This document shows positions 1 through 64,000 of a stretch of 64,000 bases of DNA, one piece after another. This stretch comes from Oscillospiraceae bacterium (GTDB lineage Bacteria > Bacillota > Clostridia > Oscillospirales > Ruminococcaceae): assembly GCA_022768245.1 (NCBI GenBank), contig JALEMR010000021.1, forward strand, positions 1 through 64,000, written 5' to 3'. Within the stretch, counting starts at the first letter, position 1; every line of letters begins with the position of its first letter. The notes beneath the pieces are model-generated. The model did not search any database. It had not been told where the DNA came from and saw only the letters and a program-made list of their open reading frames with translations. The position numbers and the translations under genes were made by a program.

Positions 1-142
1 CACCTTGCCGCCCGTTAGCGGCGGCAAAAGCAGACGTCAATCAGGGAGTACGGCACAAATCTTTGATTTGTGCCGCTGAAAATCCTGTTTTACAGGATTT
101 TCAGCCAATAACTGCCCTTCGGGCAGTTATTGAGTACGCACT
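1..142. repeat. Hairpin-array repeat, copy A (cut by window edge)
   Basis: Non-coding stretch made of back-to-back perfect hairpins: TTGCCGCC/GGCGGCAA with two mismatches in this copy, CGGCACAAATC/GATTTGTGCCG, CTGAAAATCCTGT/ACAGGATTTTCAG and CAATAACTGCCC/GGGCAGTTATTG, ending in AGTACGCACT. The last 92 bases are identical to 9924-10015; seven differences lie in the first 50. The left end probably continues beyond the window, because copy C has one more 18-bp hairpin there. The rest of 143-280 is AT-rich and I see nothing in it except the promoter that follows. Confidence 0.85.
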
Positions 143-280
143 ATATTATCGCATCGGTAAACATTTGTCGATATACAAGTTGATTTTTTTGATCATTAAC
201 GCGATGTGTTCTGATTTTTGGCTTTCTTTGACAGTAATAATGATTATTTTTGTATTATTTGTCATAATTCACGAATTATA

Positions 281-309
281 TTGACAATTGTCGAAATTTG
301 TGATATAAT
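281..309 (+). promoter_or_regulatory. Strong sigma-A-type promoter with palindrome over -35
   Basis: TTGACA at 281-286 and TATAAT at 304-309 are separated by exactly 17 bases, a perfect housekeeping promoter driving the hydrogenase-like chemoreceptor. The -35 box overlaps the perfect 10-bp palindrome GACAATTGTC (283-292), which could be an operator; that part is inference. Confidence 0.8.
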
Positions 310-359
310 GTGTACAAATAATCAGACGCAGCAAAACTTTTTTTGCGAGGTGTATAAAA

Positions 360-2225
360 ATGATACATGTTATCGAAGATAAATGCATCGGCTGCAACGC
401 CTGTATAAGGACCTGTCCCGTTCCCAATGCGAACCACTATGACGGGAAGGTCGTCAGAGTAAATCCCGACGAGTGCATCCAATGCGGCGAATGTATCAAG
501 AACTGCAGGCACGGAGCCCGCTATTACGACGATGATCTCGATACCTTCATGGAAATGATAAAGAAAAAGAAGGTCTCCCTTATCGTGGCGCCCGCTATCA
601 AGACCGCTCTCGACGGAAGATGGCGGCATATACTGAAATGGCTCAAGGATATGGGAGTCCATGAGGTCTACGACGGCTCCTTCGGCGCTGATATCTGTAC
701 ATATATGCACATCGAATATATGAAGCGCCACCCCGACGCAAAGATAATTTCCCAGCCCTGCGCGGCTATCGTGAATTATGCGGAAAAGCATAAGCCCGAG
801 CTTATCCCGTGGCTGTCGCCGGTACAGTCTCCGCTTTTGTGCTGTGCGGTGTTCGTCCGCAAATATCTGAAAAACAACGATATCCTTGCGGCGCTTACTC
901 CCTGCGTCGCAAAAAGCGACGAGTTCCGCAATACGGGGCTTATCAGCTTCAATATAACCTTCAAGAGCATCGACGAGTATATAAAGTCCCACAACGTCAG
1001 TCTGCAGACGGGACGAAGCGAGTTCGAATTCTCCGCAGTCCGCGGCTTTGACGGTGCATTCTATCCTATCCCCGGCGGACTTAAGGAGTGTCTGCATGTA
1101 TATGCGCCCGACCTTTCGGTGACTACCTCCGAGGGCGTGCAGAAGGTCTACGAGGATCTTGATGTCTATCTGGAGACCTCCAAGTCAAAGCTTCCGTCGG
1201 TATACGATGTGCTCTCCTGCGAGTTCGGCTGCAACTCGGGAGTGGGCGCAAGGAGCGAATTCAACACCTTCAACGCTTACGATATCATGATAAATGCCAA
1301 GAGCTGGGCTAACAACCGCAGAAAATCCGAGAGATTCCATAAAAAAGTGTTTGCTTCCCTGAAGCTGGAGGATTTTCTCAGAAAATACACCGACAGGCGG
1401 GTATCCCACCTGCCCGATGAGCAGCAGCTGGATGAGGTGTTCAGAAGCATGGGCAAATATACCGAGGCGGACAGACATGTGGACTGTCATGCCTGCGGCT
1501 TCAAGAGCTGCCGTCATATGGCAATGACTATCTTTGCGGGAAACAATACTCCCTCAAACTGCATCATGTTCGAAAAGACCCAGATGCAGGAGATGAAGGA
1601 CAAGCTGGAAAAGCAGCATCATTCTCTGCAGGACGCCGTTTCGGAGATAAACAGCTCGCTTGGCGCCCTTACCGAAAAGCTTCGTCCGATAGTGGAGCAT
1701 ACCGTAAACAATTCGGAAAAGAACGAGGTCATCAAAAACGATATGCTCATACTGAACAGGGAGATATCCGCTATCCACGAGGGCGCCGACGGCATTGCGT
1801 GCTCGGTCTCGGAGATAGGCGTCAGCATCGACGAGTATACCAGGATACTTGAAAAGATACAGAGCATTTCCGAGCAGACCAATATGCTCGCCATAAATGC
1901 GTCCATAGAAGCGGCGCGTGCGGGCGAGTTCGGCAGAGGCTTTGCCGTGGTGGCAGACGAGGTGCGGGGTCTTGCGGTCAAGTCCGCGGAGACCCTTAAG
2001 GAGGCGGAGGAGCATACCGATATGATACTGAAAAATGTCAGCGGTATAAAGAAGGCCTCCGACGGCATCAACGGACAGGTGACAAAGACTCAGGAGAGCG
2101 TGGTAAGCACCGAAGGAGCCGTTGACGATCTGAATGAAAGCTCCCGCTTTATCCGCAGCAGCATATCCGAGATAACCGAGGTCATCAGGGAGCTCAATGA
2201 TATTGCCGCCGGTCTTGTGAATTAA
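360..2225 (+). CDS. Cytoplasmic methyl-accepting receptor with [FeFe]-hydrogenase-like sensor domain
   Basis: 621 residues and no membrane segment, so a soluble receptor. Order: two [4Fe-4S] ferredoxin motifs (C9/C12/C15/C19 and C39/C42/C45/C49); an iron-hydrogenase large-subunit-like domain (about 65-340); a CxxC-x4-C 'Fe-S' domain near 376-400; and a chemotaxis signalling domain whose hairpin tip ([17 protein letters not shown]) is near residue 505. The H-cluster loops are present but altered: SQPC (C133) instead of TSCCP, TPC (C182), and CEFGC (C285, C289). All four probable ligands are kept, while the Cys that relays protons in catalytic enzymes is replaced by Pro. That pattern is known from putative sensory [FeFe] hydrogenases, so sensing of H2 or redox state rather than turnover is inferred. 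It is followed after 28 bases by a receiver protein. RBS GCGAGG precedes the ATG. Confidence 0.85.
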
Positions 2226-2253
2226 CAGGATCACGGCAAAAGGGGGAAACAAT

Positions 2254-3069
2254 ATGAAATACAGATTACTTATGAGCGGCGGAAGCTCTGCGATAGTATC
2301 TGAGTTTTTCCGCTTTACCGACACAAAGTTCAAGTGCCTGACAACGTCTTCGTGCATAACGGACATACTGAATCATTTTGAGATCCTTCAGCCCGACGCG
2401 TATATCTGCTTTATAGATGTCAAGTATGACGAAGCTTTGTCTCAGATAGAAGATATCAAGGAAAACAGCGTTTATAACGGTGCGCCTGTGATAGTCGTGG
2501 GTTCCGTGGAGGTGTGCAATGCTATTGAGAGCCGTCCCGAAAGGATCCCCGATCTGCTGATAAAGAGACCTATCTCAACGGATAATCTGGCGCTGAGTAT
2601 CGTCCGTTTTCTTGAAAAAAGAGCAGAAACGGCTAAGAGCTCCCCTGCTGAAATACCCGCATCAGCGGAGGTATCGCCTGTACATTCGGCTCCTGCCGAA
2701 GCTCCCGCAAAGAAGCATATCCTTGTGGTGGACGACGACCGCAGCATATTAAAGCTGCTTAAGTCTGCGCTCAGCGATGAATACGAGGTCACTGCAATGC
2801 TTAACGGCGTGCTGGTGGATAAATTCCTGGACAGCAGGTCTGTCGACCTTATCATACTTGATTATGAAATGCCTATTGAAACGGGAGCGGATGTTTTCAG
2901 AAGGATCAAAAATAATAAAAAAGCGGAAAATATCCCCGTGTGCTTCCTGACGGGAGTTTCCGAACGGGAAAAGATTCTGGAGATAATGCGGCTCAAGCCC
3001 CACAGCTATCTGCTCAAGCCAATAGAAATGGATATGCTCCGTTCGGTAATAAGCAATCTGACCACGTAA
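2254..3069 (+). CDS. Two-receiver response regulator (pseudo-receiver + CheY-like)
   Basis: 271 residues, RBS AAGGGGGAAAC. The C-terminal half (about 150-271) is a standard CheY receiver: acidic pocket VVDDD, phospho-acceptor Asp in ILDYEMP, Thr in FLTG and Lys in LLKPI. The first about 125 residues have the length and alternating beta/alpha pattern of a receiver but no convincing acidic pocket (the equivalent region reads CFIDVKYD), so it looks like a degenerate receiver. A linker rich in Pro, Ala and Ser joins them. There is no output domain, which suggests that it acts by protein contact. Its position directly behind the hydrogenase-like chemoreceptor suggests that it serves that receptor's pathway or links it to a kinase encoded elsewhere. 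Confidence 0.8.
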   Translation: MKYRLLMSGGSSAIVSEFFRFTDTKFKCLTTSSCITDILNHFEILQPDAYICFIDVKYDEALSQIEDIKENSVYNGAPVIVVGSVEVCNAIESRPERIPDLLIKRPISTDNLALSIVRFLEKRAETAKSSPAEIPASAEVSPVHSAPAEAPAKKHILVVDDDRSILKLLKSALSDEYEVTAMLNGVLVDKFLDSRSVDLIILDYEMPIETGADVFRRIKNNKKAENIPVCFLTGVSEREKILEIMRLKPHSYLLKPIEMDMLRSVISNLTT

Positions 3070-3088
3070 AAAACGGGTGATTGATATA

Positions 3089-3132
3089 GGCAGCACCCCA
3101 CAAAGCCGTCGGGCAGTTATTGAGTACGCAGT
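3089..3132. repeat. Hairpin-array repeat, copy B (deletion derivative)
   Basis: Begins GGCAGCACCCCACAAAG and ends CGGGCAGTTATTGAGTACGCA. Both ends match copy D (58810-58878) and the right end matches copies A and C, but the inner hairpins are missing. It lies 20 bases after the stop codon of the receiver gene. Confidence 0.7.
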
Positions 3133-3168
3133 AGTATAAAACGGTTAAGGTCCATGAACAAACAGAAA

Positions 3169-3210
3169 ACAAAGCGCCGAACTGTCCGTGAAGACAGTTC
3201 GGCGCTTTGT
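3169..3210. terminator. Bidirectional terminator between convergent genes
   Basis: Perfect 18-bp arms (3169-3186 and 3193-3210) around the loop CGTGAA. It sits between the plus-strand receiver gene and the minus-strand secreted-protein gene, with A/T-rich flanks on both sides. It probably ends transcription from both directions. Confidence 0.8.
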
Positions 3211-3236
3211 TCAGTAAAAATTATAGGAAGAAATTG

Positions 3237-3512
3237 TTATTTCCGATCTGCTTTTCTTCTTGCAGCGAAAATGGCTGCGGCTGCGGATAATGCCGCTGTT
3301 GAAGCGCATATTATCGCAATTGCGGACGAGCTGCTCTCGGCGGGCTCTTCGTCCTCGCAAAGTCCTGCGCCCGCGGAAACGTCCTCTCTGTCTCCTGTGT
3401 GATAGATAAGGTAGGGCGGGATATTATATATGGGATCGTAGGACGGAGCCGTATTGCCGGGATCTGTATTACTCGGGGGAGGGGTCACGGGGTCGGCAAA
3501 TACAGTGGAGTC
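3237..3512 (-). pseudogene. Detached C-terminal wall/membrane anchor of the secreted protein
   Basis: This stretch is in the same frame as the secreted protein at 3513-4979 and lies directly after its TAA stop. It encodes a Pro/Ser/Asn-rich linker (DPVTPPPSNTDPGN), then YHTGD, an acidic Ser-rich spacer, a hydrophobic segment ([20 protein letters not shown]) and a basic tail (RRKADRK). That is the layout of a sortase-type or membrane anchor, though no clean LPxTG is visible. A GTG at 3488 could start a separate 83-residue product, but no good RBS is seen. The simplest reading is that a nonsense mutation separated the anchor from its protein. Readthrough or a sequence error are alternatives. 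Confidence 0.65.
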
Positions 3513-4979
3513 TTATGTCGCGGAAGAATAAGAGCCTGAGTAGGAACCAAGCAGCTCTGCGCTTGTTATCTCAAAGCCGGGGGTGAAGGTGTCGCCTATC
3601 TTAGCGGAGCTCTTTGCAACGGGACCTACATAGATGTTGTTGATGGTCTTGTTCTGATACTTGGACAGGTCTATAATAATAGTACCTTCCTTTTCAGCCG
3701 CATAGTATTTTTCCTCCCAGCCAACGCCGTCCGAAGCCCAGCCGTGGAGAACTACAACAACGCCGCCTGCGTTCTTGGGATTTTTCATAGTGTAGGTGAT
3801 CTTAAGCGCTTTATAGCCCTTAAGGCTCATTCCGGAGGGGTTTTCCATGATATTGATGATCTGATTCAGATCGGGCTTTCCTGTGGGGATATCTCCGCTG
3901 GGGGACCAGTCCATAGCTTCCTGTATCTTGCCGGAGCTGAAGCTGCCCGTTTCGAGGGTAAGGTTCGGCTTTGTTTTGGAGCCCTTGATGCTTACTATTT
4001 CGCAGTCCCAGTTTTCAAAGTAGATGTTTTTGAGCTTTTTGGTGCCCAGAGCCTTGTATATGTCGCTTACGGCGACTGTCACCGTGCAGACGGACTTGTC
4101 GGAGGTCATAGTCCTCACTTCATACATTTTGTTCTTTTTTCCGGTATCAGTGCCCGAAGTGGTTATGCCGCCGACAGCAACTGCCGCCCAGGGGCAATAC
4201 TTTTCATCCGCGCTGTGGCTTCCGGGGTGAGTGCACTTCTTGGCGAGGTAGGGCTTGTAGGTTATGGTAAGGTACTTATATCCTTTAAGCTCGCTGTAAT
4301 CCATGGAGGGGGTGCCCTTTTCGTAGGACACGCTGAGCGTTACGCTGTTGACCTTAAAGGTAAGGGAATCATTTTTGTTATCGCTCCATGTGCCCGCGTT
4401 CAAGGAGAAATAGCCGTAGTTGGATATCTTTTTGCCGGAAATAGATGCGACCTTCTTGCTTGTGATGCTGCCGCTGTAGGTACAGGAACCCTTTGTCTCG
4501 TCATACTTATCGGTCTTGTCGGTGAGGGTATTATTTTCGGGGACGTCAGCGTCCACCCATTTTCCTTTGGAGTCGGTGCCGCCCGTAAATGGGAACGTAT
4601 TTACCTCGGCATCCGTTCTCTCGGTCTTGAATTCCCATGTATAATCCACCCGGATATTTTTTACTTTTATGGAATACACATCGGCATAGTCGCCCGTCTT
4701 TTCGAGGATAGCCGCTGCGACATCATCAGTGCGGTCATTGCTGTCCCCGGGGCTGCCTACGCTTATTTTGAAATCGGTGGGGAGGGTCTTGTACGCACCG
4801 TCGGAGCCCACATCGGAGAAGGTTATCTTCTTAGCGTAGTTTCCCGGAATGGTGACTACGGCAGTCTTTGCTGCCGATGCCGCGGAGACATCGGGAGCGG
4901 GTAGCGCTGCCGTGCAGCTCAATGCCACTGCCGCAGCTGTCAGCAGAGCATATGCCTTTAATTTTACAGATGTTGTCAT
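3513..4979 (-). CDS. Secreted protein of unknown function, ends at in-frame TAA before its anchor
   Basis: 488 residues with a clear signal peptide (basic start, hydrophobic core AYALLTAAAVALSCTAAL, Ala-rich cleavage zone near 30-35). The rest is rich in Thr, Ser, Lys and aromatic residues. Similar phrases recur (KGYKYLTITYKP near 235, KGYKALKITYTM near 390), which suggests repeated beta-sandwich modules of the kind found in ruminococcal carbohydrate-binding proteins. That assignment is tentative and I do not recognise a named family. RBS AGGAGG lies nine bases before the ATG. The reading frame resumes after the stop with a linker and hydrophobic anchor (3237-3512). It is divergent from the kinase gene and shares a symmetric control region with it. 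Confidence 0.7.
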   Translation of the reverse strand: MTTSVKLKAYALLTAAAVALSCTAALPAPDVSAASAAKTAVVTIPGNYAKKITFSDVGSDGAYKTLPTDFKISVGSPGDSNDRTDDVAAAILEKTGDYADVYSIKVKNIRVDYTWEFKTERTDAEVNTFPFTGGTDSKGKWVDADVPENNTLTDKTDKYDETKGSCTYSGSITSKKVASISGKKISNYGYFSLNAGTWSDNKNDSLTFKVNSVTLSVSYEKGTPSMDYSELKGYKYLTITYKPYLAKKCTHPGSHSADEKYCPWAAVAVGGITTSGTDTGKKNKMYEVRTMTSDKSVCTVTVAVSDIYKALGTKKLKNIYFENWDCEIVSIKGSKTKPNLTLETGSFSSGKIQEAMDWSPSGDIPTGKPDLNQIINIMENPSGMSLKGYKALKITYTMKNPKNAGGVVVVLHGWASDGVGWEEKYYAAEKEGTIIIDLSKYQNKTINNIYVGPVAKSSAKIGDTFTPGFEITSAELLGSYSGSYSSAT

Positions 4980-5053
4980 AATTATACCTCCTGTTATGAT
5001 ATTTTGGGGATAATTGCCTTTTGCAAGGATATTATATCATATATTTTCAGAGC

Positions 5054-5158
5054 TTTGGTATGCATTCTTGCATTATTTTTATAATTTATCAAAAAATATT
5101 TTTTGATAAATTGTCTGATTTGTACAAAAGAGAAAATAATGCAAATCTGCATACCAAA
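5054..5158. promoter_or_regulatory. Large dyad-symmetric control region between secreted protein and kinase
   Basis: Two 26-base boxes in inverted orientation (5054-5079 and 5133-5158) match at 23 of 26 positions; each holds the inner palindrome ATGCA-N4-TGCAT. Between them lies a perfect 30-bp AT palindrome (5083-5112). The left box covers the expected -35 position of the leftward promoter (its -10, ATTATA on the plus strand, is at 5031-5036). The right box ends four bases before the -35 of the rightward promoter (TTGTAT 5162-5167, N18, TATAAT 5186-5191). The symmetry suggests one dimeric regulator controlling both genes; the HTH-like product at 7116-7517 is a candidate. Confidence 0.7.
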
Positions 5159-5243
5159 ATATTGTATTTTAGTGATATAATATGATATAATATTAATAGT
5201 TTGATAATATGATAATAATATCATTCATAATAGAGGTGAGGAT

Positions 5244-7106
5244 ATGTCGTCAAAGCGAAAGCTGTGCGGGAACTGCTTTTCTCCCGTGAAGGGGAAAAAA
5301 TGCAGCACCTGCGGATATACGGAGGAGAATGCCCTTTCCGAACACGACGCTCTTCCTGTGGGCACGGAGCTCAACGACCGATATGTTATCGGAAGGCTGC
5401 TGGGTAGGGGCGGATTCGGCATGACCTATCTTGCCTACGACTGCGAGGATAACAGAGCTGTTGCCATAAAGGAATACTATCCCGACAAAACGGCTGTCCG
5501 TTCCTCGGACGACCTTACCGTCGAACCGATGACCACCTTCCATACAGAGGATTTTTCCGACGGACTGGAGCGGTTTTTCAGCGAAGCGGGCATAATCATG
5601 AAATTCCGCGAAAGCTCGGATATAATGGGCTTGTACGATGTTTTCCGCGAAAACGGAACGGCTTACTATGCAATGGAGTTCTTCAACGGCATCTCGCTGA
5701 AATCCTATGTTGAAAAAAAGGGACGCCTGTCGGAGGCGCAGGCGGTATATATCGCCGAAAAGCTGCTCACTGCGCTTTCCGTTATCCATAACGGCGGCGT
5801 GCTTCATCGGGATATCTCTCCCGATAATATCATACTCTGCTCCAACGGCAGGGTGAAGCTGGTTGATTTCGGCTCGGCAAGACCTCTGTCGGGCGACGGA
5901 AAACAGAGCATGTCGGTCATACTCAAGGAGGGCTTCGCGCCGCTGGAGCAGTATCAGCGCAAGGGCAATCAGAGCTGCCGCACCGATATCTATTCGCTGG
6001 CGATGTCCCTTTATTTCGGACTTACGGGGATAACCCCCGAAAATCCCATAATCCGTCTGGACGACGACAGCGACTTTAAAAAGGGACTTGAAAAAATATC
6101 CCCGGGGCTTGGGAAGATAATCGAAAAAGCAGCCGCCGTCAAGGAGAACGACCGTTACGCTTCCGATGAGGAAATGCTGTCGGATATCGGGGGCTGCGGC
6201 ATATCCTCGGAAGCTCCCGATATCGGAGAATTATCCGAGTCTGTGATAAATGCTCCGAAAATAAAAAAGAAGAGAATGTCCGTCAGGAAAAAGCTTGTTA
6301 TCGCTGTTTCCGCCGCAGCAGTTATGATCGCCGCGGCGCTCGGTATCTGTCTCGGGACATCTCCCGACGATATCGAAGTGAAGATCGGCGGGGAGATGTA
6401 TCCGCTGAGCACCACGCGCATAGTTATGCAGAACATGGAGCTGACTAATGCTCAGATAGCAAATCTCAAGCATATGAAAAAGCTGCAGTATCTTAACCTG
6501 TCCGATAACTACATCACCGACCTGTCCTGTCTTGACGGGCTGACGGAGCTTGAATATCTGTTTTTCAATAACAACAACGTTTCCGATATAAGCTTTGCCC
6601 GCTCCATGAACAAGCTGAAAAAGATAAGCGGCGAAAACAACAGCGTTTCGGATATCTCCGTTCTTGAAGGAAAAAATGACCTTGAAGAGGTCTTCTTCGG
6701 GGATAATTTCGTGACCGATATTTCTCCGCTGGCAGGGTGCGATAAGCTGAAGCGTGCAGGCTTCAACGAGGCGCAGATAGGCACTGTGGACGCTCTTGCG
6801 GGAAAGCCCGAACTGGAGATGGTATGTCTTGCGGGCTGTGATCTTGAAAGCATTGAGCCATTTCGTGACTGCGACAAGCTTCGGTACGTATATCTGGGAA
6901 GAAATTCTCTGACGGACCTGTCGCCGCTGGCAGGCTGCAATATCGAGGAATTCTATATTGACAACAATCGTCTTTCGGGTCATACCGACACCTTCAAGGG
7001 CATCACTCTCAACGGCTTTGTCTGCATGGAGGGCAACGGCTTTTCCGAGGAGGAGATACAGAATATCATTGACAATATGGACGGAGATTTCACGGTATAC
7101 TACTAA
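5244..7106 (+). CDS. Ser/Thr protein kinase with zinc ribbon, one membrane segment and leucine-rich repeats
   Basis: 620 residues. An N-terminal CxxC-x8-CxxC zinc ribbon (C8, C11, C20, C23) is followed by a Hanks-type kinase domain (about 45-320): glycine loop GRGGFGMTY, Lys in VAIKEYYPD, catalytic loop HRDISPDNI, metal-binding VDFGSA, and GFAPLEQY in the activation segment. A single membrane helix follows a basic stretch near 349-370. Residues about 395-615 form leucine-rich repeats (LQYLNLSDNYITDLSCL and similar units) placed outside the cell. The usual PASTA ectodomain is absent, so the ligand is likely a protein or glycan surface. RBS GAGGTGAGG. The downstream HTH-like gene begins nine bases after the stop, so the two are probably one transcript. 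Confidence 0.85.
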   Translation: MSSKRKLCGNCFSPVKGKKCSTCGYTEENALSEHDALPVGTELNDRYVIGRLLGRGGFGMTYLAYDCEDNRAVAIKEYYPDKTAVRSSDDLTVEPMTTFHTEDFSDGLERFFSEAGIIMKFRESSDIMGLYDVFRENGTAYYAMEFFNGISLKSYVEKKGRLSEAQAVYIAEKLLTALSVIHNGGVLHRDISPDNIILCSNGRVKLVDFGSARPLSGDGKQSMSVILKEGFAPLEQYQRKGNQSCRTDIYSLAMSLYFGLTGITPENPIIRLDDDSDFKKGLEKISPGLGKIIEKAAAVKENDRYASDEEMLSDIGGCGISSEAPDIGELSESVINAPKIKKKRMSVRKKLVIAVSAAAVMIAAALGICLGTSPDDIEVKIGGEMYPLSTTRIVMQNMELTNAQIANLKHMKKLQYLNLSDNYITDLSCLDGLTELEYLFFNNNNVSDISFARSMNKLKKISGENNSVSDISVLEGKNDLEEVFFGDNFVTDISPLAGCDKLKRAGFNEAQIGTVDALAGKPELEMVCLAGCDLESIEPFRDCDKLRYVYLGRNSLTDLSPLAGCNIEEFYIDNNRLSGHTDTFKGITLNGFVCMEGNGFSEEEIQNIIDNMDGDFTVYY

Positions 7107-7115
7107 TACAATGAG

Positions 7116-7517
7116 GTGATCGGCATCAAGACATCGGATATTGAAAGGATGATAAGGCGAACAAAGCGCCTTAATATGAAGGTCATCGAGGATAATGCTC
7201 CGCCGACTCTGAGCGAATATATTGAGGAATGCTTGAAGGAAAAGGGAGTAAAGCGCAGCGAGCTTATCCGTGCGCTGGATATAGACAGGAATTACGGCTA
7301 TCAGATACTCAACGGCACCCGTATCCCTACCAGAAGGCAGATAATCCACATCGGGCTTTTTCTCGGATCGGACGTCTCACAGGTGCAGCGAATGCTGACA
7401 TTGGGTGAGCGGGACGTGCTGTATGTGCGCCGTCCCGAGGACGCGAAGATAGTGCACTGCCTTGAACACCATATGGAGTATGAAAAGGCGTGCGAGTTTA
7501 TCTGGGGGGGAACCTGA
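7116..7517 (+). CDS. Small HTH (XRE-like) protein downstream of the kinase
   Basis: 133 residues from a GTG at 7116; an ATG at 7149 is an alternative start, and the RBS is not decisive. The centre (about 30-90: TLSEYIEECLKEKGVKRSEL, then IDRNYGYQILNGTRIPTRRQ) has the helix spacing of an XRE-type DNA-binding domain. The C-terminal 40 residues are mixed alpha/beta with the phrase LGERDVLYVRRPEDAKI. It could be a transcription factor phosphorylated by the kinase, or a kinase-bound adaptor. The linkage rests only on adjacency and the shared operon. Confidence 0.6.
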   Translation: MIGIKTSDIERMIRRTKRLNMKVIEDNAPPTLSEYIEECLKEKGVKRSELIRALDIDRNYGYQILNGTRIPTRRQIIHIGLFLGSDVSQVQRMLTLGERDVLYVRRPEDAKIVHCLEHHMEYEKACEFIWGGT

Positions 7518-7543
7518 CCAAAATGAAAATTTTCCGACAGCTC

Positions 7544-7572
7544 TTGACACAGAATAGTTTTCGTGGTAAAAT
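7544..7572 (+). promoter_or_regulatory. Promoter of TSUP permease gene
   Basis: TTGACA (7544-7549), 17-base spacer, TAAAAT (7567-7572). It lies 27 bases after the HTH gene stop and 39 bases before the permease start, so the permease has its own promoter. Confidence 0.7.
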
Positions 7573-7611
7573 ATATTTTATATACTACAAGAACTGTGTG
7601 AAAAAGCGGAG

Positions 7612-8403
7612 ATGTTGGAAATGCAGGATATACTGACAAAGATACTGGTCTGTCTCATTGCGGGAGCGGGGGCAGGCTTCGGAACGGGACTTGCGGGACT
7701 GTCCGCCGCGTCGGTCATTGCGCCTATGCTGATGACCTTTCTGGGAACTGACGCCTATGAAGCGGTGGGTATCGCACTGGCTTCCGATGTGCTGGCTTCG
7801 GCGATGTCGGCATGGACCTATAAGAAAAACGGGAATATCGACGTAAAAAACGGCATAGTCATGCTGATATCGGTGCTGGTGTTCACTGTGGTGGGAAGTC
7901 TGGCGGCGTCGCTTCTGCCGACAAAGACCATGGGCAGCTTTTCGGTGTGCATGACCTTCTTTGTGGGACTGAAATTCATATTCAAGCCCGTCATGACCGC
8001 AAAGGAAAGCAATCAGTCCGGAACCGGGAAAACAGCCGTTATCCGTTCCATAGTCAGCGGAATGGCGGTAGGCTTCATCTGCGGATTTGTGGGCGCAGGC
8101 GGCGGTATGATGATGCTTCTGGTGCTGGTGAGCGTGCTGGGCTACGAGCTTAAAACTGCCGTTGGGACAAGCGTGTTCATCATGACCTTTACGGCGCTGA
8201 CGGGAGCGGTATCCCACTTTGCGGTGGGCGGGGGGATAACCGACTATTCCATACTTATCATGTGCATGATATTCACTCTCATAGGAGCGGCGATAACGTC
8301 AAAGCTCGCAAACAAGGCTTCCGAGGAGAACATGAACCGCGCGCTGGGCTTCGGACTTGCAGCCCTCGGCATTGCGATGATAATTATAAATATGATAAAA
8401 TAA
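7612..8403 (+). CDS. TSUP (TauE/SafE) family membrane permease
   Basis: 263 residues with about eight hydrophobic segments and the two repeated Gly-rich signatures of the family (GAGAGFGTGLAGLSAASVIAP near 15-38; GFICGFVGAGGGMMMLL near 155-172, followed by KTAVGTSVFIM). TSUP proteins carry sulfite, sulfoacetate, thiosulfate or other small anions across the membrane; the substrate cannot be told from sequence. It has its own promoter, and a short GC-rich hairpin followed by Ts lies at about 8410-8432. The next gene encodes a TetR regulator with its own operators, so they need not be co-regulated. Confidence 0.8.
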   Translation: MLEMQDILTKILVCLIAGAGAGFGTGLAGLSAASVIAPMLMTFLGTDAYEAVGIALASDVLASAMSAWTYKKNGNIDVKNGIVMLISVLVFTVVGSLAASLLPTKTMGSFSVCMTFFVGLKFIFKPVMTAKESNQSGTGKTAVIRSIVSGMAVGFICGFVGAGGGMMMLLVLVSVLGYELKTAVGTSVFIMTFTALTGAVSHFAVGGGITDYSILIMCMIFTLIGAAITSKLANKASEENMNRALGFGLAALGIAMIIINMIK

Positions 8404-8442
8404 TTTGAGCCGTCCTATGGGCGGTTTTATTTTGTATTAATA

Positions 8443-8493
8443 TTGACTTTTAAGTCTAAAAGTTATATAATATAAAATAGACTAAAAAGTCTA
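8443..8493 (+). promoter_or_regulatory. TetR-type promoter with two operators
   Basis: The promoter is TTGACT (8443-8448), N17, TATAAT (8466-8471). Two copies of the palindrome TNGACT-N4-AGTCTA are present: 8443-8458 overlapping -35, and 8478-8493 at the expected transcription start. Their centres are 35 bp apart. This is the layout expected of autorepression by the TetR protein encoded 15 bases downstream. Confidence 0.75.
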
Positions 8494-8507
8494 TAAGAGG
8501 TGAGTGT

Positions 8508-9110
8508 ATGAGATCGGCAGAAAAGACAAGACTTACAAGAGAAAGGATAATAAATGCGGGGATAAAGGAATTCGGCTCGAAAGGGTATGCGGCTTCGTCT
8601 ATCAACAACGTCAGCGATCAGGGGATAGCAAAGGGACTTATCTACCACAATTTCAGCGGAAAGGACGATCTGTACATGGAATGTCTGCGGGTCTGCTTCG
8701 AGGAGATGACCGCCGATTTGTCCTGTCGTGAGGAATGCGCCGACTACAGGAAGTATTTCGATATGAGAATGAAGCTTTTCCGTGAGAAGCGGGAAAAGGC
8801 GGCAATGGTGCTGGAAGCGCTGATAGCGCCCCCCGAAAAGCATTATGAGGATATACTCCGCCTGCGTGAGCCCTACGACAGGATGAACGCCGAATGGATA
8901 CGGAATATCCTGTCTGCGGGAAAGCTGCGGGACAGCGTGGATATCGACAGCGCCATGAAATATCTGTCGGTGATGCAGGATATGTTCAATAGCTATTGCT
9001 GCGGTCTGCGGTCGGAGAGCAAGTCCTTTGAGAGCCTGATAAGCCTCCATGAGGAACAGCTGCCGAAGGCGTTCGAATATATGCTTTACGGCGTGATGAA
9101 AGGAGAATGA
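8508..9110 (+). CDS. TetR/AcrR family transcriptional regulator
   Basis: 200 residues. The N-terminal HTH is typical: RERIINAGIKEFGSKGY, then SSINNVSDQGIAKGLIYHNF, then KDDLYMECL. The C-terminal helical region (about 60-200) is the ligand/dimer domain and is not conserved enough to name a ligand. RBS GAGGTGAGTG. The two palindromic operators directly upstream suggest that it represses itself and the overlapping antiporter gene, whose ATG overlaps this gene's stop region. Because that target is broken in this strain, the regulator may now be without its original function or may control genes elsewhere. Confidence 0.85.
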   Translation: MRSAEKTRLTRERIINAGIKEFGSKGYAASSINNVSDQGIAKGLIYHNFSGKDDLYMECLRVCFEEMTADLSCREECADYRKYFDMRMKLFREKREKAAMVLEALIAPPEKHYEDILRLREPYDRMNAEWIRNILSAGKLRDSVDIDSAMKYLSVMQDMFNSYCCGLRSESKSFESLISLHEEQLPKAFEYMLYGVMKGE

Positions 9111-9577
9111 GTATCATGATCATCGTAAAATGGCTGATAGCCATTGTTTTCGCATTTTTTGTGGGAAAGCTTGTGTCGAAGCTGCGGCTGCCGTCCATAT
9201 TGGGCTGGCTCATCACGGGCATAGTACTGGGGCCCTATGCATTTTCGCTTGTTACCCGTGAGCTTATGGACGCGCCCCCTACGGCACGCTTATCCATGTA
9301 CTTGAATGTGCGGCGGGACTTATGATAGGCACCGAGCTTGTACGGAAGAAGATAAAAAACTGCGGAAAAACGCTGATAGTGACCACGCTCACCCAGTCGC
9401 CGGGGACCTTTGCGGTGGTTACGCCGGCATTTTCGATAGTATTTCATTTTGCGGGGATACCATTGTATCTTGCGTTCATTTTCGGAGGGATAGCCCTTGC
9501 AACGGCTCCTGCGCCCGCACTGTCGATAGTGAGCGGATTTAATACCGAGGGACCCGTTACGAAAACTCTTAGAACCT
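9107..9577 (+). pseudogene. Broken cation:proton antiporter (Kef/CPA2-like)
   Basis: The start ATG overlaps the TetR gene end. The first about 55 codons encode membrane-protein sequence (KWLIAIVFAFFVGKLVSKLR, LGWLITGIVLGPYAF) of the monovalent cation:proton antiporter-2 type. The frame is lost near the run of five Cs at 9275-9279. From about 9280 the antiporter sequence continues in a second frame (YGTLIHVLECAAGLMIGTEL, then FAGIPLYLAFIFGGIALATA, SIVSGFNTEGPVTKTL) and then stops matching near 9577. Only about 155 of the usual 390 or more residues remain. The gene therefore carries a frameshift and a 3' truncation; the frameshift alone could be a sequencing error, the truncation could not. Confidence 0.8.
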
Positions 9578-9835
9578 GTCTTCACAAGAAATGTGTGCGG
9601 ATTTTCGAGCATATAGCTAACCGAAAAGCAGTTTATGATACACTGGTCCTTGAAATAGAGAAAAACGGCGGTAAATCAGAAGCATTTCTTTTGAAACTCA
9701 AGAAAAAGTACGAATCAAAGGACTCCAAAGGGAAACGCATTCCGTTCTCCGGCATTGCATTGTATTACATAATGTCTGCTCAACAACGGAAAAAGTGCGT
9801 AGAAGATTTGCTTCGGAGCATTTTTTCTGTTGTTG
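9578..9835 (+). other. Unassigned insert with ORF fragment
   Basis: It replaces the 3' part of the antiporter gene. In the frame of the antiporter remnant it reads as a Lys/Glu-rich helical peptide (KAVYDTLVLEIEKNGGKSEA, LLKLKKKYES, SGIALYYIMSAQQRKKCVED) that runs into the hairpin array. I do not recognise it. It could be a remnant of a mobile-element gene, or the end of a longer element of which the hairpin array is the right terminus. Confidence 0.45.
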
Positions 9836-10015
9836 GGTGCAAGGATTTTTGGCGTTTCAGCCAAAAATCCTTGCACCTTGCCGCCCGTCAGTGGCGGCAA
9901 ATGCAGACATTGATCAGGTAGTACGGCACAAATCTTTGATTTGTGCCGCTGAAAATCCTGTTTTACAGGATTTTCAGCCAATAACTGCCCTTCGGGCAGT
10001 TATTGAGTACGCACT
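9836..10015. repeat. Hairpin-array repeat, copy C (most complete)
   Basis: Five perfect inverted repeats in direct succession, with loops of 3-7 bases: 9836-9877 (18-bp arms, loop GTTTCA), 9878-9900 (8-bp arms), 9924-9948 (11-bp arms, loop TTT), 9949-9977 (13-bp arms, loop TTT) and 9979-10005 (12-bp arms, loop TTC), then AGTACGCACT. Bases 9924-10015 are identical to 51-142. The right end lies two bases from the stop codon of the DHH gene on the other strand. Confidence 0.85.
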
Positions 10016-10017
10016 TA

Positions 10018-10953
10018 TTATTCCTCGGTCTTGTAATAATCGGAATAGTTTACAAGCTCGTCCAGGAGCTTAGGTATCTTCTCGGCCATTTCCTCATCGG
10101 AGAACTGGCAGGTACCTACCGCCTTGTGTCCGCCGCCGCCGTATTTCAGCATAAGGCTTCCCACGTTGACATTCGATGTCCTGTTCAGCACAGAATATCC
10201 CACAGCACAGCTGCAGCCCTTGCCGCCCTTGCCCGAAACTATCCATGCGGAGATGTTCTGCTCGGGGTACAGGCTGTAGATAAGGAAGCGGTTGCCCGAA
10301 TAAATGGGGTCAACTCCCCGCAGATCGGAGATGATAACGTCCTTTTCCACATGAGTATGAGCTCTGACCATTTCCTTGAATTTTTCGGTCTGCTCGTAGT
10401 ATACCTCGATACGCTCCTTTACATCGGGGAGGGAGAGTATCTCATCGGTGGTCATGGTGCGGCAGCAGTCGATGAGCTTTTCCATGAGCTGATAGTTTGA
10501 GATAGTGAAATTCCTCCATCTTCCGAGACCCGTTCTGGGGTCCATAAGGAAGCCGATAAGTATCCAGCCTGTGGGGTTAAGTATTTCGTCGATAGTAAGA
10601 TTTCCGGAATCCACCTTGTCAACGGCTATCATCATATCGTCGTAATGAGCGAAGCGCTCCTCGCCGCCGTAGTAGTCGTAGATTATCCTTGCGCAGGAGG
10701 GAGTTATCCTGCTTTCGCCCTTATATTTGCCCTTCAGCTGATTTCTTTCAAACTCGCTGGAGTGGTGGTCGAACCAAAGACCGCAGCCCTCCACAAAGGG
10801 GACGTTTGCAAGGCAGTCGTCCTCGGTTATTTCGATAAGACCGTCCTGCAGATCCTTAGGGTGTGCAAATTTCCAGTGGTCGATTATCCCTACGTCCTTA
10901 AGAAGGGCAGCGCAGGCAAGTCCGTCAAAATCGGAACGGGTTACAAGTCTCAT
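10018..10953 (-). CDS. DHH-family phosphoesterase
   Basis: 311 residues. Motif I TRSDFDGLACAALL, motif III DHHSSE (the DHH signature), a further Asp in AVDKVDSGNL, and the C-terminal DHHA1-type glycine motif GGGGHKAVGTCQF place it with manganese-dependent DHH phosphoesterases (NrnA/exopolyphosphatase-like enzymes acting on nanoRNA, pApA or pAp). The exact substrate is not clear. It appears to be a single-gene unit, divergent from nadB, with an upstream AT-rich region of about 350 bases shared with that gene. The 3' end abuts the hairpin array, so the array may serve as its terminator. Confidence 0.8.
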   Translation of the reverse strand: MRLVTRSDFDGLACAALLKDVGIIDHWKFAHPKDLQDGLIEITEDDCLANVPFVEGCGLWFDHHSSEFERNQLKGKYKGESRITPSCARIIYDYYGGEERFAHYDDMMIAVDKVDSGNLTIDEILNPTGWILIGFLMDPRTGLGRWRNFTISNYQLMEKLIDCCRTMTTDEILSLPDVKERIEVYYEQTEKFKEMVRAHTHVEKDVIISDLRGVDPIYSGNRFLIYSLYPEQNISAWIVSGKGGKGCSCAVGYSVLNRTSNVNVGSLMLKYGGGGHKAVGTCQFSDEEMAEKIPKLLDELVNYSDYYKTEE

Positions 10954-11104
10954 TTTATACAGCTCCTCAAAAAATATATTAATCCGCCGTCAGGCACGTC
11001 GAAGAATAAACGTTTTCGTCAACTTATAACTATTATACAATATATCTTCGGAAATTTCAAGTGCATTTTACAATTTTTCTGAATTTTTTGTTTTGGAGAA
11101 ATTA

Positions 11105-11129
11105 GTACCCGGTACTTAGTACTGGGTAC
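11105..11129. promoter_or_regulatory. 25-bp palindrome in DHH/nadB divergent region
   Basis: GTACCCGGTAC-TTA-GTACTGGGTAC, one mismatch between the 11-base arms, followed by a further GTACTTA-like copy. It is well placed to be an operator for either divergent gene. No known regulator is assigned. The rest of 10954-11197 is AT-rich and I see nothing else in it. Confidence 0.5.
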
Positions 11130-11197
11130 TTAATACTTTCTTGCATATTATATACAATATTACCCGAATTTAATGTGAAAAATCAGTAAAAAAGCAT

Positions 11198-11226
11198 TTG
11201 AAAAAAAATCGGGATTATGCTATAAT
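11198..11226 (+). promoter_or_regulatory. nadB promoter
   Basis: TTGAAA (11198-11203), 17-base spacer, TATAAT (11221-11226). The leader contains a small CCGCCA/TGGCGG hairpin (about 11259-11282) before the RBS AAGGAAG. Confidence 0.7.
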
Positions 11227-11312
11227 GGTATAAGTATAACAAAAAGAGGAGATATTTTCCGCCAGAGTCATTATTTGGCGGCTCTCCGCAAATCAAAAGG
11301 AAGATAATTAAA

Positions 11313-12761
11313 ATGAACAGGAATTATGATGTTATTATTGCAGGTACGGGTGTTGCGGGTCTTTATACCGCACTGTCTCTGCCTTCGGATATGAATATCC
11401 TTATTGTATCCAAAAGAGAGCTTATCCTCTGCAACAGCGCTCTTGCGCAGGGCGGTATCGCCGCTGTCTACAAGCCCGTTGACGATAACGTTCAGCTTCA
11501 TACAAACGATACCCTTATCGCGGGCGGCTTCAAGAACAACCCCGATTCCGTTAATATACTTGTAACTAAGGCTGCCGACGAGATACAGCAGCTCCTCGAC
11601 ATAGGCGTGGACTTCGACCGCGACGAAAACGGCGAGCTTGACCGTACCTTAGAGGGCGGTCACAGCCGCAGGAGGATTTTCCACCACAAGGACTCAACGG
11701 GCTTTGAGGTCACAAGCAAGCTTCAGCAGGCGGTCCTCGCTCGGGACAATATCACCGTGCTGGACAATACCCAGCTTTGCAGACTGAAAAAGTCGGATAA
11801 GGGCTTTTCCGCAGATCTGCTCGTAAAGGACGAACATCTTACCTTCCACAGCCGCTTCTTCGTTATGGCGACAGGCGGCATCGGACGCATCTACGACTAT
11901 ACCACCAACTCCGCCATTGCAACGGGCGACGGCATCGCTCTTGCTTACGAAATGGGCGCTCAGATAAAGAATCTGTCCTATATCCAGTTCCACCCAACCG
12001 CTTTCGCCGACCACAAGACAAGAGAATGCTTCCTTATCTCCGAGTCGGTCCGCGGAGAAGGGGCATATCTGCTCAACGCCAAGGGCGAGCGCTTTATGGG
12101 GGACTACGACCAGCGCATGGAGCTGGCTCCCCGTGACGTGGTATCTCATGCGATAATCATGGAGAGCCGCAAGCAGGACAGCAACGAGTTCTATCTGGAT
12201 ATTACCTACGAGTCTGCGGACTTCGTCAGAAATCGTTTCCCAATGATATACAGTAACCTCATGGAGCACGGCATCGACATGACCAAGGACAGGATACCTA
12301 TCTATCCCTGTCAGCACTATCTCATGGGCGGCATAAACGTCAACACCAACGCAGAGACTACCATAAAGGGGCTGTACGCCGTGGGAGAATGCTCTCACAC
12401 AGGAGTGCACGGAAACAACCGACTTGCTTCGAATTCGCTGCTTGAAGCCCTTGTGTTCGGTCACAGAGCGGCTCAGGATATCACAGAGAAGATAGACAGA
12501 GAGTCCGACTTCGACGACTTTGAGTTCGATATCCCCGAAAATGCGGAGCATATCCCCGCAGGCATAAGAACAGAAGTCCGCCATATCATGCAGAAATCAT
12601 ATTTTGTCATTCCCAACATGCAGGAGGCGGTCAACGGCTTCCAGAGAGTCTCCGAGCTGAAACATATGCTTGAAACGGGCAATTACATCATCGACCGCGA
12701 CTATGTGGAGGCAAGGGCTATCACGACCTGCGCTTATCTTATACTTAAGGAAGTTATCTGA
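11313..12761 (+). CDS. nadB: L-aspartate oxidase
   Basis: 482 residues. It would oxidise L-aspartate to iminoaspartate, the first step of de novo NAD synthesis. Seen: the FAD dinucleotide-binding start (DVIIAGTGVAGLYTALSL), ALAQGGIAA near 50, the substrate/FAD region EGGHSRRRIFH, YIQFHPTAF, and the C-terminal FAD-site RLASNSLLEALVFG. The ending (about 405-482, RHIMQKSYFVIPNM) is shorter than in E. coli NadB. nadA and nadC, often neighbours, are not adjacent. A fumarate-reductase-like flavoprotein is the alternative, but the motifs favour NadB. Confidence 0.88.
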   Translation: MNRNYDVIIAGTGVAGLYTALSLPSDMNILIVSKRELILCNSALAQGGIAAVYKPVDDNVQLHTNDTLIAGGFKNNPDSVNILVTKAADEIQQLLDIGVDFDRDENGELDRTLEGGHSRRRIFHHKDSTGFEVTSKLQQAVLARDNITVLDNTQLCRLKKSDKGFSADLLVKDEHLTFHSRFFVMATGGIGRIYDYTTNSAIATGDGIALAYEMGAQIKNLSYIQFHPTAFADHKTRECFLISESVRGEGAYLLNAKGERFMGDYDQRMELAPRDVVSHAIIMESRKQDSNEFYLDITYESADFVRNRFPMIYSNLMEHGIDMTKDRIPIYPCQHYLMGGINVNTNAETTIKGLYAVGECSHTGVHGNNRLASNSLLEALVFGHRAAQDITEKIDRESDFDDFEFDIPENAEHIPAGIRTEVRHIMQKSYFVIPNMQEAVNGFQRVSELKHMLETGNYIIDRDYVEARAITTCAYLILKEVI

Positions 12762-12778
12762 TCAATTGATAATTATTC

Positions 12779-12821
12779 AAGCTGTCAGGGGACGGTCAAC
12801 CTACTCTCTGACAGCTTTTTT
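12779..12821 (+). terminator. nadB terminator
   Basis: AAGCTGTCAG pairs with CTGACAGCTT around a 19-base loop, followed by six Ts. Confidence 0.8.
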
Positions 12822-12825
12822 GCGC

Positions 12826-12858
12826 AAAAAAACGGACAGTCTGCACTGCCCGTTTTTT
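12826..12858. terminator. Second terminator between nadB and spoVG
   Basis: ACGGACAG/CTGCCCGT stem with one mismatch, A-run before it and T-run after it, so it can act in both directions. On the minus strand it would end the spoVG transcript. Confidence 0.7.
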
Positions 12859-12898
12859 ATGATCTGATGATGTGTTTTATCTGTCGGTCAACAATGAA

Positions 12899-13195
12899 TC
12901 AAAGACCTGCTCTTTCGGCTTCTTCCTCAGCCTGCATCTGCTCTAAGTGTCTCTGATATGCGTCGAGGATCTGGCTCTCGATCATCTGACGAGCTTCGGG
13001 AGAAATGGGATGTACGATATCTCTGAAAATACCGTTTTCGTCCTTTCTGCTGGGCATTGCCACGAAGAGTCTCTCATCGCCCTGTACGACCTTGATGTCG
13101 TGTACGGCGAGCATATTATCAAGAGTAATGGATATCACAGCACGAAGCCTTCCCTCTGTGATGATCTTCCTGATTTTGATATCTGTGATTGTCAT
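12899..13195 (-). CDS. spoVG: SpoVG, septation/sporulation RNA- and DNA-binding regulator
   Basis: 98 residues from the ATG at 13195, chosen because GGAGGA lies seven bases upstream and the family begins MTITDIKIRK; a longer frame to 13282 is not supported. The core is intact: LRAVISITLDNMLAVHDIKV, then FVAMPSRKDENG, then DIVHPISPEAR. SpoVG proteins bind nucleic acid and control many genes in Firmicutes, sporulating or not. It stands alone, divergent from murC, and the region 13196-13393 holds an AT-rich promoter zone (possible -10 ATTATA at 13296-13301 on the plus strand). Confidence 0.92.
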   Translation of the reverse strand: MTITDIKIRKIITEGRLRAVISITLDNMLAVHDIKVVQGDERLFVAMPSRKDENGIFRDIVHPISPEARQMIESQILDAYQRHLEQMQAEEEAERAGL

Positions 13196-13393
13196 AACAA
13201 TTGTCCTCCTGTTTTTACCGTTGGATAATACTAAAGATAAAGATTTTCCGTGTCTGCACAGAATAATGCCGTTTCTGCACAAATACTATTGTCTTATTAT
13301 AAGGCTTTTAGCTTAAAATTGCCTTAAGTGTTTATCACTTAATTGTTAATATATTGTAAACATTCAAAAATTTCAGCCGAGGGGCAAAATCTG

Positions 13394-13423
13394 TTGACAA
13401 AGTTTAAACGTTTGTGCTATAAT
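13394..13423 (+). promoter_or_regulatory. murC-lexA promoter
   Basis: TTGACA (13394-13399), 18-base spacer, TATAAT (13418-13423). No Firmicutes-type SOS box (GAAC-N4-GTTC) is visible nearby, so LexA autoregulation at this promoter is not evident. Confidence 0.7.
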
Positions 13424-13456
13424 ATATAATATAATGTGTGAACTGTAATTATTCGG

Positions 13457-13483
13457 ATAGGTCCGCAGACCTATGATTTTTTT
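13457..13483 (+). promoter_or_regulatory. Terminator-like hairpin in the murC leader
   Basis: ATAGGTC-CGCA-GACCTAT followed by GA and seven Ts, ending three bases before the murC RBS AAGGAGG. It lies between promoter and gene and looks like an intrinsic terminator or attenuator. Confidence 0.55.
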
Positions 13484-13498
13484 AAGGAGGTCTTCGTC

Positions 13499-14896
13499 AT
13501 GAAGAGCGATATTCTGTCGGGTAAAAAACATATCCATTTTATCGGAGTGGGCGGCTCGGGCATGTACCCTCTGGCGCAGATACTCCGCTCAAAGGGATAT
13601 TATGTCACAGGCTCGGACAATAACGAGACCGAGACCTTAAAGGCTGTCCGCGACGCGGGCGTTATCGTATATCCTCTCGGTCAGCGCGCCGAAAATATCG
13701 AGGGCGCTGACCTTATCGTATACACCTCCGCAGTTATGGAGACCAATCCCGAGCTTGCCGCCGCAAGAAAAAGCGGAGTGGAGCTTCTCGAAAGAGCGGA
13801 GCTTCTCGGACTTATCACGGGAGATTATCCCAACGCAGTCTGCGTCAGCGGCACTCACGGGAAAACTACCGTGACCTCCATGATAACTCAGATACTCGTT
13901 GAGAGCGGCAGCGACATAACCGCCTACATCGGCGGAAAGCTGCCCATTATCCACGGCAGCGGCAGAGTGGGCTCGGGCGATACCATGGTCTGCGAATCCT
14001 GCGAGTTCCGCGACCATTTCCTTAAGCTTTTCCCCGATATCGCAGTGATACTCAATATCGACGAGGATCATCTGGACTACTTTAAAAATCTTGACAATAT
14101 AATCGCTTCCTTCCGCAGATTTGCGGGAAATGCTTCAAAGGCGGTCATCGTCTGCGGCGACGACGAAAACTCCATGAAGGCTGTAAGCGGGCTTGACAAG
14201 GATATCGTCACCTTCGGAAAGGGAGCGGATAATCTGTGGCGTCCCGAAAATATCCGCTATATCAGCGGAATGAATACCGAGTTCGATATCATGCACGGCA
14301 GTGAGCTTTTCGTCCATGCGAGCCTTAATATCCCCGGCAGGCATAATGTGCTCAATGCTGTGGCTGCTGCGGCGGCGGCTTATATGTCGGGGGCTTCTCC
14401 CGAGGATATCGCAGAGGGGCTTGCCGATTTCCGCGGCGCAGGCAGGCGCTTCGAAAAATACGGCGAGGAAAAGGGCGTTACAGTCGTGGACGATTATGCG
14501 CATCATCCTGCGGAAATTGCCGCTTGTCTTACCGCCGCAAAGGAACTGGACTTCAAGCGGGTCTGGGCAGTGTTCCAGCCCTTCACCTTCTCGCGGACTG
14601 CTCTGCTTATGGAGGATTTCGCAAAGGCTCTGCAGATAGCAGATGTGCGCGTTATCACCGCTATTATGGGCGGACGGGAAAACAATGACTATGATGTCCA
14701 TACCTCCCAGCTGGCGGCAATAACTCCCGACGCCGTGTTCTTCGAGGAGGAGGACCACGACAAGAACTTTGAACTGGTGACCGACTACGTTGCAGAGAAC
14801 GCCGAGGCGGGAGATCTGGTGATAACTCTCGGCTGCGGCGATGTAAATAAGGCGGCGAGACTGCTGCTGAAAAAATTGTCCGAAAGGAGTATCTGA
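13499..14896 (+). CDS. murC: UDP-N-acetylmuramate--L-alanine ligase
   Basis: 465 residues, close to the family length. It adds L-alanine to UDP-MurNAc with ATP, the first peptide step of peptidoglycan synthesis in the cytoplasm. Seen: N-terminal UDP-binding fold (HFIGVGGSGMYPLAQIL), ATP loop VSGTHGKTTVTSMI near 117, the EDHLDYFKN motif, DYAHHPAEI, and a Mur ligase C-terminal domain (QPFTFSRTALLMEDF). RBS AAGGAGG six bases before the ATG. lexA begins one base after the stop. Confidence 0.95.
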   Translation: MKSDILSGKKHIHFIGVGGSGMYPLAQILRSKGYYVTGSDNNETETLKAVRDAGVIVYPLGQRAENIEGADLIVYTSAVMETNPELAAARKSGVELLERAELLGLITGDYPNAVCVSGTHGKTTVTSMITQILVESGSDITAYIGGKLPIIHGSGRVGSGDTMVCESCEFRDHFLKLFPDIAVILNIDEDHLDYFKNLDNIIASFRRFAGNASKAVIVCGDDENSMKAVSGLDKDIVTFGKGADNLWRPENIRYISGMNTEFDIMHGSELFVHASLNIPGRHNVLNAVAAAAAAYMSGASPEDIAEGLADFRGAGRRFEKYGEEKGVTVVDDYAHHPAEIAACLTAAKELDFKRVWAVFQPFTFSRTALLMEDFAKALQIADVRVITAIMGGRENNDYDVHTSQLAAITPDAVFFEEEDHDKNFELVTDYVAENAEAGDLVITLGCGDVNKAARLLLKKLSERSI

Positions 14897-14897
14897 A

Positions 14898-15494
14898 ATG
14901 TCCGAAAGAGCTAAAACCAAGGAAAACGAGAAAAAGGTCTACGAATATATAGTCGAGCGGACAGTGGACGGCATACCTCCGTCAATACGCGAGATATGCG
15001 CCGCGCTGGGACTCAAATCCACGTCTACCGCCGCAAGGTATGTCAATTCCTTAGTTGAAAAGGGTCTGCTTGAAAAGGCGGACGGCAGGAACCGCGGTAT
15101 CCGTCCCGCAGGCGATAACGGCGTGAGGGTCCCCCTCGTGGGCACCATTACCGCAGGGCAGCCTATCACCGCTATCGAGGAGGTCACCGACTATATCACC
15201 TTCCGTCCCGTCAACAAGGTATGCGGCAAGCTTTTCGCTCTGAATGTCAAGGGCGACAGCATGGTAAACGCGGGCATTCTCAACGGTGATATTGTTATCA
15301 TCGAACAGTGCAGCACGGTCAGAAACGGTACTATCGCAGCTGTCCTCGTGGACGGCGAGGAGGCTACCGTCAAGAGATTTTACAAGGAAAACGGAGGCTA
15401 TCGCTTACAGCCCGAGAATGACTTCATGGAGCCTATAATGGTACAGGATTGCAGTATTCTCGGCAGAGTGGCGGCAGTGATCAGATATTTATGA
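14898..15494 (+). CDS. lexA: LexA SOS repressor
   Basis: 198 residues. N-terminal winged helix (PPSIREICAALGLKSTSTAA, RYVNSLVEKG), autocleavage site Ala-Gly in TITAGQPI, catalytic Ser in KGDSMVNAG and Lys in EEATVKRFY. It represses DNA-repair genes and is cleaved with RecA after damage. It is translated directly after murC and overlaps the next gene's start, so it sits in a cell-wall operon. The residue after the cleavage Gly is Gln, as in many Firmicutes. Confidence 0.93.
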   Translation: MSERAKTKENEKKVYEYIVERTVDGIPPSIREICAALGLKSTSTAARYVNSLVEKGLLEKADGRNRGIRPAGDNGVRVPLVGTITAGQPITAIEEVTDYITFRPVNKVCGKLFALNVKGDSMVNAGILNGDIVIIEQCSTVRNGTIAAVLVDGEEATVKRFYKENGGYRLQPENDFMEPIMVQDCSILGRVAAVIRYL

Positions 15495-16498
15495 TGAACG
15501 ATTACAACAGTTACAACAGAGGCGTTACATACGGCAGCTATGACAGAACGCTTTACCCTCTCCCCGCCGAGAAAAAGAGCATACGCAAGACCTTTTCCAA
15601 TACTGCGTGGGCGCTTATCGTCAGCGAGGTATTTACCTATATCTTTTATACTGCATTTATGATATTTCTGTCCGCCGCAGGCTTTCAGACCTATTACGAC
15701 GGGGACGGGAATCTTATCCAGAGCGCGCCCGTCATATTTCTGAGCTGCACATCGGTCACCTTCGGACTGATATGCACCTCTCTCATATTCGGCAGCGGAT
15801 TTCATTTCAAGGTCTCCGACCTTTTCGGAACGGAAAAGGTCACGGCGAAAAAGCTGATGCTTACGGCGCTTGTCTCGCTGGGGGCAGCGAACGCCGTCTA
15901 TGTGATAAATGTGTTTATTTCCATGGCGGTGTACTCCTTAGGCTTTGAGCTGGATTATGCCATAACCGACCCCGTGACAAAGATTGACCGGGCTGCGGAA
16001 ATTATCACCACGGTGGTGCTGGCACCCGTCTTTGAGGAGATATTCTACAGAGGAGTCATAATGCGGAGTCTCAGCAGGGTAAGCAAATACTTTGCCATAT
16101 TTGTTTCCTCTGCGGCATTCGGGCTGGCTCACGGAAATATCTATCAGTTTATTCTCGGCTTTACTGTGGGCATCGTCTTCGCATACGCGGATATGAAGAT
16201 GGATTCGATACTTCCGTCTGTTATAGCTCATGTGGCGGTGAATGCTCATTCGTATATCTACTATGCCTTTTCGGGCAAATACGAGGACTTCGCATACTTT
16301 ATCTGCGTGGGGATATTCATTATCATCGGAACGGCAGCTCTTCTGTATGTGCTGAAGCACTATGGGATAGATTTCCCAGAATATACCGAGCACCACAAAA
16401 AGCGCTGCATGCCCGTGCTGTTATGCTCGGTCCCCGCATGGCTCTTTTTTATCTATGCGGTGTACAGTATGTTCAGTTCATTCACGGCGGTAGATTAG
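15491..16498 (+). CDS. CPBP-family intramembrane metalloprotease (Rce1/CaaX-like)
   Basis: 335 residues from ATG 15491, overlapping the lexA stop (ATGATGA); an ATG at 15494 is also possible. Seven or eight membrane segments. Catalytic motifs are complete: EEIFYRG (Glu-Glu and Arg), FGLAHGN (His) and HVAVNAHSY (His and Asn). In bacteria these proteases act in bacteriocin immunity, peptide maturation or envelope signalling; no substrate is visible nearby. A short Tyr/Asn-rich cytoplasmic start (NDYNSYNRGVTYGSYDRTLY) precedes the first helix. Confidence 0.85.
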   Translation: MMNDYNSYNRGVTYGSYDRTLYPLPAEKKSIRKTFSNTAWALIVSEVFTYIFYTAFMIFLSAAGFQTYYDGDGNLIQSAPVIFLSCTSVTFGLICTSLIFGSGFHFKVSDLFGTEKVTAKKLMLTALVSLGAANAVYVINVFISMAVYSLGFELDYAITDPVTKIDRAAEIITTVVLAPVFEEIFYRGVIMRSLSRVSKYFAIFVSSAAFGLAHGNIYQFILGFTVGIVFAYADMKMDSILPSVIAHVAVNAHSYIYYAFSGKYEDFAYFICVGIFIIIGTAALLYVLKHYGIDFPEYTEHHKKRCMPVLLCSVPAWLFFIYAVYSMFSSFTAVD

Positions 16499-16573
16499 CG
16501 ATCAGCAATTAGCGATTAGCGATTAGCTAATTACTATAGCTATTGGCTAATTGCTAATAGCTATTAGCTAATG
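16499..16573. repeat. ATTAGC-type tandem and inverted repeat
   Basis: Directly after the CPBP gene stop, the heptamer ATTAGCG occurs in tandem and then mirrors into TAATAGCTATTAGCTAAT, forming an imperfect hairpin. It lies just upstream of the RBS of the DUF4364 gene. Confidence 0.6.
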
Positions 16574-16592
16574 ACCAAGGAGGTGTTTTTCT

Positions 16593-17162
16593 GTGGCAAG
16601 CTCAAATTTTGCGGATCCCGAAATGACTTCGGTGCATTCGGTGAAGATACTGCTGTGCTATCTGCTGGATAAGCTTGACCGTCCCGTTGCCGAGGAACAG
16701 CTTCTCGAAATTGCTGGGGACAGCGGCGTTATCAATTATTTCTATCTCTCCGAGGCGGTGGAGGATCTGCTCCGAACAGGCGCCGTAAGCGCGGAAAACA
16801 CCGAAAACGGCAGGGTTTTCCGCATCGAGGAAAAGGGACGCATGGGCTCCGATTATTTTAACAGGTATATTCCCATCACCTTCCGCAGGAGCATTCTTTC
16901 CTCGGCGTATTCCTACTTCGCAAGGCTTCGCCGCGAGAATGAGTGCCGCTGCGAGATACTCCCCTCGGGCAACGGCTGCTGCGTCAGCTTTTCTATCGGA
17001 GACGCGTCGCTGGAGCTGATGAAGCTCTCTCTGTACGCTCCCGACGAGGAACAGGCGGAGCATATCGCCGAAAAGATAAAAAGGAATCCGACGGGGTTCT
17101 ATCAGAGCGTTATTAAGCTCATGCTGGAAAATCCCGAGGAGGAAACCGAGGTCGATTTGTGA
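16593..17162 (+). CDS. DUF4364 family protein
   Basis: 189 residues from a GTG; AAGGAGGTG lies nine bases upstream and no nearer ATG fits. The sequence has the winged-helix-like start of the family (VKILLCYLLDKLDRPVAEEQ, then YFYLSEAVEDLLRTG) and a mixed C-terminal half ending in a very acidic tail. DUF4364 proteins are common in Clostridia and probably are DNA-binding regulators; no target is known to me. The next gene is 81 bases away with its own likely promoter (TATAAT near 17193). Confidence 0.75.
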   Translation: MASSNFADPEMTSVHSVKILLCYLLDKLDRPVAEEQLLEIAGDSGVINYFYLSEAVEDLLRTGAVSAENTENGRVFRIEEKGRMGSDYFNRYIPITFRRSILSSAYSYFARLRRENECRCEILPSGNGCCVSFSIGDASLELMKLSLYAPDEEQAEHIAEKIKRNPTGFYQSVIKLMLENPEEETEVDL

Positions 17163-17243
17163 ATTTTACTGTTGCTTTTTGCGGCGGGGTGTGATATAAT
17201 AGCAGATAGTTGGTTTTTCACCTATCAGAAGGAAGTGCTGTTC

Positions 17244-17552
17244 ATGGATATTTACAGACTCACCGAGACTGCCGCAGAAAGTGCCGACAGCGCCGCAAGC
17301 GTTTCCAATATGGCAAGGCTGCTTTTCGGGCTTGTGGGGATACTGCTGCTTGTGTATCTTCTGGCGGAGCTTACCCCTAAGCTGTCTCGCTTTATAGACA
17401 AGCACCTCGGCAGGGAGGACGATACCCCTCCCGAGCCTGTCGAACCCAAGGATTACGTCGTTCACGACCCCTACGAGGGCGAGATAAGGGATAATGTTCC
17501 CGATAAAAATAATGATGAAAATAACGGCTCCCACAAAGCCGATACGCCGTAA
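17244..17552 (+). CDS. Small single-pass membrane protein of unknown function
   Basis: 102 residues from ATG 17244 (RBS AGAAGGAAG); a longer frame to 17172 lacks a ribosome binding site. One membrane segment (LLFGLVGILLLVYLLAEL, about 25-43) is followed by an acidic, Pro-rich and then Asn/Asp/Lys-rich cytoplasmic or external tail. It ends 21 bases before proS and may be co-transcribed with it. No family recognised. Confidence 0.6.
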   Translation: MDIYRLTETAAESADSAASVSNMARLLFGLVGILLLVYLLAELTPKLSRFIDKHLGREDDTPPEPVEPKDYVVHDPYEGEIRDNVPDKNNDENNGSHKADTP

Positions 17553-17573
17553 AACCGGCGGAATGGAGGACTT

Positions 17574-19031
17574 ATGGCAAAGGATAATAAAAAAATGGTG
17601 GACGCTATCGCGTCTATGGACGAGGATTTCGCTCAGTGGTATACCGACATCTGCTTAAAGGCAGAGCTTGTCTCCTATACCAGCGTAAAGGGCTGCATGG
17701 TGATCCGCCCTTATGCTTACGCTATCTGGGAGAATATCCAGAGGATACTCGACGGTATGTTCAAGGATACCGGACATGAGAATGTCTGCATGCCTATGTT
17801 TATCCCCGAGAGCCTGCTCCAGAAGGAAAAGGACCACGTTGAGGGCTTCGCTCCCGAGGTGGCGTGGGTAACTATGGGCGGAAACGAAAAGCTTGACGAA
17901 AAGCTCTGCGTTCGTCCTACCTCCGAGACCCTTTTCTGCGACCACTATGCAAATATCGTACATTCCTACCGCGACCTGCCCAAGCTGTACAATCAGTGGG
18001 TGTCCGTCGTTCGCTGGGAAAAGACTACGAGACCCTTCCTCCGCTCCAGAGAGTTCCTCTGGCAGGAGGGTCATACTATCCACGAGACCGCCGCAGAGGC
18101 TGTGGAAGAGACAGAGCGCATGCTGAACGTCTATGCGGATTTCTGCCGCGACGCACTCGCTATGCCCGTTGTCAAGGGCATGAAGACCGAAAGCGACAAG
18201 TTTGCGGGTGCGGTGTCCACTTATGCTATCGAGGCGCTTATGCACGACGGAAAGGCTCTTCAGGCGGGAACCTCTCACTATTTCGGCGACGGCTTCGCTA
18301 AGGCGTTCAATATTCAGTTCACCGACAGGAACAACACATTGCAGTATCCGCATCAGACCTCCTGGGGTGTTACCACACGTCTTATCGGCGCTGTCATCAT
18401 GACCCACGGCGACAATAACGGACTGGCTCTTCCTCCCGCAGTAGCTCCCGTGCAGGTAGTTATCGTGCCTGTTCAGCAGCACAAGGAAGGCGTTATCGAC
18501 GCGGCTGCAAAGCTTCGTGATATCCTCAAGGCGGCAGGAGTGAGAGTTAAGCTGGACGACTCCGACAACTCTCCCGGCTGGAAGTTCGCCGAGTATGAGA
18601 TGAAGGGCGTTCCCGTCCGCATCGAGATAGGTCCCAAGGACATGGAAAGCAAGCAGTGCGTTGCCGTTACACGTCACAACAGAGAAAAGGTGTTCATCTC
18701 CACAGACTGCGCAGACGAGGTATTTGTGAATGCAGTCAGGGAGAGACTGACAGCCGTTCATGACGGGCTCTACCGGAACGCGCTGGACAATCTGGAAAGA
18801 CGCACCTACAAGTGCACCTCCACCGATGAGATAATCAAGGCGCTTGAGGAGAACGGCGACGGCTTCGTCAAGGCAATGTGGTGCGGCGAAGAAGAGTGCG
18901 AGGACAAGGTCAAGGAGCTTACCGGCGTAGGTTCGAGATGCATTCCCTTCGAGCAGGAGCAGATATCCGACGTATGCGTATGCTGCGGAAAGCCTGCCAA
19001 GAAGATGGTTTACTGGGGCAAGGCTTATTGA
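17574..19031 (+). CDS. proS: Prolyl-tRNA synthetase (short, archaeal/eukaryotic-type)
   Basis: 485 residues; it charges tRNA-Pro. Class II motifs are visible ([40 protein letters not shown]), as are the anticodon-binding domain (about 285-385) and the family's Cys-rich zinc-like C-terminus ending in [18 protein letters not shown]. There is no insertion editing domain, which matches the type 3 ProS found in many Clostridia. RBS ATGGAGG. No T-box leader is visible upstream. Confidence 0.95.
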
Positions 19032-19046
19032 TCATATGATATCACA

Positions 19047-19077
19047 GGGACAGGACGATGTGTTCTGTCCCTTTTTT
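19047..19077 (+). terminator. proS terminator
   Basis: GGGACAG/CTGTCCC stem with an 11-base loop and six Ts. Confidence 0.8.
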
Positions 19078-19178
19078 GCGGTTTTTCGCGCTTTTTCCTC
19101 AACGATTTTTTACATGCTGTATAATCCCTGCACATTATAACACCTGACAAAAAAAGTTTCGGAAAATATTCAAGAATT

Positions 19179-19196
19179 TAAAGTTTGTGCCGATAT
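19179..19196 (+). promoter_or_regulatory. Possible sigma-28 (FliA/SigD) -10 element before flgM
   Basis: GCCGATAT at 19189-19196 matches the flagellar sigma -10. A TAAAGTTT sequence resembling the -35 is only two bases away instead of about 11, so the full promoter is not convincing. Confidence 0.3.
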
Positions 19197-19272
19197 ATAT
19201 TATAGAGGAAAAGTAGGGTGGGTTTTGCCCTGCGTATTTTATCATCTATATCAATGGGAGGTGCAGATCCAT

Positions 19273-19575
19273 ATGAAAATAAACGGTAATTCTATCAACG
19301 CTGTAAATGCTTATATCCATACCGCAAACGAGACGCTGTCTAAGAGATCCTCCGAAAGGATGGGGAAAAGAAACGTCGATACCGTCGAATTCTCAAAGGC
19401 GGGCAAGGCGGCTCTCAGCATGACCGCTTCCACAAGCAATAAGCGGAACGAGGCTGTCCGCGCTGCAAGAGATACCGCTTCTCCCGAAAGGATCGCGGCT
19501 CTTAAGGCTTCGGTCGATTCGGGAAGCTATCACGTTTCAAGCGACAAGATCGCTTCGGCAATTTTAAACGGCTAA
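19273..19575 (+). CDS. flgM: FlgM, anti-sigma-28 factor
   Basis: 100 residues from ATG 19273 (RBS GGGAGGTG); upstream codons lack a start signal. It binds the flagellar sigma factor until the hook is complete and then is exported. Family features: the disordered N-terminus, VDTVEFSKAGKAA and the C-terminal ERIAALKASVDSGSY, then KIASAIL. It is the first gene of the late flagellar cluster. Confidence 0.88.
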   Translation: MKINGNSINAVNAYIHTANETLSKRSSERMGKRNVDTVEFSKAGKAALSMTASTSNKRNEAVRAARDTASPERIAALKASVDSGSYHVSSDKIASAILNG

Positions 19576-19593
19576 GTCACGGAGGTCAATGTC

Positions 19594-20046
19594 ATGCTGG
19601 ATTATCAGGAATTTTTAAATTTTTCCATGGAGTGCAATGCTCATTACCGCGCTCTGCTCAGCTTTGAAATGAAGAAAATGAAGATGATCCACGACGACGA
19701 TATAGACAGTCTCGGAAAGGCTCTTCCCGAGGAACAGGCTCTCGTGATGAAATCCAATTCCCTCGAAAAAAGAAGGGCGGATATCCTCGGTGCGGAAAAC
19801 GCTTCCAAGACCTTTAAGGATATCGTTGACGAGGCTCCTCTTCTCTATAAGCGCAGACTCGATAATCAGTACAAGGAGCTCTGCGAGCTTATCGGAAAGA
19901 TAAAAGAAATAAACGATATGGCGGCTGTGATTATAAACTCCCGTCTTGCCAAAATGGGCGGAAAGCATGAGCTCGATACCTACGACGGCAGGGGCGGCGT
20001 ATCAAAGACAAACGGCGCCGAAAAGCATACCACCTTTAACGCATAA
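19594..20046 (+). CDS. flgN: FlgN-like flagellar export chaperone
   Basis: 150 residues, mainly long amphipathic helices (about 5-130), then a Gly/Lys/Thr tail. Its position between flgM and flgK is the conserved place of FlgN, the chaperone that keeps hook-filament junction proteins FlgK and FlgL export-competent. Assignment is from size, helical character and position more than from motifs. Confidence 0.75.
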   Translation: MLDYQEFLNFSMECNAHYRALLSFEMKKMKMIHDDDIDSLGKALPEEQALVMKSNSLEKRRADILGAENASKTFKDIVDEAPLLYKRRLDNQYKELCELIGKIKEINDMAAVIINSRLAKMGGKHELDTYDGRGGVSKTNGAEKHTTFNA

Positions 20047-20064
20047 TCGAAAGGAAGATATACT

Positions 20065-21900
20065 ATGGCTTCAAGCTTTATGGGACTTTATGTGCAGAGA
20101 GACGGTCTCAATCTCGCACAGAAGGCACTTGATGTGACGGGCAACAACCTCACAAATTCGAAAACTCCCGGATATTCCAGACAGCGGCTCGATCTGGTGT
20201 CCGTTATGAATAACAACAATACTCTCGGCTACAAGAATCAGATATTCCTCGCGGGAGCGGGCGTCGACGGAAAGGGCGTTACTCAGATACGCGACGATAT
20301 CCTCGACGACAAGTACCGCGATTATTCCGGCGTTTATACCGAGAACAACGTAAAGAGCAGCATCCTCTCCGATATCGAGGACGCTATCGACGATATCGAG
20401 ATATCCGACAACGAAAGCAACAAGACAGGTCTTGCTTATACCCTGGAACGCTTTAAGGAGGCATGGCAGTCCTTCTCGTCCATGGGTACCGACCAGACAG
20501 ACCTTGCCAATATCGCTCAGAGCTCCGCTCAGAACGTTATCAACGTTCTCCGCGATTTCAATAACAGAATTGAGACCATCTCGGAAAATACCCTCTCCGA
20601 TGTGACCGCTTCCGTTGACAGAGTGAACGCTATCCTCACCGAGTGCGCTTCCCTCAACAGGCAGATAAAGGCGGGCTACGTTTCAATGGACAATTACTAC
20701 GAAACGGGCTACTATGACGCCGACGGAAACGATTATGTGGCTGATGTCACCTACGGTCCCCTTGAGATAAAGGACAAGATGAACAGCCTTCTCGACGAGC
20801 TCTCCACCTACTGCGATATCTCCTCGCAGATCGAGACCGACGGTACCTATACCATCGCTATGTCGGGCAAGGACGTGGTAAAGGGCGATACCTACGCAAA
20901 GCTCACCTACAGACAGGATTCCGCACTCAACGCCGAGGGCAAGCTGGAGCTGGACGATATCAAGCCCAGAGAGCTTGTTTTCGATATCTCCGTGCTCCGC
21001 TCCGAAAAGAAATGGAAGAGCAGCAAGGTCCAGTTTGAGGATCCCAACGCTTTTGCGGGAGTGGATCCCGATATCGTTGAACAGATGTACAAGGCGCTCC
21101 ACGAGGGCAAATTCAACGAGGCGGAAAACCTTGAAAGACAGTATTTCCTCAACGCCGACGGGAGCCCTGTCAGCGCAAATTATGTTCCCGTGTTCGCTTC
21201 AAAGGAGATATCCTCCGATATCGCGGGCGGCGCGCTCAAGGGTCAGCTTGACCTGTTCAACGGCGCAGGCTCCTACGCGGGTACAGGCGACAATACCTAT
21301 CAGGGTATCGAATACTACAGAAAGACCTTCGACGCTCTTGCACAGTCTATCCATGACGCTTTCAACAGCATCTACACCAAGGACGGCATCAATGGCGAAA
21401 ACGGCAACGGCGTCGCAGATTACGATTTCAAGCTCTTCGACTTCGAGCCCGGCAAGGAGGGCACCGTTCAGGGTCTTGTCATTTCCGACCAGTGGAAGGA
21501 AAATCCTCTTAAGGCGGTCCACCCCGCAGGCACCGAGGACGAGGACTATAACTACGACCAGATATCCAACGAGTGGATAAACCGCATCACCAGCGTATTT
21601 GAGTCCAAGCATCACGTTGGCACCGAGCTCCTCGATTATACCTTCGAGGATTATGTGGCTCACTACGGCAATACTATAGGCAATCAGATAGAAAGCATCA
21701 ACCGCACCAACGACGCAGAGGAGATCATGCTCAACACCGTCAGCGACGCAAGAGCGGAGGTCATGGGCGTTTCCACCGACGAGGAGGGCGTTAATATGCT
21801 CTCGTATCAGAAATGGTACAATGCGATGGGACGTATGGTGACCGCACTGGATCAGCTGCTCGACAAGCTTATCAACGGCACAGGCGTTGTGGGACTGTGA
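20065..21900 (+). CDS. flgK: FlgK, hook-associated protein 1
   Basis: 611 residues. The N-terminus is diagnostic (SSFMGLYVQRDGLNLAQKAL, then GNNLTNSKTPGYSRQRLDL) and the C-terminus is too (VSTDEEGVNMLSYQKWYNAM). It forms the first ring of the junction between hook and filament and is exported by the flagellar type III apparatus. The middle (about 200-480) is an expanded surface domain, common in Clostridia. RBS GAAAGGAAG. Confidence 0.93.
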   Translation: MASSFMGLYVQRDGLNLAQKALDVTGNNLTNSKTPGYSRQRLDLVSVMNNNNTLGYKNQIFLAGAGVDGKGVTQIRDDILDDKYRDYSGVYTENNVKSSILSDIEDAIDDIEISDNESNKTGLAYTLERFKEAWQSFSSMGTDQTDLANIAQSSAQNVINVLRDFNNRIETISENTLSDVTASVDRVNAILTECASLNRQIKAGYVSMDNYYETGYYDADGNDYVADVTYGPLEIKDKMNSLLDELSTYCDISSQIETDGTYTIAMSGKDVVKGDTYAKLTYRQDSALNAEGKLELDDIKPRELVFDISVLRSEKKWKSSKVQFEDPNAFAGVDPDIVEQMYKALHEGKFNEAENLERQYFLNADGSPVSANYVPVFASKEISSDIAGGALKGQLDLFNGAGSYAGTGDNTYQGIEYYRKTFDALAQSIHDAFNSIYTKDGINGENGNGVADYDFKLFDFEPGKEGTVQGLVISDQWKENPLKAVHPAGTEDEDYNYDQISNEWINRITSVFESKHHVGTELLDYTFEDYVAHYGNTIGNQIESINRTNDAEEIMLNTVSDARAEVMGVSTDEEGVNMLSYQKWYNAMGRMVTALDQLLDKLINGTGVVGL

Positions 21901-21918
21901 TAAAGGAGGAGATTTCCA

Positions 21919-23265
21919 ATGAGAGTAACAGACAGCGCTTCAATAAATCAGTATATCTCAAACAATCATTCCACCCTTTCGGCTTACCTCGACAAGTTCA
22001 ACAAGGTGCTTACTCAGCAGAAATTCAACCGCGCTTCCGAGGATTCCGTCAGCGCCAACAGCGCAATGCGTATCAGAAAGCAGCTTGAAAATCTGAATAT
22101 GTACGACACCAATCTTCAGAATGCCAGCGATATCTTCACCGCTGCCGAGACAAGTCTCTACTATGTCAGCGGCACCCTTTACAATAATGTGAACCAGAAG
22201 CTGGTCTCTATCCAGAGCACTAAGGGCGATGTTGAATTCGAGGCTATCGGCAACGAGATAATGCAGCAGGCAGAGGCTATGGTAAAGGCTCTTAACGTCG
22301 ACAGCGGAGGACGTCAGCTCCTCGCAGGCACCAGCAACAACAAGGAGCCCTTCACATACAAGTACTATCTTACCGATGAGAACGGCAATTTCACCTACTA
22401 CGAGACCGAGAACGTCCAGAAGACCGATGCAAGCGGCAACCTCATCTTTACCGATGTTAACGGCGATACCGTCCTCGGTCACGACGACGGCGCAGGCAAT
22501 ATGCTCTATGAGTACGAGGACGGCACCGCTCTTACCGATGCGGCTATGATAGCTAATCTTACCGCCGTTACCGAGGATGTCTACAAGACCTATGCCGATG
22601 ATGTGGTCGATGCTGAAGGAAACGTTATCCATAAGAAGGGCGACTACATCGAGACCACCGAGGGCGCTGCGGGCGCAAAGCTCATGGAGGCAGGCGAGAA
22701 CGATACTCTGAAAAATATGAGGGCTATCGTGTATTATAACGATCAGGATGTGACCCGGTATTCCGATAAGGCTTCCGAGTACAACGGCGCAGGCGGTATA
22801 TTCATCGACGTGGGCTACGGCATCAAGTACGACAGCAACGGCAACGTCGTTCCCACTACCGCAATGGATATCGCACTCAACGGCGCGGAGTATACGGGCT
22901 GCGGCGTTGACGACAGCGACGACAAGGAAGACAGCAACAATATGGTGCAGCTTGCCTTCGACGCTGCAAGGGCTGCCTACAACGGCGACCTTGAGACCTG
23001 CAACCGCCTTATCGACAAGCTTTCCGCTGCACAGAAGACTATGCTCGAGGGCATCACAGGGCTGGGCGTAAAGCAGAACAATATCGAGTTCCACCTCAGC
23101 AAGGATACCGATTACCGCATGAATCTTCAGGAAAAGCAGAACGAGGTCGAGTGCGTCGATCTTACCGAGGCCATCACACAGCTGGAGGCTGCTCAGGCTT
23201 CCTATAATGCAGCCCTTCGTCTGGGCTCGCAGGCTGTTCCTCAGAGTATTTTCAACTTTATTTGA
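21919..23265 (+). CDS. flgL: FlgL, hook-associated protein 3
   Basis: 448 residues, versus about 300 in many species. Flagellin-like ends: MRVTDSASINQYISNNHSTL and KVLTQQKFNRASEDSVSANS at the start; ITQLEAAQASYNAALRLGSQ near the end. The extra length lies in a central acidic/Gly-rich region (about 130-330). It is the adaptor between FlgK and flagellin. RBS AAGGAGGAG. Confidence 0.92.
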   Translation: MRVTDSASINQYISNNHSTLSAYLDKFNKVLTQQKFNRASEDSVSANSAMRIRKQLENLNMYDTNLQNASDIFTAAETSLYYVSGTLYNNVNQKLVSIQSTKGDVEFEAIGNEIMQQAEAMVKALNVDSGGRQLLAGTSNNKEPFTYKYYLTDENGNFTYYETENVQKTDASGNLIFTDVNGDTVLGHDDGAGNMLYEYEDGTALTDAAMIANLTAVTEDVYKTYADDVVDAEGNVIHKKGDYIETTEGAAGAKLMEAGENDTLKNMRAIVYYNDQDVTRYSDKASEYNGAGGIFIDVGYGIKYDSNGNVVPTTAMDIALNGAEYTGCGVDDSDDKEDSNNMVQLAFDAARAAYNGDLETCNRLIDKLSAAQKTMLEGITGLGVKQNNIEFHLSKDTDYRMNLQEKQNEVECVDLTEAITQLEAAQASYNAALRLGSQAVPQSIFNFI

Positions 23266-23298
23266 TGATATGATCCCAAAAAATTACGAAAGGGAGAG

Positions 23299-23901
23299 AT
23301 GAATATGGAACCGCTTTTGAAGATCACTACGATCCCCATAGATGTTGAAGTGAAGATCAACAAGGCTACCATGGAACCTTTGGACAACGAGCTTCCCAAG
23401 GTCAGGATATCAAGGGATAAGGGCGAGTTCAACATAGATGCGGAGCCTGCTAAGATCCAGATAGACAATACCCGCATGTATAACAGCATCGGACTGAAAA
23501 AGCCTCTTCCCAGAGGCATCGAATACGGCGAAAAGGGGCTTTCCGTATGCTATCAGGGAGTTGCAAAGATCGTCGATAACGGCGTTGCCGTTGCCGACGG
23601 CAGGACCAACGCTTCCGAAATAGCAAAAAATGAAATGGTCAGCGACGCACTTTCTGCGTTTGACCATGTTACGGCGTTTATCCCCGAGGACGGTCCCGAT
23701 ATTTCATGGAAGGACGGCAAGCTCAGCATAAACTATACCGCCGACAAGCTCAATATCGACTTTGATGTCCACAAGACCCGATTCAAGTTTACTCCCGGAA
23801 GCGTGGAGCTTATCGTAAATCAGCTTCCCAGAGTCGAGATCGAATATACGGGAGACCCTATTTATTTCCCGGCTTCGGCAAATCCCAACTATCAAGGATG
23901 A
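23299..23901 (+). CDS. DUF6470 (YviE-like) flagellar-locus protein
   Basis: 200 residues. Beta-rich with repeats of the type LLKITTIPIDVEVKINKA and FNIDAEPAKIQIDNTRMYNS. Proteins like Bacillus YviE occupy this same slot between flgL and fliW; their function is not settled. RBS GGGAGAG. Confidence 0.75.
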   Translation: MNMEPLLKITTIPIDVEVKINKATMEPLDNELPKVRISRDKGEFNIDAEPAKIQIDNTRMYNSIGLKKPLPRGIEYGEKGLSVCYQGVAKIVDNGVAVADGRTNASEIAKNEMVSDALSAFDHVTAFIPEDGPDISWKDGKLSINYTADKLNIDFDVHKTRFKFTPGSVELIVNQLPRVEIEYTGDPIYFPASANPNYQG

Positions 23902-23967
23902 TAAACCGCTGCCGTATGAGCCTTTGCGGCTCTGAACGGCACTTACCGAATTTAAGCGAGGGCTTAT

Positions 23968-24417
23968 ATGAGCAGTTATATTAAGGTTAAAACCAGAGAT
24001 TTTGATGAGATAGAAATATCCGAAAGAGAGATCCTTACATTCGTTAAGGGCATATTTGCTTTTGAAGATTATACGTCCTATGTGCTTCTGGCACCTATCG
24101 GGGAGAATAAGTTCCCTATGTGGCTCCAGAGTACCCAGGACGAGAATATCTGCTTCATCATCTTTGACCCTCTGGAATCCTGCCCCGATTACAGCGTTAC
24201 TATCTCCGAGGAGGAGAAAAGGCTGCTGGGAGCTGCGGGCTGCGAGGATAAGATAGAATATCTCGTTATCGCGGTAGTTCCCGAAAAGTACGAGGATACC
24301 ACCGTTAATCTGAAAAGCCCTATCGCTGTAAATACCGCGAACAACAAGGCTCTTCAGATAATCGCTCCCGAAAATTATCCCATTAAGTTTCCTTTGTTCA
24401 AAAAGGAGGAAAAATAA
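23968..24417 (+). CDS. fliW: FliW, flagellar assembly factor
   Basis: 149 residues. Family phrases: FVKGIFAFEDYTSYVLLAPI, PMWLQSTQDENICFIIFDPL and the C-terminal NLKSPIAVNTANNKALQII. FliW binds both flagellin and CsrA; when flagellin is exported, freed FliW takes CsrA off its mRNA. Its stop overlaps the csrA start by one base (TAATG), so the two are translationally coupled. Confidence 0.93.
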   Translation: MSSYIKVKTRDFDEIEISEREILTFVKGIFAFEDYTSYVLLAPIGENKFPMWLQSTQDENICFIIFDPLESCPDYSVTISEEEKRLLGAAGCEDKIEYLVIAVVPEKYEDTTVNLKSPIAVNTANNKALQIIAPENYPIKFPLFKKEEK

Positions 24418-24662
24418 TGCTGGTGATAACACGAAAGGCCGACGAGGGCGTTACTATCGGAGAGAATATCCGTGTGACCGTCGCCGAGATCGGCAAGGAC
24501 AGGGTCAAGCTCGGGATAGAAGCCCCCGGTGATATCAAAATTATCCGAAACGAGCTTTATTATACAGAAAAATTCAATATGCAGGCGGCAATGCGAAAGC
24601 TCCCCGCCGAGCTGGTAAGCCGTATAGTCAACGGCGAAAATGGAAATGAAGAAAGGAAGTAG
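24417..24662 (+). CDS. csrA: CsrA, carbon storage/flagellin translation regulator
   Basis: 81 residues. MLVITRKADEGVTIGENIRV, then VKLGIEAP and the RNA-contact arginine-containing region are standard; the C-terminal tail is longer than in E. coli, as in FliW-regulated CsrA proteins of Gram-positives. It binds GGA sites near start codons and blocks translation of flagellin mRNA. The flagellin gene is not in this window. Confidence 0.95.
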   Translation: MLVITRKADEGVTIGENIRVTVAEIGKDRVKLGIEAPGDIKIIRNELYYTEKFNMQAAMRKLPAELVSRIVNGENGNEERK

Positions 24663-24667
24663 GTATT

Positions 24668-27658
24668 ATGTCTGATTCTTCAAGCGGACTTTCAAGCACG
24701 ACCTCCGGCGGAAGGACTATGTTCTCGGGACTTATGTCCGGTCTCGATACCGAGAGTCTCGTAAAGGCGGCTACCGCCAACCTTAAAACATCTATAAATA
24801 CCAAAAAGCAGAGCCTTCAGAAGCTTACCTGGAAACAGGACGCTTACCGCGATGTTATAAGCAAGCTCTCCGATTTTCAGAGCAAGTATCTGGATATCCT
24901 GTCCACAACGTCTATCAGAGCCAATGCGGTAATGAACAAGTACGTCGCTGAGTCTACCAACGACAAGCTGCAGGTCACCGCTAAATCGGGTGCGACTCCC
25001 GCGACCTATGATATCACCTATTCTCAGAAGGCTACCGCTGCCGAGCTTAAGGGGACAAAGGCTTCCGAGGGCAGCATCTATCTCGACTTCTCCGCGGCGG
25101 ACGCGGGCAGCCATACCGTTGAGATAACCCTCGACGGAAGCACCAAAAAGGTCACCTTCAATGGCGGAGACAACGCTAAGCAGAATTTCCTCGACGCGGT
25201 AAACAGTACCTTCAAGGATTTTACCTCCACACGCTTCGCTTTTAAGGACGATGAGTCCAATACCGATACAACGGGAAAGCTTATCCTCAACACCGTTCCC
25301 GGCGATAAGGTGTCCCATAGTTTTGAGGCGGGCTACAGCTCCGCTATCGGTCTGAAAAACAACGGTTACAGCAGGATATCCACCAATGCTGTTCTCGGCG
25401 ATATCGACTTCTCCACCGCTCTGGACGGAGATAAGTTCGAGTTCACCATCAACGGCGTGGATTTCAGCTTCAGCAGCGAATCAAAGATAAGCGATATCAT
25501 CAATACCGTCAACAAGAGCAGCGCAGGCGTGACAATGTCCTTCAGCACACTGTCACAGTCCTTCGCGCTGTCATCAAGCAGCACAGGCGCAGGTCAGTCC
25601 GTTGAGATACTGCAGACAAAGGGCAACCTGATAAACTCGCTGTTCAACGTATCCGACGGCTCGGAAACGGGCGGAATCTCATGGGGCAGCAGCGTTTCGA
25701 AGGCGTTCACCGAGCAGATACCAAACGGTATGGGCTTCTCCTCCGTATTTGCGGGCGAGGACGGCTTCTCCGCGGATAAGACCATGTACATGACCGTTAA
25801 CGGTTATGACCTTAAGCTGGACCTTTCCGCTCTTACCGCAAGACAGGAGACCGAAAAGATAACCGTCAATATCGGCGGCGAGGATAAGACCATTGATGCT
25901 AAGGTCTCCAAGACTGCCGATACCAAGGAAAAGATATACTCCTATACCGATGAGAACGGCGACACATATTTCATCGGCAAGGATAAAAAGGTTGCGTTCA
26001 GCGTCGATTCCGACGGCAAGACCGTAAGGGACGCAGGCGGGAACGTTATCGACGATGAAACACAGTACAAGGATATCATGGCGGATTCGGGCTTTACCAA
26101 TTCTACAAAGGTGATGCACGAATTTACCGCCGATGAATATGCCGACGCTTATAACGAGGCTCTCAACAAGGCTGTCGCTTCCAACGAGAAGCTCAACAGC
26201 GAGGTCACTCTCGAAATAGCCGTGAAAAACGGCTATAACGCCGAGACTGACGGCACCGTCGATGAATATCTGGCGAATATGAGCGATGTCGACAGGGAAG
26301 TCTTTCAGCTTCAAAAGGCACAGCGTCTCGATGAGACCGCTCTCGACAGGTGGGGTCTGAAATTCATCAGTAAAGAGGTCACCGACGCTGAAAACAATAC
26401 CAATGCATATGTGGATCTCAATACCGGTGCCAATGCGTCGGTTTATATCAAGCGCGCCTCCGATTTCGGATTTACTCCCGAGAAGAACTACACCGAGAAG
26501 GCTGTGGACGATTCCTACGTTATCTCCGACAAGGCGCTCACCTTCCTTAATGCGGACGGAAGAAAGCTCACCGTTACAGGCACCGGCGCCAACGGCGAGG
26601 TCACTGTCGCTGACCTTACCTCCGTTACCGACGCAAACGGAAATGCGGTATTCAAATTCGACGAAAACGACGGCACCATCACCATTGCCGAGGGCAATAC
26701 CCTTACCTTTGCCGATTCCGATACAAGAACGTTCTTAAACGACGTTTTCGGAAAGACTACCGTTAAGGGCGTTTCAAGCGATTCCGCTCTGACCGTTTAC
26801 GGCACCAATGCACAGGTGACCATCAACGGAGTTACCCTCGAAAGCGCAGACAGTACCTTCACCGTGGACGGAACGACCTTTACCTTCAATAACGTTGCCG
26901 ACTTCGATGCGGAGCTTGAACCCGATTCCGCTATCACTGTTACCACCAAGAAGGATAACAGTGCTATCATGGAGACTGTAAAGAGCTTCATCAATGATTA
27001 CAATACCCTTATCAAGGACCTCTACAAGCAGGTACAGACTGCCCGTCCCAAGGACGGTTCCTCCTACTACGATCCTCTTACCGAGGAGCAGGAGGAGGAA
27101 ATGTCCGATACCGAGATCGAAAAGTGGAACGAAAAGGCTAAGGAGGGCTGGCTCTACAACGATGTCACCGTCAATAGGCTTATCAATAAGGTAAGAGGAG
27201 CAATGTCTACCTCCTTTAACGGAATGTCCCTTTACGATCTGGGCATCACTCTGAAAAAGGGCGATTATACCGATCCTACCTACGAGATCGACGACAGCAA
27301 GCTTGAAGCGGCTATCAACCGCTACGGCGACGATGTGACCAAGTTCTTCACAGACAGCGAAAACGGTCTGGCTAATAATCTCAACAATGCCATTGACGCT
27401 GCTATCAGCACAAAGTCTACCGACGGCGCGGGCAATAAGAAGGGCTACGGCTATCTGACAGCTCTTGTGGGCGTTAAGGATACAGTCTCCGAGACCAGGA
27501 ACCAGTATTACACCCAGATGCAGTCTGTTCAGAAGGTCATCGACACTCTGCAGGAAAGATATGAGGACGAACAGGAAAGATACTGGAGCAGGTTTACCAC
27601 GCTTGAAACGTATATTTCTAAAATGAGTATGCAGATGTCTTACTTTACTTCATATTGA
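24668..27658 (+). CDS. fliD: FliD, filament cap (long form)
   Basis: 996 residues, about twice the usual 450-550. The N-terminal cap domain is clear (FSGLMSGLDTESLVKAATAN, QKLTWKQDAYRDVISKLSDF) and so is the C-terminal domain (ETVKSFINDYNTLIKDLYKQ, LYDLGITLKKGDYTDPTYEI, and a final coiled coil). Extra sequence (about 390-790) includes a large acidic region with beta-strand repeats containing VTGTGANGEVTV and TVYGTNAQVTINGVTL. These surface insertions would be exposed at the filament tip. RBS GAAAGGAAG. Confidence 0.92.
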   Translation: MSDSSSGLSSTTSGGRTMFSGLMSGLDTESLVKAATANLKTSINTKKQSLQKLTWKQDAYRDVISKLSDFQSKYLDILSTTSIRANAVMNKYVAESTNDKLQVTAKSGATPATYDITYSQKATAAELKGTKASEGSIYLDFSAADAGSHTVEITLDGSTKKVTFNGGDNAKQNFLDAVNSTFKDFTSTRFAFKDDESNTDTTGKLILNTVPGDKVSHSFEAGYSSAIGLKNNGYSRISTNAVLGDIDFSTALDGDKFEFTINGVDFSFSSESKISDIINTVNKSSAGVTMSFSTLSQSFALSSSSTGAGQSVEILQTKGNLINSLFNVSDGSETGGISWGSSVSKAFTEQIPNGMGFSSVFAGEDGFSADKTMYMTVNGYDLKLDLSALTARQETEKITVNIGGEDKTIDAKVSKTADTKEKIYSYTDENGDTYFIGKDKKVAFSVDSDGKTVRDAGGNVIDDETQYKDIMADSGFTNSTKVMHEFTADEYADAYNEALNKAVASNEKLNSEVTLEIAVKNGYNAETDGTVDEYLANMSDVDREVFQLQKAQRLDETALDRWGLKFISKEVTDAENNTNAYVDLNTGANASVYIKRASDFGFTPEKNYTEKAVDDSYVISDKALTFLNADGRKLTVTGTGANGEVTVADLTSVTDANGNAVFKFDENDGTITIAEGNTLTFADSDTRTFLNDVFGKTTVKGVSSDSALTVYGTNAQVTINGVTLESADSTFTVDGTTFTFNNVADFDAELEPDSAITVTTKKDNSAIMETVKSFINDYNTLIKDLYKQVQTARPKDGSSYYDPLTEEQEEEMSDTEIEKWNEKAKEGWLYNDVTVNRLINKVRGAMSTSFNGMSLYDLGITLKKGDYTDPTYEIDDSKLEAAINRYGDDVTKFFTDSENGLANNLNNAIDAAISTKSTDGAGNKKGYGYLTALVGVKDTVSETRNQYYTQMQSVQKVIDTLQERYEDEQERYWSRFTTLETYISKMSMQMSYFTSY

Positions 27659-27683
27659 TGAGCTTACGAAAGGATAACTTATA

Positions 27684-28049
27684 ATGCAGAATCCTTATCA
27701 GAACTACATGCAGAAGGCGGGGGAGACTATGACTCCCGCCGAGCGCACGGCGGCGGTCTACGACAGATGCATTACCGAGCTCCAGAAGGCCGTGTATTAC
27801 ATAGATAACAATTCCATTCCCGAGGCTCATAAGTCTATTACAAAGGTGCAGGATATCATTGACTTTCTTGAAGGTCATCTTGTGGAGAAATATGAGATAT
27901 CCAACAGCTTTGCGGAGCTTTACAGCTTCTTGAGACAGGAGCTTCTCACCGCAAACATTAAAAAGGATACGGAAAAACTCAAGGAAATTATCCCGTATTT
28001 TCAAAATCTGAAAGATTCCTTTACCGAAATGAGTAAGAAAGGAATGTGA
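27684..28049 (+). CDS. fliS: FliS, flagellin export chaperone
   Basis: 121 residues. The start (QNPYQNYMQKAGETMTPAER) and LQKAVYYIDNNSIPEAHKSI are typical. It binds the flagellin C-terminus before export. It lies directly after fliD, the usual order. Confidence 0.92.
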   Translation: MQNPYQNYMQKAGETMTPAERTAAVYDRCITELQKAVYYIDNNSIPEAHKSITKVQDIIDFLEGHLVEKYEISNSFAELYSFLRQELLTANIKKDTEKLKEIIPYFQNLKDSFTEMSKKGM

Positions 28050-28053
28050 GCTT

Positions 28054-28524
28054 ATGGATAATAAGCTGTTAAGTCTTGCCGACAAGAAGATCGAGCAGAT
28101 GGAACATTTTAACGACATAACCTCAAAGATAATCTATGAGGACATCGACGGCGTGGGCGAGCTTATCGAAAACCGTCAGGAGATAATCACTGCGCTTGAC
28201 GGCATATCCGCCGAGATGCGGCAGTATGTCAGCGAACAGAGCATCGAGCGGCAGACCGCTATTAATAAGGTGCTCCAGTCCGAGGATATCAATAATCTTA
28301 CCGACGAGCTTATCGAGCTTCAGGGCAAGATAAAGATAATGACGGGTCTCCGCGAGGAGATAAAACGCAATGACAAGGCGGCTGTGGACAGGCTGAAAAT
28401 GCTCCGGGACGAGGCGTATGAGGGTCTGAAAAAATCCATGAAGAATAAGCAGACCATCAACTACTATGCTCCCAATTCGGGAGGAAATCTGTCCAACGGC
28501 AGCAAGCTGAATATCTCTAAATAA
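28054..28524 (+). CDS. Helical flagellar chaperone-like protein (FliT/FlgN-like)
   Basis: 156 residues, almost wholly helical with a coiled-coil pattern (about 5-125) and a short Asn/Ser/Gly tail. It starts four bases after fliS; the position of fliT in many Firmicutes. Family membership is inferred from position and helical form. Confidence 0.6.
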   Translation: MDNKLLSLADKKIEQMEHFNDITSKIIYEDIDGVGELIENRQEIITALDGISAEMRQYVSEQSIERQTAINKVLQSEDINNLTDELIELQGKIKIMTGLREEIKRNDKAAVDRLKMLRDEAYEGLKKSMKNKQTINYYAPNSGGNLSNGSKLNISK

Positions 28525-28563
28525 TTTGCGGGATATCGGAAATAATAAAAGCAATTATAAACG

Positions 28564-28609
28564 GCGGAAGGATTTTCAGCCTAAGGCGTGAAAATTCTCC
28601 CGCTTTTTC
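28564..28609 (+). terminator. Terminator of the flagellar operon
   Basis: GCGGaagGATTTTC pairs with GAAAATtctcCCGC around a 12-base loop, followed by TTTTT. It closes the ten-gene run from flgM. Confidence 0.75.
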
Positions 28610-28637
28610 ATTAATGATAAAATCGGAGAATCACTCA

Positions 28638-30494
28638 ATGACTAATAAGGAAAAAATCGAAAGCCTGCTGTTAAAGGTGAAAAATCCGTCGAGGTATATC
28701 GGCGGAGAGCTTAACAGCGTCGTTAAGGACAAATCAAAGGTGGACGTGCGGTTCGCGTTCTGCTTTCCCGATACCTATGATATCGGCATGTCTCACCTGG
28801 GCATGAAGATACTCTACTCCCTCAAAAACAGCCGCGATAATTACTGGTGCGAGAGGGTATTTTCACCCTCACCCGATTTTGAGGCGCTCATGCGGGAAAA
28901 CGGTTTGCTGCTGTACGGTCTGGAAAGTCTTGACCCTATAAATGAGTTCGACTTCGTGGGATTTACGCTCCAGTATGAGATGTGCTACACCACCGTGCTG
29001 AATATGCTTGATCTGGGCGGCATTCCCGTGTATTCCCGTGACAGGGACGAGAAATATCCGCTTGTCATGGCAGGAGGTCCCTGCGTCTGCAACCCCGAGC
29101 CTATGGCGGATATCTTCGACTTCGTTGTCCTCGGCGAGGGCGAGGAGGTCAACCTCGAAATAATGGACATCTACTGCGAGATGAAAAAGAACGGAAGCTA
29201 CTCCAAAAAGGCGTATCTTGAAAGGATAGCCCATGTGGAGGGCATATATGTGCCGTCCTTTTACGATGTCAGCTACAACGAGGACGGCACCGTTAAGGAA
29301 TATACTATAATAAACGAAAACGCTCCCGCAAAGGTGAAAAAGCGCATCGTTGCCGATATGGACAGGGCGTTCTATCCCGAGAAATTCGTGGTGCCTTTTT
29401 CCGAGATAGTCCATGACCGCGCCGTGGTGGAGGTCCTGCGTGGATGCATCCGTGGATGCAGATTCTGTCAGGCGGGATTTATCTATCGTCCGTTCAGGGA
29501 AAAATCTGCGGAGAATATCTGTCACAGCACGAAATGTTTATGCGAATCCACGGGCTATGAGGAAGTCTCGTTATCCTCGCTGTCCACAAGCGACCACGCC
29601 GATATCGACAATATCCTTGAAAAGCTCACCGAGTACACCGAGGGGGAGCATATCAACCTTGCGCTGCCCTCAATGAGAATAGACAAGTTCAGCGGCGATA
29701 TCATGGAGCAGCTTCAAAAGGTACGCAAAAGCGGGCTGACCTTTGCTCCCGAGGCAGGCACTCAGCGGCTGCGGGACGTTATCAACAAGAACATCACCGA
29801 GGAAAACGTCTTAAGCGCCTGCAAGCTGGCTTTCAGCGGCGGATATACTCAGGTGAAGCTGTACTTCATGCTGGGGCTCCCCGAGGAGACCGACGAGGAT
29901 ATCATCGGCATTGTAAAGCTTGCGGACAAGATAGCAGACTTATTCTATGCCAATCCCGACCGTCCCAAGGGCAAAAACGGACGGCTGACCATTTCCGTCA
30001 GCTGTGCAACGTTTATCCCCAAGCCCTTCACTCCCTTTGAGTTTGAGCCGAGGATAAGCGACGACGAGATTCGCCGCAGACAGGGTATCCTCATGGGAGC
30101 GGCTAAGGGGAAGAAATATCTGAACATAAGCTGTCATCACAGCAATGTCAGCACTCTTGAAGCTGTCCTCGCAAGGGGCGACAGACGGCTCTGCGATGTG
30201 ATATACAGTGCATGGAAGAAGGGCTGCAGGCTGGACGGCTGGGACGAGTATTTCCGCTATGACCTGTGGCAGGAGGCATTCCTTGAAAACGGCGCGGATA
30301 TGGACTTCTACGCCTGCCGCACCCGTCCCTATGACGAGGTGATGCCATGGGATCATCTGGATTATCTTGTGTCGAAGAGGTTCCTTATCAGGGAAAACCA
30401 AAAGGCGCACAATGCGCAGACTACCAAAAGCTGCCGCGAGCAGTGCGCGGGCTGCGGAGTGAATGTGGAAACGGGGCGTGAGTGTTTTGGATAA
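28638..30494 (+). CDS. B12-binding-type radical SAM protein (TIGR03960-like)
   Basis: 618 residues from ATG 28638, preferred over 28614 because CGGAG precedes it and the earlier codon sits in the terminator tail. The N-terminal part (about 30-200) resembles the cobalamin-binding fold of this family (RFAFCFPDTYDIGMSHLGMK, YPLVMAGGPCVCNPEPMADI). The radical SAM CxxxCxxC is in GCIRGCRFCQAGFI near 275. A Cys-rich end (CREQCAGCGVN) follows. The gene is paired with a DUF2344 protein, a conserved couple in Clostridia of unknown target; a tRNA or ribosome-associated modification has been suspected only from context. Confidence 0.85.
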   Translation: MTNKEKIESLLLKVKNPSRYIGGELNSVVKDKSKVDVRFAFCFPDTYDIGMSHLGMKILYSLKNSRDNYWCERVFSPSPDFEALMRENGLLLYGLESLDPINEFDFVGFTLQYEMCYTTVLNMLDLGGIPVYSRDRDEKYPLVMAGGPCVCNPEPMADIFDFVVLGEGEEVNLEIMDIYCEMKKNGSYSKKAYLERIAHVEGIYVPSFYDVSYNEDGTVKEYTIINENAPAKVKKRIVADMDRAFYPEKFVVPFSEIVHDRAVVEVLRGCIRGCRFCQAGFIYRPFREKSAENICHSTKCLCESTGYEEVSLSSLSTSDHADIDNILEKLTEYTEGEHINLALPSMRIDKFSGDIMEQLQKVRKSGLTFAPEAGTQRLRDVINKNITEENVLSACKLAFSGGYTQVKLYFMLGLPEETDEDIIGIVKLADKIADLFYANPDRPKGKNGRLTISVSCATFIPKPFTPFEFEPRISDDEIRRRQGILMGAAKGKKYLNISCHHSNVSTLEAVLARGDRRLCDVIYSAWKKGCRLDGWDEYFRYDLWQEAFLENGADMDFYACRTRPYDEVMPWDHLDYLVSKRFLIRENQKAHNAQTTKSCREQCAGCGVNVETGRECFG

Positions 30495-31137
30495 AAAGCA
30501 GGTAAGAGCGTCCTTTGTCAAGACGGGCAGGACGATATATATATCCCATCTGGACCTGCTGCGGACAATGCAGAGAGCGCTGAAAAGGGCGCATATCCCC
30601 GCATGGTACAGCGAGGGATATAATCCGAGGATATATTTAAGCTTTCCGCTGGCGCTGTCGGTGGGTATCGTCGGGAAGCACGAATTCATGGACTTTTACA
30701 TCACCGAAGAGATATCCTTTGAGGAAATAAAAGACCGCATGAACGGGGTGCTCCCCGAGGGACTGCATATCATTGAGGTGCACTCTCCCGTCAACGAGGC
30801 TAAGGACATATTCGGGGCGGAGTATGTGATAAAAATGAGCGGAAGGGACATAGCTGCGCATTTTGAGCAGTTTGTCTCCGCGGACAGGATAGACGTGAAA
30901 AAACACAGCAGGAAAAAGGGCGAGGTCATTCTCGACATCAAGCCGTACACCGAAATACTGTCAAAGGCTGTGAACGGCGATGAACTTACTGCGGAGATAC
31001 GCCTTCCTGCGGGGAATGAGCTGAATATCAATCCGTCCCTTTTCCTTGACGCATTCGCAGAAAGGTACGGCGAGCCCGAAAAAGTATATGTAGAACGCAC
31101 AAAAATACTCTGCGATATGGGTGTGGAATTTGTGTAA
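30463..31137 (+). CDS. DUF2344/TIGR03936 partner protein
   Basis: 224 residues if started at ATG 30463, overlapping the radical SAM gene; GTG 30478 or TTG 30487 are alternatives and the last gives a start closest to the family (MDKKQVRASFVKTGRTIYIS). Core phrases SHLDLLRTMQRALKRAHIP and GYNPRIYLSFPLALSVGI are typical. It is always met next to the radical SAM protein above, sometimes fused to it, so the two likely work as one enzyme. Confidence 0.85.
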   Translation: MWKRGVSVLDKKQVRASFVKTGRTIYISHLDLLRTMQRALKRAHIPAWYSEGYNPRIYLSFPLALSVGIVGKHEFMDFYITEEISFEEIKDRMNGVLPEGLHIIEVHSPVNEAKDIFGAEYVIKMSGRDIAAHFEQFVSADRIDVKKHSRKKGEVILDIKPYTEILSKAVNGDELTAEIRLPAGNELNINPSLFLDAFAERYGEPEKVYVERTKILCDMGVEFV

Positions 31138-31180
31138 ATAGGAGATATTTTTTGCACGAAAATAAAAACTGCAAAAACTC

Positions 31181-31209
31181 TTGAAATTTTGGGATAAATA
31201 TGTTATAAT
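31181..31209 (+). promoter_or_regulatory. rplS promoter
   Basis: TTGAAA (31181-31186), 17-base spacer, TATAAT (31204-31209). Confidence 0.75.
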
Positions 31210-31215
31210 GATTTA

Positions 31216-31371
31216 GCATTTAAGTTTCGTGGGGTGAAATCTGCCCTGCGGGTTTAATGCCTTTCCGAAGAGGAATGACATTAAAACAGACAGTCCGCTG
31301 CTCTGCCGTGACCGCTGTGAATCACAGGCTTAAAGGAGTAAGAATGTCTTAAAATTATGGAGGAAAACAGA
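31216..31371 (+). promoter_or_regulatory. Structured 5' leader of rplS (candidate L19 autoregulatory leader)
   Basis: About 150 bases between promoter and start codon. Pairings seen: TTTAATG with CATTAAA enclosing TTCC/GGAA (about 31253-31285), CCC/GGG (about 31243-31251), and CTGTG-AAT-CACAG (about 31315-31328). Firmicute rplS genes are known to have an L19-binding leader; this is a plausible but unverified member. Confidence 0.5.
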
Positions 31372-31716
31372 ATGGACGCATTAAAACTCATCAGCGACAG
31401 CAGCCTGAAGGCTAACGCACCCGAATTTGAGGTCGGCGATACCGTTAAGGTAAACGTAAGGATCAAGGAAGGCGAAAAGTACAGAATTCAGGCTTTCGAA
31501 GGCACCGTTATCGCTAAGAAGCACGGCGGCATCAGCGAGACATTTACCGTAAGAAGAGTTGCTCACGGCTGCGGAATCGAAAGAGTATTCCCTCTTCACT
31601 CTCCCGTTGTTGACAGCGTTGAGGTCATCAGACACGGTAAGGTTCGCCGCAGCAAGCTGTACTATGTAAGAAACAGAGTCGGCAAGGCTGCTAAGGTCAA
31701 GGAGCAGATCAAGTAA
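31372..31716 (+). CDS. rplS: 50S ribosomal protein L19
   Basis: 114 residues from ATG 31372; GGAGG lies nine bases upstream, so the earlier ATG at 31357 is part of the RBS. The sequence follows the family throughout (FEVGDTVKVNVRIKEGEKYR, GIERVFPLHSPVVDSVEV, KLYYVRNRVGKAAKVKE). L19 sits at the 30S-50S interface. It has a structured leader and is followed by signal peptidase. Confidence 0.97.
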   Translation: MDALKLISDSSLKANAPEFEVGDTVKVNVRIKEGEKYRIQAFEGTVIAKKHGGISETFTVRRVAHGCGIERVFPLHSPVVDSVEVIRHGKVRRSKLYYVRNRVGKAAKVKEQIK

Positions 31717-31747
31717 TTTACCGCTTATCGGCGGGCGCTTGATCGGA

Positions 31748-31839
31748 GTCTGCGTATCACCATATGCAGACATTAAGTGAAGCCCTTTAAGACTACAAAT
31801 CTAAACAGGCTTTAAAGGGACGTCTATCGTCCCTTTTTT
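31748..31839 (+). terminator. rplS terminator with overlapping alternative hairpin
   Basis: GGGACG-TCTAT-CGTCCC (31817-31833) plus six Ts is an intrinsic terminator. CCCTTTAA (31783-31790) can instead pair with TTAAAGGG (31812-31819), which takes up the first GGG of the terminator. A further hairpin GTCTGC/GCAGAC lies at 31748-31771. The arrangement resembles an attenuator before lepB. Confidence 0.65.
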
Positions 31840-31904
31840 GCTATAACGAGAAAACATGGTCGGTATGACAATAATAAATTTTCTTTATGAAAGGGAGTAT
31901 AGCC

Positions 31905-32531
31905 ATGGCAAAGTATGAGATCAACTACGAGGCACTGGACGAGGACGTCGAAAAGGAAAAGGGCAACCCCTATGCCGAACTCCTTGAATGGACCGAAACT
32001 ATCGTATTTGCGTTTTTCGTGGTCATTCTGCTGTTTACCTTCATCTTAAGGGAGGCGTTCGTTGACGGCGATTCCATGAACGATACTCTCTTCGACGGAG
32101 ATAAGCTTATCGTGTCCCACCTCTTCTACGAGCCCGCACAGGGTGATATCGTTATCATCAACAGCGGCAGCGGTTACATCTACGGCGAAAATAACGAGCT
32201 GGAGGCTATCCCCGGTCTTAACAAGCCTATCGTAAAGAGGATCGTCGCTATGGGCGGTCAGGAAGTCGATATCAACTTCGATACGGGCGAGGTATCCGTT
32301 GACGGCACTGTTCTTGACGAGCCCTACATAAAGGAACTTACGCAGATAGACGAGGGCGGACACACCTATCCCGTGACCGTTCCCGAGGGCTATGTGTTCG
32401 TAATGGGCGACAACCGCAACAACTCCACCGACAGCCGCAGCGCTCTCGTTGGATTTGTTCCCGAGGACGAGATACTCGGCAAGGTAGTGTTCAGATTCCT
32501 GCCTTTCTCGGGCTTCGGCAAGGTCGAATAA
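31905..32531 (+). CDS. lepB: Signal peptidase I
   Basis: 208 residues from ATG 31905 (RBS AAGGGAG). One N-terminal membrane helix (about 24-45, IVFAFFVVILLFTFILREAF), catalytic Ser in VDGDSMNDTL, and Lys in PIVKRIVAMGG. The C-terminal box GDNRNNSTDSR is complete. It removes signal peptides from exported proteins on the outer face of the membrane. It is followed by rbgA, rnhB and yraN in the common Firmicute order. Confidence 0.95.
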   Translation: MAKYEINYEALDEDVEKEKGNPYAELLEWTETIVFAFFVVILLFTFILREAFVDGDSMNDTLFDGDKLIVSHLFYEPAQGDIVIINSGSGYIYGENNELEAIPGLNKPIVKRIVAMGGQEVDINFDTGEVSVDGTVLDEPYIKELTQIDEGGHTYPVTVPEGYVFVMGDNRNNSTDSRSALVGFVPEDEILGKVVFRFLPFSGFGKVE

Positions 32532-32552
32532 TTTTTACGGAGAATAATATCT

Positions 32553-33416
32553 ATGATAGAAGCGCCTTCAATTCAGTGGTTTCCCGGTCATATGACCAAG
32601 ACAAAGCGGATGATAAAGGCTTCGCTGCCTTTGGTGGACGCGGTGGTCGAGGTCATCGACGCGAGGATCCCTGCGGCAAGCAGAAATCCTGACCTGTCCT
32701 CTCTTATCGAGGATAAGCCGCGGATAGTCCTGCTGAACAAGTCCGATTCCGCAGACGAAAAAGCCACCGAAAAATGGCTGAGATACTACAAAAATAACGG
32801 CATTCCCGCTCTTTCTGCGGACTGCCGCACAGGCAAGGGACTTAACAGATTTGAGCCCCTTGTCAACGAGGTCCTCGCTGACCTTATCAAGCGCAGCAAC
32901 GAGCGCGGCATGACGGGAAGAGTTCTCCACCTTATGGTGGTGGGCATACCTAACGCAGGCAAGTCCTCATTCATCAACCGCATGGCAGGCTCCAAAAAGG
33001 CCAAGGTCGAGGACAGACCCGGCGTCACCCGCGAAAAGCAGTGGGTGAAAATTGCGAAAAATATCGAGCTGCTGGATATGCCCGGCGTGCTCTGGCCTAA
33101 GTTCGAGGATAAGCTGGTGGGCGAAAAGCTGGCATTCACGGGCGCCGTCAAGGACGACGTGGTGGATATCGAAACTCTTGCCTGCCGTCTGCTTATGAAC
33201 CTTAACGTAAACTATCACGACAACTTAAAGGAACGCTACAAGAAGCTTTCCGATGACTTAAACGAGGACGGCTACGAGCTTCTCAAACAGGTGGGAATGA
33301 GCCGCGGCATGCTCATATCGGGCGGCGAGATAAACACCGAAAGAGCGGCGATAACCGTTCTGGACGAATTTCGAAGCGGCAAGCTCGGACGGATAACTCT
33401 GGAGCTTCCCGAGTAA
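32553..33416 (+). CDS. rbgA: Ribosome biogenesis GTPase A
   Basis: 287 residues. Circularly permuted GTPase: IQWFPGHMTKTKRMIKASLP start, G4 NKSD near 73, G1 GIPNAGKSSFINRMAG near 131, G3 DMPGVLWP near 175. It is needed for a late step of 50S assembly (uL16 entry) in Bacillus. Between lepB and rnhB. Confidence 0.95.
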   Translation: MIEAPSIQWFPGHMTKTKRMIKASLPLVDAVVEVIDARIPAASRNPDLSSLIEDKPRIVLLNKSDSADEKATEKWLRYYKNNGIPALSADCRTGKGLNRFEPLVNEVLADLIKRSNERGMTGRVLHLMVVGIPNAGKSSFINRMAGSKKAKVEDRPGVTREKQWVKIAKNIELLDMPGVLWPKFEDKLVGEKLAFTGAVKDDVVDIETLACRLLMNLNVNYHDNLKERYKKLSDDLNEDGYELLKQVGMSRGMLISGGEINTERAAITVLDEFRSGKLGRITLELPE

Positions 33417-33431
33417 AACGGAGGGCTTACT

Positions 33432-34064
33432 ATGGCGGCAAAAAATTCCGAGGAGAAGCTGGCTGCCGAAAAGGCACGCTTTTCCTTTGACAGCGAGATT
33501 CGCTCAAAATACGGCGTTTTCTGCGGTATCGACGAGGCGGGACGTGGTCCTCTTGCAGGGGATGTTTACGCTGCGGCGGTGATTCTTCCCGAGGGCGTAT
33601 TTATCGAGGGTATCAACGACAGCAAAAAGCTTTCCGAGAAAAAACGGGAACAGCTTTTTGACGAGATAACCGCAAAGGCTGCTGCATGGAGCGTGGGCAT
33701 CGCCACTGTACAGGAAATAGATGAGCTGAATATCCTCAACGCTGCGTTTCTTGCTATGAAGCGGGCTGTGGAGGGGCTTTCTGTAAAGCCCGAGTATTCC
33801 CTCGTGGACGGCAATAAAATGCCCGACGTGGGCGTGAAGGGCGAGTGTATCATCGGCGGCGACGGTGTATCCGCAAGCGTGGGCGCGGCTTCCATTATCG
33901 CCAAGGTCAGCCGTGACAGATACATGAAAAAAATCGCAGAGGAATACCCCGAGTACGGCTTCGACAAGCACAAGGGCTACGGCACCAAGCTCCACTATGA
34001 AAAAATAAAGGAACTGGGAGTGCTCCCCGTGCACAGGGTGACCTTCCTTAAGAAAATGCACTGA
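33432..34064 (+). CDS. rnhB: Ribonuclease HII
   Basis: 210 residues. Catalytic acidic motif GIDEAGRGPLAGDVYAAAVI, then SKKLSEKKRE, and VDGNK and the final Asp region SRDRYMKKI. It cuts RNA of RNA-DNA hybrids and misinserted ribonucleotides. Its stop overlaps the yraN start by one base (TGATG). Confidence 0.95.
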   Translation: MAAKNSEEKLAAEKARFSFDSEIRSKYGVFCGIDEAGRGPLAGDVYAAAVILPEGVFIEGINDSKKLSEKKREQLFDEITAKAAAWSVGIATVQEIDELNILNAAFLAMKRAVEGLSVKPEYSLVDGNKMPDVGVKGECIIGGDGVSASVGAASIIAKVSRDRYMKKIAEEYPEYGFDKHKGYGTKLHYEKIKELGVLPVHRVTFLKKMH

Positions 34065-34441
34065 TGAGTACCCGTGAGATAGGTGACGGCGGCGAGATAC
34101 TGACCGCGTATTACCTCGAAAAGGCGGGCTACAGGATACTGCGCAGGAACTACACCGTCCGCGGCGGAGAAATTGACATCATCGCCGAAAAGGACGGAGT
34201 TATCGCCTTTGTGGAGGTCAAGAGCCGCGATATCTCCGCATTTGAATCGGGAGTGTACGCCGTTACCAAAAGGAAACGGCGGCTTATTATCCGCGCATCG
34301 CAGGAGTATCTTTTCCGCATAGGCAGCGACTGTCAGCCACGCTATGACGTGGCAGATGTGGCTTTATCCGACGGAAAGCCCGTGAAGCTTCGCTACTACG
34401 ACAACGCTTTTTCCGCAGACGGCATAGACACCGTTCTGTGA
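34064..34441 (+). CDS. yraN: YraN/UPF0102 family endonuclease-like protein
   Basis: 125 residues. It has the Holliday-junction-resolvase-like fold motif GEILTAYYLEKAGYRILRRN, GGEIDIIAEKDGVIAFVEVK (Glu-x-Asp...Glu-x-Lys). Function not settled; it is often next to rnhB as here. Confidence 0.9.
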   Translation: MSTREIGDGGEILTAYYLEKAGYRILRRNYTVRGGEIDIIAEKDGVIAFVEVKSRDISAFESGVYAVTKRKRRLIIRASQEYLFRIGSDCQPRYDVADVALSDGKPVKLRYYDNAFSADGIDTVL

Positions 34442-34494
34442 TAATACATATACTTCATAACCATGAGCATGGTTTGGAAAGGAATTGAATAAAA

Positions 34495-35988
34495 ATGAAC
34501 TACAAAAGCACACGTGACAGCAGCGTGAAGATATCCGCTGCACAGGCTATCGTACAGGGAATTTCCGCAGACGGCGGTCTTTTTGTCCCCGAGGAGATAC
34601 CTCAGATAACTATGGACGAGATCGTCGCTCTGGGCGATATGTCCTACTCCGAGAGAGCGGCTTTCGTTTTCTCCAAGTACCTCACCGACTTCACCGAGGC
34701 AGAAATAAGATACTGCACCGATAACGCTTACAGCACCAAGAATTTTGCTACAGAGAACATCGCCGAGATATCTCACCTGTTCGACGGCGCTTATGTTCTC
34801 GAGCTCTGGCACGGCCCTACCTGCGCTTTCAAGGATATGGCGCTCCAGATACTGCCTTATCTGCTGACCACCTCCGTTAAGAAGATAAATCTCAACAAGA
34901 AGGTCATCATTCTCGTGGCTACATCGGGCGATACGGGCAAGGCTGCTCTTGAGGGCTTTGCTGATGTTCCCGATACCGAGATAATGGTATTTTATCCCCG
35001 CGACGGCGTAAGCGCTATGCAGAAGCGTCAGATGATAACTCAGGACGGCGCTAACGTTAACGTATGCTCTATCAAGGGCAACTTCGACGACTGCCAGAAC
35101 GGCGTTAAGAAGATATTCACCGACGAGGACGTCAAGAAGAAGCTCTCCGACAACGGCATGATGTTCTCCAGCGCTAACTCTATCAACTGGGGACGTCTTG
35201 CTCCGCAGATAATATACTATCTTTCCACCTACGCTCAGCTGGTAAAGGACGGCGAGATAAAGGCGGGCGACAAGATAAACGTTGTTGTTCCTACGGGCAA
35301 TTTCGGCAACATTCTTGCGGCTTACTATGCCAAGAACATGGGTATGCCCGTGAACAAGCTCATCTGCGCTTCCAACTCCAACAAGGTGCTCACCGACTTC
35401 ATCAACACGGGCATCTATGACCGCAACAGAGATTTTATCACCACAATTTCTCCTTCCATGGATATCCTTATTTCTTCCAATCTGGAGAGACTGCTCTACA
35501 TTCTCACCGACGGCAATGATGCTCAGATAAGGGAATGGTTTGGTGCACTGGCTTCAAGCGGCAGATATGAGGTCTCCGAAGATGTGAAGGCTAAGCTGCA
35601 GGCTGATTTTGTTGGCGGCTTCTGCACCGACGAGGAGACCAAGGCTACCATTAAGGAAATTTTCGACAAGTATTCCTACACTCTGGACACTCACTCCGCA
35701 GTTGCTGTGAAGGTATACGAGGATTACAAGGCTAAGACAGGCGACAATACAAGAACCGTTATCGCCTCCACTGCAAGCCCATACAAGTTCAGCGCAAGCG
35801 TACTTGAAGCTATTGACGGCAAGGCTGACCAGGCTGACGAGTATGAAATGGTTGAGCGTCTGCACGAGGTTTCGGGATATCCCATTCCGAAGTCGCTGGC
35901 AGAGCTCAAAAATAAGGCTGCAAGATTTACCGATTCCATTGATAAGTCGGAGCAGGAAGCGTACGTTCTTCAGAAGCTGGGACTGTAA
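34495..35988 (+). CDS. thrC: Threonine synthase
   Basis: 497 residues, PLP enzyme converting O-phosphohomoserine to threonine. The PLP-lysine is in GPTCAFKDMALQIL, and the phosphate-binding loop in ATSGDTGKAALEGF. VVPTGNFGNILAAYYAKNMG is also typical. The start MNYKSTRDSSVKISAAQAIV matches the family. RBS AAGGAATTG; a small hairpin AACCATG/CATGGTT lies upstream (34458-34473). The 3' end abuts the structured element directly at the stop codon. Confidence 0.95.
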   Translation: MNYKSTRDSSVKISAAQAIVQGISADGGLFVPEEIPQITMDEIVALGDMSYSERAAFVFSKYLTDFTEAEIRYCTDNAYSTKNFATENIAEISHLFDGAYVLELWHGPTCAFKDMALQILPYLLTTSVKKINLNKKVIILVATSGDTGKAALEGFADVPDTEIMVFYPRDGVSAMQKRQMITQDGANVNVCSIKGNFDDCQNGVKKIFTDEDVKKKLSDNGMMFSSANSINWGRLAPQIIYYLSTYAQLVKDGEIKAGDKINVVVPTGNFGNILAAYYAKNMGMPVNKLICASNSNKVLTDFINTGIYDRNRDFITTISPSMDILISSNLERLLYILTDGNDAQIREWFGALASSGRYEVSEDVKAKLQADFVGGFCTDEETKATIKEIFDKYSYTLDTHSAVAVKVYEDYKAKTGDNTRTVIASTASPYKFSASVLEAIDGKADQADEYEMVERLHEVSGYPIPKSLAELKNKAARFTDSIDKSEQEAYVLQKLGL

Positions 35989-36482
35989 GCCGGGAACGCC
36001 CCGGCAGGCGATTGCCGCGCTGTGAGTTTTCAGCTTAGGGGACATCAAGCCGCGGAAGTTAGCAAATACAAAAGGTAAGGATGAGGTTGAGAGTATCCGC
36101 CGCTAAGAAGTAAGCCAGCCATAAAAAGTTCGCCGGCCTTTCAAGGCCGCAGGTTTCCAAAGGGCAGCGCCCTTTGGTCGCCGCTCGCAAGCGGCGAAAC
36201 ACCCCCACCGGCACGTAACACAGTGATGCTCCCCACCAAAGCCGAAGCATGAACGACAAAAGGGAAACAACGCAGTGATAACCGAAAGCCGAACAGCCGA
36301 ACAGCCGAACAGCTGATAACGCCGCCCGTTAAAAAACACGGAAGGCAAAAACGAACAGAAAATAAAAGCTAACAGTAAGCTATATCCACGGGCGGCGTGC
36401 ATTTGACAGCGAAGCGTCTCAAATGCGTGAAGTCGGAGACTTCACAGAGGGCCGAACTGCAAATCGTATGTAACCGTAAATC
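35989..36482. ncRNA. Large structured intergenic element, copy R1 (candidate ncRNA or structured mobile element)
   Basis: Homologous to R2 (51430-51872). It starts directly after the thrC stop with GCCGGG/CCCGGC. Stems seen: 36134-36149 (CGGCCTT/AAGGCCG), 36157-36177 (CCAAAGGGC/GCCCTTTGG), 36178-36197 (TCGCCGCT/AGCGGCGA), a long-range stem 36319-36329 with 36388-36398 (ACGCCGCCCGT/ACGGGCGGCGT), 36399-36406 with 36419-36426 (GCATTTGA/TCAAATGC), and 36427-36445 (GTGAAGTC/GACTTCAC). Conserved unpaired blocks include CAAGCCGCGGAAGT and CCCCCACCGGCACGTAACAC. A triple GCCGAACA repeat (about 36288-36311) is specific to this copy. The transcribed strand is uncertain; thrC would transcribe the plus strand. 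Confidence 0.7.
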
Positions 36483-36579
36483 GTTTCGCTTTACACTCTG
36501 GAATTTTATCAAGCTTTGCATAAAAACACCAATCACAGACATTATCAAGCAATAAGAAATAATAATATAGTATGCTCCG

Positions 36580-36607
36580 TGCGCTTGTTTGCTATTAAAC
36601 AGGCGCA
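36580..36607 (+). terminator. Hairpin after R1
   Basis: TGCGCTTGTTT-GCTATT-AAACAGGCGCA, 11-bp stem with one G-T pair, followed by TTT. It is weak as a terminator but is the only candidate between thrC/R1 and the next gene. Confidence 0.45.
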
Positions 36608-36658
36608 TTTCGGACGATAAGGAGATAATCACCAAGATCACGGGAGAAAGGACATTGT

Positions 36659-37345
36659 ATGTCGCTGTATGTTATCGGAGATCTTCACCTGTCACTGGGC
36701 GAGGATAAGCCTATGGATATTTTCTGCGGCTGGGACAACTACATTGAACGCCTTAAGATCGGCTGGACTGAAACTGTATCGAATGACGATACCGTCGTTA
36801 TTCCCGGCGATATCTGCTGGGCGATGAAGCTCGATGAGGCGTATACCGACTTTAAATTTATCAATGATCTGCCGGGGAAGAAGATAATCTCAAAGGGCAA
36901 CCACGACTACTGGTGGAGCACTATGGGCAAAATGACGAGGTTTCTCTCCGAAAACGGCTTCGATACCATAAGCATTCTCCACAACAATCACTACCGTTAC
37001 GGTGAATACGGCATCTGCGGCACAAGGGGCTGGATAGCCGAAAACGGCGAGCCTGCCGACGCTAAGGTCCTCGCCCGTGAGGCGGGCAGACTGGAGACAT
37101 CTATCTCCTCCGCCGAAAAGGAGGGGCTTATCCCGCTAGTGTTTCTCCATTATCCGCCTATCTTCGGAAACAGCGTTAATTACAGCATTCTCGAAGTCCT
37201 GCACAGACATAATATCAAACAATGCCGATATGGTCATATTCATGGAAGATCCTGTGAAAATGCTTTCATCGGCGAACGGGACGGCATTTTTTATCAGCTC
37301 GTTTCAAGTGATTACATACAATTTGTACCGCAGAAAATCTTTTAA
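36659..37345 (+). CDS. Metallophosphoesterase
   Basis: 228 residues. Calcineurin-like metal motifs in order: IGDLHLSLG, VIPGDICWAMKLDE, SKGNHDYWWS, FLHYPPIF and YGHIHGRS. The family hydrolyses phosphomono- or diesters with two metal ions; the substrate is not evident. RBS GGGAGAAAGG nine bases before the ATG. It stands alone between R1 and tig, with about 175 AT-rich bases after it that hold the tig promoter (possible -10 TATAAT near 37401). Confidence 0.88.
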   Translation: MSLYVIGDLHLSLGEDKPMDIFCGWDNYIERLKIGWTETVSNDDTVVIPGDICWAMKLDEAYTDFKFINDLPGKKIISKGNHDYWWSTMGKMTRFLSENGFDTISILHNNHYRYGEYGICGTRGWIAENGEPADAKVLAREAGRLETSISSAEKEGLIPLVFLHYPPIFGNSVNYSILEVLHRHNIKQCRYGHIHGRSCENAFIGERDGIFYQLVSSDYIQFVPQKIF

Positions 37346-37523
37346 ATTGTGCAAAGTGCAGAAAATGTGGTTTTGCTATAGCTTTATCAAATCGTTTATG
37401 ATATAATTAACATATGTGCTTTATGCCGTTTAAACAGCGGATATACAGGCTTTGCAGAGATATTTGCACTGTGAATAAAGCCTTAAAACATAAATAAAAA
37501 ATTATTGAGAGGATGTTACCCGA

Positions 37524-38801
37524 ATGTTAAAATCAACAAATAAGATCGAAACCAACAAATATGAGCTCGAAGTAGAGGTAGACGCAGCACAGTTCGAAAA
37601 TGCTGTACAGTCCACCTACCGCAGAAAGGCTAAGAGCATCTCTATCCCCGGCTTCAGAAAGGGCAAGGCTCCCAGAAAGATGATCGAAAAGCTTTACGGC
37701 GAGGGCTTCTTCTATGAGGACGCTGTTAACGCTCTCGTTCCCGCTGCTGTATATCCCGCAGTTGCTGAAGCAGGTCTTACTCCCGTTGTCAGACCCGAGG
37801 TAGAGGTAACCTCCCTCGACAAGAATACAGGCGTTGTTTTCAAGATGACCGTTATCTCCAAGCCCGAGGTTGAAATTTCTGATTATATGGGTATAGAGAT
37901 CGCTAAAAATGTCAAGGATATTACCGATGAGGATGTTGACAACGAGGTAAACAAGCTCCGCGAGAGACAGGGCAGACTCGTTACCGTTGAGGGCAGAGCT
38001 GCTGAAAACGGCGATACTACAGTTATCGACTTCGAGGGCTTCATCGACGGCAAGGCTTTCGACGGCGGCAAGGAAGATATGTATGAGCTTAAGCTCGGCA
38101 CAGGCTACTTTATCCCCGGCTTTGAGGATCAGATCGTTGGCCATAACCCCGGCGATGAGTTCACCGTGAATGTTACCTTCCCCGAGAACTATCAGATGAC
38201 AGACGTTGCAGGCAAGCCCGCTGAATTCAAGGTAAAGCTCCACGAGATAAAGGCTCTTGAGCTTCCCGAGGTGGACGACGAGTTCGTTAAGGACGTTTCC
38301 GAGTTCGATACTCTCGACGAGCTTAAGAACGATATCAAGACCAAGCTCACCGAAAGAGCTGCCAAGAACGCAGATATCGAGGCTGAGAACAAGCTCTACG
38401 ATACAGTAATCGAGAAGATGACCGCAGAGATCCCCAACGAGATGATCGAAGCTAAGATCGACGAGATGGTAAGAGATTTTGAGTATCGTCTCTCCACACA
38501 GGGTCTTAACCTTGAAACATACCTCTCCTACACAGGCATGGACGCAGAGGGCTTCAGAAAGACCTTCCGCGACAACGCAGAGAAGCAGGTCAAGCTTCGC
38601 CTTGCTTTCGAGAAGATCGCTCAGCTTGAAAATGTTGAGGTCTCCGACGAGGCTATTGAGGCTGAGGTACAGAAGATCGCTGACGCTTACAAGATCACTC
38701 CCGCTCAGGTAAAGCAGATCGTTACCAAGGATAACATCATGGATGACCTTAAGGTCGAGGCTGCGGCTAAGCTCGTAAAGGACAGCGCTAAGATCGCGTA
38801 A
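37524..38801 (+). CDS. tig: Trigger factor
   Basis: 425 residues. Ribosome-binding signature GFRKGKAPRKMIEKLYG near 40-56. The peptidyl-prolyl isomerase domain (about 150-245: GDTTVIDFEGFIDGKAF, FIPGFEDQIVGHNPGDEF) and a helical chaperone C-terminal domain follow. It holds nascent chains at the ribosome exit. Followed by clpP and clpX, the classical order. Confidence 0.95.
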   Translation: MLKSTNKIETNKYELEVEVDAAQFENAVQSTYRRKAKSISIPGFRKGKAPRKMIEKLYGEGFFYEDAVNALVPAAVYPAVAEAGLTPVVRPEVEVTSLDKNTGVVFKMTVISKPEVEISDYMGIEIAKNVKDITDEDVDNEVNKLRERQGRLVTVEGRAAENGDTTVIDFEGFIDGKAFDGGKEDMYELKLGTGYFIPGFEDQIVGHNPGDEFTVNVTFPENYQMTDVAGKPAEFKVKLHEIKALELPEVDDEFVKDVSEFDTLDELKNDIKTKLTERAAKNADIEAENKLYDTVIEKMTAEIPNEMIEAKIDEMVRDFEYRLSTQGLNLETYLSYTGMDAEGFRKTFRDNAEKQVKLRLAFEKIAQLENVEVSDEAIEAEVQKIADAYKITPAQVKQIVTKDNIMDDLKVEAAAKLVKDSAKIA

Positions 38802-38819
38802 ACAATTGACAATTGATAG

Positions 38820-38908
38820 TTGACAATTTTATCTGCACTTCGGATAATGATCAAATATCATCTACACACAAGAAGCAAGGGGCAAGGTGCATTTTATCTT
38901 GCTTCTTG
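38820..38908 (+). promoter_or_regulatory. clpP promoter and leader hairpin
   Basis: TTGACA (38820-38825), N17, GATAAT (38843-38848) overlap a TTGACAATT direct repeat. Downstream, CAAGAAGCAAG (38869-38879) is perfectly complementary to CTTGCTTCTTG (38898-38908), giving a leader hairpin with an 18-base loop. No CtsR-type operator was seen. Confidence 0.55.
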
Positions 38909-38946
38909 CCTCTAATTATCTTGTTTCTAAATAGGAGGTTATTGAG

Positions 38947-39537
38947 ATGGGCAGTTACATTCCTTATGTTGTTGAACAGACAAGCAGAGGAGAAAGACAG
39001 TTCGACATTTTTTCCAGACTTTTAAACGACAGAATAGTTATGCTCTCCGACGAGGTAAACGATACTTCGGCAAGTCTGGTAGTTGCACAGCTTCTGTTCC
39101 TTGAAGGTCAGGATCCCGAAAAGGATATCAGCCTTTATATCAACAGCCCCGGAGGCAGCATTACCGCAGGTATGGCTATCTATGATACCATGAACTACAT
39201 CAAGTGCGATGTTTCCACTATCTGCATCGGTATGGCGGCTTCTATGGGAGCGTTCCTGCTCTCCTCGGGCGCTAAGGGCAAGAGAATAGCTCTCCCCAAT
39301 TCCGAGATACTCATTCATCAGCCCCTTATTTCGGGAGGACTTTCCGGTCAGTGCACCGATATCAAGATACACTCCGACCATATGGTCCGCACCCGTGAGA
39401 AGATGAACCGTATCCTCGCCGAGAATACCGGAAAGGATATCGAGACCATCAACCGCGATACCGAGCGCGATAACTATATGACCGCAGAGGAAGCCTGCGC
39501 GTATGGTCTGGTCGATAAGGTCATCACCAAAAGATAA
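38947..39537 (+). CDS. clpP: ATP-dependent Clp protease proteolytic subunit
   Basis: 196 residues. Catalytic Ser in [14 protein letters not shown], His in [12 protein letters not shown], Asp in [10 protein letters not shown]. It forms the barrel that degrades proteins unfolded by ClpX. RBS AGGAGGTTA. clpX follows after 17 bases. Confidence 0.97.
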
Positions 39538-39554
39538 AAACGGAGGACGACACA

Positions 39555-40844
39555 ATGCCCGTTGGAGATAAAACCGTGAAAAGATGCGATTTCTGCGGAA
39601 AACCCGAAAATAAAATACAGAGCATGTTCTCCGCAGGTCCGCACAATATATGCGACGAGTGCGTTATGTACTGCTATGAGATGCTCATGAGCAACGACGC
39701 GCTGGGCTTCATTCCTAACAAGAAGTCGGTGGAAATGCCCGATAAGAACTCTAAGTCATCTTTCAAGCTCGTTAAGCCCATGGATATCAAAAAGGTGCTG
39801 GACGAGTATGTTATCGGTCAGGACCACGCTAAGGTCGCACTTTCCGTCGCTGTGTACAACCACTACAAGCGCATCATGACCGCCGACAGCAAGAACGACA
39901 AGGATAACGACGTTGAGCTCCAGAAGAGCAACGTTATCCTTCTCGGACCTACGGGAGTCGGAAAGACTCTGCTTGCGCAGACCCTTGCCAAGATACTGCA
40001 GGTGCCTTTCGCTATCGCCGACGCTACTACCCTCACCGAGGCAGGCTACGTGGGCGACGACGTTGAGAACGTGCTCCTCCGTCTGATACAGGCGGCGGAT
40101 TACGACATCGAAGCGGCGCAGAGAGGTATCATCTACATCGACGAGATAGACAAGATAGGAAGAAAGTCCGAGAACACCTCCATTACCCGCGATGTCAGCG
40201 GCGAAGGCGTTCAGCAGGCGCTTCTTAAGATAATCGAGGGCACCGATTCCGCCGTGCCTCCCCAGGGCGGCAGAAAACACCCCAATCAGGAGCTTATCCA
40301 CATCAATACCAAGAATATCCTCTTCATCTGCGGAGGAGCCTTTGACGGTCTGGAACAGACTATCAAAAAGCGCAAGGATTCCTCGTCCATAGGCTTCGGC
40401 GCGGACGTTAAGTCCAAGAGCGAAAAGGAAAAGAATATCTTCAAGGACGTTATCCCCCAGGACCTTGTGAAGTTCGGCATGGTGCCCGAGCTGGTGGGAC
40501 GTCTCCCCGTTATCACCGTGCTTGAGGAGCTTGACGAGCCCGCTCTCGTGAGAATACTCACCGAGCCGAAGAACGCTCTTGTGAAGCAGTATCAGAAGCT
40601 GTTCGGCATGGATAACGTTGACCTCGTTTTTGACGAGGACGCGCTCACAGCCATTGCAAAAAAGGCGATCGCTCAGAAGACGGGCGCCCGCGGACTGCGT
40701 GCCATTGTGGAGGGGATACTGACCGATATCATGTTCAAGGCTCCCTCACAGGAGGACCTTGTTAAGGTCACCGTTACCGCCGACTGTGTAAACAACGGCA
40801 CTCCGCCGCTTATCGCCACAGGCAGGAAAAAATCTGCTAAATAA
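39555..40844 (+). CDS. clpX: ATP-dependent Clp protease ATP-binding subunit ClpX
   Basis: 429 residues. N-terminal zinc-binding domain ([10 protein letters not shown]...CDECVMYC), Walker [18 protein letters not shown], Walker [15 protein letters not shown], and the IGF-like loop that docks ClpP in SIGFGADV. Unfolds tagged proteins for ClpP. Followed by an intrinsic terminator. Confidence 0.97.
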
Positions 40845-40857
40845 TTGACATTTTTTT

Positions 40858-40889
40858 AGCTGCTGCGAGTTTTCGCGGCAGCTTTTTTA
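40858..40889 (+). terminator. clpX terminator
   Basis: AGCTGCTGCG/CGCGGCAGCT stem followed by six Ts. Confidence 0.85.
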
Positions 40890-40894
40890 TATAA

Positions 40895-41066
40895 GGTCAC
40901 CTCTAAAAACCAGCGTCTGTCGCCTTAGCACCTCATCTGCTTGCAGATTTTCCGCCATATTGCACAGAAATTTCTTGCCGGGCGTCAGCCCGCCTGCGAA
41001 ATTTCTATACAATCTGACGAAAAATCCGACTGCGCATCTGAGGCACTATGGTTTTTAGAGGCGACC
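40895..41066. mobile_element. MITE-like fold-back element
   Basis: 172 bp without an ORF. The ends are inverted: GGTCACCTCTAAAAACC and GGTTTTTAGAGGCGACC differ at one position, and the arms stay complementary (imperfectly) to the middle, including two GAAATTTC blocks. It is flanked by ATAA on both sides (40891-40894, 41067-41070), a possible target duplication in AT-rich DNA. No transposase is in the window. Confidence 0.75.
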
Positions 41067-41069
41067 ATA

Positions 41070-41105
41070 AAAAAGTAAGCCGCCTATAAAGACGACTTAC
41101 TTTTT
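41070..41105. terminator. Terminator after DUF1540 gene
   Basis: AAAAAGTAAGCCG/CGACTTACTTTTT, with A- and T-runs on both sides. It would end the minus-strand transcript. Confidence 0.65.
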
Positions 41106-41139
41106 CTATCATAATGATATTAGGCTTGTAGCTGTTAAC

Positions 41140-41310
41140 TTACTTGCAGCCGCACTTGCACTCGAAGGACATGCAGTCTGTGCATTCGGGTACTGTGGGG
41201 TTCTGCTCGTGAGTGCCTACTCTGATGGAATCCAGTGTGCAGTAGTGCTCGGAATCCATGTTGTACTTGCAGCTTGTTACATCGCAGTGAATTGAACTGT
41301 TCTTTGCCAT
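41140..41310 (-). CDS. DUF1540 domain protein
   Basis: 56 residues from ATG 41310 (RBS GAAAGGAAG); upstream codons to 41391 have no RBS. Cys pattern CDVTSCKYN near 10, then CTLDSI, CTDCMSFECKCGCK at the end, eight cysteines in all. DUF1540 proteins are small Clostridial proteins thought to bind metal; function unknown. It has its own terminator, and is downstream of the TPM gene on the same strand. Confidence 0.85.
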   Translation of the reverse strand: MAKNSSIHCDVTSCKYNMDSEHYCTLDSIRVGTHEQNPTVPECTDCMSFECKCGCK

Positions 41311-41407
41311 GATGAATATCTTCCTTTCGGACATTTTTTTCGTCGGTTTTCCGACAGAATTATTATATGTCCGTCCGAACGGTTGATTCAAGGAAGTTTT
41401 CGGAAAA

Positions 41408-42205
41408 TTATCGTCTTCCGCCGCCGCCCGAGTGACCGCCGCCCGAATGATGTCCGCCGCCTGAATGACCGCCGCCCGAGCTGCTGTTGGTGTGGCGGAT
41501 GTTGTATTCCCTGACGAATATGTCCTGTCTTACGGGAAAGCGGATTGCTCTTTTGTCAACGTAATTCAGCACGGTGGGCTTTGAGTGGAACTTATATGAC
41601 GAAACCACCACTCCCGTGAATATGCCTCCTGCGATGAGCGCCAACACAATGCATAATGGCATCAGTCCGGGATGCTGCGCGAATACGTTATTTGCGTCCG
41701 CGCCCTCGGTGTACTCGCTATATACTCCGTCCAGCACAAGCTTTATGCTTGCAGCGCGGTCGGAGGTGTAGATACTGTCGCCCCGTCTCGAAACGTTTTC
41801 CGCTTCAGGACCGCTTATGTACTTATGCGCTGCGCCCGAGGTGATGAGATATGTATAATGGTCGGCGCAGAAAAAATATACACCGTCTGCGTCAGCTCCG
41901 AAATAGCTTTCGAAGCTGTTGATGCAGTAGCTCTGCGCGCTTGATGTGGAGCTGAAATCTCCGTATTGGTCGAATTCCACTGCCACGTTCCAGCCTGTTT
42001 TATCGGCGATGGACTGCGCATATTCCTCGATCTCGGCATATTCGCTGTCGGAAAGGGCGTTTTCCTCGTCGAAGAGCACACCCTCCGCTGCGCTTGCGGA
42101 CACTGCTGACGGCAGCAGAACTACTGCGGCAATGACTATGAGAAGCGCCGCTGCTGCTTTTTTGAGGGGCTCTGTGATCTTATAAGCATACAAGAGCAAT
42201 AGCAC
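41408..42205 (-). CDS. TPM-domain protein, YdjH-like
   Basis: About 261-265 residues. The start is uncertain: AGGAGGTG lies just ahead of a GTG (42205) and two TTG codons (42199, 42193); TTG 42199 has the best spacing. Signal peptide/membrane helix (about 18-42), extracytoplasmic TPM domain (about 45-170: LFDEENALSDSEYAEIEEYA), a second membrane helix (about 183-205, PLCIVLALIAGGIFTGVVVS) and a tail of SGGGHSGGGH repeats rich in Gly/His. The gene overlaps the zinc-ribbon gene. In Bacillus the TPM protein YdjH sits in the same kind of operon and helps to localise PspA under envelope stress. Confidence 0.8.
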   Translation of the reverse strand: MLLLLYAYKITEPLKKAAAALLIVIAAVVLLPSAVSASAAEGVLFDEENALSDSEYAEIEEYAQSIADKTGWNVAVEFDQYGDFSSTSSAQSYCINSFESYFGADADGVYFFCADHYTYLITSGAAHKYISGPEAENVSRRGDSIYTSDRAASIKLVLDGVYSEYTEGADANNVFAQHPGLMPLCIVLALIAGGIFTGVVVSSYKFHSKPTVLNYVDKRAIRFPVRQDIFVREYNIRHTNSSSGGGHSGGGHHSGGGHSGGGGRR

Positions 42206-43238
42206 CTCCTATCAGAGCGGTTACGACAGCTGTAATAACTGCACCCAGCGCCACCTTTAATTTGGATACGGGCATTATTCCCGTGAATTTTCCCGTCTGA
42301 CCGTTCATGGCGTAGAAGTATTTCTTGCCGTTGTAGTCGTAGCTTAGGAACCACACGGGCAGCATGGTGTAATGCCATTTGACGTTTCTGATATCCGCTT
42401 CGGAGCTGACGGGAGTGACGGTGGTATAGCCCATCACATCTGCCATCATAAGCTCCTTTGTGCCCTCGGAGACTCTCGCCTGTATGCGGGGCATGACCTC
42501 TTCCTTGGAAACGTCGTACTTATCGGCATAGAAGCCCTGGAGATAGCTCATGGAGAACTCCTTCATCTCGGAGTAGTCGAAGGGCTCTACCGAATCCATG
42601 AGAGCGTCGTCCAGCTTCTTGGAGCCGTCGGCGGGAACGCCGTCGAATTCGGCGTTGACCTCACGGTTGACAAGGAACACCTTATGATGCTCCACGGTGG
42701 TATCTCCGTGCCTTGTGGTATGTATTATCTCGGCGTTGGCGGTCAGGCTTCCGTGGACGCGGCAGTCTGCCAGCCAGTAGGGGACGTACAGTCCCGTTAT
42801 CTTTTCAATAGTACCCTGTGATTTGAAATCCGACGGCAGGAACCATTTCTTGCCGCACCATTCCTTGAATCCCGATTCCGCTTCGATCTTTGCCTTTTTG
42901 AAGGGGATTATCTTCTCGGGGCAATATTCTCCCGAAAGACGTCCTTTAAGGGAAACGGGGCTGTGGCAGTAGTAGCAGAAGGTCGCCGCAGTATTTTCCT
43001 CGGCGATTATCTCCGCGCCGCAGCTGTCGCAGATGTACAGATTTGTCCCGTTTTCGAATGCCGCAGCTTCTTCGGGGCTGAGCTGCGTCTCTGCCTCGGC
43101 AGCAGGAGCCATATTCTTAAGCTCCGCTTCGGTGAAATCGGATGCACACCATTCACAGGAGAAGGTCTGCTTCTGCGGGTCGAACTGCAGCTTTCCGCCG
43201 CAGTTGGGACAGGAGTAGTTGACTGTTGCATTACTCAT
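42180..43238 (-). CDS. Zinc-ribbon membrane protein, YdjG-like
   Basis: 352 residues, RBS AAAGGATAAG. Two CxxC...CxxC ribbons (YSCPNCGGKLQF...CEWCASDF at 9-35; ICDSCGAEII...CYYCHSP at 70-96), a long cytoplasmic middle, and a C-terminal membrane helix (about 328-351, KVALGAVITAVVTALIGGAI). Same architecture as YdjG of Bacillus pspA-ydjGHI. The 3' end overlaps the TPM gene. Confidence 0.75.
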   Translation of the reverse strand: MSNATVNYSCPNCGGKLQFDPQKQTFSCEWCASDFTEAELKNMAPAAEAETQLSPEEAAAFENGTNLYICDSCGAEIIAEENTAATFCYYCHSPVSLKGRLSGEYCPEKIIPFKKAKIEAESGFKEWCGKKWFLPSDFKSQGTIEKITGLYVPYWLADCRVHGSLTANAEIIHTTRHGDTTVEHHKVFLVNREVNAEFDGVPADGSKKLDDALMDSVEPFDYSEMKEFSMSYLQGFYADKYDVSKEEVMPRIQARVSEGTKELMMADVMGYTTVTPVSSEADIRNVKWHYTMLPVWFLSYDYNGKKYFYAMNGQTGKFTGIMPVSKLKVALGAVITAVVTALIGGAIALVCL

Positions 43239-43259
43239 AGAGCTTATCCTTTCTGCGTG

Positions 43260-44516
43260 TTAGCTTCTCTTTGCGCCGCAGTTATTGCAGAAATTGCCCG
43301 TGTTCACAGCGCCGCAGGAGCACTGCCACTGACTGTTGTCGGGTCTCTTTGCGCCGCAGTTGTTGCAGAAATTGCCCGTATTCACAGCGCCGCAGGAGCA
43401 TTTCCACTCGTTTGAAGCGGGCTTCTTCGCGCCGCAGTTATTGCAGAAATTGCCCGTATTCACAGCGCCGCAGGAACACTTCCACTGATTTGCCGCAGCC
43501 TGCTGTGCATTATTATTCATCTGACTCTGCATCTGCATTGCGTTAGTCTGGGAAGCGGCGTTCATAAAGCCGCCCGCAGCGTTCATGCCCATGCCCATAG
43601 CCATGAAAGCCTGACCTGCGCCTGCGGTATTGGAGCCTGCGCTCTGTATTCCCTGTGCCACGGAGGACTGTACAAAGCCCTCTCTTACGGTGGGGTCGGA
43701 CATCATTGCGCCCTGATTGCGCATATTGATGAGCTTCTTGGATTCCTCGTCGTAGGATATGCTTGCGATTCCCACGGAGCATATCTCCATTCCGCGGAGA
43801 TTGCGCCATTCATCGTCGAGGGCGGTCGCCATGTACTTGGAGAGCTCTCTGCTCTTGGAGGTTATCATGGAGATGCGCACGCCGTCAACGGACATCTGAT
43901 TGATAGCCGACTGGAGCGCATCTAAGAACTCGTCTAAGAGCTGACCGTTTACGTCCTGCATGGTAAGTCTGCCGTTGGTTACGGAGAACTCCGAGAAGAA
44001 CTTCAAGGGGTCTGTTATCTTGATGGAGTAGGAGCCGTGTGCCCGCAGGAACAGCTCGGAATTATAGAAATTATCGAAATAGTTTACGGGATTTTTGGTG
44101 CCGAACTTGAAGCCCTTCATCTCGGCGAGGTTGATGTAGTACACCTTCTGGGTGGAGGTGGGCACGCCGCCGAATTTGAAGCGCTGCCATGTGTCCTTGA
44201 CGGACTCGCTGAGCTCGCCGTTAAACAGCGAGGGCGCGGAGGAAGCGGATACCTCGTAATAGCCCTCCGCTGCGGAATAGTCCACGATCTTGCCGCTGTC
44301 CACCAGTATCATCATGGTGTTGGGGTAAACGTGGATTATCGAGCCGTTGGAGATAAGGTCGGAAGAGCCTTTCTTGTTGGCTCCCTTGCCCTGTCTGACC
44401 TGAACGCCTCTGCAGATGAGGGTCTCCGAGTTCATGTTGTCGGGTTCGATGACCTCCAGCCACGAATCAGCCAGAACGCCGCTTACAGAAGATACTGCTG
44501 CTTTGATAAGTCCCAT
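43260..44516 (-). CDS. SPFH-domain protein with three tandem zinc ribbons, YdjI-like
   Basis: 418 residues. SPFH/virion-core-like domain (about 30-290) including VYPNTMMILVDSGKIVDYSA and GVRISMITSKSRELSKYMAT, a low-complexity Gly/Ala/Met/Gln linker (295-338), then three near-identical 26-residue ribbons of the form W-x-CSCGAVNTGNFCNNCGAK. The ribbons are also repeated in DNA with a 78-bp unit (43263-43496). RBS GAAAGGAAG. It heads the SPFH/zinc-ribbon/TPM trio. In Bacillus, YdjI recruits PspA to stressed membranes; no PspA gene is adjacent here. Confidence 0.82.
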   Translation of the reverse strand: MGLIKAAVSSVSGVLADSWLEVIEPDNMNSETLICRGVQVRQGKGANKKGSSDLISNGSIIHVYPNTMMILVDSGKIVDYSAAEGYYEVSASSAPSLFNGELSESVKDTWQRFKFGGVPTSTQKVYYINLAEMKGFKFGTKNPVNYFDNFYNSELFLRAHGSYSIKITDPLKFFSEFSVTNGRLTMQDVNGQLLDEFLDALQSAINQMSVDGVRISMITSKSRELSKYMATALDDEWRNLRGMEICSVGIASISYDEESKKLINMRNQGAMMSDPTVREGFVQSSVAQGIQSAGSNTAGAGQAFMAMGMGMNAAGGFMNAASQTNAMQMQSQMNNNAQQAAANQWKCSCGAVNTGNFCNNCGAKKPASNEWKCSCGAVNTGNFCNNCGAKRPDNSQWQCSCGAVNTGNFCNNCGAKRS

Positions 44517-44551
44517 AGTGAATACTTCCTTTCAAAAAAAGATTTATGATT

Positions 44552-44692
44552 TTACTTTTTGTTTTTCTTTCCGATTATTCCCGCTGCGACTGTGATGATC
44601 ATTACCACTGCCGCAATTATCCCTATAATAATGTATACGTTCGCGGAAATATTGCCTGTCGCGGGGCCTGCCGCCGAAATAATAGTACCCAT
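44552..44692 (-). CDS. 46-residue membrane peptide
   Basis: Starts at ATG 44692 with AGGAAAGGAT upstream. It has a short Gly/Ala/Ser start, one hydrophobic helix (VYIIIGIIAAVVMIITVAAG, about 19-38) and a basic tail IIGKKNKK. It lies between the dockerin protease and the SPFH gene on the same strand. A very short product, but RBS, single clean helix and positive tail make it credible. Function unknown. Confidence 0.6.
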   Translation of the reverse strand: MGTIISAAGPATGNISANVYIIIGIIAAVVMIITVAAGIIGKKNKK

Positions 44693-44754
44693 TGCTCTAT
44701 CCTTTCCTATGTCCTGCGGGGTATTTCCCGCAGGAGAATATCATCTGCCGCAGA

Positions 44755-47673
44755 TCATTTCTTTTCTTCGGCTTTTTTCTTTTCAAGCTTCTTGACATAC
44801 TCTTCGAGAGCCTCTGCGTCCGCGGAGTCAACAGTGCCATCCTCGTTGATGTCAAGGAGTGCATAGGTCAGAAGATCGGCATCCTTTACCTCATTTGCTG
44901 CGCCCATGGCGATGTACAGCTTGAGCGTACTGATATCGGAAGCGTCGGGACCCTCGGTGTCCATATTAACATCGCCGAAGGTATAATAATTCATGGTAAA
45001 TTCGATCACATAGCTTCCTGCCGTCATATCGGTGATAAGGGTGCTGCCCGAGTTATAGCTTATGATATCCTCGTCTGTTTTTGTGATGTTAAGGATTCCC
45101 TTATCGTCGTACTCGAACAGTCTGCTTCTAATAATTAAGCCTTCCTTGAAGTTCCAGAGCTTTTGGATATTGATAGTCAAATCGGCGGTGATATCAAAGG
45201 AGGAGTCGATATAAAACGGGATATCATACATTGTTGTCCGGGTGTAATCGTACAGAATGCTGTCGTTTGTGAAGGGCAGATCGTTTCCGTCATAGATATT
45301 GGTATCTATATCATGGATATTCTTAATGTCGGCGCAGTTTATCTTCCAGGAATACTTTCCGCTGCGGGCTTCAAAGTTAATTACAGCCTTTGTTCCTGCG
45401 ATCTCCTTTACAAAGTCCTCGGGGATAATGCCGTCGTCGCCCAATGTTATCGTAAGCTCGCCGCCGTTCTTCTCCGCGTCCTTAAGAGCCTTGGAGGAAG
45501 CAATATCCTCCCAGCCCGAAACTCCGTCCATAACGGGAATAAGAGCGTCCTCGCCCAGAGCGGGTATGGTTCCCGAAACAGTCAGCGTTCTGGTCTGTCC
45601 GTTATAGCAGATATCCACGGTCATGCTGTAGCCGCCTTCGCCGCAGGCGGTAGGCTCCAGGTAGGTGTTGGAAACCATTTCAGCCACAGCCTTGCTGCTG
45701 AATTTTTTCACATATTCCTCGATATCGTCAGCAAGGTCGTTCATATCATTTCTGACGGATATCTTTGCGGAGGAGAGCTTGGCGGAGACCCTCTCTGCGA
45801 TGATATCTGCCTTGCCTGCGTCGGTATAGTTCAGCACGGGGACTGTTTCGGAGGAGGATGTGCCGTTTGCGTAGGTGAGCTTTATCTCGGCGGTATCTCC
45901 CTCTTTGAGATGTGAAAGCTGTGCACGGTCAACGGTAACGCTGTCCATAGTCTGTGTGAAGTTCACCTTTTTGCCGCCTATCTCAACGGATACGACCTTT
46001 CTCGGATTTTCTCCGAATAAGCCATAAAGATAGTATATCTCAAGGTCGCCGTGGTCCTTAAGACCTATCTCCATATTGATATCCTCCACGGAGGGGCAGT
46101 ACTTCATATTCTTATAGGGGAGCTTAACGTCCTTATCCTTTACGGTTATATTTCCCGTAAGGGTCTCGAAGCCCATCATGCTTATCTCATAGCGGTAGGT
46201 GCCGTTTTCCACGTCAAAGCTTCCGTCGGGGTTCTTGTATACCTCGGTATCGCCCTTATACAGCTTTGCGGTGGCGTACTGATATTTTGAGGGCAGAGAA
46301 ACGTTATGAGTCTCGTTGTTGTTGACTGTGTATGCGCGGACGAATACCAGCGAATCATTATGCTTGACGGTATCCTGCCATGTCTGTCCGTCGTGGGAGA
46401 TAAAGCTTGTTCCGATGTAATCCTCGCCCGTATAATAGCCTGTGGCGTAGTAGTTATCCTGAACGGGGATAAGGGACATTGAAGTATCCCAGGAGTGATA
46501 TTTTATGCAGACAGCGAAGGTATCGCCTGTTATCTCAACGGGGTCGAATTCAACGGTCTTGTAGCAGTCGTTTTCGGCATAGCCTGCCGCCACCTTTTTG
46601 CCGAAGTTATCGCCTCCGTTCTTGTAGTCGGCGATAACGTATATCTCGTAATCCGAACCGCCTCTGAGTGCGGCAGTTACCTCGGTGACCGACTGACTGC
46701 CCGCAGTCTTTTTGAAGAGATTGAGGGAATAATCGGTATTATCCTCGTTATCCACAGATGAAGTGATATATTTTGTGGCAGCGAGGGGAGAGGAAAGATA
46801 TATCTGATCGTAATTGGTCTTGGCGGCTCTTTCAATATAGAAATAGGGCTCACGGTAAAGACTGGGCTCCTCATAGGACATATAGAAATAGCCGTCCTCG
46901 CCAAAATCGGTGCCCCATGAGTTTTTGACTATCCATGCGCCGTCCTTTGAGGGAGTGGTCCCAAAAGAGGTCACAAAATTATCCTTTGAATAATTATCGT
47001 CCCAGCCCACTATGATTATCTGATGATTGGGAGCGCCATAGGTAGCGTCAATGTAGTTTGTGTCAGAGCTGTCATTGGCGTAGTAGCTGGCTGTGATGGC
47101 ACCGTGTTCGGATATTGCCGTTTTCATTTCGCTGATGATATCGTTGATCTTGTCAATAGAAACAAGGGTGAGATCGCCTACACAGCTGCCTATTCCCACG
47201 TCCTTGACGGAGATGCCCGCAGTTTTGCATTCCGCGCCTCTGCGGTCCTGAGGATACATTCCCTGATAGGTGGCGATATACTCATAGTCCTTTTCAAGCA
47301 CGGGACCGCGGCCGCTGAAGTAATAGGTCATGGCGTCAAAGTGATATCCTCCGTCACAGTAGGGACGTAAAGCCGAGCCGTTCTCTGTATTGAAGCTGTC
47401 GGCATAAGCCATGGCGGTGACGGTGTCCATATGGCGCACGGAAAAGTTATAGTTTCCCATATCGTTGGCGCGGAGCCAGGTCTCCAGTATGCCGATGGAG
47501 CCGAACGCCCAGCAGGAGCCTACACTTCCCTGATTTTCCACCTCGCCAAGGACGTTCTCGGTGCGAAGGTCATATTTTTCGGGAAGCTCCTCCGCATAAG
47601 CGCCGAAGCTCATCATTGACGCGGTCACTGCAGCGCATACCGCAACGGTCAGTATCCTTTTTGCGATCTTCAT
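44755..47673 (-). CDS. Secreted papain-family cysteine protease with C-terminal dockerin
   Basis: 972 residues. Signal peptide 1-27 (AKRILTVAVCAAVTASMMSF). Papain (C1A) catalytic domain about 30-275 with very little pro-region: Cys54 in GSVGSCWAFG, His near 217 in NHQIIIVGWDD, Asn near 249 in WIVKNSWGTDFGEDGYF. Beta-rich modules follow (about 280-890). Residues about 895-960 are a type I dockerin with two calcium loops (DVNMDTEGPDASDISTLKLY and DINEDGTVDSADAEALEEYV). It would attach to a cohesin-bearing scaffoldin outside the cell. Proteases are a known minor class of cellulosomal proteins in ruminococci. RBS GAAAGGAC. Confidence 0.88.
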   Translation of the reverse strand: MKIAKRILTVAVCAAVTASMMSFGAYAEELPEKYDLRTENVLGEVENQGSVGSCWAFGSIGILETWLRANDMGNYNFSVRHMDTVTAMAYADSFNTENGSALRPYCDGGYHFDAMTYYFSGRGPVLEKDYEYIATYQGMYPQDRRGAECKTAGISVKDVGIGSCVGDLTLVSIDKINDIISEMKTAISEHGAITASYYANDSSDTNYIDATYGAPNHQIIIVGWDDNYSKDNFVTSFGTTPSKDGAWIVKNSWGTDFGEDGYFYMSYEEPSLYREPYFYIERAAKTNYDQIYLSSPLAATKYITSSVDNEDNTDYSLNLFKKTAGSQSVTEVTAALRGGSDYEIYVIADYKNGGDNFGKKVAAGYAENDCYKTVEFDPVEITGDTFAVCIKYHSWDTSMSLIPVQDNYYATGYYTGEDYIGTSFISHDGQTWQDTVKHNDSLVFVRAYTVNNNETHNVSLPSKYQYATAKLYKGDTEVYKNPDGSFDVENGTYRYEISMMGFETLTGNITVKDKDVKLPYKNMKYCPSVEDINMEIGLKDHGDLEIYYLYGLFGENPRKVVSVEIGGKKVNFTQTMDSVTVDRAQLSHLKEGDTAEIKLTYANGTSSSETVPVLNYTDAGKADIIAERVSAKLSSAKISVRNDMNDLADDIEEYVKKFSSKAVAEMVSNTYLEPTACGEGGYSMTVDICYNGQTRTLTVSGTIPALGEDALIPVMDGVSGWEDIASSKALKDAEKNGGELTITLGDDGIIPEDFVKEIAGTKAVINFEARSGKYSWKINCADIKNIHDIDTNIYDGNDLPFTNDSILYDYTRTTMYDIPFYIDSSFDITADLTINIQKLWNFKEGLIIRSRLFEYDDKGILNITKTDEDIISYNSGSTLITDMTAGSYVIEFTMNYYTFGDVNMDTEGPDASDISTLKLYIAMGAANEVKDADLLTYALLDINEDGTVDSADAEALEEYVKKLEKKKAEEKK

Positions 47674-47705
47674 GTTAATAAGTCCTTTCGTTTAAAGTTT
47701 GGTTA

Positions 47706-48641
47706 TTATGATGCTGTATGTACAGCATTGTTATCCACGGCATTATCATCTGCGGGATTCACATGTATCATTATATGCTTGATATCGGAGAAGCTTTCTT
47801 CAACGGCGCTGTGGACGTTTTCGGCTATCTCGTGGGCGTCGCGGAGAGAGATATCTCCGTTCACGGCTATTTCTGCGTCGATATAGACCTTACTGCCGAA
47901 TTTCCTGGTGCGGATGAGGTCAACGCGGACAACTCCGGGCTGTGAAGCCACAAAGTCGGTGAGCTGAGATTCATATTCCGAGCTGCATGAGGTGTCCAGC
48001 ATCTTGCTCAAAGCGTCGCGGAAGATATCGACGGCGGCTTTCGCTATGAATATGCAGATAACGACCTCGGCTATGGGCTCCATAACGGGAAAGCCCAGCA
48101 TAGCTCCGCCTATGCCGATAAGCGCTCCCACAGAGGAAAGTGCGTCGGAGCGGTGATGCCAGGCGTCCGCCATGAACGCGGAGGAGCCTATCATCTGCGC
48201 ATAATGCTTTGTGTAGTGGAACATCCATTCCTTTGTGAGAATGGAAACTATCGCGGCGATAAGGGCAACCATTCCGGGGACCTCGATGGAATCGTAATTT
48301 CCGCCGATGATGGTATTGATACCGCCCCAGCCTATGCCCACTCCTGCGGCGAGAAGTATGCCGCAGAGAATGATAGAAGCTACGCATTCGAAGCGGTCAT
48401 GACCATATGGGTGGTCCTTGTCAGCCTTGCGGGCGGCGAGCTTTACGCCTATCATTGCGATAAATGTGGAGAAAACGTCCGACATGGAATGTACGGCGTC
48501 GGATATCATGGCGGGAGAATTTCCCAGAGCGCCTGCGGCAAGCTTGAACGCCGAAAGAACGGTATTTCCGATAAGACTTACGGCGGACATCTTCCTTACG
48601 GCGATCTCCTCTGTAACGGTATTGTTTTCGGATTTTTTCAT
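47706..48641 (-). CDS. Cation diffusion facilitator (CDF) metal exporter
   Basis: 311 residues from ATG 48641 (RBS AGGCAGG); a GTG at 48662 is less likely. Six membrane segments; first metal site in SDAVHSMSDVF, second in ADAWHHRSDALSS; cytoplasmic C-terminal dimer domain (about 215-300) with VYIDAEIAV. The family exports Zn, Fe, Co, Cd or Mn against protons; HHRSD in helix V (H-D type) suggests Zn or Fe-type substrates but does not decide. It is in line with the protease gene, 32 bases apart; co-transcription is possible. Confidence 0.88.
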   Translation of the reverse strand: MKKSENNTVTEEIAVRKMSAVSLIGNTVLSAFKLAAGALGNSPAMISDAVHSMSDVFSTFIAMIGVKLAARKADKDHPYGHDRFECVASIILCGILLAAGVGIGWGGINTIIGGNYDSIEVPGMVALIAAIVSILTKEWMFHYTKHYAQMIGSSAFMADAWHHRSDALSSVGALIGIGGAMLGFPVMEPIAEVVICIFIAKAAVDIFRDALSKMLDTSCSSEYESQLTDFVASQPGVVRVDLIRTRKFGSKVYIDAEIAVNGDISLRDAHEIAENVHSAVEESFSDIKHIMIHVNPADDNAVDNNAVHTAS

Positions 48642-48918
48642 ACAAAAGACCTGCCTTTGCACTGATATTAGATTTACCTTAAAAAATGGTATTCTTTACA
48701 TTGTATCATATACATAATGGCTTGTCAAGGTTTTTTGCTCCGAAAAAAATAATATTTTCGTGCCGAAGAAGTCCCGCACCTTAAATATAGTATACCAAAA
48801 TATTATTAAACTGTCAACATATTTTATCGCATTTTTAAATTATAATCGTTTTTTAATTTTTTCCTTTGTGCGGTGCTGCCTTAACAAAAAATACATACGA
48901 TTTTTTTATTTAAAGTCA

Positions 48919-48990
48919 TTGACTTGTATTTTGTTATGTGATATAATGTATCTGTAAGCGAAAAGCTCCCGCTTTGGAGCGGGGATTTTC
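48919..48990 (+). promoter_or_regulatory. pflB promoter and leader hairpin
   Basis: TTGACT (48919-48924), N17, TATAAT (48942-48947). The transcript would begin with the hairpin CCCGCT-TTGG-AGCGGG (48968-48983) followed by a T-rich stretch, then about 185 bases of leader before the RBS CAGGAGG. The region 48663-48918 is AT-rich and probably holds the CDF promoter on the other strand; nothing else is seen. Confidence 0.6.
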
Positions 48991-49176
48991 TTTGTTATAT
49001 CCGTGAACGTATGCGGAGGACGGCGTGTGTTTGGAATATTGATATGCTGTATATCGCCGAGTTAGCATATGATAACTAAAATTTGCATGTTTTATTTACG
49101 GATAATGGGACCTCATTTTTCTGTAAAATTGTGAAAAGCAGAGATATGGGGAGGAAATTTTCAGGAGGTAGAAGTA

Positions 49177-51429
49177 ATGAACAATTTTGAACAGTGGAAC
49201 GGCTTTAAAGGCGTCAGATGGCGCGATGAAGTGGATACCAGAGATTTTATCCAGAACAACTATACTCCCTACGAGGGAAACGAGTCCTTCCTCGAAGGAC
49301 CTACCGAGGCTACCAACAAGCTCTGGGGCAGACTTAAGGAGCTCCAGAAGGAGGAACGCGCAAAGGGCGGCGTTCTCGATATGGATACTCATATCGTGTC
49401 GGGGCTGACTTCCCACAAGCCCGGCTATATCGACGAGAACATGAAGGACCTCGAAAGAGTAGTCGGTCTCCAGACGGACAAGCCCTTAAAGCGTGCATTC
49501 ATGCCCTTCGGCGGGATCAAAATGGCGGAGGAGGCTTGCCGCAACTACGGCTACGAGCCCGACCCCGAGCTCCACAGGATATTCACCGAATTTCACAAGA
49601 CCCATAATCAGGCGGTCTATGACGCATATACTCCCGAGATGAGGGCTGCAAGAAAGAACAAGATAATCACAGGTCTCCCCGATACATACGGAAGAGGACG
49701 TATCGTCGGCGATTACCGCCGCGTGGCGCTCTACGGGATCGACTACCTCGTTGCCAAGAAGACCGAGGATCTCAACTTCTGCGGAAACGGCAAGATGAGA
49801 GATGATATCATCCGCCGCCGCGAGGAGATAGCTGACCAGATCAAGGCTCTTAAGGCAATGAAGGTAATGGCAGAGTCCTACGGCTACGACATCTCACAGC
49901 CCGCAAAGGACGCAAGAGAGGCATGCCAGTGGCTCTACTTCGGCTATCTTGCGGCTATCAAGACCCAGAACGGCGCAGCTATGTCTGTGGGAAGAATTTC
50001 TACCTTCCTCGATATCTATATCCAGAGAGACCTTGACAACGGCACTCTCACCGAAAAGGAAGCTCAGGAGCTTATCGACCACATGGTCATGAAGTTCAGA
50101 ATGGTCAAGTTCGCGAGAATTCCCTCCTACAACGAGCTTTTCTCGGGCGACCCCGTATGGGCTACCCTCTCCGTTGCGGGACTGGGCATAGACGGCCGCT
50201 CCATGGTCACCAAGAATGACTTCCGCTTCCTCCACACTCTCGAAAACATGGGACCCTCTCCCGAGCCCAATCTGACCGTGCTCTACTCGGAAAGACTTCC
50301 CGAGGCGTTCAAGAAATACGCTGCGATGATATCCGTCACCACAAGCTCTATCCAGTACGAGAACGACGACGTTATGCGCGTTGAATGGGGCGACGACTAT
50401 GCTATCTGCTGCTGCGTTTCCGCAACTCAGACGGGCAAGGAGATGCAGTTCTTCGGCGCAAGAGCAAACCTTGCAAAGTGCCTGCTCTATGCGATAAACG
50501 GCGGCGTGGACGAAAAGACCCGCGCACAGGTGGGACCCAAGCTCGTGCCTATCAGGTCGGAATACCTCGATTATGTTGAGGTAATGCAGAAATATGACGA
50601 GATGATGAGCTGGCTGGCAAGCATCTACGTTCACACACTGAACCTTATCCACTACATGCACGACAAATACTACTATGAAGCTGCCGAAATGGCGCTCATC
50701 GATTCCAACGTAAGACGCACCTTTGCAACGGGAATTGCAGGCTTCTCCCATGTGGTGGATTCCCTTTCCGCTATCAAGTACGCAAAGGTAAGGACTGTCC
50801 GCGACGATTCGGGACTCTGCATCGACTACGAGGTGGAGGGCGACTTCCCCCGCTACGGCAACGACGACGACCGTGCGGACGACATCGCAGTATGGCTCCT
50901 TAAGACATTCCTCCACAAGATAAAGCAGTGCCATACATATCGCGATTCCGAGCCTACAACGTCCATTCTTACCATCACATCGAACGTCGTTTACGGCAAG
51001 GCTACGGGCTCTCTTCCCGACGGCAGACGTGCGGGTGAGCCTCTGTCTCCCGGTGCGAACCCCTCCTACGGCGCGGAGAAGAACGGACTGCTTGCTTCCC
51101 TTAACTCTGTTGCGAAGCTCCCCTACGAGTGGGCACTGGACGGTATTTCCAACACGCAGACCATCTCCCCCGACGCACTGGGTCACTCCGACGAAGAGCG
51201 TGCGGAGAATCTGGTGAACGTTCTGGACGGATATTTTGAGAAGGGCGCGCATCATCTGAACGTGAACGTATTCGGCACAGAGAAGCTCATTGACGCAATG
51301 GAGCACCCCGAGAAGGAAGAGTATGCGAACTTCACCATAAGAGTATCGGGATATGCGGTAAAGTTCATCGACCTGACAAGAGAGCAGCAGCTGGACGTTA
51401 TCGCACGTACCTGCCATAAGAGTATGTGA
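49177..51429 (+). CDS. pflB: Pyruvate formate-lyase
   Basis: 750 residues. It splits pyruvate with CoA into formate and acetyl-CoA by a glycyl radical. Active-site cysteines in [20 protein letters not shown] near 410; glycyl-radical motif [12 protein letters not shown] near 726. The N-terminus ([20 protein letters not shown]) is normal for the family. RBS CAGGAGG. The activase gene pflA is 586 bases downstream, separated by the structured element R2 and a terminator. Confidence 0.97.
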
Positions 51430-51872
51430 GCCGGGGACGCCCCGGCGGGCGATTGCCGCGTTGTTAGTGTTCAGCTTAGGTTACATTAAGCCGCGGAAGT
51501 AAGAAACGAGCGAAGGAAGGTGCGAGGCTGAGAGTAACAGCAGCTGAGCAGTAAGCCCGAATTAAAAAGTTTCGCCGGCCTTTTCCAAAGGCCGCGAGTT
51601 TCCAAAGGGCGGAGTCCTTTGGTCGCTGTCCGCAGACAGCGAAATCCCCCACCGGCACGTAACACAGCGATGCTCTGAATCTAAGCCGAAGCGCCGAACA
51701 GCAATAAAGCGCCGCCCGTGTAAAAACACGAAAGGCAGCAAACGAACAGCAAATATTCACGATAAGTAAGATAAATCCGGGCGGCGCAGCATTTGACAGC
51801 GGAGCGTCTCAAATGCGCGGAGCGGAGCTCCGCCGAAAACGAACGATTACTCTCATGTGACCGCAAAGCCCG
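51430..51872. ncRNA. Large structured intergenic element, copy R2 (candidate ncRNA or structured mobile element)
   Basis: Homologue of R1 (35989-36482), in the same orientation and again beginning directly after a stop codon (pflB TGA). Stems: GCCGGGG/CCCCGGC at the start; GGCCTTT/AAAGGCC; CCAAAGGGC/GTCCTTTGG; 51623-51630 with 51635-51642 (TCGCTGTC/GACAGCGA); 51709-51718 with 51778-51787 (GCGCCGCCCG/CGGGCGGCGC); GCATTTGA/TCAAATGC; 51817-51833 (GCGGAGC-GGA-GCTCCGC). Compared with R1, several pairs change on both sides (C-G to T-A, A-T to G-C), so pairing is conserved while sequence is not. Confidence 0.7.
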
Positions 51873-51922
51873 AATCAGAACAGTGCTCCGTCGAAACCAA
51901 AGAACAAATCACAAAATAAACC

Positions 51923-51958
51923 GCAAAAGTCCTCAAAGCAATTGGGGGCTTTTGCTTT
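51923..51958 (+). terminator. Terminator between R2 and pflA
   Basis: GCAAAAGTCCTC/GGGGGCTTTTGC, 12-bp stem with two G-T pairs and a 9-base loop, followed by TTTA. Confidence 0.6.
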
Positions 51959-52015
51959 ACAGCGAATAATCAGACATGCATAACAAATACTAAATAGCGA
52001 AAGGCTGTGAGATAA

Positions 52016-52756
52016 ATGGAAAACACATCCGCTGTGGGACGGATACACTCCACGGAAAGCTTCGGCGCTGCGGACGGTCCCGGGGTGAGGTATATCATCT
52101 TTATGCAGGGCTGCGATATGCGGTGCAGATACTGTCATAATCCCGATACGTGGGATAAGTCCCGCGGTACCGAAATAACTGCCGAACAGGCACTGAAACA
52201 GGCGCTTCGATACAGGTCATACTGGAAAAAGGGCGGCGGTATCACCGTCAGCGGCGGCGAGCCGCTATTGCAGACAGATTTCCTTACCGAGCTTTTCAGG
52301 CTCGCTAAGGCGGAAAATGTCAGCACCTGCATCGACACCGCAGGTCAGCCCTTTACCCGTGAGGAGCCCTTCTTCTCCAAGTTCAACGAGCTGATGAAGT
52401 ATACCGACCTGCTGCTGCTGGATATCAAGGAGATATCCTCCGAACGGCACAGGAACGTTACGGGTCATGACAATGCAAATATTCTTGATATGGCGAGGTA
52501 TTTAAGCGACATCGGCAAGCCTGTGTGGATAAGACACGTTCTCGTGCCGACCCTCTCCGATTTTGACGAGGATATCGACGGACTGCGGAAATTCCTCGAT
52601 ACGCTGAAAAACGTTGAACGGGTGGAGATACTGCCTTATCATACTCTCGGAAGATTCAAGTGGGATGAGCTGGGAATAAAATATCCCCTGGAGGGCGTGG
52701 AGCCTCCGTCGGAGGAAAGAATTTTCAATGCGAAAAAGCGGCTGGGGATACTCTGA
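52016..52756 (+). CDS. pflA: Pyruvate formate-lyase activating enzyme
   Basis: 246 residues. Radical SAM CxxxCxxC in GCDMRCRYCHNPDTW near 35-42, SAM motif GGITVSGGEPLLQ. It makes the glycyl radical on PflB. N-terminus GRIHSTESFGAADGPGVRYI is family-typical. Weak upstream RBS (GCGAAAGGC). Although 586 bases from pflB, the pairing is functionally clear. Confidence 0.96.
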   Translation: MENTSAVGRIHSTESFGAADGPGVRYIIFMQGCDMRCRYCHNPDTWDKSRGTEITAEQALKQALRYRSYWKKGGGITVSGGEPLLQTDFLTELFRLAKAENVSTCIDTAGQPFTREEPFFSKFNELMKYTDLLLLDIKEISSERHRNVTGHDNANILDMARYLSDIGKPVWIRHVLVPTLSDFDEDIDGLRKFLDTLKNVERVEILPYHTLGRFKWDELGIKYPLEGVEPPSEERIFNAKKRLGIL

Positions 52757-52773
52757 CCCGAAAATAATAATCG

Positions 52774-52810
52774 GCTCTCAGTGCCCGACAAGGCTTCTGA
52801 GGGCTTTTTT
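52774..52810 (+). terminator. pflA terminator
   Basis: GCTCTCAG/CTGAGGGC stem with a 15-base loop and six Ts. Confidence 0.75.
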
Positions 52811-52928
52811 GCACAATAAAAAATATTACGACATTTTAAACGTTTTATATCAATTTTTGCTTTAATAAGATAAAATATTATTAGTCAATATGTATCATTT
52901 TTTAATTTGAAAATAAACAAAATACCAA

Positions 52929-52957
52929 TTGACACGGCGGGTGTTTTTTGTTATAAT
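52929..52957 (+). promoter_or_regulatory. Promoter of Cache chemoreceptor
   Basis: TTGACA (52929-52934), 17-base spacer, TATAAT (52952-52957). A strong sigma-A-type promoter rather than a flagellar-sigma one. The remaining intergenic sequence is AT-rich without further signals. Confidence 0.75.
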
Positions 52958-53075
52958 TTATATACTGAAAAAGCTGAATAATTCGAAAATGTTTTATATA
53001 AACAGTATTTCGGACAGCCTTTTTCGCCGACATTATATGTATCTTCATAAATATACATAATGGGAGGAAAACAAG

Positions 53076-55028
53076 ATGGGTAAAAAAGCAAGAGTGGAAA
53101 TAGGGATAACCTTGGTTGTCGGAGGGATCATTGCCATAAGTATCGCGGCAACTCTTGTAATATCTCTGGTGCTGAGCACCAGGCATAATAATCAGAATTT
53201 CAACGATATGGCTGATATCGGCGTTCATGTCTTCGAGGAGAAGATATCTGACCACGCTGCGCATCTGGAGGATGTGTATTCCTTCTGGTCAGTGCAGGGT
53301 GCGGCTCAGGCTGTGGCTTCGGGAGACAGTGCCGCTCTGGCGGAGCTTTTCAAAAATGCTCCCGTTGACGAGTACACCTTCTGTCTGTTCACCGACTCGG
53401 ACGGAAATAAGATATGGAGCAGCGATAATTATAAGCTCAACGCCTTCAAAGCGTCGGAGGTCCTTGACGGGAAGAATACTCTGCGCGGCATATTTACCGA
53501 CAGCGAGGACGGTCTGCCTATCAGCTGTATCTATGCGGTGCCCGTGCTGAACGGCGACGGCTCCCTTGCAGGCGCATGTCTGCTGGGCTATGACCTTTCC
53601 GCCGACGATTATCTTACCGAGATAAAGGAACAGACAGGCAACGATGTCACCATCTTCGCAGGAGATACCCGCTATGCCACCACAGTCGTAAACCACGACG
53701 GCACCAAGGCAGTGGGCACTCAGATGAGCGATAAGGTCAGGAAGGCTGTCCTTGAGGATAATGAGACCTACAGAGGTCAGGCGGATATCCTCGGAGACAA
53801 GTACTTCGTGACCTATGAGCCTATCAAGGATATCTACGGCAATACCATAGGCGCCCTCTTCGCAGGACAGCCTACCGCAGAGAGCGACAAGGCATTCGTA
53901 AGCGTCATAATCATCGCAGTCATTGCGGCTATAGTGATAATGGGCGCATCCAGCTTCCTTATCAGCAAAATTATGAAGGTGATAATCGTCAAGCCCATTA
54001 TGGATTCCCGCTCCCTCAGCGAAAGCATGAACGCAGGCATACTGAACGTTCCCGATTTCGAGGGCAAGGCTGTCGAAAACGAGGTGGGCGATCTGACCCT
54101 TGTCCTTCAGGAGACCAAGCACACCCTTTCAAACTACATAGAGGATATCTCAAAAGTGCTTGAAGCTATGGCGTGCGGCGATTTCACCGTCAAGCCCTCA
54201 ATTGAATATCACGGCGATTTTGAGAAGATAGAACGCTCCTTCGGCGTGATAAGACAACAGCTTTCGGGACTTGTCCGCGGGATTAATATTTCCTCCGAGC
54301 AGGTAATGGCAGGCTCCGCGCAGATGGCGGACGGTTCTCAGATACTCGCTAACGGCACCACCACCCAGGCGAACGCCATAGAAGAGCTTAACGCGACTAT
54401 CGGCGCTATCTCCGAAAAGGTCGAGGCAAATGCCCGTAATGCCGTTCATGCAAAGGAGCTTTCCGCAGATATGGAAGCGAGCGCCGTCACCGAAAACGAG
54501 GAAATGAGCGGCGTGATAACAGCCATGAAGGAAATCGAAGAAAAATCCGCGGAGATAAACGGTATCATAAATACTATCAGCGATATCGCCTTCCAGACCA
54601 ATATCCTTGCACTTAACGCGGCAGTCGAAGCGGCAAGAGCGGGCGAAGCGGGCAAGGGCTTTGCGGTCGTTGCGGACGAGGTAAGAAATCTTGCGTCCAA
54701 GAGCGCGGAAGCGGTAAATCTGACGTCCGGGCTTATCACGTCCACGGTAGACGCCATAAACGACGGCTCCGCAAAGGTGAACTCCGCAGCTGTTTCCATG
54801 AAGAGCATCACCGAAAAGGCAAAGGAGACCAGCCGTCTTATCGACGAGATATCCACGGCCTCCGAGGAGCAGGCAGAGTCCATAAAGCAGGTAACACAAG
54901 GACTTTCTCAGATATCTGTTGTAGTTCAGCAGAACAGCGCCACAGCCGAGGAGACCGCGGCTTCCTGCGAAGAGCTCAACGGTCAGTCCCGTCTCTTAAG
55001 ACAGCAGATCGAAAAGCTGAAGGCGTAA
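53076..55028 (+). CDS. Transmembrane methyl-accepting chemotaxis protein with Cache-type sensor
   Basis: 650 residues. First membrane helix about 8-32; extracellular single-Cache-like domain about 35-268 ([40 protein letters not shown]); second helix about 274-300; HAMP-like linker; signalling domain about 390-650 with tip [20 protein letters not shown]. It would bind a small extracellular ligand and control the CheA kinase, which is not in this window. No CheW-binding pentapeptide tail is needed for function. RBS GGGAGG. Confidence 0.92.
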
Positions 55029-55051
55029 AAAGTTATGATATAATAACACCG

Positions 55052-55085
55052 GCGGCTGCCTTTTATCGGGCAGCCGCTGTTTTAT
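55052..55085 (+). terminator. Terminator of Cache chemoreceptor
   Basis: GCGGCTGCC/GGCAGCCGC, 9-bp stem with an 8-base loop, then TGTTTTATC. Confidence 0.75.
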
Positions 55086-55094
55086 CAACTGATA

Positions 55095-55742
55095 TTATAC
55101 TTTACAGGAGAATTTTCCGTCCGCTTCGATAAGCTTCATTCTGAGAGGACAGGTGTCGCATTTCGGCGACCTTGCGGTGCAGTATTCACGTCCGAACAGC
55201 ACCAGTCTGTGACAGAAATCCGAGGACTTGTCCGCGGGGAGCAGCTTCCGCAGGTCATCTTCAACGGCGGCGGGAGCTTTGTTGTCGGTAAGTCTCAGCC
55301 GTCCCGTAATGCGAATGAAGTGGGTGTCGGTGACTACCGCAGGCTTGTGATATATGTCCCCCAGCAGAAGATTTGCGGTCTTGCGGCCTATCCCGGGGAG
55401 GGTGAGCAGCTCGTCGAGAGTGTCGGGGAGGACTCCGCCGTACACGTCCCGCAGACGGGCGCACATCTCAACTATGCTTTTAGCCTTTGTGTTGGCAAGT
55501 CCGCAGGGACGTATTATCTCGGCGATATCGGAGACCTCCGCGTCGGCAAGGCTGTCAAGGGTGGGGTATTTCTCAAAGAGAACGGGGGTGACGATATTCA
55601 CCCGCGCGTCGGTGCACTGTGCGGAGAGCCGCGCGGCTATCATAAGCTGATAGGGCTCCTCATAGGTCAGGGAGCATATAGCTTCGGGATATATTTCTTC
55701 CAGCCCCGCCACAGCTGCGGCGGCTATTTTTTTCTTGTTCAT
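55095..55742 (-). CDS. nth: Endonuclease III
   Basis: 215 residues. Removes oxidised pyrimidines. Helix-hairpin-helix LLTLPGIGRKTANLLLGD with catalytic Lys, catalytic Asp in VTDTHFIRITGRL. The [4Fe-4S] loop is incomplete: C-x6-C-x2-C is present (CTARSPKCDTCPLRMKL) but the fourth Cys expected five residues on is Leu; the next Cys is 15 residues after the third (KFSCKV). RBS AAAGGAGTA. The PAP2 gene is 12 bases upstream on the same strand. Confidence 0.93.
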   Translation of the reverse strand: MNKKKIAAAAVAGLEEIYPEAICSLTYEEPYQLMIAARLSAQCTDARVNIVTPVLFEKYPTLDSLADAEVSDIAEIIRPCGLANTKAKSIVEMCARLRDVYGGVLPDTLDELLTLPGIGRKTANLLLGDIYHKPAVVTDTHFIRITGRLRLTDNKAPAAVEDDLRKLLPADKSSDFCHRLVLFGREYCTARSPKCDTCPLRMKLIEADGKFSCKV

Positions 55743-55754
55743 GGCGTACTCCTT

Positions 55755-56249
55755 TCAGATAAGGACAAATCCGATAACTCCGCATACAGCGGAAAATATT
55801 ATCCCTGCAATAGTATCACGGGGAAAATGGACTCCCATTACGGGGCGTATCACCGCAGTTATCAGCGTGACAGCGCAGAGAGCCAGTCCTGCGGGGATAT
55901 TCACATAAAGCCACGCCGCAGCGATTATGGCGATACAGACCGTGTGTCTGCTGGGGAAGGACTTTCCCTTGGTGGATTTGGGGATAAGTGGCGTGATATC
56001 AAGCTTTTCGTAGGGACGGGGAGCGTTTATCCCGTTGCGGACAACGGTCGCCAGCAGGAATGTGACTGCGGGCACTGCAATACATCTGATAATACGGATA
56101 TCCATAGTGACCGCAAGGAATATGAGCAGTGCGGCATATGCGCCGTAGCCTATGTAAACGGTGAGCTTATTAAGTATTTTCAGCACGGTGAGCCGATAGG
56201 GCTTTTCGCCGAACCGATCGGATATTTTACGGTATTTTTCTTCGTTCAT
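55755..56249 (-). CDS. PAP2-family membrane phosphatase
   Basis: 164 residues, five or so membrane segments. Phosphatase motifs: RNGINAPRPYEK (partial KxxxxxxRP), KSFPSRHTVC (PSGH-type with Arg in place of Gly) and GVHFPRDTIAG (SRxxxxxHxxxD-type, partly degenerate). Family members dephosphorylate undecaprenyl or phosphatidyl lipids. RBS AAAAGGAAC. Confidence 0.82.
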   Translation of the reverse strand: MNEEKYRKISDRFGEKPYRLTVLKILNKLTVYIGYGAYAALLIFLAVTMDIRIIRCIAVPAVTFLLATVVRNGINAPRPYEKLDITPLIPKSTKGKSFPSRHTVCIAIIAAAWLYVNIPAGLALCAVTLITAVIRPVMGVHFPRDTIAGIIFSAVCGVIGFVLI

Positions 56250-56275
56250 GATATTGTTCCTTTTAGTAAAAAAAT

Positions 56276-56305
56276 AAACTGCAAACGAAAAAATGTTTGC
56301 AGTTT
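56276..56305 (-). terminator. Terminator of the tRNA-Ser pair
   Basis: AAACTGCAAAC/GTTTGCAGTTT with an 8-base loop; on the minus strand it is followed by seven Ts. Confidence 0.8.
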
Positions 56306-56308
56306 ATC

Positions 56309-56398
56309 TGGCGGAGATGGAGAGACTCGAACTCTCGCGCCGGTTACCCGACCTACGCCCTTAGCAGGGGCGCCTCGTCACCACTTGAGTACATCTCC
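56309..56398 (-). tRNA. tRNA-Ser (GCU)
   Basis: 90 bases including an encoded CCA. Acceptor GGAGATG/CATCTCC, discriminator G, anticodon stem CGCCC/GGGCG around loop CTGCTAA (anticodon GCT), long variable arm, T-loop GTTCGAGTC. Reads AGC/AGU codons. Confidence 0.93.
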
Positions 56399-56435
56399 GT
56401 AAATGGCAGCCGTATAAAAAGTATTGATTTTTATA

Positions 56436-56524
<89 letters not shown>

Positions 56525-56645
56525 GTATAAGCCGCATAGCCTTATCGGCTAACGACTTATTTATTATATCATACAATTTCTGTTTTGTCAAGGGATTTTC
56601 GAAAAAATATTTTTTGCGGGGGATATTGCCTGTTCTGCGCGGTTT

Positions 56646-57191
56646 TCAGTCGGTCCTGCCGTTTATTATGACCATGGATTTGAGAATGGCTATCTGAGAT
56701 TTTGCGTCGGGTATCTCGTTGTTCATCACCATTTCCACAGCCTTTTCGAAGGGCATGCGGATAACGTCTAAGAACTCGTCCTCGTCAAGATGACGGTCCT
56801 CGAAATGAAGCCCCTCGCAGAGATACATGTGGATCTTCTCGGTATCGTAAGCCACGGTGGGGTAGCACACGCCTAAATCGGTGACCTTATCGCAGACTGC
56901 GCCCGTTTCCTCCTTGAGCTCGCGGAGAGCGGTCTCATAGGGGTCCTCGCCGTAGTTGAGCTTTCCCGCGGGCACCTCGATAAGCTGTGTCCCGAAGGGA
57001 TAGCGGAACTGCTTCACCATGATGATATCGCCGTTATCGTCCAGCGGAACGACGCAGGCTCCGCCGGGGTGGGAGATGACTTCTCTTGTGGCAGAAGAGC
57101 CGTCCTCCAGCTCCACGGTGTCAACGCGCAGGTCAACGACCTTTCCGCTGAAAACGGGTTTGCTGTCCGTAGTTTTTTCTTCAAGATGCAT
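56646..57191 (-). CDS. NUDIX hydrolase, ADP-ribose pyrophosphatase-like
   Basis: 181 residues from ATG 57191 (RBS AAAGGCGG). Nudix box GEDPYETALRELKEETGAVC (about 95-115) is complete, with the upstream FGTQLIEVPAGKL and GGACVVPLDDNG typical of ADP-ribose pyrophosphatases. Hydrolyses nucleoside diphosphate sugars. The bases up to the next gene (57192-57434) hold an AT-rich promoter zone and nothing else visible. Confidence 0.9.
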   Translation of the reverse strand: MHLEEKTTDSKPVFSGKVVDLRVDTVELEDGSSATREVISHPGGACVVPLDDNGDIIMVKQFRYPFGTQLIEVPAGKLNYGEDPYETALRELKEETGAVCDKVTDLGVCYPTVAYDTEKIHMYLCEGLHFEDRHLDEDEFLDVIRMPFEKAVEMVMNNEIPDAKSQIAILKSMVIINGRTD

Positions 57192-57434
57192 ATTATTACC
57201 GCCTTTATTATAGTATAGTTTATTAGCTTTATTATATTGCTCCCCCAATTAACTGTTGAATTTTCTGCTTGCCCCGCTGCCAAAATCCTTCGTCAGAAAA
57301 CCTTGAAATATCGCATATTCCTGCGGTTTTCTTCCTAGTCTTTTGACAGCGGTTCTGCGCATAAATCTTCATCAGTTAATTTGTGGAGCAATAGCATTTT
57401 TTGTTTGGTTTGGCAATAGGGGAGTGGGTCAATA

Positions 57435-58709
57435 TCACATTACATTCTTTTTCTCTTCATAAGCTTCGATCATAGCAGCCGTATATTTCGACATGCTGTT
57501 TTTATGTACCTGTACTATCTCGTCGCGGATATTCAGGAATGCGTCTGCCAGCAGGGGGTCAAAGTCCCTGCCCCTGCCCTCCTCGATGATGCCGAAGCAC
57601 TTATCAAGGGGCATTGCCTCGCGGTAGCACCGCTTTTCCGAAACGGCGTCGAACACATCCGCCACTGCCATTATCCTTGCGGGGAGCGGGATATCTTCCT
57701 CTGCGAGCCCCTCGGGATAGCCTTTGCCGTTCCATTTTTCATGGTGATATCTTGCGACATTATATGCCATTTCTACGTATTTTTCGTCATCGAAATGAGC
57801 GAAGGTCTCGCGGATTATCTTTCCGCCCTTGGCAGAGTGGGTCTTCATTACATCAAATTCCTCGTCGGTAAGTCTGCCGGGCTTCTGAAGAATGCTGTCG
57901 GGAATGGATATCTTCCCGATATCGTGAAGAGGCGCTACCGTTGAGATATTGCTGATAAAATCGTCGGTAACTATATCTTCGTAAAGCTTTTCCTTTTTAA
58001 GCTCCTGTGCAAGCAGCCTGACATAGATGCTTGTCCTTTTGATATGACCGCCCGTGCTTTCGTCCCTGTTTTCCACGAGGGTGGCAAAGTCGTATATCAT
58101 CTCGCGGTTGTACATGGCGAGCTTTTCGTAATTTTCCGCGTCCTCTTCAAGGAGCTTGGAGGTCCGCTTGGTGAGCACGCCCAGCAGCGCCGCAAAGCTT
58201 ATCAGCGTCAGCAGACGCGGCAGTATGCTGTATAATATCAAGCCGCGCAGCGTGGTGAAATTGTAATCGGGGCGCCAGTTCAGATAAAAGCCGCAAATCT
58301 GTCCGATGACAGTGATGATGATAGTCATTACGGTGGAGAGATTCGTCAGCTTTTTTGAGAAATATATCCCCGCGATGGCGATGGGGTATGCATATACAAG
58401 CACAACATGATATGTAAGTGTAGTGGCCGTGACGAGCAGGAACAGTCCCGCAAAGAGCACATACAGATATTTCTGCCAGCCCGCCTTTTTGTCCGTAAAT
58501 CTGTTGATGACCGTGGGAGAAAGCAGCAGCACCGCGCTGATAATATAGGCTGTGGTCATCACGGTCTGGTCTATTATGAAGATGTTCAGCAGATTCAGTA
58601 TGAAAATGCAGGTGAAAATCACAAAGGTTATTGCCATTACCTTTGCAGTCATGATATTTGCGTCTTTTTCGTTGCGGACCAATATCTTGTTAAGTGCAGA
58701 ACTGCTCAA
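57435..58709 (-). CDS. Membrane HD-GYP domain protein (possible c-di-GMP phosphodiesterase)
   Basis: 424 residues. Five or six membrane helices in 1-195, short coiled linker, then an HD-GYP domain (about 210-410): HDIGKISIPDSILQKPG, KTHSAKGG, YHHEKWNGKGYPEGL and RIMAVADVFDAVSE. The GYP motif is intact, so cyclic-di-GMP cleavage is plausible. No GGDEF protein is in the window. It could lower c-di-GMP and favour motility, in line with the flagellar locus. No clear RBS; a short AT-rich region and repeat copy D lie upstream. Confidence 0.85.
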   Translation of the reverse strand: MSSSALNKILVRNEKDANIMTAKVMAITFVIFTCIFILNLLNIFIIDQTVMTTAYIISAVLLLSPTVINRFTDKKAGWQKYLYVLFAGLFLLVTATTLTYHVVLVYAYPIAIAGIYFSKKLTNLSTVMTIIITVIGQICGFYLNWRPDYNFTTLRGLILYSILPRLLTLISFAALLGVLTKRTSKLLEEDAENYEKLAMYNREMIYDFATLVENRDESTGGHIKRTSIYVRLLAQELKKEKLYEDIVTDDFISNISTVAPLHDIGKISIPDSILQKPGRLTDEEFDVMKTHSAKGGKIIRETFAHFDDEKYVEMAYNVARYHHEKWNGKGYPEGLAEEDIPLPARIMAVADVFDAVSEKRCYREAMPLDKCFGIIEEGRGRDFDPLLADAFLNIRDEIVQVHKNSMSKYTAAMIEAYEEKKNVM

Positions 58710-58809
58710 TTTTATTCCCCCGTTATGCTTTTTCTTTATTGTATCACATTATGCGGGATAATGTCAATGATTTTGCATTTAGTTTTGTTCTTTGGGGATA
58801 ATATAATTG

Positions 58810-58878
58810 AGGCAACACCGCACAAAGCTTTGATTTTCAGCCAATAACTGCCCTTCGGGCAGTTATTGAGTACGCACT
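58810..58878. repeat. Hairpin-array repeat, copy D (partly deleted)
   Basis: Starts GGCAACACCGCACAAAG and ends with the CAATAACTGCCC/GGGCAGTTATTG hairpin and AGTACGCACT shared with copies A and C. The other hairpins are missing except a trace of GATTTTCAGC. It lies between the divergent HD-GYP and GH31 genes. Confidence 0.75.
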
Positions 58879-58944
58879 AAGTATAGACCATAGTTCGGCT
58901 CATGTCGTCCAATTGTGTATAAAATGTAAAATTTAATAAACCCC

Positions 58945-58973
58945 TTGAAATTTTGTTGTAAATGTTGTACAAT
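58945..58973 (+). promoter_or_regulatory. GH31 promoter
   Basis: TTGAAA (58945-58950), 17-base spacer, TACAAT (58968-58973). The leader of about 130 bases carries no clear riboswitch; the RBS is AAGGAGG. In the rest of 58710-59110 only repeat copy D is recognised. Confidence 0.7.
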
Positions 58974-59110
58974 AAAATCAATAACACGAAGGAATAATTT
59001 TGGCGATCGATTTGTTCTCGTATCTGCACTGTTTTCGCCGGGGTTTCTTTCGGTTTATAAATTTTATGGCTGTAAACGATTACAAATTCAACCTTAAGGA
59101 GGAGAACCCA

Positions 59111-61450
59111 ATGAAATTTGCAGACGGATTCTGGCTCAATCAGAAGGGCTACGATGTAAGCTATGCTTCTCAGGCTTACGAGGTCACACCTATCGAAAAC
59201 GGACTCAATATCCTCGCAACAACACAGTATATCCAGAACAGAGGCATGACCCTCGGCGGTCCCGTGCTGGATATCAATATCACTTCCACACAGAAAAACG
59301 TGTTCAAGGTGTCTATCGACCACTACAAGGGCACTCTCGACAATATGCCCAAGTTCGAGCTTACCGAGGACTGGGGCTGCAAGCCGCAGGTAAAGGAGAC
59401 CGAACAGACCTGGGAGATCATCTCCGGCGATACAAAGGCTGTTATCGGCAAGTATAACTGGGGCATCAACTATTTCTACAAGGATAAGAAGCTCACGGGC
59501 GGCGGCTGGAGAGCTCAGACTATCGTACATGAGAGCGAATTCAAGAAGTCCGCAAGAGTAAGCGCCGCTCAGGACGATACCTTCTGGAGCTATCCTCAGA
59601 ACCCTGAAACTACATATCTCCGTGAACAGCTCACCCTGTCCGTAGGCGAGTGCATCTACGGCTTCGGCGAGAAGTTCACTCCCCTTGTAAAGAACGGTCA
59701 GAACGTTGAGATATGGAACTCCGACGGCGGTACCTGCTCCGACCAGTCCTACAAGAGCATTCCCTTCTGCGTATCCTCCAGAGGGTACGGTATTTTCGTA
59801 AACTCCTCCGACAAGGTATCCTATGAGGTGGCTTCCGATACCGTTTCAAAGATGTCCTTCACCGTTCCCGGCGAGCATCTTGAATACTTCGTTATCGGCG
59901 GCGGGAACATCACCGAGGTGCTCTCCAACTATACCGACCTTACCGGCAAGCCCGCCCTTCCTCCCGCATATACCTTCGGACTCTGGCTCACTACCTCCTT
60001 CACCACAAAGTACGACGAGGAAACTGTTACCTCCTTCATCGACGGCATGGCTGAAAGAGATATCCCTCTGCAGGTGTTCCACTTCGACTGCTTCTGGATG
60101 AAGGAGTTCCGGTGGTGCGACTTCGAGTGGGACAAGCGTCAGTTCCCCGACCCTGCGGCTATGCTTAACCGTCTCAAGACCGAAAAGGGTCTGGAGATAT
60201 GCGTCTGGATAAATCCCTACATCGCACAGAGAAGCTCTCTCTTCGACGAGGGCGTGAAGAACGGCTACTTCATCAAGAATCTTGACGGCAGCGTCTTCCA
60301 GTGCGATATGTGGCAGCCCGGCATGGCTATCGTTGACTTTACCAATCCCGACGCCTGCAAGTGGTATCAGGAGAAGCTCCGCAGACTCTGCGAGATGGGC
60401 GTGAACTGCTTCAAGACCGACTTCGGCGAGAGAATACCCACAAAGGTCAAGTATTTCGACGGCTCCGACCCCTATGCTATGCATAACTATTATACCTACC
60501 TCTACAACAAGACGGTGTTCGATGTTCTGGAGGAATATAACGGCAAGAACAAGGCATGCCTGTTCGCACGCTCCGCAACTGTGGGCGGACAGAAATTCCC
60601 CGTACACTGGGGCGGCGACTGCTCCGCAGAGTATACCTCCATGGCGGAAACTCTCCGCGGCGGACTCTCACTCTGCATGAGCGGCTTCGGCTTCTTCTCA
60701 CACGACATGAGCGGCTTCGAGGCTACCGCTACTCCCGATATCTACAAGCGCTGGGCAGCCTTCGGACTTCTTTCCTCTCATTCCCGTCTCCACGGAAACT
60801 CTTCCTACAGAGTGCCCTGGCTCTTTGACGAGGAATCCGTTGATGTGCTCCGCTTCTTCACGAAGCTCAAGGGCAAGCTTATGCCTTACATCTGGGCACA
60901 GGCAATAAAGACCCACGAGGTCGGCGTTCCCATGATGAGAGCTATGGTCATCGACTTTGCGGACGACCCCGTATGCCGTCAGCTGGATACACAGTATATG
61001 TTCGGCGATAACCTCCTTGTTGCGCCTGTCTTCAACGAAGAGGGCACAGCGGAATTCTACGTTCCCGAGGGAAAATGGACCGACATCATCAGCGGCAGAC
61101 AGTACGAGGGCGGCAAGTTCTATAACGAGAAGTTCGACTATATGTCTCTTCCCTGCCTTGCAAAGCCCGACAGCATCATCGCATACGGCAATTTTGTACG
61201 CGACTTTGAGTACGATTATCTGGACGGCGCAGAGTTTGTTATCTACGAGCCCTCCGACGGCTGTGAGATAACTGCTTCCGTATATGATACCGAGGCGGAG
61301 AATGTATTCACTCTTACCGCAAAGCGCACAGGAAACATCGTCGAGGTGGCATACACCGAGACCGACAAGCATTTCAGCGTAAGCGTATTCGGCAAGGAGC
61401 CCATCAAGGTAAGCCCCACCACAAACGGCAAGGTAATTATTCAGCTGTAA
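59111..61450 (+). CDS. GH31 alpha-xylosidase (YicI-like)
   Basis: 779 residues from ATG 59111 (AAGGAGG eight bases upstream); an in-frame extension to 59000 has no RBS. Catalytic nucleophile Asp in CFKTDFGERIPT near 437, acid/base Asp in VHWGGDCSAEYTSM near 500; FDCFWMKEFRWCDFEWD is characteristic of alpha-xylosidases of this subgroup. No signal peptide, so it acts on imported xylosyl-glucose oligosaccharides (xyloglucan fragments) in the cytoplasm. Single-gene unit with promoter and strong terminator. Confidence 0.92.
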   Translation: MKFADGFWLNQKGYDVSYASQAYEVTPIENGLNILATTQYIQNRGMTLGGPVLDINITSTQKNVFKVSIDHYKGTLDNMPKFELTEDWGCKPQVKETEQTWEIISGDTKAVIGKYNWGINYFYKDKKLTGGGWRAQTIVHESEFKKSARVSAAQDDTFWSYPQNPETTYLREQLTLSVGECIYGFGEKFTPLVKNGQNVEIWNSDGGTCSDQSYKSIPFCVSSRGYGIFVNSSDKVSYEVASDTVSKMSFTVPGEHLEYFVIGGGNITEVLSNYTDLTGKPALPPAYTFGLWLTTSFTTKYDEETVTSFIDGMAERDIPLQVFHFDCFWMKEFRWCDFEWDKRQFPDPAAMLNRLKTEKGLEICVWINPYIAQRSSLFDEGVKNGYFIKNLDGSVFQCDMWQPGMAIVDFTNPDACKWYQEKLRRLCEMGVNCFKTDFGERIPTKVKYFDGSDPYAMHNYYTYLYNKTVFDVLEEYNGKNKACLFARSATVGGQKFPVHWGGDCSAEYTSMAETLRGGLSLCMSGFGFFSHDMSGFEATATPDIYKRWAAFGLLSSHSRLHGNSSYRVPWLFDEESVDVLRFFTKLKGKLMPYIWAQAIKTHEVGVPMMRAMVIDFADDPVCRQLDTQYMFGDNLLVAPVFNEEGTAEFYVPEGKWTDIISGRQYEGGKFYNEKFDYMSLPCLAKPDSIIAYGNFVRDFEYDYLDGAEFVIYEPSDGCEITASVYDTEAENVFTLTAKRTGNIVEVAYTETDKHFSVSVFGKEPIKVSPTTNGKVIIQL

Positions 61451-61465
61451 TTACGCAGTGATATA

Positions 61466-61517
61466 AACACGGACAGGATAACAGGCGGTGTGCTTGTTAT
61501 CCTGTCCGTGTTTTTTA
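61466..61517 (+). terminator. GH31 terminator
   Basis: Perfect 18-bp arms (61466-61483, 61495-61512), 11-base loop, then T-run. The strongest terminator of the window. Confidence 0.9.
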
Positions 61518-61559
61518 TTGTTTCATTCACTGCCGATGACCCATTCCGAGCGGATATTC

Positions 61560-63578
61560 TCACTCGGTATAGTAATATATATTTTCGGTGAAGTGTACAT
61601 TGTTGAATATATCGGTTATCCTGTAATAGATGACCGTCATTCCCAGATAGGACACGTCCTCGTAGGTCACGCGGGTCTTTCCGACGGTGTATACGTAATC
61701 GTCTGCCAGTATGCTGTCCTGATATTCGATATTTTCGTCGTAGACATCGTAGTATATCTTGAAGGTGTCGCCCTTTTCCGCGGAGATAAGTCTTGAAGCA
61801 CGTCCCTGATCGTCAAGAGGGCTCCATGCCATGATCGTGCCGTTATCGGGATAGGTGTACCGGTCGTTGTCCCACATGAGATATATCCGTGCATATAAAC
61901 CGTTATACTCGCCGTAGGTACAGCTGATATGCGTCGTGTAGCCGTCATCGGTGGTCGTTTCTATATAATAGCAGGGTATAGGCGTGCCGTTCAGGGATAC
62001 CCACGTTTCGTCGTACTCTACGATAAGGCGTCCCTTGCTGTCGAAGTCATATATATTATCCGTGCCGAAATCAACGGCGTAGCCCGCGTCTTCATTATAA
62101 TAGTACATACAGAGCTCATATCTGCTGATCGTTGCGCTCTGGTCGTCGGTGATGGGGCATACCCAGCGGCCGTTTATCTTTTTGACCTCCAAATCGTCGT
62201 CGTCGAGGTAGAATTTTTTGTAATAGCTGTCGGAGTAGAACTTCGATTCGTCGTACCAGCCGCAGTCGGAATAGTCACGCGCTTTGGAGGCGCCCAGATA
62301 ATACTGCTGACCGCCTGCCATTATATTGGCGAAATAGTTCAGAAATTTGGTGTAGGACGTTTTGACGCCCGCTGTATCGTATATATTGATCACGGTGTCG
62401 AGATTTTCCAGGTCATCAAAGGGGAAGGCAATGGAAAGTCCTCCGCTGCCTACCGGCGAGCCCGTGGACTTATGGTAAATGACAGCCTTTTTTACCGCTG
62501 TTTTCAGTGATGCAGCCGATTTTGATAAAGTGCTGTTATCCGAGAAGCAGGAAGCATAGTCGGCAATATCCACCAGCTCGGTATAGCTGTCGTATATGGA
62601 AAGCCCCGATCTGCTCTTGGCGATGATGTGATATTTCTTTGACTTCAGAAGGGATAATGATTTCTGTGAAAATGTGTTCAGTGCAGGGATCACATATTGT
62701 TTTATGCGTGACAGATCTATCACGGAAATGTCGGAGTTGTTGTACGAGCCTTGTAAAGCTGACTCCTTCACCGTGGAATCTACTATCTTTTTGCCGAGCT
62801 TCGTTGTGGAAAGCTTCGGGTTATTGCAGAGGGACTTTATCCAGTCGGTATAGTACCAGCCGATGCCGCTTACGGAATCCTCCGAGGCGATAAGATGATC
62901 TGCGTATCCCGAGGTCATGAGAGCGGTCTCCAGAGTTGCCATAAGACAAGCGTCAAAGCCCACGAAATCGAAATGTACGCCGCCTTTTTTCAGTGCGGCA
63001 TTGTAATCCTCGAGGCTCATGGATTCATAGCTGTATACCTGATCCATGCCGAAGCCGCCGATCGTTCCGCCGCCGTGGTCCCAGAGCACGAGTCCATAAC
63101 GTGAAGCGGGATAGTTTTTCTTACAGTATCTGATAAAATTGCCGAGAGTGTTCTTGCTGCTCATATTCTGCATGCCGACGGAATTGTCGACCAGTTCAAG
63201 CCCGTATGACTCGACCTTGAAGCGCTGGCATTTTTTCGAGCTGATGCCGTCGTAATACCATCTTACCGTTCCTCCCGTCTGGATGATGATGTTAACGTTC
63301 TTTCCGCTGTAGCCATTGCATATCTCTTCGATATCATCGGTGGCGAGACCGCCGTCCGATTCAAGATTTGAGCCTACCATGTAGACCATCAGTGTGAATC
63401 CCGCCTTGGAGGAAGAAGCGTACATATCTGCAAGCTCCGACTCTGCGGAATATTCCTGCGTTATGCCCGCAGAAGTATATTCCTCGGCAGAAACCGAGGG
63501 CGTGTATACCGATGTCAGCGCTGTGACCGCCAGAACGGCAGCCGATACTGCCGATACTAATTTTTTAAATATGTTCAT
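61560..63578 (-). CDS. Secreted clostripain-related cysteine peptidase (C11)
   Basis: 672 residues from ATG 63578, chosen because it begins a signal peptide (NIFKKLVSAVSAAVLAVTAL); the RBS is weak. Catalytic His in LVLWDHGGGTIGGFG near 164 and Cys in FVGFDACLMATLETAL near 213. C11 enzymes cut after Arg/Lys and self-activate. The C-terminal 250 residues are beta-rich with many Tyr/Asp (YYLGASKARDYSDCGWYDES) and unassigned. No dockerin or anchor, so probably freely secreted. Confidence 0.88.
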   Translation of the reverse strand: MNIFKKLVSAVSAAVLAVTALTSVYTPSVSAEEYTSAGITQEYSAESELADMYASSSKAGFTLMVYMVGSNLESDGGLATDDIEEICNGYSGKNVNIIIQTGGTVRWYYDGISSKKCQRFKVESYGLELVDNSVGMQNMSSKNTLGNFIRYCKKNYPASRYGLVLWDHGGGTIGGFGMDQVYSYESMSLEDYNAALKKGGVHFDFVGFDACLMATLETALMTSGYADHLIASEDSVSGIGWYYTDWIKSLCNNPKLSTTKLGKKIVDSTVKESALQGSYNNSDISVIDLSRIKQYVIPALNTFSQKSLSLLKSKKYHIIAKSRSGLSIYDSYTELVDIADYASCFSDNSTLSKSAASLKTAVKKAVIYHKSTGSPVGSGGLSIAFPFDDLENLDTVINIYDTAGVKTSYTKFLNYFANIMAGGQQYYLGASKARDYSDCGWYDESKFYSDSYYKKFYLDDDDLEVKKINGRWVCPITDDQSATISRYELCMYYYNEDAGYAVDFGTDNIYDFDSKGRLIVEYDETWVSLNGTPIPCYYIETTTDDGYTTHISCTYGEYNGLYARIYLMWDNDRYTYPDNGTIMAWSPLDDQGRASRLISAEKGDTFKIYYDVYDENIEYQDSILADDYVYTVGKTRVTYEDVSYLGMTVIYYRITDIFNNVHFTENIYYYTE

Positions 63579-63618
63579 TTTTAAGATACCCCATTCCAAT
63601 GATGATGTATGAGCTGTG

Positions 63619-64000
63619 TTACTGCGCCATAAGCCTGTGCATATCGGCGATGAGCTGTTCGATGTCGCTGTCATTGTATCTGCTGCCGTCCCAGTATTCG
63701 TGAGCTACCACAGCCTGCCATACCAGCATAGCCATGCCGCCTGCGGTCTTTATGCCGTGATTTTTGGCGGTCTGTATAAGCTTTGTCACCTCGGGATTGT
63801 AGATGATATCGAACACGAAGCCGCACCTTTTAACGACGTCCTCGGTGACGGGACAGTCGTCGACCTTGGGGAACATTCCCACGGGAGAAGCGTTTACCAG
63901 CAGATCGAAGCTGCCGCTTATCTCCTCGGGGTGAACTACGGTGATACTGCCCTTTGCACCGTTCTTTTCGGCGTATTCCTTAACGGGATCGACGGTGTTC
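63619..64000 (-). CDS. aroE: Shikimate dehydrogenase, C-terminal part (cut by window edge)
   Basis: 127 residues visible; the 5' part lies beyond the window. FDLLVNASPVGMFPK (usual NATPxGM), DIIYNPEVTKLIQTAKNHG and TAGGMAMLVWQAVVAHEYW are typical of AroE, which reduces 3-dehydroshikimate to shikimate with NADPH. The stop is 40 bases before the start of the clostripain-like gene on the same strand. Confidence 0.9.
   Translation of the reverse strand, partial: NTVDPVKEYAEKNGAKGSITVVHPEEISGSFDLLVNASPVGMFPKVDDCPVTEDVVKRCGFVFDIIYNPEVTKLIQTAKNHGIKTAGGMAMLVWQAVVAHEYWDGSRYNDSDIEQLIADMHRLMAQ

Follow-up and report, generated by a model that had tools for sequence, protein, structure and literature searches.

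Mosaic hairpin repeats in Oscillospirales and related Clostridia may be kept complementary at the level of DNA

The stretch of DNA analysed here (the window; 64,000 nucleotides of contig JALEMR010000021.1 from an Oscillospiraceae bacterium) contains two elements, R1 and R2, that lie behind the genes for threonine synthase and pyruvate formate-lyase, respectively, and whose parts are listed in Table 1. The first base of R1 directly follows the TAA codon of the threonine synthase gene (35986-35988), and the first base of R2 directly follows the TGA codon of the pyruvate formate-lyase gene (51427-51429), just as the original prediction had stated for thrC and pflB. That prediction had also described the two elements as covarying look-alikes. 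In particular, R1 and R2 can be aligned end to end over their full length, and each compensated change that had been quoted is borne out by the two sequences: the H3 arms read TCGCCGCT..AGCGGCGA in R1 and TCGCTGTC..GACAGCGA in R2, the last hairpin changes from GTGAAGTC..GACTTCAC to GCGGAGC..GCTCCGC, and an A-T pair of the long-range stem in R1 is replaced by G-C in R2. The resemblance is real. When compared to shuffled sequences, the fold of R2 as DNA had a z score of -3.5 and the fold of R1 as RNA a z score of -2.8; no intrinsic terminator was found in R1.

Table 1. Features of the two composite elements (positions in the window)
Feature	Position	Strand	Remarks
R1, entire composite element	35989-36482	+	flanked by the threonine synthase gene and a metallophosphoesterase gene
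R1 module A	35989-36063	+	H0, then ATTGCCGCG..TTCAGCTTAGG..CCGCGGAAGT
R1 hairpin H0 GCCGGGAACGCCCCGGC	35989-36005	+	adjoins the TAA stop codon
R1 segment S (GGATGAGGTTGAGAGTATCC..)	36079-36120	+	customary lead-in to the core
R1 three-hairpin core	36121-36207	+	covariance model score 92 bits
R1 hairpin H1	36134-36149	+	pairing from the core alignment
R1 hairpin H2 CCAAAGGGCAGCGCCCTTTGG	36157-36177	+	pairing from the core alignment
R1 hairpin H3 TCGCCGCTCGCAAGCGGCGA	36178-36197	+	pairing from the core alignment
R1 module D long-range stem	36319-36398	+	arms ACGCCGCCCGT (36319-36329) and ACGGGCGGCGT (36388-36398); loop of 58 nt
R1 penultimate hairpin GCATTTGA..CAAATGC	36399-36426	+	
R1 last hairpin GTGAAGTC..GACTTCAC	36427-36445	+	
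R2, entire composite element	51430-51872	+	flanked by the pyruvate formate-lyase gene and a radical-SAM activating enzyme gene
R2 hairpin H0 GCCGGGGACGCCCCGGC	51430-51446	+	adjoins the TGA stop codon
R2 segment S start GGTGCGAGGCTGAGAGTAAC	51519-51538	+	
R2 three-hairpin core	51563-51652	+	covariance model score 100 bits
R2 core hairpins	H1 51576-51594, H2 51602-51622, H3 51623-51642	+	
R2 module D long-range stem	51709-51787	+	arms 51709-51718 and 51778-51787
R2 last two hairpins	51789-51816 and 51817-51833	+	

Reading the copies locus by locus revealed that they are ordered chains of short hairpin modules, about 450-500 bp long in this genus, in which a 5' module is followed by segment S (GGTGCGAGGCTGAGAGTAAC), the hairpins H1-H2-H3, either a spacer (CACCGGCACGTAACACAG) or another module A, module D (a stem that encloses a loop of about 58 nt), then two hairpins and a tail. 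The 5' module is either module A, which consists of H0 and ATTGCCGCG..CAGCTTAGG..CCGCGGAAGT, or a heptamer array (AATTAGC, AGTACTT and AGTGAAT). Module A occurs at the front of a copy, in its middle or alone; it stands in place of H3 and the spacer at three loci (L023, L024 and L027), is present twice at L006, and is found by itself behind a gene at L338 and L339. Internal deletions were found in L029, L341 and L342, the last of which fuses two GGGCGGCG stretches. (A heptamer array of the same type as the alternative 5' module, TTAGCGATCAGCAATTAGCGATTAGC...GCTAATAGCTATTAGCTAAT, is also present at positions 16493-16571 of the window, where it overlaps the preceding gene at its stop codon and makes up a long imperfect palindrome.) Cores from other genomes show two further arrangements. 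Extra hairpins are nested in H1 or placed at the H3 loop at seven loci (L049, L093, L099, L109, L124, L139 and L161), an example being GGTAAGCAAAGCTTACC at the CGCA loop in MAG RGIG8511, and pairs of inverted cores lie 350-450 bp apart at six others (L087, L092, L126, L127, L131 and L155), such that in some lineages core hairpins are present at both ends of the element.

The pairing of the core was assessed in 71 copies that were aligned by sequence alone with MAFFT (alignment A2). In this alignment 99.1% of pair cells were paired, compared to 85.9% in shuffles and at most 53% in slid versions, and 239 changes were two-sided, a count that shuffling lowered to 68 ± 7 and sliding to 31 or fewer. 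When changes were placed on a tree by parsimony, 96% of those at variable pairs fell on the branch on which the partner changed, compared to 12% for other column pairs. Pair 74-85, for example, is CG in 23 cores, GC in 23, UA in 20 and AU in 5, and occurs in no other combination. Between the stems, which vary, the linkers GGTCGC and GCGAAA hardly change, and neither does the CGCA loop of H3. The alignment, the shuffles and the tree count thus uphold the conserved, compensated pairing that had been proposed from the two copies in the window. (A long-range pairing of GTTTCG with CGAAAC round the core was considered and rejected, because the variants GTTTTGG, GTTTCCG and GTTTTAC retain CGAAA.)

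A search of this genome with R1 returned 54 matching pieces at about 30 places, and full cores, as identified by the pattern of the central hairpin, number about 26 here and about 9 in a sister species (G002) whose proteins are 91-92% identical. The original prediction was right about the two copies that it saw, and it missed the other copies in the genome, the movability of the modules and the family-wide distribution. The proposed search of related genomes with a covariance model found many homologues with conserved pairing: of 291 genomes of the class, 14 have the core, mostly in several to many copies, and these counts are lower bounds since no more than 14 candidates per genome were scored. 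One genome (G337) has at least 68 strong core matches. The three-hairpin core is found across families, and among the matches to the core pattern listed for GTDB genomes almost all are from Oscillospiraceae, Ruminococcus and Clostridia MAGs. One IMG/VR contig bears the pattern, and BLAST returned no match in phage and plasmid collections. Pattern matches in Solidesulfovibrio and alphaproteobacteria were left out because H2 alone matches and H1 and H3 are absent. (Solidesulfovibrio magneticus has a separate dispersed repeat, GTTATGGGTTTCCAAAGGGCTCAGCCCTTTGGTCGCCGAAGGCTTC, seen at L113, L140, L147, L153 and L165, that has H2 and its flanking letters, but neither H1 nor H3, in common with the family.) The original prediction could match the elements to no known family; likewise, Rfam 15 at its gathering threshold gave no match at R1, at R2 or at 20 copies from this genome, and a permissive search of Rfam gave chance-level matches only. 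A literature search, with most subscription journals outside its scope, found no published description of the repeat family. Resemblances to a group II intron (the GTGCGAGG start) and to a TPP-like CTGAGA motif were rejected, being without domain or Rfam support. The family, modular and multi-copy, ranges clade-wide through Oscillospirales and related Clostridia, and these mosaic hairpin repeats are real, strongly structured and apparently undescribed.

In this genome and G002, 33 copies could be classified; every one follows a gene and has its orientation (p = 2e-10), with a start mostly 0-10 bp past the stop codon, which agrees with the claim that the elements run in the direction of the gene whose end they occupy. 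The 5' end of module A falls exactly at the stop codon at several independent loci (L001, L005, L006, L031, L339 and L341), and heptamer-array 5' modules start at stop codons too. At L050 and at L009, where the gene is presumably ileS-like, the reading frame seems to enter module A and to take its final codons from it. Placement is less strict in other lineages. The orientation in G337 is 42 sense to 22 antisense (p = 0.017), and it is mixed in named MAGs of other lineages. Empty sites, which the original prediction had named as a sign of mobility, were found for both window loci: a short spacer is present at thrC in the relative G003, and between pflB and pflA in both G003 and a second relative, G001. 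At least five element sites are common to this genome and G002 (L006/L031, L021/L040, L020/L048, L001/L052 and L005/L230), which argues that many positions predate the split of the two species and are stable at that distance. Loss is indicated by L045, which is full in G002 whereas the orthologous L341 in this genome is internally deleted. (Note that the assembly holds two versions of what appears to be one locus, whose genes we take to be prs and pth, one with a full element on contig C53 (L003) and one with a truncated element on contig C50 (L029), which suggests that the MAG contains two strains or a related contaminant.)

Sense placement of this kind speaks for a regulatory RNA family of the 3' untranslated region, whose hairpins would be selected as RNA, for instance because they protect the ends of the mRNA, free ribosomes at the stop codon or keep operon partners apart. 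REPs near stop codons in E. coli affect mRNA stability and translation, and the fixed order of modules, together with constant linkers and a constant CGCA loop between variable stems, also fits an RNA. We nevertheless think this explanation unlikely. Selected RNA tolerates G-U pairs, and at covarying pairs of the element G-U accounts for 4 of 898 cells (0.4%), compared to 106 of 608 (17.4%) in SRP RNA of the same order, a comparator that is a different molecule of a different age (p = 5e-39). The ratio of G-U to other mismatches is 10:7 in the element and 106:30 in SRP RNA, a difference that is not significant (p = 0.13). G337 alone has 7 G-U and 5 other mismatches against 1569 Watson-Crick cells. 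Moreover, the alleles of H1, H2 and H3 in G337 show no linkage disequilibrium (p 0.50-0.81, V 0.05-0.16) at distances of 20-45 bp, yet over 99% of cells are matched between the two arms of a hairpin (alignment A3, used here, was fitted to the model and is biased toward pairing; direct sequences agree). Arms thus covary almost perfectly and neighbouring hairpins assort independently, which argues that copies often cross over with or convert one another at the 20-45 bp scale; mismatched hairpins were not seen despite this reassortment. The stem of module D, with its long loop, behaves differently from the local hairpins, in that one-arm changes are present in L013, L019, L023, L040 and L045 and one clear compensated change in L018. 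Although these numbers are small, they suggest that stems with longer loops are held less strictly. The scarcity of G-U, the independence of the hairpins and the one-arm changes in module D together point away from selection on RNA. A 3'-untranslated-region RNA is also at odds with the common truncated and internally deleted copies, the mixed or merely biased orientation elsewhere, the orthologous genes in G001 and G003 that do without the element, and the lack of an Rfam match. The earlier suggestion of a large regulatory or catalytic RNA fares no better, given that copies are modular, truncated and re-ordered, G-U is nearly absent and hairpins are independent.

Alternatively, a dedicated recombinase might read the folded hairpins of a structured single-stranded DNA mobile element and insert it precisely at stop codons, an explanation that we hold about as doubtful as the RNA one. 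Since selection on a DNA fold should give covariation that is Watson-Crick only, the pairing seen here is as expected; so are the exact 5' ends of module A at independent stop codons, the empty sites in relatives, and a distribution that is patchy and high in copy number, and the hairpins nested in H1 and H3 in other genomes suggest the insertion of palindromes. It is conceivable, if improbable, that gut Clostridia have in these repeats a structured DNA element of a new class, spread by an enzyme that reads folded single-stranded hairpins and inserts copies exactly behind stop codons, the single hairpins being exchangeable. Y1_Tnp is the known enzyme for folded single-stranded DNA elements. 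However, Y1_Tnp had no match in six core-carrying genomes, namely G048 and five with at least 11 core matches each (G337, G059, G199, G263 and G213), and the single Y1 gene of the present genome has no element copies in the flank examined. No other enzyme was linked to the family, and the sites common to the sister species argue that mobility is not recent. The original idea of a structured mobile element targeting gene ends therefore came close, in that gene ends and empty sites were both observed, and fell short in that no mobilising enzyme was found. An IS200/IS605 element or a HEARO/omega-RNA was rejected because there was no Rfam match and Y1 was unlinked, and an integron attC site because the ends of the core (GTTT..CG and CG..AAAC) have the reverse polarity to RYYYAAC..GTTRRRY.

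Movement as REP/BIME elements by RAYT (TnpA-REP) tyrosine transposases is already contradicted and very improbable, as the repeats resemble REPs in being intergenic, palindromic, multi-copy, mosaic and near stop codons, but the six other core-carrying genomes are without a Y1_Tnp match, no GTAG or CGTC tag was found in the conserved linkers or bordering the hairpins of alignment A2, and the unit is three different hairpins in fixed order and not one palindrome in alternating orientation.

The family does have likenesses to described intergenic repeats. REP, BIME and REPIN sequences, which are GTAG- or CGTC-tagged, are likewise short palindromes with many intergenic copies and mosaics, and CGTC REPs, like the present family, have no dedicated transposase (PMC3733652). 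The present repeats differ in that freely varying stems alternate with fixed linkers in three distinct hairpins, in that the GTAG tag, and Y1/RAYT in core-carrying genomes outside this genus, are missing, and in that copies in this genus are far longer. MITEs and composite intergenic repeats such as ERIC and RUP are also non-coding, dispersed, structured, gene-adjacent and a few hundred bp long, and some genomes have the inverted core pairs described above. Terminal inverted repeats and target duplications were not found at R1 and R2 (G001 and G003 are too distant for a duplication to be read). The present repeats differ in that modules are swapped and stem alleles are independent within a genome. 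STRRs of the cyanobacterial type are short tandem heptamer repeats, to which the heptamer array at stop codons may be compared; here the array is just one module of a composite.

On balance, we favour the explanation that R1 and R2 are copies of dispersed, mosaic, non-coding repeats whose hairpins are kept complementary at the level of DNA. A non-autonomous element would have dispersed by a route other than a Y1 transposase, and its copies would later have been shuffled by recombination and by short-homology deletion between them. Complementarity may then be maintained by correction of one arm from the other during replication, through template switching in stem-loop DNA, and/or by the loss of hairpins whose mismatches make them fail when folded as DNA, instead of mainly by selection on an RNA fold. 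Template switching is taken here from the literature and not directly seen in these copies; such correction of quasi-palindromes predicts that several bases change in both arms at a single step, that stems are perfect and pass through no G-U intermediates, and that stems with long loops, such as that of module D, are affected less (PMC8794818). It is a mutation process and not an element family, and it leaves dispersal, module order and placement at stop codons unexplained. The mRNA of the upstream gene would carry the element in its 3' untranslated region, where it might, as a side effect, alter mRNA ends or the termination of translation. Several points count against this explanation: undirected spread does not account for the strict sense orientation in this genus, the sites common to this genome and G002 look stable, and no mobilising enzyme, target duplication or recent insertion between strains was seen. 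The strict sense orientation also makes a role in the 3' untranslated region possible in this genus.

We thus regard the family as a variant of the intergenic palindromic repeats of bacteria that is best understood at the level of DNA. Covariation is standard evidence for functional RNA structure. In this family, near-perfect covariation at several pairs is accompanied by almost no G-U and by hairpins that are reshuffled within one genome. The family therefore lends itself to testing DNA-level processes that imitate selection on RNA, and it calls for caution where RNAs are sought in metagenomes by covariation. In common gut bacteria it also accounts for a large, apparently unnamed share of the intergenic DNA, where it lies at the ends of housekeeping genes.
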